NCBI RefSeq assembly: GCF_036322705.1
Contig: NZ_AP027270.1
Coordinates: forward strand, 3,039,501 to 3,103,500
Direction: 5' to 3'
DNA from: Maricaulis maris
Lineage (GTDB): Bacteria > Pseudomonadota > Alphaproteobacteria > Caulobacterales > Maricaulaceae
Length of the DNA stretch: 64,000 nt
In this document: one piece after another, positions 1 through 64,000 of the stretch
Numbering within the stretch: the stretch's first letter is position 1
How the letters are laid out: every line of letters begins with the position of its first letter
The notes under the pieces: generated by a model
The model's input: the letters and a program-made list of their open reading frames with translations, nothing else
Databases searched by the model: none
Told to the model about the DNA's origin: nothing
Position numbers and translations under genes: made by a program

Positions 1-284
1 CCCAGGCCCAGGCCCTGCGCTCCCTGCGTCATTTTCTGCAGATGGCCCACGCCAGCGGCTACCGCACTGTCCTGGTCATCACCGGCAAGGGCTTCAAATC
101 CCGCGAGCGTGAGGCGGCGCCCTGGGAGGTCGTCGAGGAGCCCGGCGTTCTCCGACGCAAACTCCCGGAATGGTTAGGCCTTCCGGAGTTTAGTCAGTAT
201 GTGTCAGGGTTCGCGACCTCGCACGCCCGCCATGGCGGCAGCGGCGCGTTCTATGTGACTCTGAGAGTGCGAAACCGCGACTGA
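1..284 (+). CDS. Smr domain protein, C-terminal part
   Basis: The gene begins before the window; the frame is open from base 3 and about 93 codons are visible. The peptide holds the end of an Smr (small MutS-related) domain: a VITGKG strand and loop, GVLR and LPEWL in the middle, and the closing HGGSGAFYVTLR block. Smr domains bind structured or branched nucleic acids and several are nucleases; the substrate of free-standing alphaproteobacterial members is mostly unknown. The ATG at base 42 lies inside the domain and is not a credible start. The gene converges on hslU with 10 bp between the two stops. Confidence 0.85.
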   Translation, partial: QAQALRSLRHFLQMAHASGYRTVLVITGKGFKSREREAAPWEVVEEPGVLRRKLPEWLGLPEFSQYVSGFATSHARHGGSGAFYVTLRVRNRD

Positions 285-294
285 CGCGTCGTCC

Positions 295-1602
295 TTACAG
301 GATGAATTTCGACAGGTCGGCATTCTTGGCGAGGGCGCCAACATGCTCGGCGACATAGTCCGCATCGATGGTGATGGATTGCCCGGACTTGTCCGACGCC
401 GTGAACGAGATGTCCTCGACCAGTTTTTCCATCACCGTCTGAAGCCGCCGGGCACCGATATTCTCGACGCTGGCATTGACCTCGGCGGCCAGCTTGGCCA
501 GCGCATCAATGGCATCATCGGTGAAGTCGAGCGTCATGCCCTCCGTCGCCATCAAGGCGATATACTGCTTGATCAGGCTGGCTTCCGGCTCAACCAGGAT
601 GCGCTTGAGATCGGCTTCGCTGAGGGCCGCCAGTTCGACCCGGATCGGCAGGCGGCCCTGTAATTCCGGCAGCATTTCCGAAGGCTTGGCGACGTGGAAG
701 GCGCCCGAGGCGATGAACAGGATATGGTCGGTCTTGATGGCGCCGTGCTTGGTGGCCACCGTAGTGCCTTCGATAAGCGGCAGCAGGTCGCGCTGCACGC
801 CCTCTCGGGAAACATCGCCGCCGCGGGCATCGGAGCGGGCAACGATCTTGTCGACCTCGTCGAGGAAGACGATGCCGTCATTTTCGGCCAGCTTGATCGC
901 ATCCGCGGTAATCTGGCCGTCATCGAGCAGCTTGTCGGCCTCCTCATTGATCAGCGGCTCATAGGCATCCTTTACTTTCAGCCGGACGGTCTTGGTCTTC
1001 TGACCAAAGCCCTTGCCGAGGATGTCGCCGATATTGATTACGCCGGCGCCGCCGGAGGGCATGCCGGGAATGTCGAGCATTTGCATCGAGGCGCCGGTAT
1101 CGGCGAGCTGGATCTCGACATCCTTGTCGTCCAGCTCACCGGCCAGCAGGCGCTTGCGGAAGCTGTCGCGGGTGGCCTCGCTGGCGCCCGGGCCGACCAG
1201 GGCGTCGACGACCCGGTTCTCGGCGGCGGCATGGGCCTTCGCTTTTACGTCTTCACGCTTTTTCTCGCGGACAATGGTGATGGCAATCTCGACCAGGTCG
1301 CGGGCGATTTGGTCGACATCGCGGCCGACATAGCCGACCTCGGTGAATTTTGTCGCTTCGACCTTGATGAAGGGCGCACCGGCGAGCTTGGCCAGGCGGC
1401 GCGAGATCTCGGTCTTGCCGACCCCGGTCGGTCCGATCATCAGGATGTTTTTCGGCGTGACTTCCTCGGCGAGGGTCTCGTCGAGCTGGCGCCGGCGCCA
1501 GCGATTGCGCAGGGCGATGGCGACCGCCTTCTTGGCATCGGCCTGGCCGACGATGAAGCGGTCGAGCTCGGAGACTATTTCGCGGGGCGTAAAATCGGTC
1601 AT
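295..1602 (-). CDS. hslU: HslU, ATPase subunit of HslUV protease
   Basis: AAA+ unfoldase that binds substrate proteins and feeds them into the HslV peptidase in the cytoplasm. The 435-residue product has Walker A GPTGVGKT (57-64), the pore loop GYVGRD (90-95), the inserted I domain (about 110-235), Walker [10 protein letters not shown] (244-252), and the C-terminal tail LSKFIL that docks into HslV. The start [10 protein letters not shown] matches the usual family N-terminus; an in-frame ATG at 1629 would add nine residues but has no well-placed ribosome binding site. The expected partner hslV is not adjacent but lies 3.9 kb upstream on the same strand, so hslU needs its own promoter. Confidence 0.97.
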
Positions 1603-1682
1603 AATTGTCTTTGTATTGCTTGCGCTCATCCCTGATGTAATCAGGCGCAGGCCGCAAAACCAGTCCTGAAAGGCATGACCCC

Positions 1683-2102
1683 ATGACCCGTCCGCGTTTC
1701 CACCTGGCGTTCCCGGTTGATGATCTCGCCGCGGCGCGGCGTTTCTATGGCGAATTGCTGGGTTGCCGCGAGGGCCGGTCCAGCCCGTCCTGGGTCGATT
1801 TCGACCTGCATGACCACCAGATCGTCGCCCATCTGGCGCCGGAAGAATGCGCGGCTGTTCCAGTGGGTGCGGTGGATGGAAAACAGGTCCCGGTGCGTCA
1901 TTTCGGTCTCCTGTTGGATTGGGCCGTTTGGGAATCCCTGGCCGCGAAGCTCAAGGCGGCGGGCCAGGACTTCATCATTGACCCCTATGTCCGCTTCAAG
2001 GGTGAGGCGGGCGAGCAGGGCACTTTTTTCGTCCGTGATCCCGCCGGTAATGCCCTGGAATTCAAGGCATTTCGGGATGAGGACCAAATTTTTGCGACCT
2101 GA
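1683..2102 (+). CDS. VOC (glyoxalase/dioxygenase fold) protein
   Basis: A 139-residue single-chain member of the vicinal oxygen chelate superfamily. The first beta-alpha-beta unit starts with [22 protein letters not shown] and the second ends with the family hallmark [16 protein letters not shown] near residues 115-131. Such proteins are metal-dependent lyases, dioxygenases or resistance proteins. The conserved metal ligands (a His in strand one, a Glu in the last strand) seem present, but the substrate cannot be read from the sequence. It is divergent from hslU with about 80 bp between starts and is followed by a separate promoter, so it is probably monocistronic. Confidence 0.85.
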
Positions 2103-2152
2103 CACCAAGATCGGCGCCCGTTGAACGCGCCACTTCCGACAACAAGTCTGCA

Positions 2153-2182
2153 TTGCATTTTAGTCTGTAGTGCAAACATAAT
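2153..2182 (+). promoter_or_regulatory. Putative sigma-70 promoter for membrane trio
   Basis: TTGCAT (2153-2158), an 18-base spacer and CATAAT (2177-2182) form a plausible -35/-10 pair. The ATG at 2204 follows 21 bases later behind a GGAGG. The stretch is much more AT-rich than its surroundings. The match was made by eye only. Confidence 0.45.
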
Positions 2183-2203
2183 GCGTCACCGATGGAGGTG
2201 ACC

Positions 2204-2797
2204 ATGACGATTCCCCTGACGCGCAAACTGTATCGCCGCTCGTTTGATGATGGCTGGCTGGATATTCTGGTCGGGCTGGGTTTGGCGCTGATCGGCTTGG
2301 CCTGGCTGGCCGACCAGGTCGTGATCGGGGCGCTCGTGCCGGCAGTGCTGACACCATTCTGGACGATCGGGCGCCGTGCGCTGGTTGATCCCCGCCTTGC
2401 TTCACCGCAATTTGGAACGGCACAGCAAGCCGAGACCCGTCGCGCGCTCACAGGCTGGGTTATTGTCGGCGCGGGTATTGGTTTGACCGAGCTGGCCTTC
2501 CTGTTTTTCGTCAATCGTGGCGGATCCGGGTTGTCCGGATTTGGCGACCTAGTGGTCGGCATGCCGGTCATGCTGGTGGGGCTGGGCCTGTTCGCCGGCC
2601 TGATCCTCGGAGCGAGGCGGTTTGTCGCCTACGCTGTCTTCGCGATCGCGCTCGGCCTGACCGGCGCCTCGGTGGGAGTTGCGCAGCCGGGCTTGCTCAT
2701 TCTCCTGTCTGGCGGGGTGGTTCTGGCTTGCGGCATCGCCCTGCTGGTCCGCTTTTTGGCGCACCACCCCGGCGCCGGAGACGGCGATGATGTCTGA
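2204..2797 (+). CDS. Multi-pass membrane protein, first gene of trio
   Basis: A 197-residue hydrophobic protein I do not recognise as a named family. Hydrophobic blocks after an RRSFDDGWLD start suggest about five to six transmembrane helices, for example LDILVGLGLALIGLAWLA, GWVIVGAGIGLTELAFLFF and LLILLSGGVVLACGIALLV. A GGAGG at 2194-2198 sits five bases before ATG 2204, so this start is preferred to ATG 2192, which overlaps that ribosome binding site. Its 3' end overlaps the start of a winged-helix regulator by 11 bp, implying translational coupling. Membrane proteins paired with such regulators are often the regulated partner, but no function is assigned. Confidence 0.8.
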   Translation: MTIPLTRKLYRRSFDDGWLDILVGLGLALIGLAWLADQVVIGALVPAVLTPFWTIGRRALVDPRLASPQFGTAQQAETRRALTGWVIVGAGIGLTELAFLFFVNRGGSGLSGFGDLVVGMPVMLVGLGLFAGLILGARRFVAYAVFAIALGLTGASVGVAQPGLLILLSGGVVLACGIALLVRFLAHHPGAGDGDDV

Positions 2798-3140
2798 AAC
2801 CGATATACTCCCTGAAATCCGTGATGTCCTGGAGCTGGACAAGACGATCCATGAGCCCGCCCGGCTCGCCATCCTGGCGCTTCTGCTGTCGGTGGATAGC
2901 GCCGATTTCACCTGGCTGATGCGCCAGACCGGACTGACCCAGGGCAATCTCTCTGCTCACCTGGGCAAGCTGGACGCAGCCGGCCTCGTGGCGATCGAAA
3001 AAGGCTATCAGGGCAAGCGCCCCAAGACGATTTTGCGTATCACGCCATCCGGGGCCGAGCGCTTGAATGTCCAGGCCAAGGCGCTGATTCGCTTTCTTGG
3101 GCTGATCGACATCCGGCCGTCCCGGGGGCGAAGATCGTGA
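2787..3140 (+). CDS. Winged-helix transcriptional regulator
   Basis: A 117-residue DNA-binding protein of the stand-alone winged-helix type (PF13601-like, related to MarR/ArsR). The helix-turn-helix region reads DFTWLMRQTGLTQGNLSAHL, followed by the LDAAGLVAIEKGYQGKRPKT wing and a LRITPSGAERL terminal helix. This family usually regulates a neighbouring membrane protein. Translation starts at ATG 2787 or 2790 (tandem ATGs), overlapping the stop of the upstream membrane gene; GGAG at 2777-2780 is suitably placed. A third small membrane gene follows 13 bp later, giving a three-gene operon. Confidence 0.87.
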   Translation: MMSETDILPEIRDVLELDKTIHEPARLAILALLLSVDSADFTWLMRQTGLTQGNLSAHLGKLDAAGLVAIEKGYQGKRPKTILRITPSGAERLNVQAKALIRFLGLIDIRPSRGRRS

Positions 3141-3153
3141 AAGGTCGCTGATC

Positions 3154-3357
3154 ATGAAACCCGCGAAATTCCCGTTTATCGCTCTCGCCATGGCAGGCAC
3201 ATCGATCATCATGGCCGGACTCTATCTGGTCCGGTGGTCGGAACCCGCAGCGACCGACCGGACATTATTCATCCTAATCGCCTGGACACTGCTGGCACTC
3301 GCCAATTCTGTCGCTCTGACGATTGGTCTGCGCCGCTTGATCAGGTCCCGACAATAG
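3154..3357 (+). CDS. Small two-helix membrane protein
   Basis: A 67-residue protein with two predicted membrane helices (about 6-27, FPFIALAMAGTSIIMAGLYL, and about 39-57, LFILIAWTLLALANSVALTI) joined by a short polar loop, with a basic C-terminus RRLIRSRQ. AAAGG lies 8-10 bases before the ATG. It closes the operon with the membrane protein and winged-helix regulator just upstream. I recognise no family. Length and composition would fit an accessory subunit or a DUF-type inner-membrane protein. Confidence 0.7.
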   Translation: MKPAKFPFIALAMAGTSIIMAGLYLVRWSEPAATDRTLFILIAWTLLALANSVALTIGLRRLIRSRQ

Positions 3358-3445
3358 TGCCCTGCGGGCCTTCCCTTTAACGTTCGATTGGGCCCCGTTA
3401 CTGGTGATGGCCCGGAACTCAAATGTTCCGGGATGAGCCCCCCAT

Positions 3446-4312
3446 TCAGCGGCTGGCGGATTCCATGAAGCGGAGCGTGTCGGGGACCCAATCAAGGATG
3501 ATCTCGCCGGACTCCACATTCAGGAAATTATGGTCGGCCTGTTCGACCAGAATGTAGCGATAGGGCTGACCCGCCGTCGCGAGCCTTTCAATCACCTCGA
3601 TATCGAGTTGTGACGGATTGCTGTCATCGCGTTCGCCAAGCACCCAGAGCATCGGGATCGACGCCCGGGCGAGGTCACAAGCGGGGTCGTATCCGATCGA
3701 TCCAGCCTGGCCCGGTGCCATCGCGAGAGCGGCCTCGATGGACAGCCCGGTGTCGGTCAGGGCATCAAACGTATCGGAGCGGGAGACCGAGGTCGCGCCG
3801 CCGACCAGGTTGATGGCAAAATCAATCAGGTCTGACCGGGCCGCCGCCGAGGCATTGACCCATCCGCCCATGCTTGAACCGAGAATGCCGATCCGGTCAT
3901 AGCCCAGCCCGTCGAGATGGCTGGTGATCGCGAGCAGGTCTGACCCAAGGGCCGGAACCAGCCAGGCGGTATTGGAGGTTGTCGGAATGGTCGCGGTGCC
4001 GGACGAGTCGCCAAAACCGCGACGGTCGTAGATGGCAACTGCCGTTGTTTCACTCAGGAAGAGTCCGATCGCTGCCGCTGTATCGGTTCGAACGCCGACG
4101 CCGGACCCGCCGGTAATAACGAGGATGGTGTCCGGGCGCGAGCCGGGAATTTGGTGGATTTCGCCCGCAATGTGGCCCTCTGGTGCCGCCACTTCGAATG
4201 GTATGACCGGTGGCTCGACTGGCGGGTCGGCCCGCACAGTCGCGGCAAGCGTGAAACTGGCGAATATTGCGAGGAAAAGGCGATGCGGCAGATTTGGCAA
4301 AGGGCGCTCCAT
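3446..4312 (-). CDS. Exported alpha/beta hydrolase
   Basis: A 288-residue alpha/beta hydrolase with an N-terminal signal peptide (hydrophobic LFLAIFASFTLAA, residues about 12-24, cleaved near VRA-DPP), so probably periplasmic. The nucleophile elbow GSSMG places the catalytic Ser at residue 147; GERDD near 227-230 offers the acid and QADHNF the catalytic His at 261. The GGSGVG block near 68-73 is a likely oxyanion loop. The substrate (peptide or ester) cannot be told. Start Met 4312 gives a compact signal peptide, but no good ribosome binding site is seen; a TTG at 4375 would extend it into the upstream gene. It lies just downstream of an AraC regulator on the same strand. Confidence 0.82.
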   Translation of the reverse strand: MERPLPNLPHRLFLAIFASFTLAATVRADPPVEPPVIPFEVAAPEGHIAGEIHQIPGSRPDTILVITGGSGVGVRTDTAAAIGLFLSETTAVAIYDRRGFGDSSGTATIPTTSNTAWLVPALGSDLLAITSHLDGLGYDRIGILGSSMGGWVNASAAARSDLIDFAINLVGGATSVSRSDTFDALTDTGLSIEAALAMAPGQAGSIGYDPACDLARASIPMLWVLGERDDSNPSQLDIEVIERLATAGQPYRYILVEQADHNFLNVESGEIILDWVPDTLRFMESASR

Positions 4313-4364
4313 GACTGGGAAGGACAGGACCGCAATCTTGGCCGCGTGGCCTGCTCCTTTCGCT

Positions 4365-5447
4365 TCACTTTGCAAAATGAGACGCGCGAAATCCGCTTGG
4401 GGACAGTCCCGTCACGGCCTTGAAGGAGCGGTTGAAGGCCGCCTTGCTGTTGAACCCGCAGGCCAGTGCGATGGAGAGAATGGTTTCATCCGGCTCAGAG
4501 ATCAGGCGCTGTTTGGCGTCCTCCACCCGCAATGTATTGAGCCAGGCCTTCACATTCAGTCCCGTCTGCGCATTGATCACATAGGACAGGTAGTGCGGCT
4601 GGAAGCCGGTGCGCTCCGCCAGGCGCGAGACCGTCAATTGCGGCTCCTCATGCAGGCGCGCCGCTGCGACCACCGCACTGATCTCACTGAAGAGCCGCTC
4701 CGTTGTTTCCGCATCGAGCAAGCCATTGCCGTCTCGCGAAGGCCTCGCCGGATCGCCGCCCGTCGGATTGATGGCGAAGGCGCGCCAATTGATCAGGACG
4801 ACCAGGGACAGGCTGTACAGAAAGACGGCCAGACCGGTCGCGGCGAGCAGGTCGGAGGACATCGGCAGGCGGTCAACAACATGCTCGGTGGCAAATCCCG
4901 CAGCGACCAGCAAGACGAAGACGAGGAAGCCCAAAACCGACCAGAACGCGCTGCGGGCAAGCGTTGAGCGTGGCAGTCGCCAGAGGACCCAGAGTGTGGC
5001 GGTCAGATAGCCCAGCAGCGCGATCGCCTTGGTCAGGCCCAGAAGGCTGGTTTCCAGCGGTATGGTATGCGTCGCGCTGACAAATGCGATCTTCTCAGCG
5101 CCCGAGCGCGCATAAAAGGGCAGGAAATAGGCCAGCGCCAATGCGGCCGGCAGGAAGTGCAAGGCGGACCAGCGTAGCTCGAACGGCCGTTCCAGCGAGC
5201 GGGCAAACAGCCAGACACCCGGTCCAATCAAATAGGGCATCCAGGTCGTGGCGCGCAGGACATGGGGAAATTCCCGCCAGGCGCCAGTCTGGACGAACCA
5301 GTCCTCGACCACGATCGCCATCGCCGCGACCAGAGCTGTCAGGAGGGCTGCAAATCCGACCGGATTGCGGTTGCGGGCCCGAAACAGGGCTGTGGCCAGG
5401 ACCAGACCCTGAATGAGGCCGATAGCTGCAAGAATTTGAAGGATCAC
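4365..5447 (-). CDS. Membrane-anchored AraC-family regulator
   Basis: A 360-residue protein with an unusual layout: the first 230 residues are hydrophobic with about seven transmembrane helices (MILQILAAIGLIQGLVLATALF at the start), and the last 95 form an AraC double helix-turn-helix (LTVSRLAERTGFQPHYLSYV, then ILSIALACGFNSKAAFNRSF and TGLSPSGFR). Such proteins are thought to sense a membrane or periplasmic signal and act at nearby DNA. GTG 5447 is the start, with GAGG nine bases upstream. The hydrolase gene follows in the same direction after about 50 bp and is the likely target or co-transcribed partner. Confidence 0.9.
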   Translation of the reverse strand: MILQILAAIGLIQGLVLATALFRARNRNPVGFAALLTALVAAMAIVVEDWFVQTGAWREFPHVLRATTWMPYLIGPGVWLFARSLERPFELRWSALHFLPAALALAYFLPFYARSGAEKIAFVSATHTIPLETSLLGLTKAIALLGYLTATLWVLWRLPRSTLARSAFWSVLGFLVFVLLVAAGFATEHVVDRLPMSSDLLAATGLAVFLYSLSLVVLINWRAFAINPTGGDPARPSRDGNGLLDAETTERLFSEISAVVAAARLHEEPQLTVSRLAERTGFQPHYLSYVINAQTGLNVKAWLNTLRVEDAKQRLISEPDETILSIALACGFNSKAAFNRSFKAVTGLSPSGFRASHFAK

Positions 5448-5527
5448 GGCGTGTTGCCTCGTGCGGCCGGCTCGATCAGGCGGGCAGCGTACCGCAAATC
5501 CAGAGCGCTGGCGCGCAGTTTCCCGAT

Positions 5528-6094
5528 CTAGCCGATCTCTTCCACGGTCAGGTTTTCATTGGTGTAGACGCAGATCTGGGCCGCGATGGCCATCGACTTG
5601 CGGGCAATGACTTCCGGGTCGGCCTCGTAGTCATACAGCGCGCGGGCGGCCGAGAGGGCGTAATTGCCGCCGGAGCCGACGGCGACGACCCCGTCTTCCG
5701 GTTCCAGCACGTCGCCGGCACCGGTTAGCAGATAGGTCTCGGTCTTGTCGCCGACGATCAGCATTGCTTCAAGGCGGCGCAGATAGCGGTCGGTGCGCCA
5801 GTCCTTGGCCAGCTCAACGCAGGCGCGGGCCAGTTGTTTGGGGTATTGCTCGAGCTTGCCTTCAAGGCGCTCGAACAGGGCAAAGGCATCGGCGGTGGCG
5901 CCGGCGAAGCCGGCGATGACATCGCCACCAGCCAGGCGGCGGACCTTCTTGGCATTGCCCTTCATCACAGTCGGGCCGATCGAGACCTGTCCATCACCGG
6001 CGACGATGAGGCGGCCATTCTTGCGAACGGCGATAATCGTCGTGCCGCGCCACAGGCTGGCATCGGCATAGTCGGGGGATTGGCTGTGCGTCAT
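5528..6094 (-). CDS. hslV: HslV, peptidase subunit of HslUV protease
   Basis: N-terminal-nucleophile threonine peptidase that forms the double-ring core of HslUV. The 188-residue precursor starts [17 protein letters not shown] and should be cleaved before TTIIAVRK, exposing catalytic Thr18; a short leader of this kind is normal in alphaproteobacteria. Conserved blocks are [20 protein letters not shown] and the [14 protein letters not shown] region. ATG 6094 has a GGAG eight bases upstream; the longer open frame above it is chance. In most relatives hslU follows directly, but here an AraC regulator lies downstream and hslU is 3.9 kb away. Confidence 0.96.
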
Positions 6095-6123
6095 GGACCG
6101 GTCTCCGGATGATGTCGTCCACA

Positions 6124-6154
6124 CGATGTGGCCGACCCGGGAGGCTGGATCAAG
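6124..6154 (-). promoter_or_regulatory. Possible heat-shock promoter of hslV
   Basis: Read on the minus strand, CTTGAT (6154-6149), 17 bases and CCACATCG (6131-6124) resemble an alphaproteobacterial sigma-32 promoter (CTTG at -35 and a C-rich -10). The -35 match is good, the -10 match poor. The position, about 30 bp before the hslV ATG, is suitable. Confidence 0.3.
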
Positions 6155-6179
6155 TGGCCAAGCTGCCGCCGAGGCCGGA

Positions 6180-8273
6180 TTACCCGTTGACGGCGCGGTC
6201 CGAGCGACCCTCGCTGGCGAAGGCGACGAAATCGCTGGCCGGCATCGGACGGGCAAACAGGAAGCCTTGGGCCAGGGTCGCTCCCTGGGCGCGCAGCATC
6301 TCGTATTGCTCAGGTGTTTCAACACCTTCCGCGACGGTTTCCAGCTTCAGCGACTTGGCCATCGCGAGGATGGTCTCGACCACGATGCGGGCATGGTGAT
6401 CGGTCGTCATGTCGCGCACGAAGCTCTGGTCGATCTTGAACACGTCGAAGGGCATGCGCGTCAGGTAGGACAGCGAGGAGTGACCGGTCCCGAAATCATC
6501 GATGGCAAAGTTGACGCCCCGATCGCGCAGAGGCTGGACCTGTTCGATCACCCGCTCCGGATTTTCCATCGCGATCGACTCGGTGAGTTCCAGCTCGAGG
6601 AGGTGCGGCGGCAGGTCAGCGGCCGCAAGGGCTTCGAGCACCGAGTCGGCGAAGCCGTCGCGTTCGAATTGCATGGCGGACACATTGACGGCCACCGGGA
6701 TTTCCAGACCGCGATCACGCCAGGACGCGGCCTCGCGGCAAGCGGCCCGCAGGACCCAGTCACCGATCTCGCCGATCAGGCCACACTCTTCGGCGGCCTC
6801 GATGAAGGCACCCGGCGACAGCAGGCCGGCGGTCGGATGCTGCCAGCGCACCAGTGCCTCGGCGCCGGCACAGGCGCCGTCCTTCATCAGCACCTTGGGC
6901 TGATAGAAGACGACCAGCTGGTCATGGGTAACGGCATCGCGCAGTTCGTTTTCCAGCACTAGGCGCTCGAAAGCGGACTGGTTCATGCTCGGCTCGAAGA
7001 ACTGGGCCGAGGAGCCGCCGGCGCGCTTGGCGTGGGCCATGGCGAGGTCGGCATGACGCATCAGGGTTTCCGGGTCGGCCCCGTCCTGCGGGAAGACGGC
7101 GACGCCGATCGACACGCCCAGGAAGACCTGGTGGCCGGAAATCTCGAACGGCAGCCGGATTGCGTCGACCAGCTTGTTGGCGACACGGGCCGCATCGGCG
7201 CTGTCGGCGATCCCGGGCAGGAGCACGGTAAATTCGTCGCCACCCACACGGGCAACCATTGACGGGTCGTCCATGTTTCCGGCGGCCAGGTCGCAGCCCC
7301 GGGTTACTTCCGACAGGCGACGGCCGACCATCTCGAGCAGGCGATCCCCCTCGCCGATCCCGAGCGAGTCATTGACCCGCTTGAAGCGGTCCAGGTCGAG
7401 AAAGAGCACGGCACCGGACGAGCCATCTTCCAGAGACTTGCGGGCGACCCGCTCGGTTTCCTTGCGGAAGCGCTCGCGGTTCGGCAATTCGGTCACGAGA
7501 TCGACATAGGCGAGCCGGTGGATCCGCTTCAGATTGCCGTCGAGACGGGCGAACATGCGGTTGAAGGCATTGGCCAGGACTTCCAGCTCGTCGCCGGTCT
7601 TGACCTTGATGCGCATGTCGAGATTCTTCGACGAGGCCAGACGGGCGGCGTCCGTCAGCGTCTGTACCGGGCGCAGGGCGCGGCCGACAATCAGGGCGGC
7701 CAGGGGCAGGAAAATTCCCAGGGCGAACAAGGCAATCAGCGTTTGCCGCTGGATCGCGGCATTGCGCGAGGCGGCCAGCTCAACGAGCGGCTGCTGCATG
7801 TAGACCACGCCGACGAGGCGACGCGACTGGGTATAGACCGGTGCCGCGATTTCCAGCGTGCCATCCCGCAGGTCATAGCGCAGGTCACCAGCACCGAGCG
7901 ACATCACGGCGATGTCAGCGGCGCGCAACTGCCCCTGTTCGCGGTCGTCATCATAGGCTTCGCCCAGGACTTCGCGCCGATTGTTGAGGGCATACATCTG
8001 GGAGGCGCCGAGCGAGGCGATCAATTCCTCGACATAGAGGTCGACATAATCCGTGTCATTGGTCGAGATCGCATTGGCCAGCCGGCTCGCGGTCGCCTGC
8101 AGGGTTGCCACAGACCGATCGATCAGGAGATTGCGGGTCTCGCGTTGCGCGGCCACATTCTCAAGCGTCATCAGCATGAGGGTCGTCGCGAAGATAAGGG
8201 CGCCGGTCAGAAGCGTGAACTTCATGACCAGAGACCGCATTACCCGCGCCATCGCTTTGCGGATGGGTGCCAT
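6180..8273 (-). CDS. GGDEF-EAL c-di-GMP enzyme, membrane-bound
   Basis: A 697-residue bifunctional-type protein. Order: transmembrane helix (about 17-37), periplasmic sensor domain with [17 protein letters not shown], second helix (about 179-198), HAMP linker (200-250), GGDEF domain with intact GGDEF at 344-348, then EAL domain with EALVRW at 472 and the later [13 protein letters not shown] metal-site loop. Both catalytic motifs look intact, so it may make and degrade c-di-GMP; no RxxD inhibitory site precedes GGDEF. Start ATG 8273 has AGGGA six bases upstream; a GTG at 8345 would add 24 residues without obvious domain content. Likely role: control of motility, holdfast or biofilm. Confidence 0.93.
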
Positions 8274-8430
8274 GTTAATCCCTGAACGCTCCCCCGAGCG
8301 GGTCGCGGTTTCGCCACCAAACACCGGGTGAATGTCATTACTCACCCGCTCTCGATCGTCAGGATGTCACCAAGCACTTGAATTGTGGTTAAAATGCCGG
8401 AGTTGTTTCGTTAAGTTTTTAGGTAAATGT

Positions 8431-8461
8431 CCGGAATTCCTTTATTCAAAGGCAATTCCGG
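8431..8461 (-). terminator. Strong hairpin over the 3' end of the PfkB gene
   Basis: CCGGAATT-CCTTT pairs with AAAGG-c-AATTCCGG around an ATTC loop: 13 base pairs with one bulged base. It overlaps the TAA of the kinase gene (8444-8442). No T-run follows on the minus strand, so it may be an mRNA 3'-end stabiliser rather than a classical intrinsic terminator. Confidence 0.45.
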
Positions 8462-9449
8462 CTGCTTCGGCGAGTGTTTTCAGGCCTGTTTCCGGACGCG
8501 CGCCGAAGTGCGAGATGATCTCGGCGGCGCAGATCACGCCCATTTTTCCCGCTTCGGCGAGGGGACGGTCTTGGGCGATGCCGAGCAGGAAGCCGGCCGC
8601 GAACAGATCGCCGGCGCCGGTCGTGTCGACCAGCTGGCTGACGGGCTCTGCCGCCACGGTCACCATCTCGTCACCACGCGCAATCACCGCGCCCTTTTCC
8701 GACCGCGTGACGGCAACAATCGCCACATCCTTGCGGGCCTGGGTCATCGCCGCATCGAAATCCTCGGTCTCGTAGAGCGCTTTGATCTCGGCCTCATTGG
8801 CCAGAAGGATGTCGATATGGTGGGCGACCAGGTGCCGGAAGGCGACGCGGTGGCGCTCGACACAGAACAGGTCTGACAGGGTCAGCGCGGTCCGGCGCTT
8901 GTGGGCTGCAGCCATTTCCGCCGCGGCGACATAGCCACGCTTGGCTTCCTCGCGGTCGAACAGATAGCCTTCCAGATAGATGATCTGCGAGGCCTGCAGG
9001 GCCTCGGCACCCGCTGCGACGTCTTCTTCGGTGACCAGGGCTGCGGCGCCGAGGAAGGTCGACATCGAGCGACCGGCATCGGGTGTCACATTGATCAGGC
9101 AGCGCGCCGTGGCCGGGCCATCCTTCAGCGGCGGTGTGTCGAAATGGACGCCGATTGTGCGGATGTCGTGCGTGAAAATCTCGCCGAGCTGGTCATCCGC
9201 CACCTTGCCGATATAGGCCGCCTTGCCGCCCAGCGAGGCGATGCCGGCCACCGTATTGGCCGCCGAACCGCCGGAGGCTTCGGTGCCCGGCTGCATGCGC
9301 TCATAGAGCGAGCGGGCCCGTTCCTCGTCGATCAACGTCATGGCGTCCTTGGCGATTCCCTCCGAGGCGAGGAAGGCGTCGGTGGCGGGCGAAAGAACGT
9401 CGACAATGGCATTGCCAACGGCAAGCACGTCAAAACGGGCATCGGACAT
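8442..9449 (-). CDS. PfkB-family kinase, adenosine kinase-like
   Basis: A 335-residue ribokinase-fold carbohydrate kinase. It has the glycine-rich substrate lid ASGGSAANT (58-66), the NEAE block before residue 221, and the PfkB signature DTTGAGD (275-281) with Asp281 as catalytic base. Overall resemblance is to alphaproteobacterial adenosine kinases, which phosphorylate adenosine or a related nucleoside to the monophosphate; a sugar substrate cannot be excluded. The start MSDARFDV at 9449 is preferred to MIPM at 9458. It lies upstream of the GGDEF-EAL gene on the same strand but is separated from it by a hairpin and an AT-rich gap. Confidence 0.87.
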   Translation of the reverse strand: MSDARFDVLAVGNAIVDVLSPATDAFLASEGIAKDAMTLIDEERARSLYERMQPGTEASGGSAANTVAGIASLGGKAAYIGKVADDQLGEIFTHDIRTIGVHFDTPPLKDGPATARCLINVTPDAGRSMSTFLGAAALVTEEDVAAGAEALQASQIIYLEGYLFDREEAKRGYVAAAEMAAAHKRRTALTLSDLFCVERHRVAFRHLVAHHIDILLANEAEIKALYETEDFDAAMTQARKDVAIVAVTRSEKGAVIARGDEMVTVAAEPVSQLVDTTGAGDLFAAGFLLGIAQDRPLAEAGKMGVICAAEIISHFGARPETGLKTLAEAAGIAFE

Positions 9450-9550
9450 CGGGATCATCCATTTTGGCTGGTTTCTGCCGCAGGGTTAAACGCAGCGCCG
9501 GACAAGAACAAGACTTGCCGTCACGGCGAGGCCCGGCTAGCCAGCTCGCC

Positions 9551-10447
9551 ATGACCCGGATCGCCTTTCTCACCGCCAGCTGCATGCTCAAGGACCATCC
9601 CGATGCCCGCAAGGACTATTGGGAATATGACCTTGAAATCGCAGCGCTTCAGCCCGCCTGCGCCGCTTTGGGCCTGACCCTGGAGCCGGTGATCTGGGAC
9701 GCGCCGGACTTCGCGCCGGCCGCGTTCGATGCCGTGATGATTGGCACCTGCTGGGACTATATGGAGAAACCGGACGCCTTCATGGCGATGCTCGAGCGCT
9801 GTGATCGCGAGAGCCGGCTGCTCAATCCGCTCAACACGGTCCGCTGGAACAGCCGCAAGACCTATCTGAAGGATCTCGCGGCCCGCGGCGCACCGATGAT
9901 CCCCACCGTCTGGGCCGAGACCGCCAATGCCGACACCATCGACGCCGCTTTCGCGACGCTGGGGGCCGATGACGTGGTGGTCAAGCCGGTGCTCGGGGCC
10001 GGGGCCTGGCGCCAGGCGCGGATCCGCAAGGGTGAGGCCCTGCCGCCGGCCGATCAGCTGCCGCCCGCCGCGTGCATGATCCAGCCCTTTCTGCCTGCCG
10101 TCAGCGAGGAAGGGGAATACGCCTTTCTCTTCTTCAATCGCGATTTCTCCCATTGTGCCCGGAAGATCCCGGCCAGGGGCGATTACCGCGTGCAGTCGGA
10201 ATATGGCGGCCACGAGGAAATCCATCAGCCCGGTACCGACGAGCTCGCCCTCGCGCGCTCCGTCCTGGACTGTATCGAGGGTGATCTGCTCTATGCCCGC
10301 GTCGATATGCTGCGCGGCCTCGATGGCCAGCTCGCCCTGATCGAGATCGAGCTGATCGAGCCCTATCTCTATCCCGAGCAAGGCCCGGACATGGGGCCGG
10401 TCTTCGCGGCGGCCCTGAAAACCCTGCTGGATAAGAGCGCGTCTTGA
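9551..10447 (+). CDS. ATP-grasp protein (RimK/DcsG-like)
   Basis: A 298-residue ATP-grasp enzyme expected to join a carboxylate to an amine or similar group via an acyl phosphate. The N-terminus MTRIAFLTASCML leads a pre-ATP-grasp domain; DDVVVKPVLGAGAW (about 140-153) is the ATP lid with its Lys; CMIQPFLPAV gives the hinge; and LIEIELIEPYLYPEQ near the end supplies the metal-binding acids and the closing Asn/Glu region. It resembles stand-alone glutathione synthase-like and cycloserine-pathway DcsG proteins. Nothing around it suggests a biosynthetic cluster, so the substrates are unknown. Confidence 0.85.
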   Translation: MTRIAFLTASCMLKDHPDARKDYWEYDLEIAALQPACAALGLTLEPVIWDAPDFAPAAFDAVMIGTCWDYMEKPDAFMAMLERCDRESRLLNPLNTVRWNSRKTYLKDLAARGAPMIPTVWAETANADTIDAAFATLGADDVVVKPVLGAGAWRQARIRKGEALPPADQLPPAACMIQPFLPAVSEEGEYAFLFFNRDFSHCARKIPARGDYRVQSEYGGHEEIHQPGTDELALARSVLDCIEGDLLYARVDMLRGLDGQLALIEIELIEPYLYPEQGPDMGPVFAAALKTLLDKSAS

Positions 10448-10498
10448 TCTTGCGGTGATCACGGGTCCTGATGGCGATCTGTCATTGGAGTGATCACC

Positions 10499-10987
10499 AT
10501 GTTGCGCACCCTGCCGGTCCTGACCTTGCTTGTGCTTTCGGCCTGCGCTTCAGGGCCGCCGTCGGCAAATGCCATAGACGCGATCGAGATCCGTGAGGGG
10601 GCGTGTTACGGGACCTGTCCCGTCTACACCATCCGGATCACGCCCGATGACCGCTACCGGCTCAATGGCGAGCGCTTCACCCGCACCGATGGTATCAGCC
10701 AGGGGCAATTGCCGCCCGGCCATTTCGACAGGCTTGTCGACTACATCGCCGCCCACGACCTGATGGCCTTTCCGGCCGACATAACACCCGCAAACCCGGC
10801 CGCTTGCGGCGAGGGTCGGGTCTCGGACCTGCCGGACTTTCAGCTCACCGTCGTTCTGGTCGAGCGCACCAAGGTCATCCACTGGTATCCCGGCTGTTTC
10901 GGATCGCGCTATCGCGACGACATGGTCGCCGCCCGCGCCGCCTTTCGAGACACGATTGGCTATCAGACGCTGATCGCACGGGAGTAG
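10499..10987 (+). CDS. DUF6438-type lipoprotein
   Basis: A 162-residue predicted lipoprotein: a type II signal peptide ends in LSAC with lipidated Cys16. The mature part begins with IEIREGACYGTCPVYTIRI (Cys36 and Cys40), the hallmark of DUF6438 proteins, and has two further Cys (in AACGEG and YPGCFG), which may form disulfides in the periplasm. Function is unknown. ATG 10499 has GGAG eight bases upstream; the GTG at 10490 overlaps that site and is rejected. Two copies of the 8-bp palindrome GTGATCAC flank the short upstream region. Confidence 0.82.
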   Translation: MLRTLPVLTLLVLSACASGPPSANAIDAIEIREGACYGTCPVYTIRITPDDRYRLNGERFTRTDGISQGQLPPGHFDRLVDYIAAHDLMAFPADITPANPAACGEGRVSDLPDFQLTVVLVERTKVIHWYPGCFGSRYRDDMVAARAAFRDTIGYQTLIARE

Positions 10988-11629
10988 GCGCGCCACGCTT
11001 CTGTCACCTCCTCGATCTGCGAGAAAGAAAGATGCCTGCCCACGCCACGCGCAGGCGCGGGTGACAAGTGTGGCGGGGTGACGGTGGGTATGGAGGGGAG
11101 ACGATTGGCAGACCCTGGGATTTTATCCCCGCTGTGCCGTGTTTCCTTCTCCCTCGGGAGACGGTGCCCCGGAGGGGCGGATGAGGGGGGTTCTGTTGCG
11201 TTCACAGGGATTTACCCATCACCCGGACACTCTCCCAAGGGAGAGGGAAAGCGCCGCGCTCCACAAAACTTATCCGCACCTCGTCCGGCCCACGCGATAC
11301 TCACTGCGGTTTTCGGGACGGGAGGCGCGAGCTCAGTCACTTGTGCCCGGAAGCGTGCGGAGCCTGTCCGCGTACGGGGGTGACATCCCGATACTCCGGC
11401 AGGGCGTGCGACATGGTCGCGGGGCACTAAACGACCGACCCCATCTACCGGTCGCATTGGAATCGGGGGCGAGAGCGTCCGGGAAAACTCCGCGTGCGGG
11501 ATGCTTGTCGAAGCTACCCTTATCAATCCAGCGCTTTATCGGCTCCGGCCGGCATCCCGCTCCCTCCTCTGCCCAGACCGCCAGGCGCCAAGCGTCGTGG
11601 CGATCTCGGTGCGTGGGTTCGGGCCTGGG
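10988..11629. other. Gene-free stretch of about 640 bp
   Basis: This is by far the longest stretch here without a recognisable gene. Open frames inside it have no family signature, no ribosome binding site and overlap each other. It contains the short inverted repeats listed separately (11149-11245) and further small potential hairpins such as GCGGA...TCCGC near 11357-11371 and CGACC...GGTCG near 11432-11454. I see no tRNA, tmRNA, SRP RNA or RNase P RNA core motif. It could be a decayed gene, a repeat element or an unannotated RNA. Confidence 0.5.
11149..11245. repeat. Cluster of three short perfect hairpins
   Basis: Three inverted repeats lie within 97 bp: CTCCC-TC-GGGAG (11149-11160), GCCCC-GGA-GGGGC (11166-11178) and CTCTCCC-AA-GGGAGAG (11230-11245). 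The first two are arranged like the dispersed intergenic CTCCC/GGGAG, GCCCC/GGGGC elements often seen in alphaproteobacterial genomes. Whether this one is repeated elsewhere cannot be told from the window. Confidence 0.5.
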
Positions 11630-12349
11630 TCAGGTTCCCTTGGGAGCCGGGGTCTTGTCCTTGAATTGGCAGATATCCTCGACCGGGCAGCGCCAGCATT
11701 CCGGCTTTCTCGCCTTGCAAAGATAGCGGCCATGCAGGATCAGCCAGTGATGCGCGCCCTGGCGAAACTCGTCGGGCATGATCTTTTCGAGCCGCAGCTC
11801 GACTGCCAGCGGGTCTTTGCCGGGGGCGAGTTTCGTCCGGTTGGAGACCCGGAAGATATGCGTGTCGACGGCAATGGTGGGGACACCGAAGGCCTCGTTC
11901 ATGACCACATTGGCGGTCTTCCGGCCAACCCCGGGCAGGGCTTCGAGGGCGGCCTGGTCGGCCGGGACCTCGCCGCCATGGCGGTCGATCAGGATCTGCG
12001 ACAGCGCGATTACATTCTTGGCCTTGGTCCGGAACAGCCCGATCGTCTTCACCCGGTCGCGGACATGATCCTCGCCCAGAGCGACCATTTTCTCCGGCGT
12101 GTCGGCTTCCTCGAACAGAAGGCGGGTGGCCTTGTTGACGCCGACATCAGTCGCCTGGGCCGACAGGGCGACGGCGACCAGAAGTGTGTAGGGATTGGTG
12201 TAATCGAGTTCGGTGCGTGGATCCGGACGGTCCTGCGCGAGGCGGGCCATCAGGTCATGCGCCTGCTCGCGATTGAGGCCGCGTGGCTGGCGCTTGGCGC
12301 GCTTTTTCGGTTTGGCGGCACTTTTTTGGTTGTCAGGCTTGGTCGGCAT
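11630..12349 (-). CDS. nth: Endonuclease III
   Basis: DNA glycosylase/AP lyase that removes oxidised pyrimidines in base-excision repair. The 239-residue product has a Lys-rich N-terminal extension, the helix-hairpin-helix LPGVGRKTA (138-146) with catalytic Lys144 at its end, catalytic Asp162 in VDTHIFRVSNR, and a [4Fe-4S] cluster motif C211-x6-C218-x2-C221-x5-C227. ATG 12349 is taken as start (a TTG directly before it is an alternative). A LysE exporter gene lies 38 bp upstream on the same strand, so the two may be co-transcribed. Confidence 0.96.
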   Translation of the reverse strand: MPTKPDNQKSAAKPKKRAKRQPRGLNREQAHDLMARLAQDRPDPRTELDYTNPYTLLVAVALSAQATDVGVNKATRLLFEEADTPEKMVALGEDHVRDRVKTIGLFRTKAKNVIALSQILIDRHGGEVPADQAALEALPGVGRKTANVVMNEAFGVPTIAVDTHIFRVSNRTKLAPGKDPLAVELRLEKIMPDEFRQGAHHWLILHGRYLCKARKPECWRCPVEDICQFKDKTPAPKGT

Positions 12350-12387
12350 CAAGGCGTCTCGCGGTCGGATCAGGCAGGGGCGGCGTC

Positions 12388-13011
12388 TCAGGAAGGTGTC
12401 GTATCAAGGAACAGCCAAATCGCGATCATGGCCAGTAGCAGGGCCAGTCCGCGCCGGAACCAGAGCGTCCGCTGGGGGCTGGAGAGCCAGCCGGCGGCGC
12501 GGGCGGCGAGGATGACGATGACCACATGGATCAGCGTCGCGATCCCGACCGAGATGGCGGTCAGGCCGATCGCTTGGGGCAGGGCCGGCAGGTCCTGCTG
12601 GATGTAGTCGGGCAGCACAATGAGGTAGAAGAGACCGGCTTTCGGATTGAGCAGGTTGATCACCAGCCCGTCGCGGAAATGTCGTCGCAAAGTGCCATCG
12701 AGCCGCGCCGTCGAGCTTTCCCCGGCGCTCTGCCACCCCTCGAAGGCCAGCCAGAGCAGGAAGAGCGTGCCGCCATAGCGCAGCACCTCGAACAGCCAGG
12801 GTGTGCGGGCGATCAGGGCGGAAAAGCCGAGCGCGGCGAGCAGGCCGAGCAGGGCGAGACCGGTCATCACGCCGAGCACGGCGGCAAAGCCGGCGCGGCG
12901 GCCGCGATCGGCGCTGAGCACCGCCAGCCAGGCCATGTTCGGGCCGGGCGTCAGCTCGATCACGAAGACCGTCAAGGCAAAGGCCAGAAGCGGGGCGAGG
13001 GAGGCGGACAT
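12388..13011 (-). CDS. LysE/RhtB-family amino-acid exporter
   Basis: A 207-residue inner-membrane protein with about six helices. The N-terminal FALTVFVIELTPGPNMAWLA contains the TPGPN motif that defines the LysE/RhtB superfamily, and INLLNPKAGLFYLIVLPDYI is its internal counterpart. Members export amino acids or derivatives such as homoserine, threonine or lysine; the substrate here is unknown. It precedes nth by 38 bp on the minus strand and is divergent from a DUF2244 gene with about 90 bp between starts. Confidence 0.92.
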   Translation of the reverse strand: MSASLAPLLAFALTVFVIELTPGPNMAWLAVLSADRGRRAGFAAVLGVMTGLALLGLLAALGFSALIARTPWLFEVLRYGGTLFLLWLAFEGWQSAGESSTARLDGTLRRHFRDGLVINLLNPKAGLFYLIVLPDYIQQDLPALPQAIGLTAISVGIATLIHVVIVILAARAAGWLSSPQRTLWFRRGLALLLAMIAIWLFLDTTPS

Positions 13012-13098
13012 GTCTCATCGAGTAGGCAGAATCCGGGTCCGCGTCACCTGGTAATTCGACGCATGGCAAAAGCGGGCCGGCGTCCTATCTTGTCGCCC

Positions 13099-13662
13099 AT
13101 GAGCATGATCGTCGAATCCTGGCCCGCCGAGGCCGTCGCGCCGGCCCGCCATGACGGGCCGGTCTTCATGGAGGCCGAGCTGGCGCCGAACCGGTCGCTG
13201 GCCAATCCGGCCTTCATCGCCTTGATGCTGGCGATCAGCGCCATCTCCTTCACGGCCGGCCTGTTCTACCTGACTATCGGCGCCTGGCCGGTCCTGCCCT
13301 TCTTCGGGCTCGACGTGTTTCTGGTCTGGCTGGCCTTCAAGATCTCCTACCGGGATGGCCGGGCGCGAGAGTTTGTCCGGGTCGATGGCCGCGACATCGA
13401 AGTTGTCCGCCTGCATCCGACCGGCCACCGACGTCGCTACCGCCTGCCGACCGCCTGGGTAAAGTTGCGCCTGATCGACCCGGACGCCCATCACGCCCAG
13501 GTCGCCCTCGTGGCCCATGGCAAGGCGCTGGTGCTGGGCCATTTCCTCAGCCCGCCAGAGCGCGGCGAATTTGCCGCCGCGCTGGGAACGGCGATCGATG
13601 CCGCACGCAGCGCCATGCGCAGACCGCAAGAACCGGGTGGAGTGGAAACGGCAGGCGCGTAA
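13099..13662 (+). CDS. DUF2244 integral membrane protein
   Basis: A 187-residue protein of the DUF2244 family. After a polar N-terminus the typical ELAPNRSLANPAFIALM leads into two helices (about 38-58 and 62-80), followed by a cytoplasmic beta-rich domain with FVRVDGRDIEVVRLHPTG and LVLGHFLSPPERGEFAAAL. Function is unknown; genes of this family often sit near nth or cytochrome oxidase genes in alphaproteobacteria, consistent with divergent nth-lysE here. ATG 13099 (or 13105) is the start; the long open frame before it is antisense to lysE. The next gene begins 10 bp after its stop. Confidence 0.85.
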   Translation: MSMIVESWPAEAVAPARHDGPVFMEAELAPNRSLANPAFIALMLAISAISFTAGLFYLTIGAWPVLPFFGLDVFLVWLAFKISYRDGRAREFVRVDGRDIEVVRLHPTGHRRRYRLPTAWVKLRLIDPDAHHAQVALVAHGKALVLGHFLSPPERGEFAAALGTAIDAARSAMRRPQEPGGVETAGA

Positions 13663-13672
13663 ACTCCCCACC

Positions 13673-14521
13673 ATGACAGCCGATCTCTACACACTCGACG
13701 CCTCTTCGCGGGATTATGACCGGATCGCCAGCGCGCTGGCCTATCTCGGTGACAATTGGCGCGATCATCCCGATCTCGATCGCGCGGCGAAGGCAGCGGG
13801 CCTGTCGCCGCACCATTTCCAGCGTGTGTTCACGCGCTGGGTCGGGGTCTCGCCGAAGAAATTCGTCGGTGCGCTAGCCCATGATGCGGCCCGGGAAGCC
13901 CTCGACGAAGGGGCCTGCGTTCTCGACGCCGCCTTCGAGGCCGGCCTGTCGGGCCCGGGACGGCTGCACGATCTCTTCATTGCCCACGAAGCGGTGACAC
14001 CCGGCGATGCGAAACGTCGCGGGGCCGGGTTGAGTTTCGTCTGGGGCGTTGCGCCCTCGCCCTTCGGCGACGCGATCCTGCTGATTGCGCCGCGTGGCCT
14101 GTCGGCCATGGCTTTCGCCGACCCGGACGTGGACAGCGGTTTTGCCGACCTGGCGGCGCGCTATCCGGCAGCCGATTACACCCGCGACGATGCCATCGCG
14201 CGGTCCTGGTCCGAACGCATTTTCACGCCAACCGATCGGGAACAACTGCCCCTCGCACTCTACGGCAGTCCGTGGCAGCGCCAGGTCTGGCGGGCGCTTC
14301 TGACCATCCCGCCCGGCGACACCACGACCTACAAGGCGATTGCTGAACAGGTCAGCGCCCCGAAGGCCTCGCGGGCGGTCGGGGCGGCGGTCGGGGCCAA
14401 CCCTGTCTCCTGGCTCATCCCCTGTCACCGTGTGCTGGCGAGCAATGGCAAGCTGACCGGTTATCACTGGGGTGTGGAACGCAAGCGCGCCATGCTCGCC
14501 TACGAGGCTGCGAGGCGCTAG
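13673..14521 (+). CDS. AraC-Ogt fusion, methylated-DNA methyltransferase
   Basis: A 282-residue two-domain protein. Residues about 16-110 are an AraC helix-turn-helix (LDRAAKAAGLSPHHFQRVFTRWVGVSPKKF); the rest is an O6-alkylguanine-DNA alkyltransferase with GSPWQRQVWRALLTIPPGDTT and the acceptor site PCHRV (250-254, Cys251). It transfers alkyl groups from damaged guanine to Cys251. The N-terminal Ada zinc domain that senses methylphosphotriesters is missing, so it is Ada-like but not full-length Ada; in other genomes this form is called an Ada homologue or bifunctional regulator/Ogt. It likely shares a transcript with the DUF2244 gene just upstream. Confidence 0.93.
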   Translation: MTADLYTLDASSRDYDRIASALAYLGDNWRDHPDLDRAAKAAGLSPHHFQRVFTRWVGVSPKKFVGALAHDAAREALDEGACVLDAAFEAGLSGPGRLHDLFIAHEAVTPGDAKRRGAGLSFVWGVAPSPFGDAILLIAPRGLSAMAFADPDVDSGFADLAARYPAADYTRDDAIARSWSERIFTPTDREQLPLALYGSPWQRQVWRALLTIPPGDTTTYKAIAEQVSAPKASRAVGAAVGANPVSWLIPCHRVLASNGKLTGYHWGVERKRAMLAYEAARR

Positions 14522-14530
14522 ATTGAGGCA

Positions 14531-15097
14531 ATGAGCAATCCCTTCCTTTACGCGGCCGCGGCCGCCCTGATTGCCGCAGCGGCCTTCTTTCTGGTCTGGC
14601 TGGCCTCCCGCCGATCCCTGATGGAAGACGCCCGCGCGGAGTATCGCGAACGCTGCGAGACCAAGCCGGGAACGGTCCGCGGTGTCGATGAACAGGTGTT
14701 CGAGCGCCTTTATGTCTCGGCCCATGAGCCACGTGGCGCGCTCTACATCGCCGCAGCCCTGCTGCTGGCCGTTGCCATCACGCCGCTCGCCGGTGTCGGG
14801 CTGATCGCGCTCTGGCCCTATATCGTCATGACGCTGGATGGCGGCCCCTGGTACGATGTCGGCTATTATCCGTGGATGTTCTACATGTTCTTCGGCCTGT
14901 GCGGATGCTGGGCGCTGGCCGGTGCGTTTGTTGCCCGCATCCACCATGCCCGCACGCCGGAAAGCTTCCACCCGGCCCTGGCCCGTGCCCGCGGCGAACC
15001 ACTCGACGATGTTGTCATTCCGCGCAAACGCCCCAAATGGGCTGTGAAGGCCCGCCCGGACCCGGCTCCGGACAGTGCGGCCACGCCGGACAGCTGA
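14531..15097 (+). CDS. Hypothetical three-helix membrane protein
   Basis: A 188-residue protein with an N-terminal helix (about 5-25), a polar loop containing EYRERCETKPGTVRGVDEQVFERLY, two more helices (about 75-97 and 112-136), and a basic, Pro-rich cytoplasmic tail. I recognise no family. It begins 10 bp after the AraC-Ogt stop and ends 23 bp before gloA, so it sits inside a plus-strand operon running from 13099 to 15578. Confidence 0.72.
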   Translation: MSNPFLYAAAAALIAAAAFFLVWLASRRSLMEDARAEYRERCETKPGTVRGVDEQVFERLYVSAHEPRGALYIAAALLLAVAITPLAGVGLIALWPYIVMTLDGGPWYDVGYYPWMFYMFFGLCGCWALAGAFVARIHHARTPESFHPALARARGEPLDDVVIPRKRPKWAVKARPDPAPDSAATPDS

Positions 15098-15119
15098 GCG
15101 AAGCAATCAGGGGAATTTC

Positions 15120-15578
15120 ATGCGTTACCTGCACACCATGGTCCGCGTCTCGGACCTCGAGGCGAGCCTCAAATTCTACTGTGACGGCCTCGGCCTGACC
15201 GAAATCAGCCGCTATGACAGCGAGCAGGGCCGGTTCAGCCTGATTTTCCTCGCCACGCCGGAAGACGTTGCCGCGGCCGGGTATGAAGGCGGCAAGATCC
15301 CGGAAGGCCTGCCTTGTGTCGAGCTGACCCATAACTGGGACCCGGAAGAGTATCAGGGCGGCCGCAATTTTGGCCACCTCGCCTACCGGATGGACAATGT
15401 CTATGAGGCCTGCCAGCGCCTGATGGATATGGGCGTGACCATCAACCGTCCGCCTCGCGATGGCCACATGGCCTTCGTGCGCTCACCCGACGGGATTTCG
15501 GTCGAACTCCTCCAGCGCGGCGACAACCTGCCGCCGCAGGAGCCCTGGGCCTCGATGGAGAATACAGGGAGCTGGTAG
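15120..15578 (+). CDS. gloA: Lactoylglutathione lyase (glyoxalase I)
   Basis: Metal-dependent isomerase that converts the methylglyoxal-glutathione hemithioacetal to S-lactoylglutathione. The 152-residue protein starts MRYLHTMVRVSDLEASLKFY, with metal ligands His5 and the Glu of VELTHNW, and continues with FGHLAYRM and the closing VRSPDGISVELLQR. It is 15-20 residues longer than the E. coli enzyme because of a C-terminal tail. AGGGGA lies five bases before ATG 15120. The stop lies 10 bp from that of the convergent WYL regulator. Confidence 0.94.
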   Translation: MRYLHTMVRVSDLEASLKFYCDGLGLTEISRYDSEQGRFSLIFLATPEDVAAAGYEGGKIPEGLPCVELTHNWDPEEYQGGRNFGHLAYRMDNVYEACQRLMDMGVTINRPPRDGHMAFVRSPDGISVELLQRGDNLPPQEPWASMENTGSW

Positions 15579-15588
15579 GCCGACAGGC

Positions 15589-16263
15589 TCAGCCCGCCCG
15601 CCGCATGTCCTCATAGCGTTTGCCGGGCTCGTCCTCGAAGCTTTCCGCCAGCACCGTCAGGCGTTCGACGCGGTCGGTGCGGAAATGGCGGAAGTCGTTT
15701 CGCAATTCGCACCAGGCCGAGAGCAGCCAGACCCGTCCGAAACAGGTCAGCGCCAGCGGGCGAATGACGCGTTCTGTCGTATCGTCGGCAAGCGACTGGT
15801 AGCGCACGCGCAGTTTGCGCTTGCCGGCTATGGCATTGCGGACGGGTCCGAAGGCCTCGGGACGAACCGTCTCGTCGAGGAAGGCAGCGAACAGCGGTAC
15901 ATTGCGCAGGCGCTGGCGGTGACCCTCCGGCAGGGCATGTTCGATCTTGGCCAAAGCTTCATTGGCAGCCGAGGCCAGATTCTTGTCGCCGGTCGCCTTG
16001 ACCAGCCGTGCGCCAAGCGCGAGGGCATCAAGCTGTTCGAACGAGAAGGTAAGCGGTGGCAGGTCAAAGCCGGGTCGCAGCACATAGCCGACACCAGCCT
16101 CGCCATCGATGGGCGCTCCGGCTCCGATCAGATGGGCAATATCGCGATAGATTGTTCGCTCGGAGACCTCGAAACGATGTCCCATATCATGGGCGGTAAC
16201 AGCGCCAGGCGCAGCTTCCCGCAGGGCTTGGACAATCCGGATCAGACGTTCGGCGCGGCGCAC
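15589..16263 (-). CDS. HTH-WYL transcriptional regulator (YafY-like)
   Basis: A 224-residue DNA-binding protein. Residues about 1-55 form an HTH_11 winged helix (RAERLIRIVQALREAA, then FEVSERTIYRDIAHLIGAGAPI), and the second half is a WYL-type ligand domain, with LRVRYQSL and GRVWLLSAWCELR at the usual WYL position. Members respond to nucleic-acid or nucleotide ligands and often control stress or defence genes; here the target is unknown. The GTG at 16263 is chosen because AGGAGG lies exactly five bases upstream; a TTG at 16278 would include that site. Confidence 0.9.
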   Translation of the reverse strand: MRRAERLIRIVQALREAAPGAVTAHDMGHRFEVSERTIYRDIAHLIGAGAPIDGEAGVGYVLRPGFDLPPLTFSFEQLDALALGARLVKATGDKNLASAANEALAKIEHALPEGHRQRLRNVPLFAAFLDETVRPEAFGPVRNAIAGKRKLRVRYQSLADDTTERVIRPLALTCFGRVWLLSAWCELRNDFRHFRTDRVERLTVLAESFEDEPGKRYEDMRRAG

Positions 16264-16399
16264 TGACACCTCCTGCAAAAACGATCTGGCGGGATGATGT
16301 CAGGGTTCGTGCAGGGCGGCAAGTTGCCGTGTTTCACGTGCAACATGGCATGAGGGTGACAGGCATTGTCGGGGGTGTGTCAGTCGGTGGACGCCTGGA

Positions 16400-17224
16400 T
16401 TAGTCCGTCACCACATTCTGCATCGAATAGGCTCCGGCCGGCCGGCCTGTGCCGCCATTGGTCATCCAGCGCGCCGCTGCCAGCGCACCGCGGGCGAAGA
16501 TGGAGCGGTCCAGCGCTCGGTGAGAAATCGTGATTTCCTCGAGCTCAGAAAGGAAGCGGATCGCGTGCTCGCCGACCACGGCACCGCCGCGGCTGACGGC
16601 AAAACCGATCGAGCCGGACTGGCGCGGTCCGGTCATGCCTTCCCGGCTCCAGGTGGCGATATCCTCAAGGGTTTCGCCCCGCGTTTCAGCCGCAGCCCGG
16701 GCCAGCATCAGCGCCGTTCCCGAGGGAGCGTCGGCCTTGCGCTTGTGGTGGGTTTCGTGGATCTCGATATCCCAATCGGCGGCTGGCAGGCGCGCCGCCT
16801 CGCGCACCAAGGCTTCGGTCACGGCCACGCCGAGGGAGAAATTGCCGGCCATCAGGATCGGCAGCCGTGTCGCGCTCGCCGTCATCAGGGCCGCTTGCTT
16901 GCGATTGAAACCGGTTACGCCGGTCACCATCGCCGGGCCACCGAGGCTGGCCAGCCGCTCGGCCGCGGCAACGGTCATCGTGGGCAGGCTGGCATCGATC
17001 ACGATATCGGCGTCATGAACGGCCTGCTCAAGGGCGATTTCGGCCCGGCAGCCGATCGGATCACCGCCAAGCCAGGCGCCGATATCCTCACCGACGGCCG
17101 GTGAATCCGCACGCACAACGGCGCCGGCAAGGGTGAAGTCGGGATGGTCGAGAAGGGCGCGGCAGATCGCGCTGCCCAAGCGGCCGGTCGGTCCGAGTAC
17201 GGCGGTACGAATGGGAGCGGTCAA
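16400..17224 (-). CDS. dapB: 4-hydroxy-tetrahydrodipicolinate reductase
   Basis: NAD(P)H-dependent enzyme of lysine and diaminopimelate synthesis. The 274-residue protein has the nucleotide-binding loop GPTGRLG (11-17) and the catalytic block HETHHKRKADAPSGTA, in which His159, His160 and Lys163 match the E. coli numbering exactly. The start is a TTG at 17224 with GGAGG six bases upstream; it overlaps the TGA of the upstream membrane gene as TTGA, so the two are translationally coupled. A longer frame to 17347 lies within the upstream gene. Confidence 0.94.
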   Translation of the reverse strand: MTAPIRTAVLGPTGRLGSAICRALLDHPDFTLAGAVVRADSPAVGEDIGAWLGGDPIGCRAEIALEQAVHDADIVIDASLPTMTVAAAERLASLGGPAMVTGVTGFNRKQAALMTASATRLPILMAGNFSLGVAVTEALVREAARLPAADWDIEIHETHHKRKADAPSGTALMLARAAAETRGETLEDIATWSREGMTGPRQSGSIGFAVSRGGAVVGEHAIRFLSELEEITISHRALDRSIFARGALAAARWMTNGGTGRPAGAYSMQNVVTD

Positions 17225-18297
17225 ACCGGTCCTCCAGTCACAAGTTGATCGGCCACCTTCTCGAAGATGTAAGAGGCGACAATCGGCAAGACAGGCAGAA
17301 GGATATAGAGCGAGAAGCGCGTGGCCAGTCCGCCCGACAGCGGCCATTCGGAACGATTGGCGACCCAGATTTCATAATCGGTCAGACCGGCCAGCGCAGC
17401 AGACGCGCTGTCATCGCCAGCCAGGGCCCGCTCGCGAACAAGGGCCATTTCCTCATGGATTCGTTCCAGCTCGGCCGATTTGGCTGCACAGATCTTGCGA
17501 TGAACCGGATTGAGCGTGCTGGTCAGGATGAACACCCCGCCGACCGCCGTCGCGAGAATGGTCGGGATGGCGATCCAGAGCTGATCCGGACTGAGCATGA
17601 ACAAGAGGAGGATCGCCGACATGAGCAACCATGACCGCGCGGCCCGGATGCCGATCCGTCCGAATACGGTCAGCCGGTCGAGGTGGAACAGGTCGATCAC
17701 CAGATGATCAGCAACCAGCGCCTTGATCTCGCGACTGCGCCGCGAGACATCCATACCGGCCCGAAATCCGGTTCCGAACAGGGGTGGCGATATGATCAGG
17801 AACCAGAGCCCGACAGAGTCGAGATACCCCATGAGGGTTTGCCCATCCGAGTACATCAGCCAGAAATTGAAGGCGATGCCGAAGATGAAGCCGATCCAGA
17901 ACAGCCGGTGATACCGGGCGCGCCAGGCGATCGGGATGCCCTTGGCCAGATTTCTTGCCGTGTCTGCGCTCGGTTCCGGCAGGGCCGCAATCAGGGCATC
18001 GACCTCGGGTTCCCAGCGGTCCTTGCCACTTCCCTCAAAAGCGATCGCTGTCGTCAGTAGCAGCGACAGGACAAAGGCGATCCAGTTGACCTGGTGACTG
18101 ACCCATACCCCGTCAGCATTGAGATAGATGAAGGGAGGGGACTGGGTCAGCTGGGCAATAAGGATATAGAGCCCGTAGATCAGCCCGAAGATTACCAGGC
18201 TGGTTCCGATACTGCCCAGTGGTGAGCGCTGAAAGAGTGTGTATTCCAGACTTTCGAAACGGTCTTCCGGCCCGTCGGGCTGATCGATATGGGTCAC
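17221..18297 (-). CDS. Hypothetical multi-helix membrane protein
   Basis: A 358-residue protein with about six transmembrane helices: GTSLVIFGLIYGLYILIAQL (33-52), WIAFVLSLLLTTAIAF (72-87), a pair near 132-170, a pair near 222-260, and a C-terminal one near 335-350. Two cytoplasmic segments follow (EVDALIAALPEPSADTARN and a helical stretch around AAKSAELERIHEEMALVRER). No family is recognised. It overlaps dapB by 4 bp and lies downstream of dnaJ (86-bp gap), so it may be read from the chaperone operon. Confidence 0.72.
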   Translation of the reverse strand: MTHIDQPDGPEDRFESLEYTLFQRSPLGSIGTSLVIFGLIYGLYILIAQLTQSPPFIYLNADGVWVSHQVNWIAFVLSLLLTTAIAFEGSGKDRWEPEVDALIAALPEPSADTARNLAKGIPIAWRARYHRLFWIGFIFGIAFNFWLMYSDGQTLMGYLDSVGLWFLIISPPLFGTGFRAGMDVSRRSREIKALVADHLVIDLFHLDRLTVFGRIGIRAARSWLLMSAILLLFMLSPDQLWIAIPTILATAVGGVFILTSTLNPVHRKICAAKSAELERIHEEMALVRERALAGDDSASAALAGLTDYEIWVANRSEWPLSGGLATRFSLYILLPVLPIVASYIFEKVADQLVTGGPV

Positions 18298-18383
18298 GCG
18301 CAGCCCCTCTGAGTGCCAGTCGACATCCTGACAGAACTCTAGTCTGCCTCCTCAGGGCATGTCACGTCATGTGTGGAGCCGGA

Positions 18384-19571
18384 TCAGCCGGCGTTGGGCC
18401 GACCGTCATCCGTCGTGACGTCATCCCAGAACTGTTTGACCTTGTTGAAGAAGCCGGCGCTGTCCGGGTTGCAGTTGTCACCCGACAGTTCGCAGAATTC
18501 GCGCAGAAGTTCTTTCTGGCGTTCGCTGAGATTGCGCGGGGTCTCGACGAAGAGCTCGACGATCATGTCACCACGAGGGCCGCCGCGCAGTCGGGGCATG
18601 CCCTTGCCGCGCATCCGCATGCGTTTGCCGGTCTGTGCGCCTTCGGCGATCTTCATCTCCGCCTTGCCGCCTTCAATGGTCGGGACCTGGATCGAGCATC
18701 CCATGGCCGCCTGGACCATTGAAGCCGGCGTCCGGCAATAGAGATTGGGTCCGTCGCGTTCGAAAATCTCGTGCGCCCGCACCGAAATGAAGATGTAGAG
18801 GTCGCCGCGCGGTCCGCCTCGGGCGCCGGCTTCGCCTTCACCGGCGAGACGGATCCGGGTGCCGTCTTCGACACCGGCGGGAATTGTAACGTTCAACGTG
18901 CGGGTCTTGCGCACGCGACCGACGCCGTCGCAGTCCTGGCACGGGGTCTTCACATACTGGCCGCGACCGCCGCATTGCGGGCAGGTCTGCTCCATGGTGA
19001 AGAAGCCTTGGGATCGGCGGATACGCCCGGCCCCTTGGCAGGTCCCGCAAGTCTCCAGGTCGGTTCCCGGTTCATTGCCTTGTCCGTCGCAGCGTTCGCA
19101 GTGCATGGCGGTCGGGACCTGGATTGTCTCGTCCTTGCCGTTGAAGGCATCCTCCAGCGAGATCTCCATGTCGAAACGGAGATCAGCACCGCGCGCCGGA
19201 CCGGACCGGGCGCGGCCCCCACGGCGCCCCCCCATGCCGCCACCCATATTGAAGGCGTCGCCAAAGACCTGTTCGAAAATGTCGGCAAAATCAGCTGCCC
19301 CAGCGCCAGCGCCAAAGGGTCCCTGGCCGCCGCCCATGCCACCCTGCTCGAAGGCGGCATGGCCCATGCGGTCATAGGCGGCGCGTTTGTCAGGGTCTGA
19401 CAGGACCGAATACGCCTCGCCGACTTCCTTGAACTGGGCCTCGGCCTCGGCATCGCCCGGATTGCGGTCCGGGTGGAATTTCATCGCCTGTTTGCGATAG
19501 GCGGTCTTGAGTGTTTTCTCGTCCGCGGTCTTCTCGACACCGAGGATCTCGTAAAAATCACGCTTGCTCAT
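18384..19571 (-). CDS. dnaJ: DnaJ chaperone (Hsp40)
   Basis: Co-chaperone that delivers substrates to DnaK and stimulates its ATPase. All class I parts are present in 395 residues: J domain with HPD at 33-35, Gly/Phe-rich linker (about 76-128), four CxxCxGxG zinc repeats (Cys158/161, 175/178, 197/200, 211/214) and the C-terminal substrate domain. Its ATG overlaps the TAA of the upstream FkbM gene by one base (TAATG), so translation is coupled to that gene and not to dnaK directly. Confidence 0.97.
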   Translation of the reverse strand: MSKRDFYEILGVEKTADEKTLKTAYRKQAMKFHPDRNPGDAEAEAQFKEVGEAYSVLSDPDKRAAYDRMGHAAFEQGGMGGGQGPFGAGAGAADFADIFEQVFGDAFNMGGGMGGRRGGRARSGPARGADLRFDMEISLEDAFNGKDETIQVPTAMHCERCDGQGNEPGTDLETCGTCQGAGRIRRSQGFFTMEQTCPQCGGRGQYVKTPCQDCDGVGRVRKTRTLNVTIPAGVEDGTRIRLAGEGEAGARGGPRGDLYIFISVRAHEIFERDGPNLYCRTPASMVQAAMGCSIQVPTIEGGKAEMKIAEGAQTGKRMRMRGKGMPRLRGGPRGDMIVELFVETPRNLSERQKELLREFCELSGDNCNPDSAGFFNKVKQFWDDVTTDDGRPNAG

Positions 19572-20437
19572 TACTGGTCACCTGGCGGCAGGACGAGAAC
19601 CGCGTTCTGCCGCATTTGCTGGGCCACCTCGTAGCCGTGTTCAAGACAGAGACCGGCGGCGCCATCAGTGATGGCGGCTTCATGCCGCGTCTCGAGGAGA
19701 ATCATGGTCGGCCAGAGAGATCGCGGTGAGTCCGCGAAGAAGCCGTTAAGGACGGGCTCCTCGAAGCCCTCAATATCCATTTTCATGACGTCGACGCGAT
19801 TCACACCGGCTTCGGCCAGCGCCGATTTCAGCGGACGCAGGCGGATCGTGTCACCGGTTTCGCTGCCGCTGGCCACATGGACCTCGCCGCGATTGGTTGA
19901 AGACTGAACCATGGCACCCTCGCCCTCCTCAGCGCCGAGCGCATAGGGCAAAACTGTCACAGCGGTAGCCTTGGACACCCCGAGATTGAATTCGAGCCTG
20001 CGCCGGTTCTCGATGTCAGGCTCGATTGCAATCGCCTTGACCGGACGTTTCTGGGCGGCTCCATCGGCCAGCACAGACAGTGTATAAAGACCGGCATTGG
20101 CGCCGGCATCGACGAAGACGAAGGTTTCGCCGGCCGGTTTGGATGCCATCGCCAGGCGGATGGCCCGACGCTCGGCGCTGTCCCAACTCTTCGATCCCGC
20201 AAAGACGCGTTTCTCGCAGCGATTGTCCCGCAGGTGGACCCGCGCGTACTGGCCGGGGAAGACCTCGATGTCGGCGATCTCGCGACCACCCGACATCAGG
20301 GCCCGGCGCACAACGGATTCCGCCCCGCGACGCAGCGCATCGCCCGGCATGGCCGATGGCAATCGACGAAAGTGCTCTGCCAGAGGCGAAAGCGAGAACG
20401 CTCCGAACGGAGCAGTCAGGGGATCGGGACGGGTCAT
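19571..20437 (-). CDS. FkbM-family SAM methyltransferase
   Basis: A 288-residue methyltransferase of the FkbM type. The SAM-binding core runs from ETFVFVDAGANAGLYTLSV (motif I, about residues 104-122) through AIAIEPDIENRRRLEFNL (motif II) to VDVMKMDIEGFEEPVLNG (motif III/IV with the family KMDIEG hallmark near 219-224). FkbM enzymes methylate hydroxyls of sugars, lipids or polyketides; the substrate here is unknown. It sits between dnaK and dnaJ, which are normally adjacent, behind an 11-bp hairpin, and its stop overlaps the dnaJ start. Confidence 0.92.
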   Translation of the reverse strand: MTRPDPLTAPFGAFSLSPLAEHFRRLPSAMPGDALRRGAESVVRRALMSGGREIADIEVFPGQYARVHLRDNRCEKRVFAGSKSWDSAERRAIRLAMASKPAGETFVFVDAGANAGLYTLSVLADGAAQKRPVKAIAIEPDIENRRRLEFNLGVSKATAVTVLPYALGAEEGEGAMVQSSTNRGEVHVASGSETGDTIRLRPLKSALAEAGVNRVDVMKMDIEGFEEPVLNGFFADSPRSLWPTMILLETRHEAAITDGAAGLCLEHGYEVAQQMRQNAVLVLPPGDQ

Positions 20438-20455
20438 CGCGGGGCTCAGGGCTGA

Positions 20456-20482
20456 GCCGGGAGAGCCTGGAGCTCTCCCGGC
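20456..20482 (-). promoter_or_regulatory. Perfect 11-bp hairpin between dnaK and FkbM gene
   Basis: GCCGGGAGAGC (20456-20466) and GCTCTCCCGGC (20472-20482) pair perfectly around a 5-base loop. It starts 12 bases after the dnaK stop and ends 18 bases before the FkbM ATG. No T-run follows on the minus strand, so partial termination, mRNA processing or 3'-end protection of dnaK mRNA are all possible. Confidence 0.65.
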
Positions 20483-20494
20483 AAAAACCGGACC

Positions 20495-22405
<1,911 letters not shown>

Positions 22406-22483
22406 TGATCGTCTCTCCGTTTTTTTCCAAGCGGGACAGGCCCGGCGAATGCACGGCCTCCAGAAGAAGCACCTTGCACCCCG

Positions 22484-22536
22484 ATGACCGTCCCCTTCGG
22501 GATCGTCATTGATGATACCGGTGTGCCGACACCGGC
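22484..22536 (-). promoter_or_regulatory. Two hairpins in the dnaK leader
   Basis: On the dnaK transcript, CCGGTGT-CGGC-ACACCGG (22536-22519) is a perfect 7-bp stem with a 4-base loop. Next, 22509-22484 forms ATGAC/GTCAT and TCCC/GGGA arms around a CTTC-side loop, with an internal mismatch and one wobble pair. Together they occupy the middle of a leader of about 165 bases. This region (22406-22751) holds no gene that I can support. Confidence 0.45.
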
Positions 22537-22575
22537 TTTGGTTCAATCCACAGGGTCAAACCCTGCGCTTGAGGG

Positions 22576-22606
22576 CGATTTAGGGAGGCGCGACGGGGAG
22601 CGCAAG
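22576..22606 (-). promoter_or_regulatory. Putative sigma-32 promoter of dnaK
   Basis: On the minus strand CTTGCG (22606-22601), 16 bases and CCTAAATCG (22584-22576) fit the alphaproteobacterial heat-shock consensus (CTTGAC, N16-18, CYTATNTNNG) at most key positions. Transcription would start near 22570, giving a leader of about 165 bases that contains the two hairpins described separately. Confidence 0.5.
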
Positions 22607-22751
22607 GCCTGTCTCAGGCGTATCGCATGTGCGCCATACGTATTTGATATGATTCAGGCGGTGTGGGGTGCCGGGCATTCGCTTGATTGGTTTGCAGACG
22701 GATCGCACGGATCGGCTGGTCAGCACGGACCGGTCGCCCCATCTTGTGGCC

Positions 22752-23390
22752 ATGAGCGATGTTTTTTCGATGCCCGAGGGCTTTCGTCTCCTGCCCGGCC
22801 GCCTGTCCCGGACTGAGCAGGCCGGATTGATCGACGCGGTGGTCTCAGCGCGGCAGGCGGCTCCCTTCTGGCGGCCGACCATGCCGCGGACCGGACAGCC
22901 TCTCTCGGTGACCATGACCAACTTCGGATCGCTGGGCTGGGTGACCGACAAGGAAAAAGGGTATCGCTACGAGCCGCTCCACCCGGAGACGGGCGAGCCC
23001 TGGCCCGCAATGCCGCCGCTGCTCAGCGAGCTCTGGCAGGAGCTGGCTGACTATCCGGCCGCGGCTGAAGCCTGCCTGGTCAACTGGTATGCGCCCGGCT
23101 GCAAAATGGGGATGCATATCGACTGGGACGAGGAGGCGACAGATGCCGCCGTGATCTCGATCTCGCTCGGCGACAAGGCGCGGTTTCGAATTGGCGGACC
23201 AAAGCGGGGCGGCAAAACCGCGTCGATGGTGGTGTCCTCCGGCGATGTGATCGTGCTCGGTGGCGCGGCGCGGCGCTGCTACCACGGGGTTGACCGTATC
23301 TATCCCGGAACCTCGACTTTGCTTGATGACGAACGGTTCCCGGGAGGTGGCCGGATCAATTTGACCATGCGTCGGGTCAGGCTGCCCTAG
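22752..23390 (+). CDS. alkB: AlkB-type alkylated-DNA dioxygenase
   Basis: Fe(II)/2-oxoglutarate dioxygenase expected to repair N1-methyladenine and N3-methylcytosine. In 212 residues the iron ligands His122 and Asp124 (MHIDWDE) and His178 (CYHGVDR), the 2-oxoglutarate-binding Arg201 and second Arg207 (GGRINLTMRR), and the NWYAPGCKMG nucleotide-recognition strand are all visible. The start MSDVFSMPEG at 22752 is divergent from dnaK by about 350 bp; no strong ribosome binding site precedes it. It is probably monocistronic. Confidence 0.93.
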   Translation: MSDVFSMPEGFRLLPGRLSRTEQAGLIDAVVSARQAAPFWRPTMPRTGQPLSVTMTNFGSLGWVTDKEKGYRYEPLHPETGEPWPAMPPLLSELWQELADYPAAAEACLVNWYAPGCKMGMHIDWDEEATDAAVISISLGDKARFRIGGPKRGGKTASMVVSSGDVIVLGGAARRCYHGVDRIYPGTSTLLDDERFPGGGRINLTMRRVRLP

Positions 23391-23539
23391 GCGATCTTTC
23401 TTGAAGGCCGGCGGAACTTGATTGCCGGATTGCAATGCGGGCGCCATGTCCGGAACATGACCTGTGTGTCATCTTGCAATCATTCGCCCGAACGGCCCTC
23501 GGGGTCTGTCCGTGGTGAATTTGCATGGAGGTTTTCATC

Positions 23540-23887
23540 ATGAAAACCCTGCTCCTTGTCTCCGCCATCGCAGTTTTTGGTCTCACCGCCTGTAGCGCGA
23601 CGACCCGCAACGCCGCTGCCGGTGGCGCGATCGGTGCTGCGGCTGGCGCAGTCATCGGCAATAATACCGGCTCCGGTGATGCCCAGACAGGTGCGATTAT
23701 CGGCGGTGTCGTCGGTGCGGCTGCCGGGGCCTATACCGGCTGCCGCGAAGACGGTGGCTGTCGCTGGACCGGCAATGATAATAGCCAGTCCGAGCTCTAC
23801 TATGACAATCGCGCGGGTCGCGAATACTATGTCAACAGCCGGGACGGCTGCACCTATTGGCGAAATGGTGATCGCCGCAGCTGCTAG
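23540..23887 (+). CDS. Glycine-zipper lipoprotein
   Basis: A 115-residue predicted lipoprotein with signal peptide ending in LTAC. The mature N-terminal half is a glycine zipper (AAAGGAIGAAAGAVIGNNTG and GAIIGGVVGAAAGAYTG, about 29-66), a membrane-inserting helical hairpin typical of Rick17kDa/OmpA-linked outer-membrane lipoproteins. The C-terminal half is polar, with aromatic residues and four Cys (CREDGGC, DGCTYW, RRSC), likely disulfide-bonded. ATG 23540 has GGAGG eight bases upstream, so the ATG at 23525 is rejected. Function unknown; envelope integrity is the usual guess for the family. Confidence 0.8.
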   Translation: MKTLLLVSAIAVFGLTACSATTRNAAAGGAIGAAAGAVIGNNTGSGDAQTGAIIGGVVGAAAGAYTGCREDGGCRWTGNDNSQSELYYDNRAGREYYVNSRDGCTYWRNGDRRSC

Positions 23888-23905
23888 GTCCGGAGCGCCG
23901 GGTGA

Positions 23906-25432
23906 TCAGGCCTGCCCTTGTGTCTCGCCCAGGTTTCCCTCGTCATCCGGCATGAAGTTCATCGCGGTCATGGGGAGGGAGCGGCCATTGGCCTGAACGA
24001 TCCGGACATGCTTGCGGCCAAGCCGTCGGGGTTCCGGAACGCCGCAGGAATGGGCGATCATCTCGACCTGTTTGCGGATGGTCCTTGCATATTCGGCAAC
24101 CCGCTCGGCCTTGTCCTTCACGACGAGGCCGCGCTGCAGGGATTTCTTGTGCGTCGTGACCCCGGTCGGACAGGTGTTCTTGTGGCATTTGAGGGCCTGG
24201 ATGCAGCCCAGTGAGAACATGAAACCGCGGCCGCACTGGATGAAGTCAGCACCGGCGGCAAGGGCCCAGGCGACGGCGCCCGGAATAAGCAGCTTGCCCG
24301 AGGCCACGACCCGGATCCGCCCCTTGAGCCCGTAGCGTTCGAGAATACTCACCACGATTGGCAGGCTCTCCCGGATTGTCAGGCCGACATTGTCCATCAG
24401 GGCCATTGGCGCGGCTCCGGTACCGCCATCTCCGCTGTCGATGGTGAAGAAGTCCGGCGCGCTCTCGGGGCCGCGTTTGGTGATTTCAAGGCAAAGCTCC
24501 TCGATCCATCCATAGGCACCGATAACGGCCTTGCAGCCGACCGGCTTGCCGGTGACCTCGCGGATGTGGGCGACCATGTCGAGCAGACCGCCGATATCAT
24601 CGAATTCCGGGTGACGGTTCGGGGAAATCGAGGCCTGACCGACCGGAATGCCGCGAATGGCCGCGATTTCCCTGGTCACTTTCTCGGCTGGCAGGATCCC
24701 ACCCTTGCCGGGCTTGGCCCCCTGCGAGAGCTTGAGTTCGAACATGCGAACCTGTTCGTGGGCGGCCAGCTGGCGGAGCTTTTCATCGGACAGCCCGCCT
24801 TCGTCATTGCGGACACCGTATTTGGCCGTGCCGATCTGGAAGACGATGTCGCATCCGCCCTCGAGGTGCATCGGCGATAGTCCACCCTCGCCGGTATTCA
24901 TCCAGATGCCGGCCTTGGCAGCGCCCCGCGACAGGGCGCGCACGGCCGGTTTGGACAGGGCGCCATAGCTCATGCCGGAAATATTGAAGAAAGACGGCGC
25001 GTCGTAGGGGGTTCGGGCATGCGGACCGATCCGCATGACTTCGCTGTCGGCCGCGTGGTCATCCAGCAACGGAAAGGGGCAGTTCACGAAAATCGCCGTG
25101 CCCGGCTTGTCCATCGGTTTGGTGGACCCGAACGGGATCGTGTCACCCTTGCCCTCTGAAGAGCGGTAGACCCAGTCACGCTCGGCCCGGTTGAACGGCA
25201 ATTCCTCGCGGTCCATCGCGAAGAAATACTGTCGGAAGAATTCCCCCAGCGTGGAGAAGAGCGAGCGGAAACGGCCGAATAGCGGGTAATTGCGGCGAAT
25301 GGCATCGCGGGTCTGGGCCATATCGGCCGCAACCAGGAACAGGCTGATGAGAACGGCCAGTCCGACAGCCAGTATGAAGACCTGCGTGAGGATGCTCATC
25401 GCATCCATCGCCCATCCCGGTAACATCGTCAT
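23906..25432 (-). CDS. Membrane-anchored FMN glutamate-synthase-like protein
   Basis: A 508-residue protein with one N-terminal helix (ILTQVFILAVGLAVLISLFL) followed by the FMN-binding, synthase part of glutamate synthase: SFFNISGMSYGALSKPAVRAL, GKGGILPAEKVT, a TIDSGDGGTGAAPMAL flavin-site loop and a CIQALKCHKNTCPTG block with Cys spacing C-x5-C-x4-C, as for the GltB [3Fe-4S] cluster. It lacks the amidotransferase domain of GltB, so it cannot use glutamine by the usual route; members are annotated FMN-binding glutamate synthase family and the true reaction is unclear. ATG 25432 has AGGAG six bases upstream. Confidence 0.9.
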   Translation of the reverse strand: MTMLPGWAMDAMSILTQVFILAVGLAVLISLFLVAADMAQTRDAIRRNYPLFGRFRSLFSTLGEFFRQYFFAMDREELPFNRAERDWVYRSSEGKGDTIPFGSTKPMDKPGTAIFVNCPFPLLDDHAADSEVMRIGPHARTPYDAPSFFNISGMSYGALSKPAVRALSRGAAKAGIWMNTGEGGLSPMHLEGGCDIVFQIGTAKYGVRNDEGGLSDEKLRQLAAHEQVRMFELKLSQGAKPGKGGILPAEKVTREIAAIRGIPVGQASISPNRHPEFDDIGGLLDMVAHIREVTGKPVGCKAVIGAYGWIEELCLEITKRGPESAPDFFTIDSGDGGTGAAPMALMDNVGLTIRESLPIVVSILERYGLKGRIRVVASGKLLIPGAVAWALAAGADFIQCGRGFMFSLGCIQALKCHKNTCPTGVTTHKKSLQRGLVVKDKAERVAEYARTIRKQVEMIAHSCGVPEPRRLGRKHVRIVQANGRSLPMTAMNFMPDDEGNLGETQGQA

Positions 25433-25536
25433 AGCGCTCTCCTGCACGTACAGAGGTCATCATGGCCCGGCTTGGACCTTGATGCGAGCCTTCACTGGGG
25501 CCCTTGCCGCACGTGTGATGAGCTGTGAGGGCCGTG

Positions 25537-26166
25537 TCAGGCCTTCACGTCGACGGAGCCACCGCTATCCGCGCTGCCTGCGGCCGGTCCGGAAGAGACG
25601 GCGACCATGGCCGCTCGCAGGGTACGATCGGCGATCACGAAGCCGGTCTGCATGACCGCGGCGATCTTGCCGGCCGCCTGATCCGACGGGATTTGGGCGA
25701 CGGCCTGGTGTTTGTGAGGGTCGAAGGTATCGCCCGGTTGCGGGTCGACCTTGCGCACGCCGTGGCGTTCCATTTTCGACACCATGGCCTTCTCGGTCAT
25801 GGCAACACCGTCGATCAGGTTCCTGACCCCATCCGGCACGTCCGCAAGGGCCGCCTCATCAAAGGCGCCGACAGCCCGGGACAGGTTGTCGGACACGTCG
25901 AGCATGTCCTTGGCAAAGCTGGACACGGCATAGCTACGGGCGTCCGCGACGTCGCGTTCGGCGCGGCGGCGGGTATTCTCGGCTTCGGCGAGCGCGCGCA
26001 GCAGCTTGTCGCGCATGGAATCCAGTTCCGCCGTCAGCTTGAGAACCGGATCGAGTTCGGTCTCGGCTTCCGGGGTCGCTTCGCTCTGCGCCTCGTCCTC
26101 TGGCTGGACGGTGTCGTCCTGCGGGGCTTCGGTTTCGTCGTGCGGCTTGTTCTCTGTGTCGCTCAT
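25537..26166 (-). CDS. grpE: GrpE nucleotide exchange factor
   Basis: Exchange factor that releases ADP from DnaK. In 209 residues there is an acidic, disordered N-terminus (about 1-45), a long coiled-coil helix (LKLTAELDSMRDKLLRALAEAENTRRRAERDV) and the C-terminal beta domain with the signature HKHQAVAQIPSDQAAGKIAAVMQTGFVIADRTLR. Met 26166 is the start; the frame above it runs into hrcA. It lies only 7 bp downstream of hrcA and is surely co-transcribed, so HrcA, DnaK and GrpE levels should be linked. Confidence 0.96.
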   Translation of the reverse strand: MSDTENKPHDETEAPQDDTVQPEDEAQSEATPEAETELDPVLKLTAELDSMRDKLLRALAEAENTRRRAERDVADARSYAVSSFAKDMLDVSDNLSRAVGAFDEAALADVPDGVRNLIDGVAMTEKAMVSKMERHGVRKVDPQPGDTFDPHKHQAVAQIPSDQAAGKIAAVMQTGFVIADRTLRAAMVAVSSGPAAGSADSGGSVDVKA

Positions 26167-26173
26167 TTTGTCT

Positions 26174-27253
26174 TCACTCTCGCGATCGCGCGCCATCCAG
26201 GATCTGTCCGACCACACGGGCGGTGTAGTCGACCAGTGGAATAACACGGGCATAGTTCAAACGGGTGGGGCCAATTACACCCAGAGCCCCGATGATTTCC
26301 TGGTCGGCATTCATATAGGGAGCCACAATCACACTGGAACCCGACAGACTGAAAAGCGGGTTCTCGGCGCCGATGAACAGGCGTACGCCCTGACCGTCGC
26401 GCGCCTTGTCGAGCAGGGTGATCAGCTCCTCCTTGCGCTCGATATCCTCGAACAGCCGGCGGATGCGCTCCAGGTCGCCGGCAGCATCGAGGCTTTCCAG
26501 AAGCCGCGACTGGCCGCGCACGATCAGTGAGCGCTCCTGCCCCTGGCCGCCGCTCCAGTCCGCCAGTCCTTGCTTGACCAGGCTCTCGGCTGCACCGTCC
26601 AGCGCCGAGCGACGTTCCGCGATCTCCAGCTCGATCGCCTTGCGGGCGTCGCTGAGTGTGCGGCCCTTCAGGCGTGTGGAAAGGTAGTTGCCGGCCTCGA
26701 TGAGCGCCGCCGGCGGGATGCCGTCCGGCGTGCGCATGAGGCGGTTTTCGACACTGCCATCCTCGAACACGAGGACTGCCAGCATCTCGACCACGGAGAG
26801 CGGTACAAATTCGACATGGCGCAGCGGGGCTTCCCGTTTCTGCGTCACCACCAGACCGGCGCCACCGGACAGGCCGCCGAGCAGGGAGGTCGCTTCGGTC
26901 AGGAGGTCCTGGGTCGAGCGGCCTGACATGGAGACCTGCCCCTCGATCGCCTGGCGTTCATCGGCTGACAGTTCGCCAATCTGCAGCAGGCCATCCACGA
27001 ACAGGCGCAGACCGGCATGGGTCGGCATGCGACCGGCGCTGGCGTGCGGGGCGCTGAGAAGGCCGAGATCGGCGAGGTCCGCCATGGTGTTGCGGATCGA
27101 GGCCGGGGACAGGTAGAGGTTGCCGCTCTGTGACAGGGTCCGCGAGCCGACCGGGTCGCCGGACCGCAGATAGGCCTCGACGATCTCGCGAAAGATCGTG
27201 CGCATCCGGTCGTCGAGGGCGGCGAGGGCTGATTGCGGCGGGGTCGGTGACAT
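26174..27253 (-). CDS. hrcA: HrcA heat-inducible repressor
   Basis: Repressor that binds CIRCE elements (usually before groESL) and needs GroEL for activity. The 359-residue protein has an N-terminal winged helix ([24 protein letters not shown], then [21 protein letters not shown]), a central inserted domain and a GAF-like C-terminal half ending in the family block [23 protein letters not shown]. No CIRCE is visible around it. The ATG lies only 10 bases after a TATTAT box and has no ribosome binding site, so its mRNA may be leaderless. Confidence 0.96.
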
Positions 27254-27263
27254 GAGTGTTGAG

Positions 27264-27289
27264 ATAATAGGCCCGGCGGTCCGGTTCAA
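27264..27289 (-). promoter_or_regulatory. Putative hrcA promoter next to the start codon
   Basis: On the minus strand TTGAAC (27289-27284) and TATTAT (27269-27264) lie 14 bases apart. The spacing is short for sigma-70, but ATTGAAC...CCTATTA also resembles a sigma-32 site. The ATG follows after 10 bases, which predicts a transcription start at or within a few bases of the start codon. Confidence 0.45.
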
Positions 27290-27335
27290 TCCGCTTTGCC
27301 AATCGCCGACCGCAATCCGGCTGAAGCCTGCGCGC

Positions 27336-27364
27336 TTGAAGCGATCCGGCAACGCCGCTAGGAG
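27336..27364 (+). promoter_or_regulatory. Caulobacter-type promoter of rph
   Basis: TTGAAGC (27336-27342), 14 bases and GCTAGGAG (27357-27364) match the Caulobacter housekeeping consensus TTGACGS-N10-14-GCTANAWC at 12 of 15 positions. The rph ATG lies 35 bases downstream with a GGAG before it. Confidence 0.6.
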
Positions 27365-27398
27365 CGGTGGCGAAGCAATACGAAGCCCGGAGACGAAT

Positions 27399-28115
27399 AT
27401 GAGACCGAATGGACGCGCCCGCGATGCGATGCGGGAAATCAGCCTGGAAGCCGGTACCTCGGTCTATGCGGAGGGCTCTTGCCTGGCCCGGTTCGGCGGA
27501 ACCCATGTGCTGTGCACCGCGAGCATCGAGGAGAACGTGCCGCCGTGGCTGCGCGGCGGCGGCAAGGGCTGGGTGACGGCGGAGTACGGCATGTTGCCGC
27601 GCGCCACACACACCCGCTCGCGCCGTGAGGCGACAGCCGGCAAGCAGTCGGGTCGGACCCAGGAGATCCAGCGCCTGATTGGTCGCTCCCTGCGCGCCGT
27701 TGTCGATCTCAAGGCCCTCGGCGAGCGCCAGATCACGATCGACTGTGATGTCCTGCAAGCCGATGGCGGCACCCGTACGGCGGCGATCACCGGCGCTTGG
27801 GTCGCCCTCAAGCAGGCTACCGGCTATCTGATCGAGGAAGGCCTTCTGAAGCGGGATCCGGTCCACGGCCAACTGGCCGCGATCTCGTGCGGTGTCATCG
27901 ACGGCGAAACCCGTCTCGATCTTGAATACGAGGAAGACCGACGCGCTGAGGCCGATGCCAATTTCGTTCTGACGGACACGGGCGGCATTGTGGAAATCCA
28001 GGCGACCGCCGAGGACAAGCCGATCCCGGAAACCGATTTTGACCTGCTGTTCGCACTGGCCAAGGCTGGTGTCGTGGACCTTTGCAAGGCGCAACTGGCA
28101 GCGCTGCAGCGTTAA
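27399..28115 (+). CDS. rph: Ribonuclease PH
   Basis: Phosphorolytic 3'-5' exoribonuclease that trims tRNA 3' ends. The 238-residue protein has the family N-terminus [33 protein letters not shown], the phosphate-site Arg pair in [40 protein letters not shown] and the catalytic acids around [17 protein letters not shown]. In many alphaproteobacteria rdgB and hemW follow immediately; here a 1.3-kb insertion on the opposite strand separates them. It is divergent from hrcA-grpE, the usual arrangement. Confidence 0.97.
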
Positions 28116-28118
28116 AGC

Positions 28119-28147
28119 TTGCACTGTTGCGCCAAGCCGGGTGAATT
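28119..28147 (+). promoter_or_regulatory. Possible promoter of the small RNA
   Basis: TTGCAC (28119-28124), 17 bases and TGAATT (28142-28147) form a possible promoter starting right after the rph stop. The -10 match is weak (3 of 6), but a start about 6 bases later would fall on the first paired base of the structured RNA at 28153. Confidence 0.35.
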
Positions 28148-28152
28148 AAAGA

Positions 28153-28243
28153 ACAGACGGCGGGGGCGCGCTGGGGGGCTGGAAACGGCCCGCACGGCCT
28201 CTTTGGGAAGGGGCAACCGTGCAGGCCCACCCCCACCGTCTGT
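28153..28243 (+). ncRNA. Candidate structured small RNA, about 91 nt
   Basis: The sequence folds by perfect or near-perfect pairing. A closing stem ACAGACGG/CCGTCTGT (28153-28160 with 28236-28243) continues after one mismatch as GGGGG/CCCCC (28162-28166 with 28230-28234). Inside, arm 1 is GGCTG-GAAA-CGGCC (28177-28190) with a GNRA tetraloop. Arm 2 is GCACGG/CCGTGC (28192-28197 with 28217-28222), capped by CCTCTT-TGGG-AAGGGG and a 3-base CAA bulge. About 30 pairs in 91 bases, with a following terminator-like hairpin, favour a plus-strand RNA. It lacks the SRP, tmRNA and RNase P core motifs I know; a 6S-type or novel RNA, or a palindromic repeat, remains possible. Confidence 0.55.
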
Positions 28244-28244
28244 C

Positions 28245-28270
28245 CCGTCGGCACAAGGGCCGGCGGTCTT
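28245..28270 (+). terminator. Hairpin terminator after the small RNA
   Basis: CCGTCGGC (28245-28252) pairs with GCCGGCGG (28259-28266) over 8 bp with one wobble, loop ACAAGG, followed by TCTT. The tail is short, so termination may be modest. It sits 17 bp before the stop of the convergent XRE gene. Confidence 0.5.
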
Positions 28271-28287
28271 GCGGACGACGCGCTGAC

Positions 28288-28512
28288 CTATTCGGTCGCG
28301 TCTTCGTCCTCATCATCGAAACTCAACAGGTCGCCAGGCTGGCAACCCAGTTCGCGGCACAGCGCTTCCAGGGTCGAGAAGCGGACGGCCTTGGCCTTGC
28401 CGGTCTTGAGAATGGACAGGTTGGCCATGGTGATGCCGACGCGGTCGCACAGTTCGGTCAGCGACATCCGGCGCTCGAGCAGCATGCGATCAAGAGTGAC
28501 GCGAATTGGCAT
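28288..28512 (-). CDS. XRE-family small regulator
   Basis: A 74-residue Cro/C1-type DNA-binding protein that is almost entirely the helix-turn-helix (MSLTELCDRVGITMANLSILKTG, then RFSTLEALCRELGCQPGDLL) plus an acidic tail DDEDEDATE. This short YozG-like type is regularly encoded next to DUF2975 membrane proteins, as here (14 bp downstream of one). GGGAG nine bases before ATG 28512 supports the start. It probably binds the palindromic sites upstream of its own operon. Confidence 0.92.
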   Translation of the reverse strand: MPIRVTLDRMLLERRMSLTELCDRVGITMANLSILKTGKAKAVRFSTLEALCRELGCQPGDLLSFDDEDEDATE

Positions 28513-28525
28513 GGTGAGCGTCTCC

Positions 28526-29080
28526 CTAAATCGTCAGTTTTTGTTCTTGGCGCATCCGCGCGCCTTCGCGGAAGACTTCCGCCAGAACCAAAAGCGCCGC
28601 TACGGCGAACCAGGCTCCTAAATCAATATTGCCCGCTGTGCTCAATTCAAGCCCGCCAACCACCGGATTATCCATGTCCAGCAGTGTCAGGATCATCGCA
28701 ACGGCGCCTTGTGTGACATGGCGCAGGATCTGGTAGGCGGCAATTGCGATCGCGATCACCCGCAAATGACCGGCATTCTCCGGTACGAACGGGTCGCCCG
28801 CGATCAGCGTGGCGAAGATCCGGCGCAGTCGATCAATGACTACCAGGCCGGCGATGATTTCGGCCACGAGAATGGGGTAAACCCAGCCCAGATTGCGGAT
28901 TGCGCCCAGCAAGTCGGTGACGAAGCCCGGCGAATAGCCCAGCCAGTCCATCACCAGCGTCGCGCCTGTTGCGAGCAGGACCAGAGCAGCGAAGCCGAGA
29001 AGAGCCCAGGCGAGATACCAGACGATGTCCAGCACCACCTTCAAAACGGATGCCAGTGATCCGCTTCCCAGAGTCTTCAT
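28526..29080 (-). CDS. DUF2975 membrane protein
   Basis: A 184-residue protein with four hydrophobic helices: VVLDIVWYLAWALLGFAALVLLAT, WVYPILVAEIIAGLVVI, the AIAIAAYQILRHVTQGAVAMIL stretch and WFAVAALLVLAEVF. The VIDRLRRIFATLIAGDPFVPENAGHLRVIAIA stretch is the DUF2975 hallmark. The function of the family is unknown; constant pairing with a small XRE regulator suggests that the membrane protein modulates the regulator or is its target. AAGGGG lies upstream of ATG 29080. The XRE gene follows after 13 bp and a 38-residue membrane peptide precedes it. Confidence 0.9.
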   Translation of the reverse strand: MKTLGSGSLASVLKVVLDIVWYLAWALLGFAALVLLATGATLVMDWLGYSPGFVTDLLGAIRNLGWVYPILVAEIIAGLVVIDRLRRIFATLIAGDPFVPENAGHLRVIAIAIAAYQILRHVTQGAVAMILTLLDMDNPVVGGLELSTAGNIDLGAWFAVAALLVLAEVFREGARMRQEQKLTI

Positions 29081-29162
29081 ACCCGCCCCTTCCCTGTTAG
29101 GCGTCGCACGTGAGGCTCACAGACCCTTGCCGGGCCTGTCGAGCCTCACGCGACTTTTTCCA

Positions 29163-29279
29163 TCATGCCGCAACCGGGGCAATGGCGTAAAACGCGCCGG
29201 CGGCGACGGAGACCAGAAGCACCAGGTTGATGACGATCGAGCCGATCATCTGGATGCCTGCATTGTTGGACCTGACCAT
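29163..29279 (-). CDS. 38-residue membrane microprotein
   Basis: A short frame, [20 protein letters not shown]... ending AIAPVAA and TGA, encodes 38 residues with a single hydrophobic helix (about 9-34) after a short polar N-terminus. An AAAGGA lies nine bases before the ATG, it is in the same direction as the DUF2975 and XRE genes, and the gap to DUF2975 is 82 bp. Hydrophobicity, ribosome binding site and position together support a real gene. No family is recognised; it may be a regulatory or accessory peptide for the DUF2975 protein. Confidence 0.65.
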
Positions 29280-29357
29280 TTCACTGTTTCCTTTGTCTTG
29301 TATCTGACCAATTACCGTTGTCATTCATGTTGTTCGGACGACGTTTCCCGTCCTTGT

Positions 29358-29373
29358 TGTTTATCGATAAACA
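29358..29373. promoter_or_regulatory. 16-bp perfect palindrome, probable operator
   Basis: TGTTTATCGATAAACA is a perfect 16-bp dyad in the AT-rich gap between the microprotein-DUF2975-XRE operon and rdgB. On the minus strand TTGCGC lies about 18 bases upstream of its TATCGA core, so the dyad would cover a -10 element of the operon. XRE dimers bind such dyads. Confidence 0.5.
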
Positions 29374-29399
29374 GAAAGATCGGCAGGCGCAAGCGAAAA

Positions 29400-29416
29400 A
29401 TATCGTTTTTCGATAT
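29400..29416. promoter_or_regulatory. Inverted repeat ATATCG-N5-CGATAT
   Basis: ATATCG (29400-29405), TTTTT and CGATAT (29411-29416) form a second dyad 27 bp from the 16-bp palindrome; both share the ATCGAT-like core, and a third CGATAT half-site lies at 29432-29437. The spacing suits cooperative binding by a small dimeric repressor. Confidence 0.4.
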
Positions 29417-29461
29417 AAATTTTTCGAAAGGCGATATGAAATGCGACTGATGGAGGCTGAA

Positions 29462-30055
29462 ATGGGTCATGAAACCTGGGTTCTCGCCAGCCATAATGCA
29501 GGCAAGATCAAGGAGATGGAGCAAATTCTCGCACCATTCGGGGTGGCCCTGAAAAGCGCCCGCGACCTCGATCTGCCTGAACCCGATGAAACCGAAACGA
29601 CATTCCGCGGTAATGCCGCGCTGAAGGCGAGGGCGGCCTGCGAGGCGACCGGCCTGCCCTGCCTCGCTGATGACTCCGGCCTGTCCGTGGATGCGCTGGG
29701 CGGAGCTCCGGGGATTTATTCCGCCCGCTGGGCTGGCGAGCCACGGGATTTCGGCCGGGCCATGCAACGGGTCCAGGATGAGCTCGCTGACAAGGGCGCA
29801 TCTGATCGAACGGCGCGGTTCGTCTGTACGATCGCACTCGCCCGCCCCGGGCAAGAGATTGTCTTCTTTGAGGGAGAGGTCGCTGGCGACATCGTCTGGC
29901 CGCCGCGTGGGCCGGAAGGGTTTGGCTATGACCCGATCTTTCAGCCGCACGGTCATGTGCGGACTTTCGGTGAAATGACCGCCACCGAGAAGCGCGCGCT
30001 CAGCCATCGGGCTCGCGCGCTCGACACCATGATCGCGACCGAGTTCAAGCCGTGA
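29462..30055 (+). CDS. rdgB: RdgB, dITP/XTP pyrophosphatase
   Basis: House-cleaning enzyme that hydrolyses ITP, dITP and XTP to monophosphates, keeping deaminated purines out of DNA and RNA. In 197 residues the substrate loop SHNAGKIKE, the metal-site block [23 protein letters not shown] and the base-binding [10 protein letters not shown] followed by AELT-like [16 protein letters not shown] are present. ATG 29462 has GGAGG five bases upstream; the longer frame reading back to 29318 lies in the regulatory gap. Its stop overlaps the hemW start. Confidence 0.95.
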
Positions 30056-31221
30056 CCGTCGCGCCCCGCACATCACTCGGCGAGGCGTTGGGACTCTATC
30101 TGCACTGGCCGTATTGCAGTCGCATCTGTCCCTATTGCGATTTCAACGTCTATCGCGCCCGGGGCGATGACGACGCCCTGCTCGCGGCGATCCTGTCGGA
30201 CATGACGGACTGGCGGGAAAAGAGCGGCGCGCGATCCCTGGCCAGCCTCCATTTCGGCGGCGGCACGCCGTCGCTCATGCGCCCGGACTGGATCGGTCGG
30301 GTGATCGAGACCGCAGACCGACTCTGGGGGTTGGCAGAGGACGCCGAGATCGGGCTGGAAGCCAATCCGGGTGATCAGGCGCGGTTTGCCGGGATCGCAG
30401 CGGCCGGCGTTCAACGCCTCTCTCTCGGCGTGCAGAGCTTCGATGATGCTGTGCTGGCAACGCTGGGGCGTGATCATGACGGTGATCAGTCCCTCGCGGC
30501 GATCGATACCGCGCTGGCGGCTTTCCCTCGTGTCTCGGTGGACATGATCTACGCCCAGTCCGGTCAGGACGTCGCGGCCTGGTCGGCAGAGCTGAAGCGG
30601 GCCCTGGCCTCCGGCGCCGGCCATGTCTCGGCCTACCAGCTGACCATTGAGCCGGGCACGGCTTTTGGAAAGCGGACCGAGCGAGGTGAGACCCTCGCTG
30701 TTGATGGCGACAGTGCTGCGGACCTTTATGAGGCGACCCAGGACTTGTGCGATGCTGCCGGTTTTCCGGCCTATGAAGTCTCCAATCACGCCCGCACACC
30801 TGCAGACCGGTCGGTCCACAACCGGATCTATTGGGAAGGCGGTGACTGGATCGGGGTTGGCCCGGGCGCGCATGGACGGTTGGGCCGTGCCACCGCTGGC
30901 GGACGTGTCGCCACTACGGCCTGCCGTCGACCCGGCGCCTATATTGATGCGGTATCGGCTACAGGGTCGGGCCTGTCGGCAGAGGACACCGAAACGCTGT
31001 CGCCGCTCGACGACATGATCGAGCGCGCCTTTCTTGGCCTTCGCGTCATCGACGGGCTCGACCTTCGCCATCTCGAGTCGGCCACGGGCCTGCAGCCCGA
31101 CAAGGCTGCGGTGGAGCGCATGATTGACGACGGTTTTCTTGTCCGTGCGGGAACGCGGATTGCCTTGACCAGCGCCGGTCGGCTCCTCGCCGACCGGGTG
31201 ACCCGGGAAATCCTGCCCTGA
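30052..31221 (+). CDS. hemW: HemW-like radical SAM protein
   Basis: Radical SAM protein of the oxygen-independent coproporphyrinogen oxidase-like family; HemW is now regarded as a heme chaperone. The 389-residue protein has the N-terminal [17 protein letters not shown] with [4Fe-4S] ligands Cys22, Cys26 and Cys29, [24 protein letters not shown] and the C-terminal HemN domain. The GTG start overlaps the rdgB stop (GTGA), so the two are translationally coupled, as in many alphaproteobacteria. Confidence 0.93.
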
Positions 31222-31225
31222 TCGC

Positions 31226-32575
31226 CTAGAAGGCGTCCACGGGCTCGAATGTCAGCGGTGCCGGCTCGATTTCGCGCAGGCCGCGTGAGCGCATTTCGTA
31301 GATCGCCAGGCCACGCTCGATGAGCCCGCTCTCGCGGAAGCGGAACAGGCCATCAGCGCCCATGAAGCCCTGGTCTTCCTCGATTGCCTCACGGCTGAAG
31401 CCACGTTCGCCGCCATCCAGATGGGCGGCCAGACTCATTGCGTCATAAGCCAGGCTGGCAATGCGGGACGGGTCATTGCCATAGCTCGCCCGATAGGCGG
31501 TTTCGAAGGCCGTCCGGGCATCAAGGTCGGGGCCGGCGAACCAGCCACCCAGAAGGGCGGGCTCGCGCAGCAGGTCGGGATCGTTCCACAGGCCGGTGCC
31601 GAGGAAGCGTACGACCAGCGGATCGACAGCCTGGGAAATCAGCAACGGTCCAAGTGCCCGCAGGCGTGTGCCGCCCTCAGGCAGGATGACCGCCTGGAAT
31701 GGCGCTTCAGGATCCGGGACCCAGGTCTCGCGGCGCAGTTCGTCGGCCTCTTCGGGCGTCAGGGGCTCGAAAACACCCTCGGCGAGGCGCGCCGAGGCGC
31801 GGGCCATGGCTTCCACGTCGCCGGTGTAGAAGCTTTCGGCGGCGACCGAGCCGCCGGTGAGGGCGGCATTGTCCTGAAGGGCCGAGTACACAGCCATGCC
31901 GTAGCGGTTCTGCGGTCCCAGATAGGCAAAGCGCTCGACGCCCTGGCGGGTTGCATATTCGACGATCCGGGCCACTTCGATTTCGGGCGGGAAGCTCATC
32001 AGATAGACGCCATCGCCAGCCACCGTCGTATCGGTTGTGAAGGCAATGATCGGGATTCCGGCCTGGCGGGCGACCTGGCTGGCGGCCGTGACGGCAGGTC
32101 CGAAGAGCGGGCCGATGATGATGTCTGCACCATCCTCGACTGCGGCCTGAGCCGCGTCACGGGCGCCCTGCGGCGTGCCTTGCGTGTCCTTCGGGATCAT
32201 CAGGAGGTTGCCGCTGCCGCGCTCGAACAGCGCCAGCTCGGCCGAGTGCAGAAGCCGCAAGGCTTCCGAGCGAGCACTTGAATTGTCGGCCGAGAAGGGC
32301 AGCAAAATGGCAACCCGCGCCAGCTCGCGATCTGCCATGTGGGGCGGAACCAGGCCTGTCGCGACCAGCTCTTCGACCGGCTCGGGTGTCTCGACCACCG
32401 GCGTTTCAATCACCGGCTCCGGCGGCGTGACAACGGGCAGGCTGGGCGGCGGCGCGGTTGTTCCACAGGCGGCCAGCGTCCCGACCAGCGAGATGACAGC
32501 GAGGCAGCGCAGCGCCCGGCTTTGTGCCAATGTGTCGATCGACGGAGCAATGCGTGAATAGAAGACTGAAAGCAT
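31226..32575 (-). CDS. LpoA-like lipoprotein (PBP activator)
   Basis: A 449-residue lipoprotein with signal peptide ending LAAC (Cys37), a Pro-rich linker (PPPSLPVVTPPEPVIETP) and a periplasmic-binding-protein fold (VAILLPFSADNSSARSEALRLL onward, DIIIGPLFGPAVTAAS, GVERFAYLGPQNRYGM). It matches the C-terminal part of LpoA/YraM, which activates penicillin-binding protein 1A from the outer membrane, and resembles Leu/Ile/Val-binding proteins. The neighbours rsmI, yraN and a BON lipoprotein mirror the E. coli yraL-yraM-yraN-yraP locus. Its ATG overlaps the divergent rsmI ATG. Confidence 0.88.
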   Translation of the reverse strand: MLSVFYSRIAPSIDTLAQSRALRCLAVISLVGTLAACGTTAPPPSLPVVTPPEPVIETPVVETPEPVEELVATGLVPPHMADRELARVAILLPFSADNSSARSEALRLLHSAELALFERGSGNLLMIPKDTQGTPQGARDAAQAAVEDGADIIIGPLFGPAVTAASQVARQAGIPIIAFTTDTTVAGDGVYLMSFPPEIEVARIVEYATRQGVERFAYLGPQNRYGMAVYSALQDNAALTGGSVAAESFYTGDVEAMARASARLAEGVFEPLTPEEADELRRETWVPDPEAPFQAVILPEGGTRLRALGPLLISQAVDPLVVRFLGTGLWNDPDLLREPALLGGWFAGPDLDARTAFETAYRASYGNDPSRIASLAYDAMSLAAHLDGGERGFSREAIEEDQGFMGADGLFRFRESGLIERGLAIYEMRSRGLREIEPAPLTFEPVDAF

Positions 32576-33476
32576 GACGGAAACATCCCGGGAAATTCTA
32601 GCCGAAGCTATCCGCCACGGCCGCAAGGGGCAAGCACTCGGGCCGGGCCTTTATCTGGTTTCCACCCCTATCGGCAATCTGCGGGACATTACCTTGCGCG
32701 CGCTCGACGTTCTCGCCCAGGCCGATCGCGTCCTTGCGGAGGATACGAGGGTCACCCGCCGCCTTCTGGATGCTTACGGCCTGAAGGTCGAATTGACGGC
32801 CTATCATGATCACAATGGCGAGCGCGTCCGGCCCGGCATTCTGGCCGACCTCGCCGCAGGCGCCCGGGTTGCCCTGGTCTCCGATGCCGGGACCCCGCTG
32901 GTGTCGGACCCGGGTTACAAGCTGGCCCGCGATGCCATCGCCGCCGATATTCCTGTGATCGCCATACCTGGCGCCTCGGCTGTGCTGGCAGCCCTCGCCA
33001 TCGCCGGCCTGCCAACCGACTGCTTCACCTTTGCCGGCTTTCCGCCGCAGAAAACCGGCCCGCGAGAGGCCTGGCTCGAGCCCTTCCGCCATATTCCGGG
33101 GAGTCTCGTTTTCTATGAAGGCGTCTCTCGCCTGCCGGCGATGATGGCCAGCCTGCACAAGATACTCGGGGACCGTTCTGCCGCGGTTTGCCGCGAGCTG
33201 ACCAAGATGCACGAGGAGGCTCGCCGCGGCTCCCTGGCGGAACTGGCTGCGCACTATGCCGAGGCCGGCCCGCCGCGGGGCGAGGTGGTGATTGTGGTCG
33301 GGCCGCCCGCCGCTGACGACTGGGATGTCGGACGGATCGATGCAGCCCTGCGGGCAGCGCTCGAGGACATGCGGGTCAAGGAAGCCGCCAGCCACGTCGC
33401 CGAGGCGTCCGGCTGGCCACGCCGCGATGTCTACGCTCGCGCGCTTTCCCTGAAAGGCGGAGACAAGGCGCCGTGA
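32574..33476 (+). CDS. rsmI: RsmI, 16S rRNA C1402 2'-O-methyltransferase
   Basis: SAM-dependent enzyme that 2'-O-methylates cytidine 1402 of 16S rRNA. The 300-residue protein has the family N-terminus GLYLVSTPIGNLRDITLRAL, LAEDTRVTRRLL, LVSDAGTPLVSDPGYKLARDA and VIAIPGASAVLAAL. The ATG shares two bases with the ATG of the divergent lipoprotein gene (32573-32576), so the two genes have no intergenic space. The stop overlaps the yraN start as GTGA. Confidence 0.96.
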   Translation: MTETSREILAEAIRHGRKGQALGPGLYLVSTPIGNLRDITLRALDVLAQADRVLAEDTRVTRRLLDAYGLKVELTAYHDHNGERVRPGILADLAAGARVALVSDAGTPLVSDPGYKLARDAIAADIPVIAIPGASAVLAALAIAGLPTDCFTFAGFPPQKTGPREAWLEPFRHIPGSLVFYEGVSRLPAMMASLHKILGDRSAAVCRELTKMHEEARRGSLAELAAHYAEAGPPRGEVVIVVGPPAADDWDVGRIDAALRAALEDMRVKEAASHVAEASGWPRRDVYARALSLKGGDKAP

Positions 33477-33856
33477 CCCGGGCGCGGCGGCAGGCCGAGG
33501 CCCGCGGTCGCTGGGCCGAGTGGCTGGCCATCGCCTGGCTAACCCTGAAGGGTTATCGCGTGCTCGACCATCGGGCCCGAACGGCCGCCGGAGAGATTGA
33601 CCTGGTCGCGCGGCGCGGGGAGTACCTGGTTTTCATCGAGGTCAAGGCGAGGTCGACCATCGAGGGGGCGCTCGACTCCATCGGTCCGCGTCAACGTGGC
33701 CGGATTACCCGGGCTGCGTCGATCTGGCGGGCCTCGCGACCCGCCCTGCACGACCTGCACTTGCGCTATGACCTGGTTCTGGTGGTCCCGGGGCGCTGGC
33801 CGCAGCACCGTCGTGCCGCGTGGATCCCCGGCGACCGTGCGCGCGACCTGCTCTGA
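33473..33856 (+). CDS. yraN: YraN (UPF0102) nuclease-fold protein
   Basis: A 127-residue UPF0102 protein with a restriction-endonuclease-like fold. The conserved core is GRWAEWLAIAWLTLKGYRVLDHRART, then GEIDLVARRGEYLVFIEVKAR, where Asp and the ExK triad form a potential metal-dependent active site. The cellular role is not settled; it may act on DNA in recombination or uptake. GTG 33473 overlaps the rsmI stop. The C-terminus is the usual length for the family. Confidence 0.93.
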   Translation: MTRARRQAEARGRWAEWLAIAWLTLKGYRVLDHRARTAAGEIDLVARRGEYLVFIEVKARSTIEGALDSIGPRQRGRITRAASIWRASRPALHDLHLRYDLVLVVPGRWPQHRRAAWIPGDRARDLL

Positions 33857-33962
33857 TTGCCGGATGATCGTTCCGGCTTGGCCGATGGGCCGCGACTTGT
33901 CATGGTAGCACCGCTGCAAATGCCTAAGCTGGGGCCCGGGCGATTCGACAGGAGTATCGAGC

Positions 33963-34655
33963 ATGGCCGACCGTCTTTCCTCTCTCTCAACGGCATTGCT
34001 GGTCAGCTGCGCCGCACTGATACCCGCGGCCTGCAATACGGTCGGCTCGGTGCAGGAGGAACGCTCCATCGGTCGTCAGCTTGACGACACCAATGCCTCC
34101 GTCTCGATCAAGTCGGCGATGCTGCGCTCCGAAGGCTTTGCGATGAATGGTGTCGACGTCGAGGTCACCGAAGGGATCGCCTTGCTGACGGGCCGGGTTC
34201 CGCGGGAGGATGATCGGCTGATGGCGGAATGCCTCGCCTGGTCGTCCGTCGCCGTCCGCAATGTTGCCAACGAAATCGAGATCGGAGGCGATCCCGGATT
34301 TCGCGACCGGACCCGCGACGCCGAAATCACGGCCCGGGTAAATGGTCGCCTGATTTCTGACCGCGCCGTGCGATCCATCAATTTCAACGTCGAAACGCAC
34401 AATGGACGCGTCTATCTGCTCGGCGTCGCGCGCAATCGCGGTGAACTCGAACGCGCCAGCGCGCATGCCAGCCTGGTCGAGGGCGTCTGGGATGTCGTCT
34501 CCTATGTGCGTATCTCCGGCGTTCCGACCAATCTCCCGGCTCGCGGTGAGCGACGGGCAGAAGCGTGTGCGGGCGAGGCCAATCCCGGGGTTGATTCCGG
34601 CAGCGGGTCCCCTAACTCCGGTCCGCAATTGCTGGGTGGACCGGAGACACGATGA
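33963..34655 (+). CDS. Dual BON-domain lipoprotein (DolP/YraP-like)
   Basis: A 230-residue lipoprotein with signal peptide ending in PAAC (Cys24). Two BON domains follow: about 42-112 (SVSIKSAMLRSEGFAMNGVDVEV, then GIALLTGRVPREDDRL) and about 118-190 (EITARVNGRLISDRAVRSINFNVE, then GRVYLLGVARNRGEL). E. coli DolP (YraP) has the same layout, binds anionic phospholipids and supports outer-membrane integrity. A Gly/Ser/Pro-rich tail ends the protein. The last bases overlap the gshB start (34652). Confidence 0.9.
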   Translation: MADRLSSLSTALLVSCAALIPAACNTVGSVQEERSIGRQLDDTNASVSIKSAMLRSEGFAMNGVDVEVTEGIALLTGRVPREDDRLMAECLAWSSVAVRNVANEIEIGGDPGFRDRTRDAEITARVNGRLISDRAVRSINFNVETHNGRVYLLGVARNRGELERASAHASLVEGVWDVVSYVRISGVPTNLPARGERRAEACAGEANPGVDSGSGSPNSGPQLLGGPETR

Positions 34656-35602
34656 TGACATGGCGCGTTGCGGTCCAGATGGACCCGATCGAGACGGTGA
34701 ATGTTGATGCCGACACAACCTTCGCCCTGATGGAAGAGGCGCAGGCGCGCGGCGCCGAGTTGTTTGTCTATCATCCGGACCAGCTGGCCTGGCAGGAAGG
34801 CCGCATTCTTGCGCGCGCGAGACCGGTCAGGGTTCGGCATGTCCAGGGCGAACACGCCGAGCTCGGCGAGGAGCGCGTGCTCGACCTGGCGACCGACATC
34901 GACGTTGTCCTGATGCGTCAGGACCCACCGTTCGACATGGCCTATCAGACTGCGGCCCATCTGCTGGAAATGCTGAAGGGCAAAACACTCGTGCTTAACG
35001 ATCCCTTCTGGGTCCGCTCAAGCCCGGAAAAAATCCTGCCGCTGCTCTACCCGGATATCATTCCGCCCACGCTGATCACGCGTGACCTGGTGGCGCTGAC
35101 CGGATTCCGGGACCGTCACGAGGACATCATCATCAAGCCGCTCTACGGCAATGGCGGCGCCGGCGTGTTTCGTCTCAAGCCCGGTGACGGCAATTTTTCG
35201 GCCCTGCTGGAAACCTTCTTCGCCCAGTCCCGGGAGCCGGTCATTGCCCAGGCTTTCCTGCCGGCGGTCACGGCCGGCGACAAGCGGATCCTCATCATTG
35301 ATGGCGAGCCGGTCGGTGCGATCAACCGGGTTCCGCAAACCGGCCAGACGCGGTCCAACATGCATGTGGGCGGTGTGGCCGAGCCGTCCGATCTGACCGA
35401 TAGCGATATTCGCATTTGTGACGCGATCCGGCCCGTGCTGGTCGAGCGCGATCTGGTGCTGGTCGGGATTGATGTGATCGGCGACCGTCTGACCGAAATC
35501 AATGTCACCTCACCGACCGGCGTCCAGGAGTTAAAGCGGTTCTCGGGCGTCGATGCCTGTGCGGCATTCTGGGATGCCGTGGCCCGCCGCATCGGCGAAT
35601 AA
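34652..35602 (+). CDS. gshB: Glutathione synthetase
   Basis: ATP-grasp ligase that adds glycine to gamma-glutamylcysteine. The 316-residue protein begins MMTWRVAVQMDPIETVNVDADTTF, with FVYHPDQLAW, DVVLMRQDPPFDMAYQT, the ATP-lid IIIKPLYGNGGAGVFRL, VIAQAFLPAVTAGDKRILIIDGEPVGAINR and TEINVTSPTGVQEL as the metal site. Together with gloA in this window it indicates glutathione-based detoxification. It is coupled to the BON lipoprotein gene by a 4-bp overlap. Confidence 0.96.
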   Translation: MMTWRVAVQMDPIETVNVDADTTFALMEEAQARGAELFVYHPDQLAWQEGRILARARPVRVRHVQGEHAELGEERVLDLATDIDVVLMRQDPPFDMAYQTAAHLLEMLKGKTLVLNDPFWVRSSPEKILPLLYPDIIPPTLITRDLVALTGFRDRHEDIIIKPLYGNGGAGVFRLKPGDGNFSALLETFFAQSREPVIAQAFLPAVTAGDKRILIIDGEPVGAINRVPQTGQTRSNMHVGGVAEPSDLTDSDIRICDAIRPVLVERDLVLVGIDVIGDRLTEINVTSPTGVQELKRFSGVDACAAFWDAVARRIGE

Positions 35603-35612
35603 AAAGACACGC

Positions 35613-35641
35613 TTGACGTGCACCCCTTTCTTGTACATGGT
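35613..35641 (+). promoter_or_regulatory. Putative comM promoter
   Basis: TTGACG (35613-35618), 17 bases and CATGGT (35636-35641) give a strong -35 and a weak -10. The -10 coincides with the LexA-like half-sites described next. Confidence 0.35.
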
Positions 35642-35658
35642 TTGTTCCTGTTTTGATC
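35633..35658 (+). promoter_or_regulatory. LexA-like box before comM
   Basis: GTAC-N7-GTTC-N7-GATC occupies 35633-35658: three half-sites with 11-bp repeat spacing. Alphaproteobacterial LexA recognises the direct repeat GTTC-N7-GTTC, and each adjacent pair here departs from it by one base (GTAC/GTTC) or one base (GTTC/GATC). The site covers the -10 of the putative comM promoter; comM is a reported member of the alphaproteobacterial SOS regulon. Confidence 0.45.
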
Positions 35659-35802
35659 TGGATGTGAACGAGCCTGTGGAAAACCCAATGATGCCGGAAG
35701 GTTACCGGTGTCTTAAGGATTGGGGTGAGGGTTGGTCACATCTGGCGGCCGGGCGCGATACAGGCGAAAGTCTGTGAATTAATTTCCCGGTATGTCGGGA
35801 GA

Positions 35803-37344
35803 ATGATTGTGGCAGCGAGAACAGCTTCGGTCGCCTTCCATGGAGCAGAAGCTCGCCTCGTGGATGTACAGGTTCAGGTTGCAGGGGGGTCGCAGCCGAT
35901 TTTTTCCATTGTCGGGTTGGCCGACAAGGCTGTCGCCGAAAGCCGCGAGCGGGTCCGGGCCGCCTTCTCGGCTCTGGGGCTGTCCCTGCCGTCAAAGCGC
36001 CTGATTGTGAACCTCGCCCCCGCCGACCAACCCAAGGAAGGGGCCCATTTCGATCTGCCCATCGCAATTGGGGTTCTGGCCGAGCTGGATATCTTGCCGA
36101 AGGACGTGGCCGAGGACTATCTGGCCTTCGGGGAATTGGGCGCGGATGCCCGCATCCGGGCCGCACCGGGTGCCCTGCCGGCCGCTGTGGCAGCCCATGC
36201 CGCAGGTCGCGCGCTGATCTGTCCGGAAGCCAGTGGGCCTGAAGCGGCATGGGCCGGGGGTGATCTCGCCATCCTGGCGCCGGCCACGTTGATCCAGTTG
36301 ATCAATCATTTCAAAGGGAGTCAGGTGCTGGACCGCCCTGCGCCCGGCGAGCTGGTCGAGGCCGGACCCGATACCGACCTGCGCCAGGTCAAGGGGCAGG
36401 AAAGTGCCAAGCGGGCGCTGGAAATCGCGGCCGCCGGACATCACAACCTGCTTATGGTGGGTCCGCCAGGTTCCGGCAAGTCGATGCTGGCCGAGCGTTT
36501 GCCCGGCCTGCTGCCGCCGCTGACGGCGCCGGAACTCCTCGATGTCTCGATGATTCACTCGGTCGCCGGGCTGCTCGAACGCGGTCGCCTGACCCGCAAC
36601 CGGCCCTTTCGTGCGCCTCATCACTCGGCCTCAATGGCGGCCATGGTCGGCGGCGGTAGTCGGGCCCGACCGGGCGAGGCGTCTCTGGCCCATCACGGCG
36701 TTCTTTTTCTGGACGAACTGCCTGAATTCCATCCGCAGGTGCTCGACAGTCTGCGTCAACCGCTGGAAACCGGCTCGATAACCGTCGCGCGGGCCAATGC
36801 CCACATCGCTTACCCGGCTCGGTTCCAGCTGGTGGCCGCGATGAATCCCTGTCGCTGTGGTGGCGGGAATGGCGAAGGCGCGACATGCCGCCGTGGCGCG
36901 CGCTGCGCGACGGATTATCAGGCCCGGATATCGGGGCCGATGCTGGATCGGATCGATCTGCAAATCCAGGTACCACCGGTCACGCCGGCCGACCTCGCCT
37001 TGCCGGCGCCGGTCGAGGGCACAGCGGAGGCGGCCGGGCGCGTGGCCAAGGCCCGGGATGCCCAGATCGAGCGCGGTAGTCTGAATGCCCATTTGCCGAC
37101 GGATCATCTCGACCATGTGGCCGCGCCGGACCGCGCCGGGGAAGCCCTGCTCCAGGAGGCGGCGTTGCAGCAATCGCTGACGGCCCGGTCTTATCACCGC
37201 ATCTTGCGTGTGGCCCGCACCATTGCCGACCTTGATGGACAGGACGCGGTCCGCCGCATCCATATCGCCGAAGCCTTGTCTTGTCGTCGGGGCCTTCGGG
37301 CCGCCACGCCGATCGATCCGGTGTCGCGAAAAGCAGTTCGCTGA
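35803..37344 (+). CDS. comM: ComM/YifB Mg-chelatase-like ATPase
   Basis: AAA+ helicase-like protein that promotes branch migration of incoming DNA during natural transformation and recombination. In 513 residues there is the N-terminal ChlI domain (SVAFHGAEARLVDVQVQVAGG, then VRAAFSALGLSLPSKRLIVNLAPADQPKEGAHFDLPIAI), Walker A GPPGSGKS, Walker B LFLDELPEF, sensor MNPCRCGG and a C-terminal four-Cys region (CRCGGG, TCRRGARC). ATG 35803 is close to its GGGAG; a GTG at 35809 has better spacing (7 bases) and may be the real start. Confidence 0.95.
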   Translation: MIVAARTASVAFHGAEARLVDVQVQVAGGSQPIFSIVGLADKAVAESRERVRAAFSALGLSLPSKRLIVNLAPADQPKEGAHFDLPIAIGVLAELDILPKDVAEDYLAFGELGADARIRAAPGALPAAVAAHAAGRALICPEASGPEAAWAGGDLAILAPATLIQLINHFKGSQVLDRPAPGELVEAGPDTDLRQVKGQESAKRALEIAAAGHHNLLMVGPPGSGKSMLAERLPGLLPPLTAPELLDVSMIHSVAGLLERGRLTRNRPFRAPHHSASMAAMVGGGSRARPGEASLAHHGVLFLDELPEFHPQVLDSLRQPLETGSITVARANAHIAYPARFQLVAAMNPCRCGGGNGEGATCRRGARCATDYQARISGPMLDRIDLQIQVPPVTPADLALPAPVEGTAEAAGRVAKARDAQIERGSLNAHLPTDHLDHVAAPDRAGEALLQEAALQQSLTARSYHRILRVARTIADLDGQDAVRRIHIAEALSCRRGLRAATPIDPVSRKAVR

Positions 37345-37606
37345 AATCCGGCTTGCGCAGGCGCCGCTCAGACGAGGCCCTCCTCGCTGGATCGGCGCGG
37401 GGTCCGGCGTCCGGCTCGAGCGTTGTCCCGGACACCGCTCCAATGCAGACGCCGACTCCATCGCAAACGCAGGCGCTTAAGCCGACGCGGCCGGAGCCGC
37501 GGCCAGAGCCGCGGACCGAGCCGTGGGCAAAGAGGCGGGCGGCCCAACGACGCTTCATTAACCCAAATCTGTTAGTTCAAAACTGGATCGATCTGAAGGA
37601 TGAGCC

Positions 37607-39631
37607 ATGGCTGAAGAGCCGGGAGATCGCCGCACTGCGGGCAAGGTGCCGGACCTCGTGTTCGTGCGCGACGCACCGGTGTGCGCTTCCGATCACTCGC
37701 GCCCGGCTTCCAGCGCGCCTGTTGCGGGGGCGCAAAGCAAGGCTCCGGCTTCCGCAACGCGCCTGCCCGACGGGCCATCGCCTGACGAAGCGTCAGATGT
37801 CCCGCCCCCGCCCAACCCGTTCTCCTCCGGCCTCGACACCCTGCTCCTCACCGCGCTTGATGCCGCGGGAGAGTTGATCCTGGTTCGCGGTGCCGGCGGG
37901 CGGGTCATGTATGTCAACGCCGCTTTCCTGGTCGCCTTTGGCGGACACCGCGGCGACTGGGTCGGGCGCTGGTTTTCGGTCGCTCCGCCGGTCAGCGCGC
38001 AGGACTCGCGCCGTTATGAAATGCTGATGCGCACGCGGGCCGGCGCGATCTGGATCGAGTGGGACGAACGTCTCCTGCCGGACGGTGCCGGCGTCATATC
38101 CGTGGGTCGCGATGTCACCAGCCGCCGCGCCGCCCATGAAGACCTTGAAGCCTCGCAGCGCGCCAAGTCACTCTTCTTTGCTGCCGTCACCCATGAACTT
38201 CGAACACCCCTGGCGGGAGCCCTTGGGGTCTCCCGCTTGCTGGAAGCGACGCCGCTGAAACCCGACCAGGCCGATTATGTGCGGTCGATCGCAGCATCGG
38301 CAGACCATGCCCTCGCCATGGTGGATGACATTCTCGACCTCTCGCGTCTCGAGGCCGGGCGGCTCGAGCTGAGACCGGAGCGCGTCGACATCGCAGATCT
38401 GGTCCGCGAAACAGTCGAACTTGCCGCCCCGCGCGCCCAGGAGAAGGGGCTGGAAATCGGTGTCGTTCATGCCCTCGGCGCACCGCAGCAGATCAGCGGC
38501 GATGCCGCGCGCCTGAAGCAGATTCTCTACAACCTCATCGGCAATGCCGTAAAATTCACGGCGAACGGGGGGGTCCGGATCGATATCGCCAACGCGCCGG
38601 ACAGTGAAGGTCGCGACCGGCTGGCCCTGTCTGTCAGTGATACCGGACCCGGTATCTCCGAGGCCGACCAGGAAAGCCTGTTTGAGCATTTCGAGCGCGG
38701 CGCAGCGGAACGTGAGGGCGCCGAAAGCGGCGCCGGCCTGGGTCTGGCCATGGTCCGGCGGCTCGCCGAGGCGATGAATAGCGCGATGGGAGTGGAAAGC
38801 CGCCTTGGACACGGGGCCCGGTTCTGGCTGATCTTCGATTTGCCGGTGCTTGTCCTGCGTCAGGATACGCCGCTGGCAGACCGAGAAGTCGCGCTTGCCT
38901 CCGATAATCCTGTTCTTCGGGAAAGCCTGCGCGATCAGCTCGAGGCTTTGGGTGCCAGCGTTACAGTCCTTGAGGGCCCCCGCGATTTGTCGGCCTCGAC
39001 GGGCGCCGAGCTTCTGTGTGATGCCGATTGGGCCCTCACCGCGCCGGCAGCGCGGATCTGGCAAATGGTGACCCCGGCAGAAAAAGCACAGCGCTCGGAC
39101 CTTGTCGCCAGTGTTACGGAGAACTGGTTTGTCAAACCGGTTCGCGCGGCCACCCTTGTCTCGCAGCTGACCCGATCCCAAGGCCCGGATCGCGGTGTAT
39201 TGAACCGGGAACCGAGGCCCGCGGTCGCCCGTTTTCAGCCTGACCTGTCCGGACTTCATCTCCTGGTCGCCGAGGACGACCCGGTCAATGCGCTGATTGC
39301 CCGCAAATCGCTTGAGGGCCTCGGGGTTCGGGTTACACCGGTGGAACGCGGTGATGCCGCATTGGAAGCGCTTTCCTCGCAGCATTTTGACGCAGCCCTG
39401 CTTGATCAGCGCATGCCGGGACTGGATGGGCCGGACGTGGCACGGGCGGCCCGGGAGGCCGGGTGTGGCCTGCCGTTGATCGCCCTGACGGCCAATGATT
39501 CCGAGGCCGACCGAAAACTGTGCCTTGGTGCCGGCATGGATGAATTCCTGACCAAGCCCCTCGACGCCGACCGCCTTGCCGACATCCTCACCCGCTTGTG
39601 CCGCCCCGGAAACCGCGCCAGCATGGGCTGA
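37607..39631 (+). CDS. Soluble hybrid histidine kinase, two receivers
   Basis: A 674-residue cytoplasmic kinase without membrane helices. Order: disordered Pro/Ala-rich N-terminus (about 1-75), PAS domain (80-170), HisKA with phosphorylated His196 (THELRTPL), ATPase domain (N-box NLIGNAVKF, DTGPGI 345-350, GLGL 377-380), a degenerate receiver (about 425-522) that keeps Lys510 but lacks the phospho-acceptor Asp, and an intact receiver (about 549-660) with Asp557/558, Asp600 and Lys650. AAGGA six bases upstream fixes the start. The layout recalls hybrid kinases of the alphaproteobacterial cell-cycle network, but no specific orthologue can be named. Confidence 0.93.
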   Translation: MAEEPGDRRTAGKVPDLVFVRDAPVCASDHSRPASSAPVAGAQSKAPASATRLPDGPSPDEASDVPPPPNPFSSGLDTLLLTALDAAGELILVRGAGGRVMYVNAAFLVAFGGHRGDWVGRWFSVAPPVSAQDSRRYEMLMRTRAGAIWIEWDERLLPDGAGVISVGRDVTSRRAAHEDLEASQRAKSLFFAAVTHELRTPLAGALGVSRLLEATPLKPDQADYVRSIAASADHALAMVDDILDLSRLEAGRLELRPERVDIADLVRETVELAAPRAQEKGLEIGVVHALGAPQQISGDAARLKQILYNLIGNAVKFTANGGVRIDIANAPDSEGRDRLALSVSDTGPGISEADQESLFEHFERGAAEREGAESGAGLGLAMVRRLAEAMNSAMGVESRLGHGARFWLIFDLPVLVLRQDTPLADREVALASDNPVLRESLRDQLEALGASVTVLEGPRDLSASTGAELLCDADWALTAPAARIWQMVTPAEKAQRSDLVASVTENWFVKPVRAATLVSQLTRSQGPDRGVLNREPRPAVARFQPDLSGLHLLVAEDDPVNALIARKSLEGLGVRVTPVERGDAALEALSSQHFDAALLDQRMPGLDGPDVARAAREAGCGLPLIALTANDSEADRKLCLGAGMDEFLTKPLDADRLADILTRLCRPGNRASMG

Positions 39632-39663
39632 CGGTTTTCAAGCACAATCGGGGACTTGCGATC

Positions 39664-40995
39664 ATGGCGGAATTGGCAGCACCGGCCCGCAAGACATGGG
39701 GTCAGACCCTCGCCGCCTACAAGCGCCCGATCATGATCGCCATGCTGGTGCTTGGATTTGCATCCGGCCTTCCCCTGATGATGGTCTTTTCCAAGCTCAG
39801 TTTCTGGCTGCGCGATGCCGGAATTGAGCGATCGACGATCGGCTTTTTCTACTGGGTGACGATCTCCTACACGCTGAAGCCGCTATGGTCGCCTGTCGTG
39901 GATCGCGTTCCGGTGCCCTTCTTGACAGCGGCGCTGGGCAAGCGGCGGTCGTGGATGATCGTGGCGATTATCGGGACCATGCTCGGCTTGGCATTGATTG
40001 CCTTCACCGACCCCGCGAATGGCCTGCTTGTCACGGCGCTGGGGGCATTCATCCTGTCCTATTCCGGCGCGACCCTCGACATTTCGATCGATGCTTGGCG
40101 GATCGAGTCAGCGCCCCGCGATGATCAGGCAAACATGGCCGCAGCCTATGTGCTCGGGTATCGGGGCGCCATCATGTTCTCCGGCTTCGGCCTCGCGATC
40201 TCGGAGTGGACCAATTGGACGGTGTCCTTCCTGGTGATGGCCGCGACCATGGGCGCCTGTGCGGTTCTCATCCTGTTCATGAAAGAACCCCACCACGCTT
40301 ATCGCGAGCCAGACACCCAGAGCTTCGGCAAGCGGGTCGCTGACTCGATCGTCGAGCCGTTCAAACAATTCTGGGACCGCTTGGGGCACTGGATTGTGCC
40401 GGTCTTCCTGCTGGTGGCTTTCTATCGCCTGTCGGACTTCACCATGGGCGTGATGGCCAGCCCGCTCTATTCCGACATTGGCTTCAGCCGGGCCGTTGTT
40501 GGCGGTATCCAGAGCGGTCCCGGCGTGATCGCGACGATTTCCGGTGGCTTCCTCGGTGGCTTGATCGCCTACCGTTTCGGCGTCTTGCGCGCGATGGTGG
40601 TTGGCGCGGTCATCACCTTTGCGACGAATGCCGCATTTGCCTATCTGGCGGCGATCGGAAATTCGGAGAGTATTGGCCTGTTAGCCGTCGTCATCAGCGC
40701 CGACAATGTCGCCGCGGGCTTTGTCGGTACCGCGTTCATTGCTTATCTCTCTTCGCTGACGGATCCGCTGAACGCGGCGACGCAGTACGCGCTTCTGTCT
40801 TCGATCTACGCCTTGATCTGCAAGTTCATCGCGGGTTTCTCAGGCGTCATGGCAGATGCCATGGGCTATGTCGGCTTTTTCCTGGTCACGGCGAGCTATG
40901 CCCTGCCTATGGCCGGTCTGATTATCTACATCATGACGAAGGGCACGGATGCCGCTCGTGGTATTCGAGACCTCGAAAAGCAAGCGGACACCTAG
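39664..40995 (+). CDS. AmpG-like MFS permease
   Basis: A 443-residue major facilitator with about 12 to 14 helices. The N-terminal IAMLVLGFASGLPLMMVFSKLSFWLRDAGIERSTIGFF and GATLDISIDAWRIE are typical of AmpG, which imports anhydro-muropeptides released during wall recycling. Beta-lactamase genes are not nearby, so its role is probably peptidoglycan recycling. GGGGA nine bases before ATG 39664 supports the start. It is convergent with maeB, with 3 bp between stops. Confidence 0.9.
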   Translation: MAELAAPARKTWGQTLAAYKRPIMIAMLVLGFASGLPLMMVFSKLSFWLRDAGIERSTIGFFYWVTISYTLKPLWSPVVDRVPVPFLTAALGKRRSWMIVAIIGTMLGLALIAFTDPANGLLVTALGAFILSYSGATLDISIDAWRIESAPRDDQANMAAAYVLGYRGAIMFSGFGLAISEWTNWTVSFLVMAATMGACAVLILFMKEPHHAYREPDTQSFGKRVADSIVEPFKQFWDRLGHWIVPVFLLVAFYRLSDFTMGVMASPLYSDIGFSRAVVGGIQSGPGVIATISGGFLGGLIAYRFGVLRAMVVGAVITFATNAAFAYLAAIGNSESIGLLAVVISADNVAAGFVGTAFIAYLSSLTDPLNAATQYALLSSIYALICKFIAGFSGVMADAMGYVGFFLVTASYALPMAGLIIYIMTKGTDAARGIRDLEKQADT

Positions 40996-40998
40996 CGC

Positions 40999-43284
<2,286 letters not shown>

Positions 43285-43383
43285 CACCGATGTCCTTGTT
43301 ACGTCTGAAGTCCCGGGGCTTACAGCGCTCTAGCCGCTTCACACCCTTGCACGCAAGGCGAAACCTCGCCACCGTCTGCGCCG

Positions 43384-46077
43384 ATGACTGCCATGTCGAC
43401 CCTTCCCGTGCCGCGCGATCGCACCTTCCCCTCCGCTGAGGGTGCGACCCCGATGATGCAGCAATTCCTCGAATTGCGCGCCCAGGCGCCAGCCGATGCG
43501 CTGCTGTTTTACCGTATGGGCGACTTCTACGAGCTCTTCTTCGACGACGCGGTCCGGGCCTCGGCGGCTCTTGACATTGCCCTGACAAAACGGGGCGAGC
43601 ATCAAGGCGAACCGATTGCGATGTGCGGCGTTCCGGCTGCTACAGCGGAGGCCTATCTGGCCCGTCTTATCAAGGCCGGATTCAAGGTTGCGGTCGGCGA
43701 GCAGATGGAGGACCCGAAGGCGGCCAAGGCGCGTGGCGGCTCCAAGGCCGTCGTCCAGCGGGCGATCGCCCGCGTGGTCACGCCCGGCACGCTGACCGAG
43801 GACAGCCTGCTTGATCCGCGCGTGTCGAACCGGATTGCCGCGCTCGCCCAATCGGTGACGGGTGAAGCGGCCCTGGCCTGGGCTGATGTCTCGACCGGGG
43901 ATTTCCGGGTGTCGCCGGTGGCCCCAACCAATCTCGCCGCCGAGATCGCGGCGCTCAACCCGGCTGAATTGCTGGTCGAGGAGCGTGCCTTCGGGGAGGC
44001 GGCCCTTCTTGCGCCAAATGCGACGTTGACCCCGCTGCCGCGTGCGAAATTCGATCCGGCCTCGGCCGAGCGCCAGCTGAGGGATCAGTTCCGGGTCCAG
44101 GAACTCACTGCTTTCGGTGATTTCTCGAAGCCGGAATGCGCGGCCCTGGGGGCCCTGCTCGACTATCTGGCCCTGTCCCAGGCGGGGGCTCCGGCAAAAT
44201 TGGCGCCACCACGCCAGGTGAAGGCCGGGGCCAGCCTGGCGATAGACCCGGCGACCCGGGCCAGTCTCGAGATCGAGCGTACGTTGTCAGGGTCTCGTCA
44301 GGGGTCATTGCTGGATGCCATCGACCGGACGGTCACGGCGCCCGGGGCGCGGCGGCTGGCTGAACGTCTGGCCCGGCCGCTGACCGATGTGGCGATGATC
44401 GAAGCCCGGCTGGACGCGATTGCCTGGTTTGAACGGGCGCGGTCACACCGGCGCGATCTGCGCGATCGTTTGCGCCAGGCGGGTGATGCCGAGCGGGCCC
44501 TGTCCCGGCTTTTGCTTGGACGGGGTGGTCCGCGCGATCTCAAGGGTCTCGCAGCGGCGCTGCAGGAAGGCGAAATGATCGCATCGCGCCTGCTCGACAA
44601 CTCGTTGGATGCTCCTCCGGGCCTGATCGCGGACGGGCTAGAGGCGCTGGTGCTGGGCGACAAGCCTGATCTCGCGGCCCTGGTCACCGATCTGGAGCAG
44701 GCGATTGTCGACGAGCCGCCGCTCCTCGCGCGGGATGGCGGCTTCATCGCCGAGGGATGGCGGCCCGAGCTGGATGAGTTGCGGCAATTGCGCGATGCCT
44801 CGCGGCGGGTCGTGGCCGGCTTGCAGCAAACCTATGCCGAGGCGGTCGGGGTCAGCGGGCTCAAGGTCAAGCACAACAACGTCCTCGGCTATTTCGTGGA
44901 AGTGACAGCCAAGCACGGCGATGCCCTGATGGCGGACGAGCGCTTCATTCACCGCCAGACCATGGCCAATGCGATCCGTTTTTCGACCACCGAGCTGGCC
45001 GAGCTCGAAGCCAAGATCGCCTCGGCCGGGGACCGGGCCCTGGCGATGGAGCAGGACGACTTCGCGGCCCTGCGCGACCGCGTCGAGCAACAGGCCGCTC
45101 CGATCCGCGCGGCAGCGCGAGCGCTGGCGGATTTCGACGTCTCCGCCGCCTTGGCCGAATGGGCCGAGGACAGCGAGGCCTGTCGACCGATCATGTCGGA
45201 TGACAGTGTGTTCCGTATCGAGGGTGGGCGCCATCCGGTGGTCGAGCGGGCGCTCGCCCGGGCCGGTGATGGCCGGTTCACGCCCAATGATTGCCATCTC
45301 GACGGGGCCGGGGACGAGGCGGCCCGGCTGACGTTCGTGACCGGTCCGAACATGGCCGGTAAGTCCACCTTCCTGCGCCAGAATGCGCTGATCCTGATGC
45401 TGGCCCAGTCTGGCTGCTATGTGCCGGCCCGAATCGCCCGGATCGGGATTGCCGACCGGCTGTACTCGCGGGTCGGCGCGGCTGATGATCTCGCCCGCGG
45501 CCGCTCCACCTTCATGGCTGAAATGATCGAGACAGCGGCGATCCTCAATCAGGCAACCCCGCGCAGCTTTGTCATTCTGGACGAAATCGGACGCGGTACG
45601 GCGACCTTTGACGGACTTTCCATCGCCTGGGCTGCGGCGGAGCACCTGCACGCGGTCAATGGCTGCCGGGCCTTGTTCGCGACGCATTATCACGAGCTGA
45701 CGCGGCTCGCTGATGACCTCGATGCGGCCGCCAATGTCTCGCTGAAGGCGCGGGAGTGGAAGGGCGAGCTGGTTTTCCTGCATGAGGTGGGTCGTGGCGC
45801 GGCTGACCGGTCCTACGGGATTGAGGTCGCGCGTCGGGCCGGCCTGCCACGGGTCGCGGTCAAGCGCGCCCAGTCCATTCTGGCGCGGCTCGAGGCAGAC
45901 GGAACCCCGGCGGCTGCCCTCACCGACCTTCCCCTGTTCGCGGTTGCCGAACCGGATCCCGAACCGTTTGTTTCCGAGGTTGAAACGCGTCTCGCCCAGA
46001 TCGATCCGGACGCGCTCAGTCCGCGCGAGGCGCTGGAAGTCCTTTACGCCCTCAAGGCGATGACGAAGAAGACGTGA
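43384..46077 (+). CDS. mutS: MutS mismatch-recognition ATPase
   Basis: Recognises mismatches and small loops and recruits MutL. The 897-residue protein has the mismatch-reading FYxxF-type motif ([15 protein letters not shown], about 39-53), the connector, lever and clamp domains, and the ATPase with Walker [17 protein letters not shown] signature, Walker [12 protein letters not shown] and the ATHYHELT switch. [24 protein letters not shown]-like block confirms class I. It starts a co-directional run mutS-glnD-murJ, with a 35-bp gap before glnD. Confidence 0.97.
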
Positions 46078-46112
46078 CGCCGCCACGTGCGGTGAACTAG
46101 ATTGGCCCCACG

Positions 46113-48923
46113 ATGAAGATGCCTGCCCTGCCCGCTTCGCTGGATGGTCTGCAATTGCGGGCTCAACTGGCTGCCGCCCTGTCCCAACAGGGTTGGGACT
46201 CGCCGGCGGCGCGCGCGGCGGCCCTCGCCCATGTCCGCGGCGCAATCGAACGGTTTCGGGCTCAGGCCTTCGCGAGCCTGTCGGGGGCCGGGGGTGGTGC
46301 GATCGCGGCTCACCGGCTGTCCGAGGGCATGAGCGCCTGTCTGCACGCGCTGTTCGACTCCATGGCGGCGGCCGATCCTGTCGGGTCAGCCGGCGTTGCC
46401 CTGTGTGGTCAGGGTGGATTCGGTGCCGGTGAGCTGGCGCCGTCCTCCGACATTGACCTGATGCTCATCAAGCCCGACGCGGCGCGCGAGGCAACGGACG
46501 CCTTCCTTCAGCAATTTCTCTACGCCCTCTGGGACCTCAAGATTGATGTCGGCGGCGGTGCGTGCCGGACGGCGGATGAAACGATTGCCCTGACCAGCGA
46601 GGATGCCTCCGAGCGCACCGCGCTGCTCTCGCTCCGCCATCTCGCCGGCGACGAAGCGGCAACGGCAACCCTCGCCCAGCGCTTTCGCGATGAAGTCGTG
46701 GCGGGCGACTTGCCGGCCTTTGTTGAGGCCAAGCTGCGTGAGCGCGATGCCCGGATCGAGAAGGCGGGCCGGTCTCGCTATACAGTCGAGCCCAACCTGA
46801 AATCCGGCAAGGGCGGTCTGCGCGACCTGCAGCTCATGCGCTGGCTGGCGCAATTCCTGTACGGCGCCGATGCGTTTGAGCGTTGGGTGGGAAGTCGCCT
46901 TCTCTCGGTCGAGGACGTGTCGAAATACATTCTGGCCGATGATTTCCTGTGGACGGTCCGTTTCCACCTGCATGAGCTGGCCGGCGGCAAGGATGAGCGC
47001 CTGACCTTCGACGTCCAGCCCGAGATTGCGGCGCGGATGGGCTTTGAGGACGGCGAGACGGAGAGCGGTGTGGAGCGCTTCATGCGCCGCTATTTTCGCA
47101 CCGCCATGAATGTCGGGGCCCTGACCCGTCTGGTCTGCGCCAAGCTGGAAGCCGATGCCTGGAAATCCAAGCCCAAGGGACTGGCACGCTTCCTGCCACC
47201 GGGTATGGATGCGGCTGAAGACGCCGATGTCGGCGAGTTCATTGTCCGCGATGGCCGTCTTGATTTTGCTCATGCGACCCAGATCCGCGAGGATCCGATC
47301 CGTCTGATGCGCTTCTTCCATGTTGCCGCGTCGCGCCGGCTGGACCTGCATCCCGAAGCGGTTGCCCGCATCGGGCGGACCCTGCATCTGATCGATGATG
47401 ATTTCCGTCGTGCCCCGCGGGCGGCGCGCGCCTTCTTTGCGGTGCTGCTCGATAGCGCGGCACCGATGGCTGTACTGCGCATGATGACCGAGGCCGGCGT
47501 CCTCGGTCGCTACCTGCCGGAGTTTGGCGATATCGTCGCGCGCACCCAGTTCAACATGTATCACCGCTATACCGTCGATGAGCATACCCTGCAGGCGCTG
47601 GGGTTGTTGCGGGAGATCGAGGACGGGCTGCACCCGCTCGATCATCCGCTATCGACCGGATTGCTGCCGCTCATCCAGAACCGTCGGGCGCTGCATCTTG
47701 CCGTGCTGCTTCACGATACCGGCAAGGGGGCTGGCGACCAGTGTATCGAAGGCGCGGCCCGTGCCGTCACCGCTTGCGAACGCATGGGGCTGGGCGAGGC
47801 CGAAACCGAACTGGTCTCCTGGCTGATCGCATCACACCTTCTGATGAGCGATACCGCCCAGCGGCGCGACCTGTCGGATCCGCGAACCGTGGCTGATTTC
47901 GCGGCAGCCGTCGGGTCGGTGGAGCGCTTGCGCCTGCTGACCGTGCTGACTGTTGTCGATATCCGGGCGGTCGGTCCAGGCGTGTGGAATGGCTGGAAGG
48001 GTCAGTTGATCCGGGAGCTCTACTCGGCCACCGAGCAGGTCCTGTCCAGTGATGGCGACAACCTGCAGCTGGCTCGCGAAACCCTCGCCGACAAGGCGGC
48101 GCTGGCCCGCAATCGCATCCGGCCACGCCTCGAGCGGGTCAATCCGGACTTTGCCGCCTGGTGGACGGCGGAATTGAATGACGCTTACTGGACCGCTTTC
48201 TCGGAGGAAGACCGCTTTCGTCACGCGGCCTTCGTCCGGCATGCCCGTACGGGCGGTTTGCAAACCTCTGCGGCGGTCCGCGTCGATCGGCGGCGGGCGG
48301 CGACCGAGGTGATGATCTGGTCACCGGATCGCGAGCGTGTGTTCGCCGATATCGTCGCCGCCTTTGCCGAGGCCGGGGCCGATGTGGTCGGTGCGACAAT
48401 CAACACGACCTCCTCGGACCAGGTTTTTGACATTTTCTATATCCAGGACGCGGCGGGTCAGCCTTACGGTCGGGATGACCCGCTCAAGCGCCAGGCTCTG
48501 GTGGCCTATCTGCGCGAAGTGGCAACGGGCGAGATCACTGTCCGACGCCACCCGGCAGCACCGCTCAAGCGCCGGGATGCGGCCTTCCGGGTCACACCGA
48601 GTGTCACGATCTCCAACGAGATTGCCGAACAGGCGACGGTCATCGAGGCATCCGGTCGCGACCGCCCGGGCCTGCTGGCGGATCTGGCCGATATTCTCGC
48701 CGACGAGCACCTTGCGCTCACTTCCGCCCAGATCGATGGCTATGGCGAACGGGCAACCGACGTGTTCTACGTCACTCACGACGACCATAAACTGGTGGAC
48801 GAGGCGATCACCGAACGTATCCGCAGCGGGCTTCTGGCCGTGTTCTCCGAGAATGAGACCGCCTTCGACAAAAAGGCCGCGCAGCGCGGCATCGCCCGCG
48901 CCCGGGCCAGTGTTTTGAGGTAG
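46113..48923 (+). CDS. glnD: GlnD, PII uridylyltransferase
   Basis: Bifunctional sensor of glutamine that adds or removes UMP from PII proteins. In 936 residues: nucleotidyltransferase domain with GGFGAGELAPSSDID (101-115; metal-binding Asp113 and Asp115), GlnD/PII domain, HD domain (HLAVLLHDTGKGAGDQ) for UMP removal, and two C-terminal ACT domains (RVFADIVAAFAEAGADVVGA and RPGLLADLADILADEHLAL) that bind glutamine. The common GRGELAP motif reads GAGELAP here. The murJ gene begins 2 bp after its stop. Confidence 0.96.
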   Translation: MKMPALPASLDGLQLRAQLAAALSQQGWDSPAARAAALAHVRGAIERFRAQAFASLSGAGGGAIAAHRLSEGMSACLHALFDSMAAADPVGSAGVALCGQGGFGAGELAPSSDIDLMLIKPDAAREATDAFLQQFLYALWDLKIDVGGGACRTADETIALTSEDASERTALLSLRHLAGDEAATATLAQRFRDEVVAGDLPAFVEAKLRERDARIEKAGRSRYTVEPNLKSGKGGLRDLQLMRWLAQFLYGADAFERWVGSRLLSVEDVSKYILADDFLWTVRFHLHELAGGKDERLTFDVQPEIAARMGFEDGETESGVERFMRRYFRTAMNVGALTRLVCAKLEADAWKSKPKGLARFLPPGMDAAEDADVGEFIVRDGRLDFAHATQIREDPIRLMRFFHVAASRRLDLHPEAVARIGRTLHLIDDDFRRAPRAARAFFAVLLDSAAPMAVLRMMTEAGVLGRYLPEFGDIVARTQFNMYHRYTVDEHTLQALGLLREIEDGLHPLDHPLSTGLLPLIQNRRALHLAVLLHDTGKGAGDQCIEGAARAVTACERMGLGEAETELVSWLIASHLLMSDTAQRRDLSDPRTVADFAAAVGSVERLRLLTVLTVVDIRAVGPGVWNGWKGQLIRELYSATEQVLSSDGDNLQLARETLADKAALARNRIRPRLERVNPDFAAWWTAELNDAYWTAFSEEDRFRHAAFVRHARTGGLQTSAAVRVDRRRAATEVMIWSPDRERVFADIVAAFAEAGADVVGATINTTSSDQVFDIFYIQDAAGQPYGRDDPLKRQALVAYLREVATGEITVRRHPAAPLKRRDAAFRVTPSVTISNEIAEQATVIEASGRDRPGLLADLADILADEHLALTSAQIDGYGERATDVFYVTHDDHKLVDEAITERIRSGLLAVFSENETAFDKKAAQRGIARARASVLR

Positions 48924-48925
48924 AG

Positions 48926-50470
48926 ATGCGGCTTTTGCGGTCCACGGCAGTTGTTGGTCTGCTGACCATGGTCAGCCGCGTGCTCGGCCTGGTGCGGGAG
49001 ATGTTGCTGGCTGCGGCGCTCGGGGCCGGCGCTGTCACGGATGTCTTTCTGACGGCCTTTCAGTTTCCCAACCTGTTTCGCCGCATTTTTGCCGAGGGCG
49101 CGTTCAACTCCGCTTTCATCCCTCTCTATGCCGGAAAGCTGCAGAGCGACGTGCCGGATGAAGCGACTGTTTTTGCGCGACAGGTGATGTCGGTCCTGCT
49201 GACCGCAATGGTCGTGATCGTCATTGGCGCCCAGCTATTGATGCCGTGGCTGATGTATCTGCTGGGACCGGGTTTTATCGGCGATCCAGACCTGTTTCAG
49301 CTGGCAGTTCTGCTTACCCAGATCACCATGCCGTATCTGCTGATGATGTCGCTCAGCGCCATGCTCAGCGGCGTACTCAATTCTCATGGCCGGTTCGCGG
49401 TCGCTGCCGCGGCGCCTGTCCTGTTGAACCTGACCCTGATCGGTATCCTCGCGCTTTCGCCGGCGGCGGGACCGGACCTGGCGCTGCATTTGTCCATTGG
49501 TATCAGTCTCTCCGGCATAGCCCAGCTGATCTGGCTTTTCGCGGCATGCCGGGCGACCGGATTGCGCATGAGCGTGACCTTGCCCCGTCTCACGCCCGGC
49601 GTGCGGCGGCTGATCGTGCTGGGCATCCCGGGCGCCATGGCGGCGGGCGTGACGCAGATCAATATCCTGGTCACATCGTCGATCGCCACGATCGAGGAAG
49701 GTGCCCGGTCGTGGCTCTATTATGCGGACCGGCTCTATCAGCTGCCCTTGGGCGTGGTCGGGATTGCCATGGGGGTTGTCCTCCTGCCAACCCTGGCTGG
49801 CCGTGTGCGGGCCGGGGAGCTTCAATCCGCCTCAAACGCGATGAACCGGGCACTGGAAATCTCGATGGCGCTGACCTTGCCGGCGGCGACGGCGCTGGCT
49901 GTCATTCCCGTCTTCATTGCGTCGGGCCTGTATGAGCGCGATGCGTTCACGCCACAGGACGCCATGATGGTCGGCCAGGCCTTGGTTCCGTTTGCCATCG
50001 GATTGCCGGCCTTTGTCCTGATCAAGGTCCTGTCGCCGGGCTTTTTTGCCCGCGAAGACACCATGACCCCGATGAAGTTTGCCACCATCGGCGTGGCCGT
50101 GAACCTTGTTTTCGGCTTGATCCTCTTCTTTGGGCCACTGGGTTTTGCAGGGCTCGCAATCGCCACAGCGCTTGCCGGCTGGGTCAACACGATCCTGTTG
50201 GCCGTCACACTCCGGCGCCGGGGTTTGCTCGAGCCCGATGCGCGACTCCTCGGCAAGCTGCCGCGCATTATTGCGGCCTGCGCAATCATGGCGGCCTTCC
50301 TCCTGACCGCAGAGCATTATGCTGACCCGCTGCGCGTCATTCTGTTCGACTCGACCCTCGCCACCCTGATTGTCGTGTGCGGCGCTGGCCTCGCTGTCTA
50401 TGGCCTGGCGGCGCTTCTGACCGGCGCCTTGCGACCCTCCGAGGTGCGCGCCGCGCTCAAGCGCTCTTGA
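48926..50470 (+). CDS. murJ: MurJ lipid II flippase
   Basis: Inner-membrane flippase that moves lipid II to the periplasm for wall synthesis. The 514-residue protein has about 14 helices and the family start STAVVGLLTMVSRVLGLVREML, then FLTAFQFPNLFRRIFAEGAFNSAFIPLY and SSIATIEEGARSWLYYADRLYQLPLGVVGIA. GAGG lies just before ATG 48926 and only 2 bp separate it from glnD, as in many alphaproteobacteria. Confidence 0.96.
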   Translation: MRLLRSTAVVGLLTMVSRVLGLVREMLLAAALGAGAVTDVFLTAFQFPNLFRRIFAEGAFNSAFIPLYAGKLQSDVPDEATVFARQVMSVLLTAMVVIVIGAQLLMPWLMYLLGPGFIGDPDLFQLAVLLTQITMPYLLMMSLSAMLSGVLNSHGRFAVAAAAPVLLNLTLIGILALSPAAGPDLALHLSIGISLSGIAQLIWLFAACRATGLRMSVTLPRLTPGVRRLIVLGIPGAMAAGVTQINILVTSSIATIEEGARSWLYYADRLYQLPLGVVGIAMGVVLLPTLAGRVRAGELQSASNAMNRALEISMALTLPAATALAVIPVFIASGLYERDAFTPQDAMMVGQALVPFAIGLPAFVLIKVLSPGFFAREDTMTPMKFATIGVAVNLVFGLILFFGPLGFAGLAIATALAGWVNTILLAVTLRRRGLLEPDARLLGKLPRIIAACAIMAAFLLTAEHYADPLRVILFDSTLATLIVVCGAGLAVYGLAALLTGALRPSEVRAALKRS

Positions 50471-50489
50471 GGCCGGGCCTCGCGCTGGT

Positions 50490-50515
50490 TAAGACGCTTG
50501 TCCTGATCCGTCTTA
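50490..50515 (+). promoter_or_regulatory. Hairpin in the trpS leader
   Basis: TAAGACG (50490-50496) pairs with CGTCTTA (50509-50515) around a 12-base loop, and GG/CC pairs extend it past one mismatch. It ends 16 bases before the trpS ATG. No T-run follows, so it is not a terminator of murJ; a translational control element is possible. Confidence 0.35.
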
Positions 50516-50531
50516 CCCGCAAGGCCCTCCC

Positions 50532-51569
50532 ATGAGCGACACGCCCACCGATTACCAAGGTCCGCACCGCGTCCTGTCCGGCATGCAGCCGACCGGCCGG
50601 CTTCATCTCGGCAATTATCTTGGTGCGTTGAAGAACTGGGTCGCCCTGCAGGAAGACCCGACCCGCGAGTGTTTCTACTGCGTGGTCGACATGCATGCGA
50701 TTACCATGCCGCATGACCCGGCGGCCTTGCCGGATTCAGTGCGCTCGGCGGCCGCAGCCTATATCGCCTCCGGCGTGGATCCCGAGAAGAGCACGATTTT
50801 TGCCCAGTCGGCCGTGCCGGCTCATGCCGAGCTGGCCTGGATCCTGAACTGCGTTGCCCGCCTCGGCTGGCTCGAGCGGATGACCCAGTTCAAGGACAAG
50901 GCCGGCAAGGACAAGGAGCGCGCCTCCGTTGGCCTGTTCACCTATCCGGTCCTGCAGGCGGCTGACATTCTCGTCTACAAGGCGACCGAAGTGCCGGTTG
51001 GCGAAGACCAGAAGCAGCACCTCGAACTGTGCCGCGACATCGCGGCCCGCTTCAACCGCGACTTCGGCAAGGGCGAGGCTTTCTTCCCGCTGACCGAGCC
51101 GGTGATCCAGGGACCGGGTGCGCGCATCATGAGCTTGCGTGACGGCACGGCAAAAATGTCGAAGTCGGACGTGTCCGACAATTCCCGCATCAATCTCGAA
51201 GATGACGCGGACATGATCGCCAAGAAGATCAAGAAGGCAAAGACGGACCCCGAGCCGCTTCCGGCAACCGTCGAAGAGCTCAATGGCCGCGCCGAGGCGA
51301 CCAATCTTGTCGGGATCTACGCGGCGTTGACCGGACAAACCAAGGCCGATGTTCTCGCCGAGTTCGGCGGACAGGGTTTTGGCGCGTTCAAGCCGGCTCT
51401 GGCAGACGTCGCGGTCGCTTATCTCGCACCGATTTCCGACGAGTATCGCCGCCTGATATCCGACAAGGCCGAGATCGACCGGATCCTCACCAAGGGTGCC
51501 GAAAACGCCCGCGCGGTCGCCCAGCCGATCGTCGATGAAACCAAGAAGGTCATCGGTTTCTGGGGCTAG
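50532..51569 (+). CDS. trpS: Tryptophanyl-tRNA synthetase
   Basis: Class I synthetase that charges tRNA-Trp. The 345-residue protein shows [17 protein letters not shown], whose LHLGN is the HIGH-type motif, the VVDMHAIT and [15 protein letters not shown] substrate-site blocks, [28 protein letters not shown] and the KMSKS loop [10 protein letters not shown]. It follows murJ by 61 bp, with a hairpin between them, and is followed by its own terminator-like hairpin. Confidence 0.97.
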
Positions 51570-51585
51570 GCTTTTTGCCGTACTC

Positions 51586-51600
51586 GCCGGAAGCTCCGGC
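51586..51600 (+). terminator. Weak terminator after trpS
   Basis: GCCGGA-AGC-TCCGGC forms a perfect 6-bp stem with a 3-base loop, 16 bases after the trpS stop. Only two T residues follow. Confidence 0.35.
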
Positions 51601-51669
51601 TTGGACTAAAGCTGGGACAGATCGCGCAGCCGGTGTTCGCAGCGCAGTGGCTACCGCAAGGAAGACATC

Positions 51670-52215
51670 ATGAAACAGTTCGCATCCCTGGCCGCTCTCG
51701 CACTTGCCCTGACAGCCTGTAGCGGGGCGGACGAACCCGTGGCCGCCAGCGGCGAGCCGCACGGCGATGGCCTGCATGCCATGGCGTCGGACGGCCCCAT
51801 GGCGGCCTTGCCGGACGACGTGGTCACGCCGATTGTGGAAATCAGCGACGCCTGGATCAGGCCGCATCCGCAGGGCCGTGACGTGACGGCAGCCTATTTC
51901 TCGGCCCGTTTGACCGACGGTCAAGCGGACCGGTTGTTGTCAGCCCGTATCGATGGAGCCGAGCGGGTCGAGATGCACGGCCACAGCATGGATGAGCAGG
52001 GCATGATGCGGATGCGTCCGATCGGCCCGCAGGACCTGACGAGTGGCGAACGAATGGTTTTCGCGCCGCGTGGCAACCACCTGATGGTGCATGGTCTTGC
52101 GCCGGTCTTCGAGGGGGATCAGGTGACCGGTGTGCTCGTGTTTGAACGGGCCGGCGAGGTCCCGGCCGAATTCAGCGTCCAGGCCATGCCGCCGGGCTCG
52201 GTCTCTGAGGATTAG
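51670..52215 (+). CDS. PCu(A)C copper chaperone
   Basis: A 181-residue periplasmic lipoprotein (signal peptide ending LTAC) of the PCu(A)C family. The copper-binding set MHGHSMDEQGMMRMRPI, then HLMVHGL corresponds to the H(M)X10MX21HXM motif. The family delivers Cu(I) to the CuA or CuB site of cytochrome oxidase; it has an extra His/Met-rich N-terminal segment (HGDGLHAMASDGPM) that may add a binding site. No oxidase genes are adjacent. A canonical terminator follows. Confidence 0.88.
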   Translation: MKQFASLAALALALTACSGADEPVAASGEPHGDGLHAMASDGPMAALPDDVVTPIVEISDAWIRPHPQGRDVTAAYFSARLTDGQADRLLSARIDGAERVEMHGHSMDEQGMMRMRPIGPQDLTSGERMVFAPRGNHLMVHGLAPVFEGDQVTGVLVFERAGEVPAEFSVQAMPPGSVSED

Positions 52216-52237
52216 GGGCTGGGCATCAGGCCCTAAC

Positions 52238-52264
52238 GACCCGGCACCAAGCTTCGGGTCTTTT
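52238..52264 (+). terminator. Rho-independent terminator after the copper chaperone
   Basis: GACCCG (52238-52243) pairs with CGGGTC (52255-52260) around an 11-base loop and is followed directly by TTTT. Confidence 0.6.
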
Positions 52265-52294
52265 GGCTGACGGTTCGAGTCCGAGGTCGCAGGG

Positions 52295-52927
52295 TTAACG
52301 AGGTGTTACCGAACCCTCTTTTCCTGCCAGCGCCGGATCGGACTCTCCCGCAGGATCAGGGTTTTCAGTGGGCGTCTCAACCGTGTAGGTCGTCGGGTCA
52401 TAGGTTTTGGCGGCCCGCGGCCAAAACAGCCGCATCAACCAGACCCCCAGAGCGATCGCCGGTATCAGCGCGAGGCCGATCGCGTTTTCATCGATCAGGA
52501 AGAGTTTGGTAAAGGCGCCGGCCCCTACGAGCGCAAGCAGGGCGCCCAGACCGGTCATGATGGCGAGGAATGATGTGGTCGAGCCTTCGAGATAGCGTAC
52601 CGGTCCGGGCTGCTCGCGAAGGCCGAGATGGAGGGCGCGGAGAAGATCGCGGAAGTCTCGGGCATTGGCCTCCCATTGGCCGACGCCAGCCCAGCGCATG
52701 GACCCGAAGACGGCCTCGTGACCCGCGTCATCGGTGACCCGGCAGACGACCTGGCTGCTCTGGCCCGCCATCGCGATTGCCAACCGGACCTGGCGAACGC
52801 TGGCAAGCGCCATGCGGCCCTCTCCACCATCCCCGATCCCGCGCCAGACAAGGGCGTCCGACTCGATCGAGAAAATCCGGGCCGGCGTGCCGGCATTGCG
52901 GCGGTCTCTCAGTTCGGTCACGCTCAT
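52295..52927 (-). CDS. Hypothetical membrane protein
   Basis: A 210-residue protein of no family I recognise. A soluble N-terminal domain (about 1-105, beta-rich, with PARIFSIESDALVWRGIG and ALASVRQVRLAIAM, reminiscent of a PH-like fold) is followed by two helices (SFLAIMTGLGALLALVGAGAF and AIGLALIPAIALGVWLMRLFW) and a Pro/Glu-rich tail. Tandem ATGs at 52930 and 52927 follow AGGGAG; the second has better spacing. A long open frame further upstream is antisense to the neighbouring stress-protein gene. Confidence 0.7.
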   Translation of the reverse strand: MSVTELRDRRNAGTPARIFSIESDALVWRGIGDGGEGRMALASVRQVRLAIAMAGQSSQVVCRVTDDAGHEAVFGSMRWAGVGQWEANARDFRDLLRALHLGLREQPGPVRYLEGSTTSFLAIMTGLGALLALVGAGAFTKLFLIDENAIGLALIPAIALGVWLMRLFWPRAAKTYDPTTYTVETPTENPDPAGESDPALAGKEGSVTPR

Positions 52928-52999
52928 CATTCTCCCTTTCGCAGCGGGGGTTAGCATGAATTGCTGGACGTGTCGTCCGGCAGACGCCAAACTCGCTTC

Positions 53000-53476
53000 A
53001 TGCCTGAGAGCTCGCGCAAATTCCTGGTTGTTGCCGATGACAGTTCCGAGTGTCGGACTGCGCTCTATTTTGCCGCGCGGCGGGCCCAGGCTACCGGGGC
53101 CCATGTCGCCATCCTCGCAACGCATGAGCCGGGTGATTTCAGCCATTGGATCGGCGTCGCCGAGACCGCCAAGCGGGAAGCGGAGACCGCGGCTGAGACG
53201 CTGCTCGAGTCGATGGCCGAAGATGCCGAGGCCATCACAGGCGAGCGTCCGGAGCTGCTTCTGCGTGAGGGCGACCGGCGGACGGTCCTGTCTGAATTGC
53301 TGGAAGAGGATCCGCTGATTTCGCTGCTGGTCCTGGCCACGTCGGCGAATGGCGATGGGCCGGGCCCGATGGTCACCGCTCTGGCCCGCGGGAAGGGTCT
53401 GTTTTCGGGGCGTGCCGTCCCGGTCACGGTCGTGCCGGGCGATATGGATACCGCCGAGATCGACGCCCTCGTCTGA
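53000..53476 (+). CDS. Universal stress protein (UspA family)
   Basis: A 158-residue single-domain Usp. It opens with FLVVADDSSECRTALYFAARRAQATGAHVAILATHEP and ends near SGRAVPVTVVPGD; the usual ATP-binding G-2x-G-9x-G(S/T) stretch seems reduced (TSANGDGPGPMVTAL), so nucleotide binding is uncertain. It is cytoplasmic. The start MPESSRKF at 53000 is chosen by family alignment, with no clear ribosome binding site. It precedes the NifU-like gene by about 70 bp. Confidence 0.82.
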   Translation: MPESSRKFLVVADDSSECRTALYFAARRAQATGAHVAILATHEPGDFSHWIGVAETAKREAETAAETLLESMAEDAEAITGERPELLLREGDRRTVLSELLEEDPLISLLVLATSANGDGPGPMVTALARGKGLFSGRAVPVTVVPGDMDTAEIDALV

Positions 53477-53544
53477 TATCCTCACGCCAAGTATGGTTGA
53501 ATGCGGGCCGAAAGAGCGCCAAGTGACAGTCAGGAGGCCCTGCC

Positions 53545-54108
53545 ATGTTTATCCAGACTGAAGCCACGCCGAATCCAAACACGCTGAAATTCCTCCCGGG
53601 TCGCGAGATCGCGCCGGACGGGCCGCGCGAGTTCGAGAGTGAGGAGGATGCCGCGGACGCTCCGCTGGCGGCTGACCTTTTCCTCGTCGATGGTGTGAGC
53701 GGTGTGTTCTTCGGAGAAGACTTCATCGCCGTCACCAAAACCGACGCTTATGAGTGGGATCATATCAAACCCTTCCTGCTCGGAGCGATCATGGACGGCC
53801 TGCAATCGGGTCGGCCCTTGATGGGCGCTGCCCAGAGCGAGAGTGGTCACGCCAATTACGCCGGAGAGGATGAGGGCCTGGTCAAGGAGATCATCGAGTT
53901 GATCGATACCCGGGTCCGCCCGGCTGTTGCCCAGGATGGTGGAGATATCCTCTTCCACTCCTACCTTGCTGACAGCGGCATTGTGCGTCTGAAAATGCGT
54001 GGCGCCTGCGCCGGCTGCCCATCCTCGACGATGACGCTCAAGTCCGGAATCGAGAACCTGCTCAAGCACTACATCCCGGAAATCCAGTCGGTCGAAGCGG
54101 TCGAGTAA
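53545..54108 (+). CDS. nfuA: NfuA-like Fe-S scaffold protein
   Basis: A 187-residue iron-sulfur carrier. The N-terminal Nfu domain starts MFIQTEATPNPNTLKFLPGR; the C-terminal NifU domain (about 110-185) contains RPAVAQDGGDI and the cluster-binding CAGC with Cys155 and Cys158. It passes [4Fe-4S] clusters to apo-enzymes. MiaB and Nth in this window are cluster enzymes that could use it. It lies directly upstream of tsaB-rimI-fur, a common alphaproteobacterial order. Confidence 0.93.
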   Translation: MFIQTEATPNPNTLKFLPGREIAPDGPREFESEEDAADAPLAADLFLVDGVSGVFFGEDFIAVTKTDAYEWDHIKPFLLGAIMDGLQSGRPLMGAAQSESGHANYAGEDEGLVKEIIELIDTRVRPAVAQDGGDILFHSYLADSGIVRLKMRGACAGCPSSTMTLKSGIENLLKHYIPEIQSVEAVE

Positions 54109-54164
54109 CCCTTCCGCCGGCCAAGCCGCGCGGAAGCTTCGACCTGACGGTGATTATCCGCTAA

Positions 54165-54815
54165 ATGGCTCGCATGACCTTGCTGGCGATAGATACCACC
54201 GGTGAACACTGCACCGCAGCGCTCCGCCTTGCGGACGGACGCGACTTCGTTCGCAGCGAGTCGATCGGTCGCGGCCATGCCGAGCGCCTGGCTCCCATGG
54301 TTGAGGCCGTTCTCGCCGACGCGGGTATCGCCGCGTCCGAGCTCTCGCGGATCGGGGTCACGACCGGGCCCGGCAGTTTTGCCGGTACGCGGGTCGGCGT
54401 CGCCTTCGCCCGCGGCCTGGCCCTCGCCTGTTCGGCCCAATGTCTGGGCCTGTCCAATCTCGCGGTGCTAGCGCAGCAGGCGGGGCCGTGCCCGGCTCTT
54501 GCCGTGCTGCATGACGCCAAGCGCGGCGAAGTCATCCTTCAAGTCTGGATTGACGGCGAAGCCGGGTTGGCCGAGCGGTGTCCGGTGTCCGGGATTGCTG
54601 AGCGACTGGCGCAGATGGGTCTTTCCCATTGTGCGGTGACCGGGTCCGGCTCGATCCATCTCCCTCCGGGTTTCGAAGAGTTGGGCGTCACCGAGCTTGA
54701 CCCCCGAGTGATGCTGGCAATGACGGCCGACTTGTCGCCGGCGGACTGCCCTCCCTCGCCTTTCTATGCTCGTCCGCCGGATGCCAAGCTCCCCGGCGGC
54801 CTGTCGCCGACATGA
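54165..54815 (+). CDS. tsaB: TsaB, tRNA t6A modification subunit
   Basis: Partner of TsaD in making N6-threonylcarbamoyladenosine in ANN-decoding tRNAs. The 216-residue ASKHA-fold protein begins MTLLAIDTTGEHCTAAL (the ATG at 54174 may be the start) and has GVTTGPGSFAGTRVGVAFARGLAL, the family core, but lacks the metal-binding His motif of TsaD, as expected. Its stop overlaps the rimI start (ATGA). Confidence 0.93.
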   Translation: MARMTLLAIDTTGEHCTAALRLADGRDFVRSESIGRGHAERLAPMVEAVLADAGIAASELSRIGVTTGPGSFAGTRVGVAFARGLALACSAQCLGLSNLAVLAQQAGPCPALAVLHDAKRGEVILQVWIDGEAGLAERCPVSGIAERLAQMGLSHCAVTGSGSIHLPPGFEELGVTELDPRVMLAMTADLSPADCPPSPFYARPPDAKLPGGLSPT

Positions 54816-55273
54816 CGGGGCTGGTCGAGCGGGTCTGGCCAACCGGCGCCGGCGATCTGGCGCAGCTGCACGCCCGCTGCTTCGAGGCCGCGTGGTCGAG
54901 CGGCGAGATCGCGTCACTGCTCAACCTGCCGGGCTGTTCCGGCTGGGCCTGCCGGTCCGGTACAGAGATCATTGCCATGGCGTTGTTTCGCAGCGCGGCG
55001 GACGAGGCAGAGTTGCTGACACTGGCAACGAGCCCGGATCACCGCCGCCTCGGCCTTGCTGACAAAGTGCTGACAACGGCGGAAAAGGCTCTTTCTAGTC
55101 AGGGTGTTGCCAGAATTTTTCTGGAAGTCTCCGCGCGCAACTCGGGCGCGCAGGCTCTTTATCTGCGGGCGGGCTATGGCGAGATCGGCCGTCGGCGGGC
55201 CTATTACCGGGACGGCAGCGATGCGCTGGTCCTCGAAAAATGGCTGCACAAAGATGGACAGATGACCCCGTGA
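54812..55273 (+). CDS. rimI: RimI-like N-acetyltransferase
   Basis: A 153-residue GNAT enzyme that acetylates the N-terminal alanine of ribosomal protein S18. ELLTLATSPDHRRLGLADKVL holds the acetyl-CoA loop (usual QxxGxG/A here HRRLGLA), followed by IFLEVSARNSGAQALYLRAGYGEIGRRRAYY, the RimI hallmark. Translationally coupled to tsaB by a 4-bp overlap; fur follows after 37 bp. Confidence 0.9.
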   Translation: MTGLVERVWPTGAGDLAQLHARCFEAAWSSGEIASLLNLPGCSGWACRSGTEIIAMALFRSAADEAELLTLATSPDHRRLGLADKVLTTAEKALSSQGVARIFLEVSARNSGAQALYLRAGYGEIGRRRAYYRDGSDALVLEKWLHKDGQMTP

Positions 55274-55310
55274 CCGCCTATTTCTCGACCCATCTACGAA
55301 GGGATAGATC

Positions 55311-55730
55311 ATGCCGGACAAGATCGAGAAGCTTTGCGTCGACAAAGGGCTGCGGATGACGGATCAGCGCCGCGTCATTGCCCGTGTTCTCTCGTTTTCG
55401 GATGATCATCCGGACGCGGAGGAGCTGCACCGCCGCGCCTCCGAGGAAGACCCCCGTATCTCCCTCGCCACGGTCTACCGGACGGTTCGCCTGTTCGAGG
55501 AAGCCGGCATTATCGAGCGCCATGATTTCCGCGACGGAAGGTCGCGCTATGAGGAGGTCGGTGACGAGCACCACGACCACCTGATTGACCTAAAGTCCGG
55601 AGAAGTCATCGAATTCGTCAATGACGAGATCGAGCGGCTGCAGGAAGCGATTGCCCGCAAGCTGGGCTACAAGCTTGTTGATCACCGGCTGGAACTTTAC
55701 GGCGTACCACTCAAGAGCGCCGACGATTAG
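55311..55730 (+). CDS. fur: Fur-family metal regulator without CxxC
   Basis: A 139-residue Fur-type repressor. The winged helix includes RMTDQRRVIARVLSFSDDHPDAEEL and ISLATVYRTVRLFEEAGII; the metal site EHHDHL (86-91) is intact. The structural zinc pair Cys93/Cys96 of E. coli Fur is replaced by Asp93 and Ser96 (LIDLKSG), as in alphaproteobacterial Fur/Mur proteins, which often answer to manganese rather than iron. It sits between rimI and an MFS gene. Metal specificity cannot be read from the sequence. Confidence 0.93.
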   Translation: MPDKIEKLCVDKGLRMTDQRRVIARVLSFSDDHPDAEELHRRASEEDPRISLATVYRTVRLFEEAGIIERHDFRDGRSRYEEVGDEHHDHLIDLKSGEVIEFVNDEIERLQEAIARKLGYKLVDHRLELYGVPLKSADD

Positions 55731-55773
55731 GCGCTGGGCCCGGCGCCAGGTCGGACCACCTCAAGGAAACGCC

Positions 55774-57048
55774 ATGTCTGCCCGCCCGCCCGGTCAACAC
55801 GCGGTCATCTTCATCTTCATCACCGTGTTGATCGACATGATCGGCTTCGGCCTGATCATTCCCGTGATGCCCGAGCTCATCGAGGAGCTGACCGGGCTTC
55901 AGGCGAATAACGCCGCCGTACTGGGCGCCTGGCTGATGGTGTCCTATGCCGGGATGCAATTCATTTTCGCGCCGATCGTGGGCGGCCTGTCCGACCGTTT
56001 CGGGCGCAAGCCGGTCCTCCTCGCGGCGCTTGCCGGTTTCACGATCGACTATCTGATCATGGGCTTCGCGCCCGTCTTCTGGTTGTTGGTGGTGGGACGC
56101 ATTCTCGCCGGGATTTTCGGCGCCAGCTATTCCACGGCAAATGCCTTTATTGCCGACATCACTCCGCCCGAGCAGCGTGCAGCGCGGTTTGGCCTGATCG
56201 GGGCAGCGTTCGGCGTCGGTTTCACGCTCGGTCCGGCGATTGGCGGCCTGCTGGGCGACAATTTCGGACCGCGCGCACCCTTCTTTGCGGCGGCGATCCT
56301 GGCCGGCGCCAATTTCGTTTATGGCCTGATTGTCCTGCCGGAGACGCTGAAGTCGGAAAACCGGCGCAAGTTCGATATCATGCGCGCCAATCCACTGGGT
56401 TCGCTCATGCAGATGCGGAAGTATCCGGCCGTACTGGTGCTGATGTCGGCGATCTTCCTGATGCTGCTCGGACACTCGGTCTATCCGGCTATCTGGGCCT
56501 ACTACACCGACTTCAAGTTCGGCTGGGGCCCGCGCGAAATCGGACTCTCTCTGATGGCAGTCGGCCTGTCCTCGGCCATCGTGCAGGGTGGTTTGACGCG
56601 CATTCTGGTGCCGCGCCTTGGCGAGTGGCGGGCGATTACCCTGTCATTGTCGCTCGCGGTCATTGCCTACGCCCTCTACGGCCTCGCGACCGCGGGCTGG
56701 ATGGTCTACGCGATCATCGTGTTCGCGGCGCTGGGCGGTATCGGTCAGCCTGCGCTTCAGGGCGTCATGTCGCGGATCGTGCCGCAGAATGCCCAGGGCG
56801 AGTTGCAGGGCGCGATGACCTCCCTGCAGAGCCTGTCGATGATTATCGGCCCGCTGGTGATGTCGCGGGTGTTTTCGCATTTCTCCGAGGATGCATCGGT
56901 GGTGACCTTCGCCGGGGCCCCGTTCCTGCTGGCCTCCGGGCTGACGCTGATCGCGCTGGTCATCGGTCTCTCGGCGCGTCGCCATGATCCCGGTCCGAAC
57001 AGGAGCCCCGCGACACCGCCTGCGCCGGTAAGCGACCCGGCGGAATAG
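55774..57048 (+). CDS. TetA-like MFS efflux protein
   Basis: A 424-residue major facilitator with 12 helices. AVIFIFITVLIDMIGFGLIIPVMPEL is the TetA/DHA1 N-terminus, followed by motif A GGLSDRFGRKPVLL and GRILAGIFGASYSTANAFIADITPPEQRAARFG. It resembles tetracycline-resistance TetA-type pumps, but chromosomal members often export other compounds. AAGGA six bases before ATG 55774 marks the start. It interrupts the usual fur-miaB neighbourhood. Confidence 0.9.
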   Translation: MSARPPGQHAVIFIFITVLIDMIGFGLIIPVMPELIEELTGLQANNAAVLGAWLMVSYAGMQFIFAPIVGGLSDRFGRKPVLLAALAGFTIDYLIMGFAPVFWLLVVGRILAGIFGASYSTANAFIADITPPEQRAARFGLIGAAFGVGFTLGPAIGGLLGDNFGPRAPFFAAAILAGANFVYGLIVLPETLKSENRRKFDIMRANPLGSLMQMRKYPAVLVLMSAIFLMLLGHSVYPAIWAYYTDFKFGWGPREIGLSLMAVGLSSAIVQGGLTRILVPRLGEWRAITLSLSLAVIAYALYGLATAGWMVYAIIVFAALGGIGQPALQGVMSRIVPQNAQGELQGAMTSLQSLSMIIGPLVMSRVFSHFSEDASVVTFAGAPFLLASGLTLIALVIGLSARRHDPGPNRSPATPPAPVSDPAE

Positions 57049-57188
57049 GGATCGGTTGGCTGGATCGACTGGCAGGCCTTGCGTTGAGACCCCATATCCA
57101 TCATAACCCGCGCCTCCCCGGACGCGTCCCGTCACGGCGTCCGGCCGCCATCGCAATGAGGGCCTGATCGCCAGGCCAGACAGGTTTC

Positions 57189-58559
57189 ATGAGCACGACC
57201 CGCAAACGCCTCTTCATCAAGACCTATGGCTGTCAGATGAATGTCTATGATTCCGAACGGATGAAGGATGTTCTGACACCGCTCGGCTATGAATCGACGG
57301 ACACGCCGGACGGCGCCGATCTGGTCATTCTCAACACCTGCCATATCCGCGAAAAAGCTGCCGAGAAAGTCTACTCCGAGCTTGGACGCCTGCGTCCGCT
57401 CAAGGAGGACAAGGCTGCGTCGGGCGGCATGACGATCGCGGTCGCCGGCTGTGTGGCCCAGGCCGAGGGCGCTGAAATCATGAAGCGGGCGCCGGTCGTC
57501 GATCTGGTCGTCGGCCCGCAGACCTATCACAAGCTTCCCGAGCTGATCGCCAAGGCCCACCGGGCCAAGGGCGAGGCGCTCGATACGGAGTTCGAGGTCG
57601 AGGACAAGTTCGACCGTCTCGGCAATGACCGCCAGGTCGAGGGCTATTCCGCTTTCGTGACCGTTCAGGAAGGGTGCGACAAGTTCTGCACCTTCTGTGT
57701 GGTGCCCTATACCCGCGGTGCCGAATGGTCGCGTCCGGTGGACCAGATCGTGGCCGAGATCCGGGCCCTGGCGGCCAAGGGCATCCGTGAAGTCACCCTG
57801 CTTGGCCAGAACGTCAATGCCTTCCACGGCGCGCCGCCGGCCGGCCGTGAGGACGAGGGGGTCTGGGGTCTGGGCCAGCTGGTTCGCCATATAGCCCTGA
57901 TTGGCGGTATCGAGCGGATCCGCTTTACCACGTCGCATCCGCGCGACATGGACGAGGACCTGATCCAGGCCTTCGCGGATACGCCCAAGTTGATGCCGTA
58001 TTTCCACCTGCCGGTACAGTCGGGCTCGGATACCATCCTGAAAGCCATGAACCGCCAGCATACGGCTGAGGACTACTACGCCATCATCGAGCGCCTGCGG
58101 GCGGTTCGGCCTGATATCGCGATCTCCGGCGACATGATTGTCGGCTTCCCGGGCGAAAGCGACGCCGATTTCGAGGCGACGATGGAGCTGGTTCGCCGGA
58201 TCAACTATGCCGCCTGTTTCTCCTTCAAGTATTCCAAGCGTCCGGGAACGCCCGGCGCCTCGATGTTCAACCAGGTCGATGAAGCGGTGAAGTCCGAGCG
58301 GCTTGCGGCCCTCCAGCAGCTGCTCGATGCCCAGCAGATTGCGTTCAATGAGAGCATGATCGGCAAGACCCTTCCGGTCCTGTTCGAGAAGGCCGGTCGC
58401 CTCGAGGGGCAGCTGCATGGTCGCAGCCCCTATCTGCAATCGGTGCATGTTGATGCGCCGGCTGAGCTGCTCGGCCAGATCGCCGAGGTCAAAATCGAAA
58501 GCGCCTCGCGCAATGCCCTGTCCGGGCAGCTTGTCGGCGCGAAACGGAGTGCTGCGTGA
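57189..58559 (+). CDS. miaB: MiaB, tRNA 2-methylthio-N6-dimethylallyladenosine synthase
   Basis: Radical SAM methylthiotransferase that modifies A37 of tRNAs. The 456-residue protein has the N-terminal UPF0004 domain with cluster ligands Cys15, Cys51 and Cys88, the radical SAM triad Cys163, Cys167 and Cys170 (GCDKFCTFC), [13 protein letters not shown] and a C-terminal TRAM domain. The stop overlaps the phoH start, beginning a chain of coupled genes through lnt. Confidence 0.97.
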
Positions 58560-59590
58560 CCGCACCGCGTCCCCCGGCCCGCAAGCGCGCCGCCAAACCC
58601 CGCAAGGCGGCCTCTGAAAGCCTCTATTTCGAGGATGTTGAACGCCTGCGCGGCATGGCCGGCGCCGGTGATCGCTTCTTCATGATCATGGAGGAGGATC
58701 TCGGTGTCTCGATCAGTGCGCCGGGCCGTGGCCAGGTCGTGATCACAGCCGAGGACAATGCGGCCCGGGATGAGGCCAAGCGTGTTCTCAAGCGTCTCTA
58801 TGCCAGCCTCGAGCATGGCCTGACCTGTGACGAGGCCGCCGTTCGCGCGGCGCTGCGGATGCATGACGATGAGCAGACGCCTGGGCAGGTCGATGACGGC
58901 GTGATCCGGGTGCCCCGCGGATCCAGCCTGATCGCCAGGACCGAAGGCCAGCGCGCCTATGTGCGCTCGCTCAAGAACGACAAGGCCTACGACCTGATTT
59001 TCGGTGTCGGCCCGGCCGGTACCGGCAAGACGCTGCTGGCGGTCGCCTATGGCGCCTCGATGCTGGTCCAGCGCAAGGTCGAGAAGCTGATCATTACGCG
59101 CCCGGCTGTCGAGGCCGGCGAAAAACTCGGCTTCCTGCCGGGTGATCTCAATGAGAAGGTCGATCCCTATCTGCTGCCGGTCTGGGATGCTCTTGCGGAT
59201 ACGCTTGGCCGCAGCCAGCTTGAGAAGATGCGCGAAGACGGTCGTATCGAAGTGGCACCGATTGCCTTCATGCGCGGTCGGACACTCAATCGTGCCTTCG
59301 TCATCGTTGACGAGGCCCAGAATACCTCGCGCTCGCAGATGCAGATGGTTCTGACCCGTCTGGGGGAGGGCTCGCGCATGGCGGTGACCGGCGATCCCAG
59401 CCAATGTGACCTCTCGCCGCGCGATCCATCGGGCCTTCCGCACGCTTTGGATATCCTTTCCGGCACCAAGGGTGTTGCCATTACGCGGTTTTCGCGTGTT
59501 GATGTGGTGCGCCACGATCTCGTGGCCCGTATTGTCGAAGCCTATGAGGAAGATGCGCGTCGCCGGACCGGGCCCGCGCAACCGCAATGA
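58556..59590 (+). CDS. phoH: PhoH-family ATPase (YbeZ)
   Basis: A 344-residue cytosolic PhoH-like ATPase, usually encoded beside ybeY and thought to act with it in rRNA maturation. Walker A GPAGTGKT follows [31 protein letters not shown] and [19 protein letters not shown] (Walker B) are family blocks, and TGDPSQCDL supplies the sensor. GTG 58556 overlaps the miaB stop (GTGA). A basic N-terminus ([11 protein letters not shown]) may bind RNA. Confidence 0.95.
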
Positions 59591-60069
59591 ACGCCGTTGA
59601 TCTGATTGTCGAAGATGACGCCTGGTCATCGCTGCAAGGCAAGACTCGCCTCGTCGATGAGGCGATCTCGGCTGTTTGCGAGGAACTCCCCGTGCGCGAG
59701 CCGGGCGTGGTGGCGATCCTGCTGGGCAGTGACGACGCGGTCGCGGCCATGAATGCCCAGTTTCGCGGCAAGGAGGGGCCGACAAATGTCCTCTCTTTCC
59801 CGGCGAGTGAGCATGCCGACAACCATCTGGGCGATATCGCGCTGGCGCATGGTGTGGTGGCTCGCGAGGCAGAGGACCGGGCCATCGACGTGGCCGACCA
59901 TCTCCGCCATCTTGTCATTCATGGCTTCCTTCATCTTCAGGGCTATGATCATCAGACCGATGATGAAGCGGCGACCATGGAAACGATCGAGCGCCGCGCG
60001 CTCGCCCGACTGGGTGTCTCTGACCCCTATGCCAACGAGGATGCGGGTCCGGACCCGCAATCAGAATGA
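59587..60069 (+). CDS. ybeY: YbeY endoribonuclease
   Basis: Metal-dependent RNase needed for 16S rRNA 3'-end maturation and ribosome quality control. The 160-residue protein has NVLSFPASE and the zinc site HLVIHGFLHLQGYDHQ (H-x3-H-x5-H). The ATG overlaps the phoH stop and its own stop overlaps the corC start, so it is translationally coupled on both sides. Confidence 0.96.
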   Translation: MNAVDLIVEDDAWSSLQGKTRLVDEAISAVCEELPVREPGVVAILLGSDDAVAAMNAQFRGKEGPTNVLSFPASEHADNHLGDIALAHGVVAREAEDRAIDVADHLRHLVIHGFLHLQGYDHQTDDEAATMETIERRALARLGVSDPYANEDAGPDPQSE

Positions 60070-60956
60070 CCGATACACCTGCGTCTCCCGACCCTGACAG
60101 TCGACCCTGGTTTTCGCGCCTGTTCAGAGGTGCCTCCGGCGCCGAGAGTGGTCACGGGACACTTCCGACCGGCGTGATGCCGAATTCCATCGAGGCCGAT
60201 GCGCTGGACAAGCTGCGTGTCGCCGATGTGATGGTGCCGCGCGCCGACATTATCGGCGTCGATGTGTCGACGCCGCTCGGCCAGCTGGCCAAGATTTTCG
60301 CCGAGGCGGCGCATTCCCGCCTGCCGATCTATCGCGACACGCTCGATGATCCGGTCGGCGTGGTCCACATCAAGGACGTGGTCAGCCATCTCGCACCGGG
60401 ATCATCCGGCAAGCGACCGGCCGGTTGGGCGCACAAGCAGGTGCTGCCCTCCATTGGCCGGCCCCTGCTGTTTGCGCCGCCGTCCATGAAGGCGCTCGAC
60501 TTGCTGCGCCGCATGCAGGGCCGGCGCATGCATCTGGCGCTGGTTGTCGATGAATATGGCGGTACTGACGGTCTGGTGACACTGGAAGATCTGATCGAGC
60601 CGATCGTCGGTGATATCGAAGACGAGCACGATGACGAGGAAACCCCGGCCATCCGCTCGCGCGGTCCGGGGGTCTGGGATGTCGAGGCGCGTGCCGAGAT
60701 CGACGCCTTCGAGGCCGTGGTCGGTGAGGAAATTGCCGCCGAGGACGAAGATGAGGATGTCGACAGCCTCGGCGGGCTGGTCTTCACCCTGATCGGTCGC
60801 GTCCCCGAGCGCGGCGAGGTGATCCGTCACCCCACCGGCTATGAGTTCGAGGTGATCGAGGCGGATACCCGACGCATCAAGCGCATGCGGGTTCGCGCGA
60901 CCCACAAGCGGCCCAAGCCGGCTGCGACCGGTTCGGACGGTGCGGACGCCGGCTGA
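60066..60956 (+). CDS. CorC/YbeX CBS-domain protein
   Basis: A 296-residue cytosolic protein with two CBS domains (VADVMVPRADIIGVDVSTPLGQLAKI, then LPSIGRPLLFAPPSMKALDLLRRMQ and LVVDEYGGTDGLVTLEDLIEPIVGDIEDE) and a CorC_HlyC transporter-associated domain. YbeX proteins are tied to ribosome assembly and magnesium or cobalt resistance; older annotation calls them hemolysin C. An acidic run EEIAAEDEDEDVDS precedes the last domain. Coupled by overlap to ybeY and lnt. Confidence 0.93.
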   Translation: MTDTPASPDPDSRPWFSRLFRGASGAESGHGTLPTGVMPNSIEADALDKLRVADVMVPRADIIGVDVSTPLGQLAKIFAEAAHSRLPIYRDTLDDPVGVVHIKDVVSHLAPGSSGKRPAGWAHKQVLPSIGRPLLFAPPSMKALDLLRRMQGRRMHLALVVDEYGGTDGLVTLEDLIEPIVGDIEDEHDDEETPAIRSRGPGVWDVEARAEIDAFEAVVGEEIAAEDEDEDVDSLGGLVFTLIGRVPERGEVIRHPTGYEFEVIEADTRRIKRMRVRATHKRPKPAATGSDGADAG

Positions 60957-62569
60957 TGCGGCGTCTCCACCTCCTTGTCTGGTGGCCACGAACCTGGCTG
61001 GCAAGCCGCAATGGGTGGCGTCCGCGCATTGCCCTGCTGCTCGCGGGCCTTTTCAGCGCCCTTTCTCTGGCCCCCTTGCATATCGTACCGGCGCTGATGC
61101 TGGGGCTGTGGGTCCTGTTTGCGTCCCTCGACGGGTCGCGACGCCTTGACCGCCCCGTGCGAAGCGCCTTTCTGCGCGGTTTCTTGTTCGGGTTCGGCTA
61201 CTTCATCGCCGGCATGGCCTGGGTGGTCTACGCCTTTCTGACCCGCGGCAATGGTGTCGAAGTGCTGGCCCCCCTTGCCCTGCCGGCGCTTGCCGCCCTG
61301 ATGGCCGTGTTCTGGGGGTTGGGCGCCGCGCTCTATGTGCTGATCGCGCCCCGCTCGGTCTGGCGGGTGTTGGTGTTTGCCGTGGCGCTGGCCTTTGCCG
61401 AGTGGCTGCGGGGGCATCTGTTCGGCGGTCTGCCCTGGAACTTGCCGGCCTATGTCTGGCCGGCGGGGGGACTGGTCAGCCAGACGGCATCCTGGTTTGG
61501 CGTTTACGGTCTCAGCCTGCTGACAATCTTCGTGCTGACGGCTCCGCTGCTGGCGATCGCGCCGCGTCTCGAACTCGGACGCTCATTGCCGACCTTTGCG
61601 GCATTGACCATTTCCGCCATTGTTCTGGCAACCGGAGCGATCCGGCTGGCGGCCAGCGCGCCGGACGACGTGCCCGGAGTGACGATCCGTCTGGTTCAGG
61701 CCGGGATCCCGCAATCGCAGAAATGGGGCGATGGCGGTGCGGCGTTGACGCGTGACCGCTATCTCGCGCTGACGGCCCGCCCCGGCATCGACGCGGTGAC
61801 GCACGTCGTCTGGCCGGAAGGCGCCCTGCCGACATTCATGCTCGAGGACGGCGCCACCCTGGCCCGGATCGGCGACATTCTGGCCAATGGTCAGGCCTTG
61901 CTGGCAGGCGTGAACCGGCGGGCATCGAGTGGCGAAGCGCTTAGTTATTACAATACCTTGGCATCGCTGCACTATGAGTCCGGAACACCGCGTATTTCGG
62001 CGCTTTACGACAAGGTGCGCCTGACTCCCTTCGGCGAGTTCACACCCTTGGCCGGGCTGATGGCGATGACCGGTATCCCGGCGCTTCAGGATCTTGCGCG
62101 GTATCAGTTCTCACCGGGTCCGGGGTCGCAGGTGCTTGATGTTCCCGGTGCCCCGCGCATGCTGCCGCTGATCTGCTATGAAGCGATCTTCCCGGACTTC
62201 GTGCGGTCATCCGACGAGCGCGCCGCGTGGATCTATAACCTGTCCAATGATGCCTGGTTCGGACCGTCGTCCGGCCCGCGCCAGCATTTCAACCAGGCCA
62301 GCTATCGCAGTATTGAGAGTGGCCTGCCGATGGTGCGCTCGGCCGCGCTGGGCGTGTCCGGTGTTGTCGATGCCCTCGGACGGCCGCTGGTCACGCTGGA
62401 TCCCAGTGCCGAAGGTGTCCGCGATGTGGCTTTGCCAGGCAGCCTGGGTCGCACCCCCTACTCGTTTTGGGGCGATGGGCCTTTCCTGACCTTCTGCCTG
62501 CTCGTCCTCATCGGAATGGCGTGGCAACAATATCGTGAAGCGCGGATCGCGCGGGCCACCCATTCGTGA
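60956..62569 (+). CDS. lnt: Apolipoprotein N-acyltransferase
   Basis: Inner-membrane enzyme that adds the third acyl chain to lipoproteins, needed by the several lipoproteins in this window. The 537-residue protein has six to eight N-terminal helices and a nitrilase-like periplasmic domain with the catalytic Glu in VVWPEGALPT, Lys in YDKVRLTPFGEF and Cys in LICYEAIFPD, then WIYNLSNDAWFG. ATG 60956 shares a base with the corC stop. It ends the coupled operon. Confidence 0.96.
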   Translation: MRRLHLLVWWPRTWLASRNGWRPRIALLLAGLFSALSLAPLHIVPALMLGLWVLFASLDGSRRLDRPVRSAFLRGFLFGFGYFIAGMAWVVYAFLTRGNGVEVLAPLALPALAALMAVFWGLGAALYVLIAPRSVWRVLVFAVALAFAEWLRGHLFGGLPWNLPAYVWPAGGLVSQTASWFGVYGLSLLTIFVLTAPLLAIAPRLELGRSLPTFAALTISAIVLATGAIRLAASAPDDVPGVTIRLVQAGIPQSQKWGDGGAALTRDRYLALTARPGIDAVTHVVWPEGALPTFMLEDGATLARIGDILANGQALLAGVNRRASSGEALSYYNTLASLHYESGTPRISALYDKVRLTPFGEFTPLAGLMAMTGIPALQDLARYQFSPGPGSQVLDVPGAPRMLPLICYEAIFPDFVRSSDERAAWIYNLSNDAWFGPSSGPRQHFNQASYRSIESGLPMVRSAALGVSGVVDALGRPLVTLDPSAEGVRDVALPGSLGRTPYSFWGDGPFLTFCLLVLIGMAWQQYREARIARATHS

Positions 62570-62655
62570 AGCAAGTTGTTTAGGTGCCGCCCTTCGGTTG
62601 TGCTACGATACTGTCTCTACCCGACACTTTCGCTCAACCCGAATGAGGTGACTCA

Positions 62656-63078
62656 ATGCCGAAGGTGAATCCTCGCGGCCCCAATCCAATTGATATTCAT
62701 GTTGGTTCCCGTATCCGGCTGCGGCGGCAACTGCTCAAGATGAGCCAGGAAAAGCTGGGCGATGATCTCGGCGTCACCTTCCAGCAAGTGCAGAAATACG
62801 AGCGCGGTGCCAATCGTGTCGGCGCCAGCCGCCTGTATCGCATGTCCCGCGTCCTTGAAGTCCCGGTCCAGTTCTTCTTTGAGGGCATGGGTGAGCAATC
62901 GACCGCCACCGGCATGGCCGAGGGCGATCAGACGCCGATCGTCTATGACTTCATCCAGAGTAGCGATGGGGTCTCGCTGGCGGAGTCCTTCTCCCGGATC
63001 AAGGACCCCAAGGTCCGCCGCCGTGTTCTGGAACTGGTCCGCACGCTGGCCGAGGACGACCAGGCGACCCGGTCCTGA
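62656..63078 (+). CDS. XRE-family regulator
   Basis: A 140-residue regulator with an N-terminal Cro/C1 helix-turn-helix (IRLRRQLLKMSQEKLGDDLGVTFQQVQKYERGANRVGASRLYRMS, about 20-64) and an alpha-helical C-terminal part (VSLAESFSRIKDPKVRRRVLELVRTL). This type is widely conserved between lnt and metK or trmB in alphaproteobacteria; its targets are not established. GAGGTGACT precedes the ATG. Gap to lnt is 86 bp. Confidence 0.92.
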   Translation: MPKVNPRGPNPIDIHVGSRIRLRRQLLKMSQEKLGDDLGVTFQQVQKYERGANRVGASRLYRMSRVLEVPVQFFFEGMGEQSTATGMAEGDQTPIVYDFIQSSDGVSLAESFSRIKDPKVRRRVLELVRTLAEDDQATRS

Positions 63079-63131
63079 GCCGCTGACTTTCACGGTGCAT
63101 CTGGCTCCGGAAAGCGTTAAACCCGCGCCCC

Positions 63132-63818
63132 ATGACGAATGAGACGCCTGATACTCCCGCTTTTCGCCTGTTCGGGCGCGCCCAGGGCAAACCTCTCTCC
63201 GCGCGCCAGCAGGGCCTCGTGGATACACTTCTGCCCCGGATTGGTCTGCCGTCTGACGGCTTGATTGATCCGGCGGCCTTGCTGCCGGCCTGCGACGTCC
63301 AGGTACTGGAAATCGGTTTTGGCGGTGGTGAGCATCTTGTTGCCCAGGCAGCGGCGCGTCCGCTGGCCGGTTTCATCGGAATCGAGCCGTTTCTCAATGG
63401 CGTGGCCAAGGCCCTGACCGCAATTGATGCGGACGGTTTGGACAATGTGCGCCTGGCGCGGGCCGATGCCCGCGAAATCCTGCCCCGGTTCGAAACCGCC
63501 TGCCTTGACCAGATCTATCTGCTTTTCCCGGACCCTTGGCACAAGAAACGCCACGCCAAACGGCGCTTCGTCCAGCCGGAAACCCGAGACCAGTTTGCCC
63601 GTCTGCTGAAGCCCGGGGGCCGGCTGCGCATTGCGACCGACGTCAAATCCTATGCCGATCACTGCATGATCGAACTGACTGGCGATGTGCGGTTCGCCTG
63701 GCAAGCCGGAAACGCTGGTGACTGGCGTCAGCCGCCTGCGGACCACATCACAACCCGCTATGAAACCAAGAATTTGGGCGACTGTGCTCCGGTCTTCATG
63801 GACTTCGTGCGGGTCTGA
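63132..63818 (+). CDS. trmB: TrmB, tRNA (guanine-46-N7)-methyltransferase
   Basis: SAM-dependent methyltransferase that makes m7G46 in the tRNA variable loop. The 228-residue protein has [11 protein letters not shown] (SAM loop), [41 protein letters not shown] with the family PDPWxKxxHxKRR signature, and [15 protein letters not shown]. No strong ribosome binding site precedes ATG 63132. A good promoter and the rimP leader begin just after its stop. Confidence 0.96.
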
Positions 63819-63832
63819 CAGACTCAGCCGTC

Positions 63833-63861
63833 TTGCCAATCCGGCCAGCTCGGCGTATAAG
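63833..63861 (+). promoter_or_regulatory. Strong sigma-70-like promoter of the rimP leader
   Basis: TTGCCA (63833-63838), exactly 17 bases and TATAAG (63856-63861) match the consensus at 9 of 12 positions. Transcription should begin near 63868, giving a leader of about 88 bases before the rimP start codon. Confidence 0.6.
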
Positions 63862-63882
63862 GCGGCTCACTACAAGTTCGAT

Positions 63883-63931
63883 TGCATCGGATGATGCATT
63901 CGAGCGGTCGCCCACGGCGGCCGCTCTTTTT
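63883..63931 (+). terminator. Leader hairpin and intrinsic terminator before rimP
   Basis: A first hairpin TGCATC-GGAT-GATGCA (63883-63898) is followed at once by GAGCGGTCGCC (63902-63912), loop CAC and GGCGGCCGCTC (63916-63926): 11 bp with one wobble, then TTTTTGTTT. It is the best intrinsic terminator in the window. It could end trmB transcripts, but because it lies between a promoter and rimP it is better read as an attenuator. Confidence 0.75.
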
Positions 63932-63955
63932 GTTTCTGCAGACGGGGCCGACGCC

Positions 63956-64000
63956 TTGAAGACAAAGTCGCCACAGGATGATCGCATCCTTGCCCTCGCC
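63956..64000 (+). CDS. rimP: RimP ribosome maturation factor, N-terminal fragment
   Basis: The last 45 bases read TTG then KTKSPQDDRILALA in an open frame that runs off the window. The DDRILALA ending and the position after trmB fit the N-terminus of RimP, which usually heads the rimP-nusA-infB operon in alphaproteobacteria. A GGGG eight bases before the TTG could be the ribosome binding site. Only 15 codons are visible, so the call rests mainly on context. Confidence 0.45.
   Translation, partial: MKTKSPQDDRILALA

Follow-up and report, generated by a model that had tools for sequence, protein, structure and literature searches.

A conserved structured RNA, likely the terminator-bearing 3' UTR of a DUF2975–Xre operon, in Maricaulis and related genera

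Introduction

Among described systems, the closest in working principle to the locus reported here appears to be icaR of Staphylococcus aureus. Its 391-nt 3' UTR carries a UCCCC motif that works as an anti-RBS, contacting the RBS of the mRNA to which it belongs; translation is thereby blocked, and RNase III cleaves the duplex (PMC7821165). The icaR of S. epidermidis is reported to be without the UCCCC motif (PMC7821165). Our locus in Maricaulis maris resembles icaR in that a regulator mRNA is predicted to have, in its 3' UTR, a C-rich motif complementary to its own RBS. Unlike icaR, the motif is a 10-nt loop at the tip of a compact, conserved structure resembling a terminator; it belongs to alphaproteobacteria and follows a two-gene operon. 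Gene order and strand are consistent with an icaR-type 3' UTR position in 28 of 28 homologous loci, as far as sequence can tell.

Self-regulating sRNAs derived from 3' UTRs are represented in Vibrio by OppZ (PMC7398697) and, reportedly, CarZ. The arrangement proposed here is similar, in that the 3' end of an operon mRNA would act on that same operon. OppZ and CarZ reportedly have features involving Hfq and RNase E; for the present element a cleaved fragment and a dependence on Hfq are hypothetical.

A C-rich loop that pairs with a G-tract in an mRNA leader is described for GsrN of Caulobacter (PMC5869019), and there, as here, the C-rich loop is among the most conserved parts. GsrN is a separate gene with a general-stress promoter, whose homologues typically lie near a stress sigma locus, whereas the present element follows an HTH gene. 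The alphaproteobacterial alpha-R8 sRNAs SisA-D have pyrimidine-rich seeds and a Rho-independent terminator (PMC12559287). Like them, the element is predicted to pair upstream of a start codon through a single-stranded pyrimidine-rich stretch; in contrast to SisA-D, described there as four sibling genes with the motif UUUCCUCCCU, it has a different motif, is single-copy and sits at the 3' end of an operon. We regard the likenesses to icaR, GsrN and SisA-D as likenesses of working principle.

Results

A structured element between rph and a convergent gene pair

In the window (the whole 64-kb stretch of M. maris DNA that was analysed) the structured element occupies the intergenic space between rph, on the plus strand, and a convergent minus-strand pair of genes encoding a DUF2975 protein and an HTH_26 regulator (Table 1). 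A previous, sequence-only reading of the region had placed the element in this intergenic space, with no plus-strand gene 3' of it before rdgB, and we confirm both points. It had also described a strong, closed multi-arm fold with a GGCUG-GAAA-CGGCC hairpin. The fold is reproduced for 28149-28243 on the plus strand (-57.4 kcal/mol, z -4.41, with none of 200 shuffles as good); when flanks are included (28116-28287, plus strand) the z-score weakens to -1.46, with 18 of 200 shuffles as good. The minus strand folds at least as well: 28137-28243 reaches -58.5 kcal/mol with a z-score of -5.26, and with longer flanks (28132-28287) the z-score is -3.79. In the minus-strand structure P1 and P2 stack directly on the 5' side, and the large bulge lies between P2 and P1 on the 3' side.

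Table 1. Positions in the window of the genes and of the parts of the element.
Feature	Position	Strand	Basis or remark
rph (RNase PH)	27399..28115	+	TIGR01966; convergent to element
U-rich tail UUCUUUAAU, probable intrinsic-terminator tail	28145..28153	-	Directly 3' of P1
RNA core, 89 nt: P1 stacked on P2, with an apical loop and a large bulge on the 3' side	28154..28242	-	Folds, conservation, compensatory changes
P1 3' strand	28154..28168	-	Same alignment as P1 5' strand
3'-side bulge GUUUCCAGCCCCCCAGCG, 18 nt, core GCCCCCCAGCG	28169..28186	-	Near-invariant core
P2 3' strand	28187..28197	-	Same alignment as P2 5' strand
Apical loop region UUGCCCCUUCCCAAAGAGG	28198..28216	-	Contains GCCCCUUCCC, candidate anti-RBS
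P2 5' strand, 11 bp with 28187-28197	28217..28227	-	Paired in 97.6% of cells; double changes in 3 of 11 pairs
P1 5' strand, 15 bp with 28154-28168	28228..28242	-	Paired in 100% of cells; double changes in 8 of 15 pairs (19 distinct rows, Maricaulis and second genus)
Spacer from HTH stop codon to element, 45 nt	28243..28287	-	Small hairpin possible; sequence not conserved
Xre/Cro-type HTH_26 regulator gene, 74 aa	28288..28512	-	PF13443, E 6.6e-23
DUF2975 gene, 184 aa	28526..29080	-	PF11188, E 2.6e-9; same direction as HTH gene
RBS region GGGAAGGGGC	29085..29094	-	4 nt before DUF2975 AUG; 10-bp complement of apical loop

An Xre-type HTH gene lies 5' of the element on the minus strand in all 28 homologues, at a spacing of 43-54 nt in the 27 measured, and rph is seen at 22 of the 28 loci. 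Proximity to ecfG, nepR or phyR, or a sigma-EcfG promoter, would be expected of a GsrN homologue; the HTH gene is the constant neighbour instead, and GGAAC-N15-18-CGTT, the sigma-EcfG consensus, is absent from 28000-29600 on either strand. The small hairpin in the spacer recurs among relatives, but its z-score lies beyond -2 in only 4 of 27, and we therefore make no claim for it.

Two minor features lie upstream of the gene pair. A 38-aa open frame at 29163-29279 on the minus strand precedes DUF2975, and the operon may begin with it; small hydrophobic frames resembling it are also found upstream of DUF2975 at two other loci (L016, L017). Farther upstream stands the palindrome GTTTATCGATAAAC (29359-29372). 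Since TTTATCGATAA-like sequences, detected by eye, precede DUF2975 in several other genera, the palindrome may be the operator of the HTH protein.

Distribution, conservation and compensatory change

A DNA search located the element in 19 of 19 Maricaulis genomes. A covariance model built from these 19 sequences was then run against 299 genomes of the order, of which 14 gave a match at E 0.01 (12 Maricaulis and two of a second genus, g3). At a threshold of E 1, 30 of the 137 family genomes gave a match: the 19 Maricaulis, six of the second genus (E 1.2e-15 to 2.6e-14), three of a third Maricaulaceae genus, g2 (weak, with E 1.2e-4, 3.8e-4 and 0.01), and two at E about 0.6 that look like chance and were set aside. 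From the labels on matching records we take the second genus to be mostly Hyphobacterium; an exception is L050, which comes from a genome with 6% contamination and whose matching record bears the label Maricaulis sp. (L138), and one third-genus locus matches a record labelled Robiginitomaculum. Two genomes of the third genus that were examined are without the element.

The most constant part of the element is the bulge core GCCCCCCAGCG, present in 27 of 28 homologues, the remaining one having U for C. The apical CCUUCCC is found in 25 of the 28 and the full GCCCCUUCCC in 23. The helices show compensatory changes, whose absence from relatives the earlier reading had named as a ground for refutation: across 19 distinct rows from Maricaulis and the second genus, 99.0% of the cells of the 26 P1/P2 pairs are paired, and 11 of the 26 pairs show double-sided changes. 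None of 500 shuffles attained the covariation score of the real alignment. By a second measure, which counts further pair types, the real alignment is not above the shuffles (272 of 500). When the alignments were slid, with kinship kept, 35-52% of cells paired; part of this contrast with the real alignment arises by construction, because the structure was derived from these same sequences.

The nature of the changes is apparent in the Hyphobacterium outer stem, where GAAGCAG/CUGCUUC stands in place of CAGACGG/CCGUCUG and P1 is still paired. At the three third-genus loci the lower stem and the segment ACGCCCCCCAG(C/U)GCG are kept, and the upper arm is a different hairpin. In two Maricaulis loci (L014, L020) the element's apical loop is enlarged by an 18-19 nt insert that forms an additional hairpin within it.

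The comparison thus reveals an RNA that, read from the minus strand, comprises P1, P2, a C-rich loop and bulge and mostly a U-rich tail, and is kept 3' of the HTH gene; P1, the bulge core and the position are kept in three Maricaulaceae genera, and the apical loop in two. We consider it very likely that the element is a real conserved RNA. The Rfam search proposed by the sequence-only reading returned no family at gathering score: with Rfam 15 (4227 families) there were no matches at the gathering threshold in the window, nor in the seven of the 28 homologous loci that were checked. Both the comparative alignment and this search support a structured RNA outside known families, with compensatory changes in relatives. 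Sub-threshold Rfam matches (miRNA, Mo riboswitch and others) look like chance. We also discarded 6S RNA as an identity, the only 6S match of the genome at E 0.001 lying elsewhere (RF00013, C1:2550092-2550251, L022, 49.8 bits).

Pairing of the apical loop with the RBS of the operon

The apical loop sequence GCCCCUUCCC (28205-28214) is the exact complement of GGGAAGGGGC, the RBS region of DUF2975. In the genome GGGAAGGGGC occurs 15 times, against 12 for the reversed control; one occurrence is the element's own complement and another is the DUF2975 RBS. One way to judge the pairing is to rank the operon's own start region among those of 46 crudely called genes of the window, by a score that counts contiguous helices and subtracts the cost of opening. 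By this score the operon's own region comes first, with a net -13.1 kcal/mol against -9.0 for the next best (opening the loop costs 1.5 and opening the DUF2975 leader 6.6 kcal/mol), and is also first when opening costs are omitted (-27.5 versus -22.0). With freely extended duplexes it came second (-4.9 versus -5.2).

The ranking was repeated for each homologue with its own element and leader, the background remaining the window genes. For 17 of 19 Maricaulis the first of the 46 places again goes to the start region of the operon itself; the two low-ranked exceptions are the loci with the loop insert, L014 and L020 (ranks 14 and 12), and at one further locus (L012) the first rank arises through the bulge and coding bases. 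A contiguous Watson-Crick match to the apical loop of at least 7 bp is present in 19 of 19 Maricaulis and of at least 10 bp in 11 of 19. For the second genus the first rank is obtained at four of six loci, three of them via the bulge, with ranks 2 and 7 at the others; apical pairing there is just 4-7 bp, with shuffle fractions of 0.10-0.95. The third genus does not keep the RBS pairing (ranks 20 and 29 at the two loci scored). As a control, ten DUF2975 leaders from relatives without the element were paired with the window's element: one (L095) gave -12.8, a pairing as strong as that with the operon's own leader, and the others -7.8 or weaker. With a Hyphobacterium element the same ten leaders gave -13.0 for one and -8.6 or weaker for the others.

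Since RBSs are G-rich, a C-rich loop tends to match them, and because the genomes are related the per-genome ranks are not independent. For both reasons we regard an anti-RBS role in Maricaulis as supported but short of proof. Self-control of the operon by an anti-RBS is plausible, at somewhat below even odds.

The reading we favour, to which we give a probability of roughly 0.5, is that the DUF2975-HTH mRNA ends, on its 3' side, in the structured element, serving as terminator and, less surely, pairing through its loop with the RBS, with a second partner for the bulge. If this is so, then P1 and the U-rich tail would stop transcription of the operon, and in Maricaulis GCCCCUUCCC may in addition pair with GGGAAGGGGC at the DUF2975 RBS. 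The pairing could occur in cis, as a contact between 5' and 3' UTRs, or in trans by way of a cleaved 3'-end fragment; it would either keep ribosomes from entering or lay the duplex open to cleavage by RNase III. Expression of the operon, the HTH regulator included, would thereby be damped. A second partner, either an RNA or a protein, probably recognises the near-invariant GCCCCCCAGCG of the bulge. The fullest form of this proposal is a new Maricaulaceae RNA family: a terminator-embedded 3' UTR element whose open C-rich loop would be an anti-RBS for its own DUF2975, giving negative feedback at the RNA level on an uncharacterised pair of DUF2975 and HTH regulator genes, with a second partner at the bulge. 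This we put forward tentatively, as a little less probable than a coin toss.

If true, the proposal would add a previously undescribed structured RNA family, backed by compensatory changes. It would also offer alphaproteobacteria a candidate case of 3'-to-5' UTR self-control, housed within a compact terminator hairpin. It makes a sharp prediction, a 10-bp loop-RBS pair in M. maris, a marine bacterium, and would provide a first handle on DUF2975-HTH operons. In open-licence PMC full text DUF2975 was found in only two papers, with a single mention in each, and among the titles and abstract openings listed for that literature none describes the element.

The strongest competitor, which we nevertheless hold to be unlikely, is that the element has no partner by base pairing and is conserved as an intrinsic terminator that also stabilises the 3' end of the DUF2975-HTH operon mRNA, its C-rich loops serving folding or binding a protein. 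A GC-rich stem, the 15-bp P1, followed directly by a U-rich tract (at least four T in the first six nt 3' of the stem on the minus strand) is present in 23 of 28 homologues, as this explanation would have it. The tail of the window's own element, UUCUUUAAU, is modest, and the element was passed over by a simple terminator scan that allowed loops of 3-8 only; the sole minus-strand call of that scan lies inside the HTH gene. The third genus also speaks for a terminator and nothing more, in that stem and bulge core stay where the RBS pairing is absent, as does the expectation that C-rich loops match RBSs at some rate. A plain terminator, however, needs just a stem and a U tract, yet conservation is higher in the bulge and the loop than in some stretches of the stem, and the adjoining 45-nt spacer is not conserved.

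Candidate partners in trans

If the 3' UTR were cut, or separately transcribed, it might act as a trans-acting sRNA whose C-rich bulge and loop contact G-rich leaders of other mRNAs. There are two unpaired C-rich stretches, one of them in 27 of 28 homologues, and pairing of a C-rich loop with a G-tract leader has a precedent in the same class, that of GsrN (PMC5869019). The search for partners gave little encouragement, and we judge this explanation improbable. Allowing up to two mismatches, complements of the bulge occur at 107 sites in the genome versus 48 for a control pattern; six of the 107 loci were inspected by eye, none being a convincing start site. Nor is there a promoter-like site in 28060-28600.

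The complement of the apical loop offers one candidate. Two of the 15 GGGAAGGGGC sites stand before a plausible start, one being the DUF2975 RBS and the other belonging to a putative ECF sigma factor gene; a third (L065) precedes the GTG of a 79-aa open frame. At the ECF-sigma-like gene (L142, with relatives L143-L156; 15 of 19 genomes matched, two of the 15 loci being without the frame by motif) pairing reaches -25.2 here, and -21.0 and -22.3 in two close relatives, and is mostly -12 to -17 in the others. The match therefore weakens in more distant relatives, and the AUG that follows it is probably not the true start: a start (MYA or similar) about 23 codons upstream is conserved, so the GGGAAGGGGC site probably lies inside the gene. 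Before that upstream start several relatives have a GGATC...CGTA-like spacing, seen by eye; the gene perhaps has an autoregulated leaderless promoter.

Evidence for the minus strand

The sequence-only reading had taken the element for a small RNA of the plus strand with its own promoter and terminator. A conserved structured RNA is supported, as set out above; a free-standing plus-strand sRNA is not. Counting base pairs distinguishes the strands. Taken as minus-strand RNA, the P1 and P2 pairs of the 19 Maricaulis (26 pairs each) comprise 456 Watson-Crick, 32 G-U, 0 A-C and 6 other of 494 cells; with the six second-genus loci added (n=25) the counts are 599 Watson-Crick, 44 G-U, 0 A-C and 7 other of 650 cells. 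All 44 wobbles are thus legal G-U pairs on the minus strand and none is the reverse, and therefore the wobbles of P1 and P2 fit the minus strand only; on the plus strand the same frame would hold 44 A-C mismatches and no G-U. The RNAalifold consensus energy points the same way (-51.1 kcal/mol for the minus alignment versus -41.9 for the plus).

Folding of single sequences goes against the minus strand: energies are lower for plus in 13 of 19 Maricaulis, for minus in five, with one tie, and both Hyphobacterium loci, folded singly, also have the lower energy on the plus strand. Moreover, the strong plus fold of the earlier reading keeps 611 of 646 cells paired across the 19 Maricaulis, which we attribute to the conservation of the loop sequences. 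We hold to the minus strand despite the contrary single-sequence energies because the preference rests on comparative counts.

The signals proposed for plus-strand transcription fared no better. No sigma-70-like site was found in 28060-28600 on either strand; TTGCAC, if meant as the -35, matches TTGACA at three of six positions, and the upstream GAATTA-type sequence is common to four of 19 Maricaulis genomes, the window's included (both by eye). In the window no run of T follows the hairpin taken for the plus-strand terminator; it is at the minus-strand 3' end that T is abundant, and a T-rich tail on the plus side occurs in 1 of 27 homologues (one further locus being unmeasurable). Given the wobble pattern, the tail, the promoter and the gene linkage, we consider a plus-strand sRNA with its own promoter and terminator very unlikely. 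On the comparative evidence the DUF2975-Xre operon likely has in the element both its 3' UTR, on the minus strand, and its intrinsic terminator.

Copy number and wider searches

Dispersed, REP-like repeats often occur as the element does, as GC-rich palindromes between convergent genes, and the earlier reading had named a repeat with many copies as a reason to abandon its proposal; such a repeat, or a mobile DNA element, has a negligible chance of being the explanation here, the element being single-copy by DNA search in its own 3.14-Mb single-contig genome and by covariance model (other matches there only at E 3.3, the same place on the opposite strand, and E 9.4) and constant in its position 3' of the HTH gene.

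A strict DNA pattern, which misses the window's own variant by design, was used to interrogate one genome for each of 84,980 species and recovered 21 stretches, labelled Maricaulis (15), Hyphobacterium (2), Robiginitomaculum (1) and unassigned MAGs (3); in the three MAGs a 140-nt stretch is identical to loci already counted among the homologues. Carriage by plasmids was considered and dropped, with only four records showing short, weak matches. Of 21 loci taken from other genera, 10 had no HTH frame there; among the 11 that were readable the element was not seen 3' of the HTH gene at 10, and the eleventh is an element-bearing third-genus locus already counted. A motif test at loci without the element was negative at 17 (27 taken; the HTH frame was not found in four).

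At one locus without the element (L091, genus g6) the sequence GCCCCCCAGCGC, which equals the bulge core, runs across the stop codon of the HTH gene and shares bases with the final codons of the convergent rph (KALGG-stop). Its occurrence there could be chance, or it could be a hint that the bulge motif arose from the end of rph.
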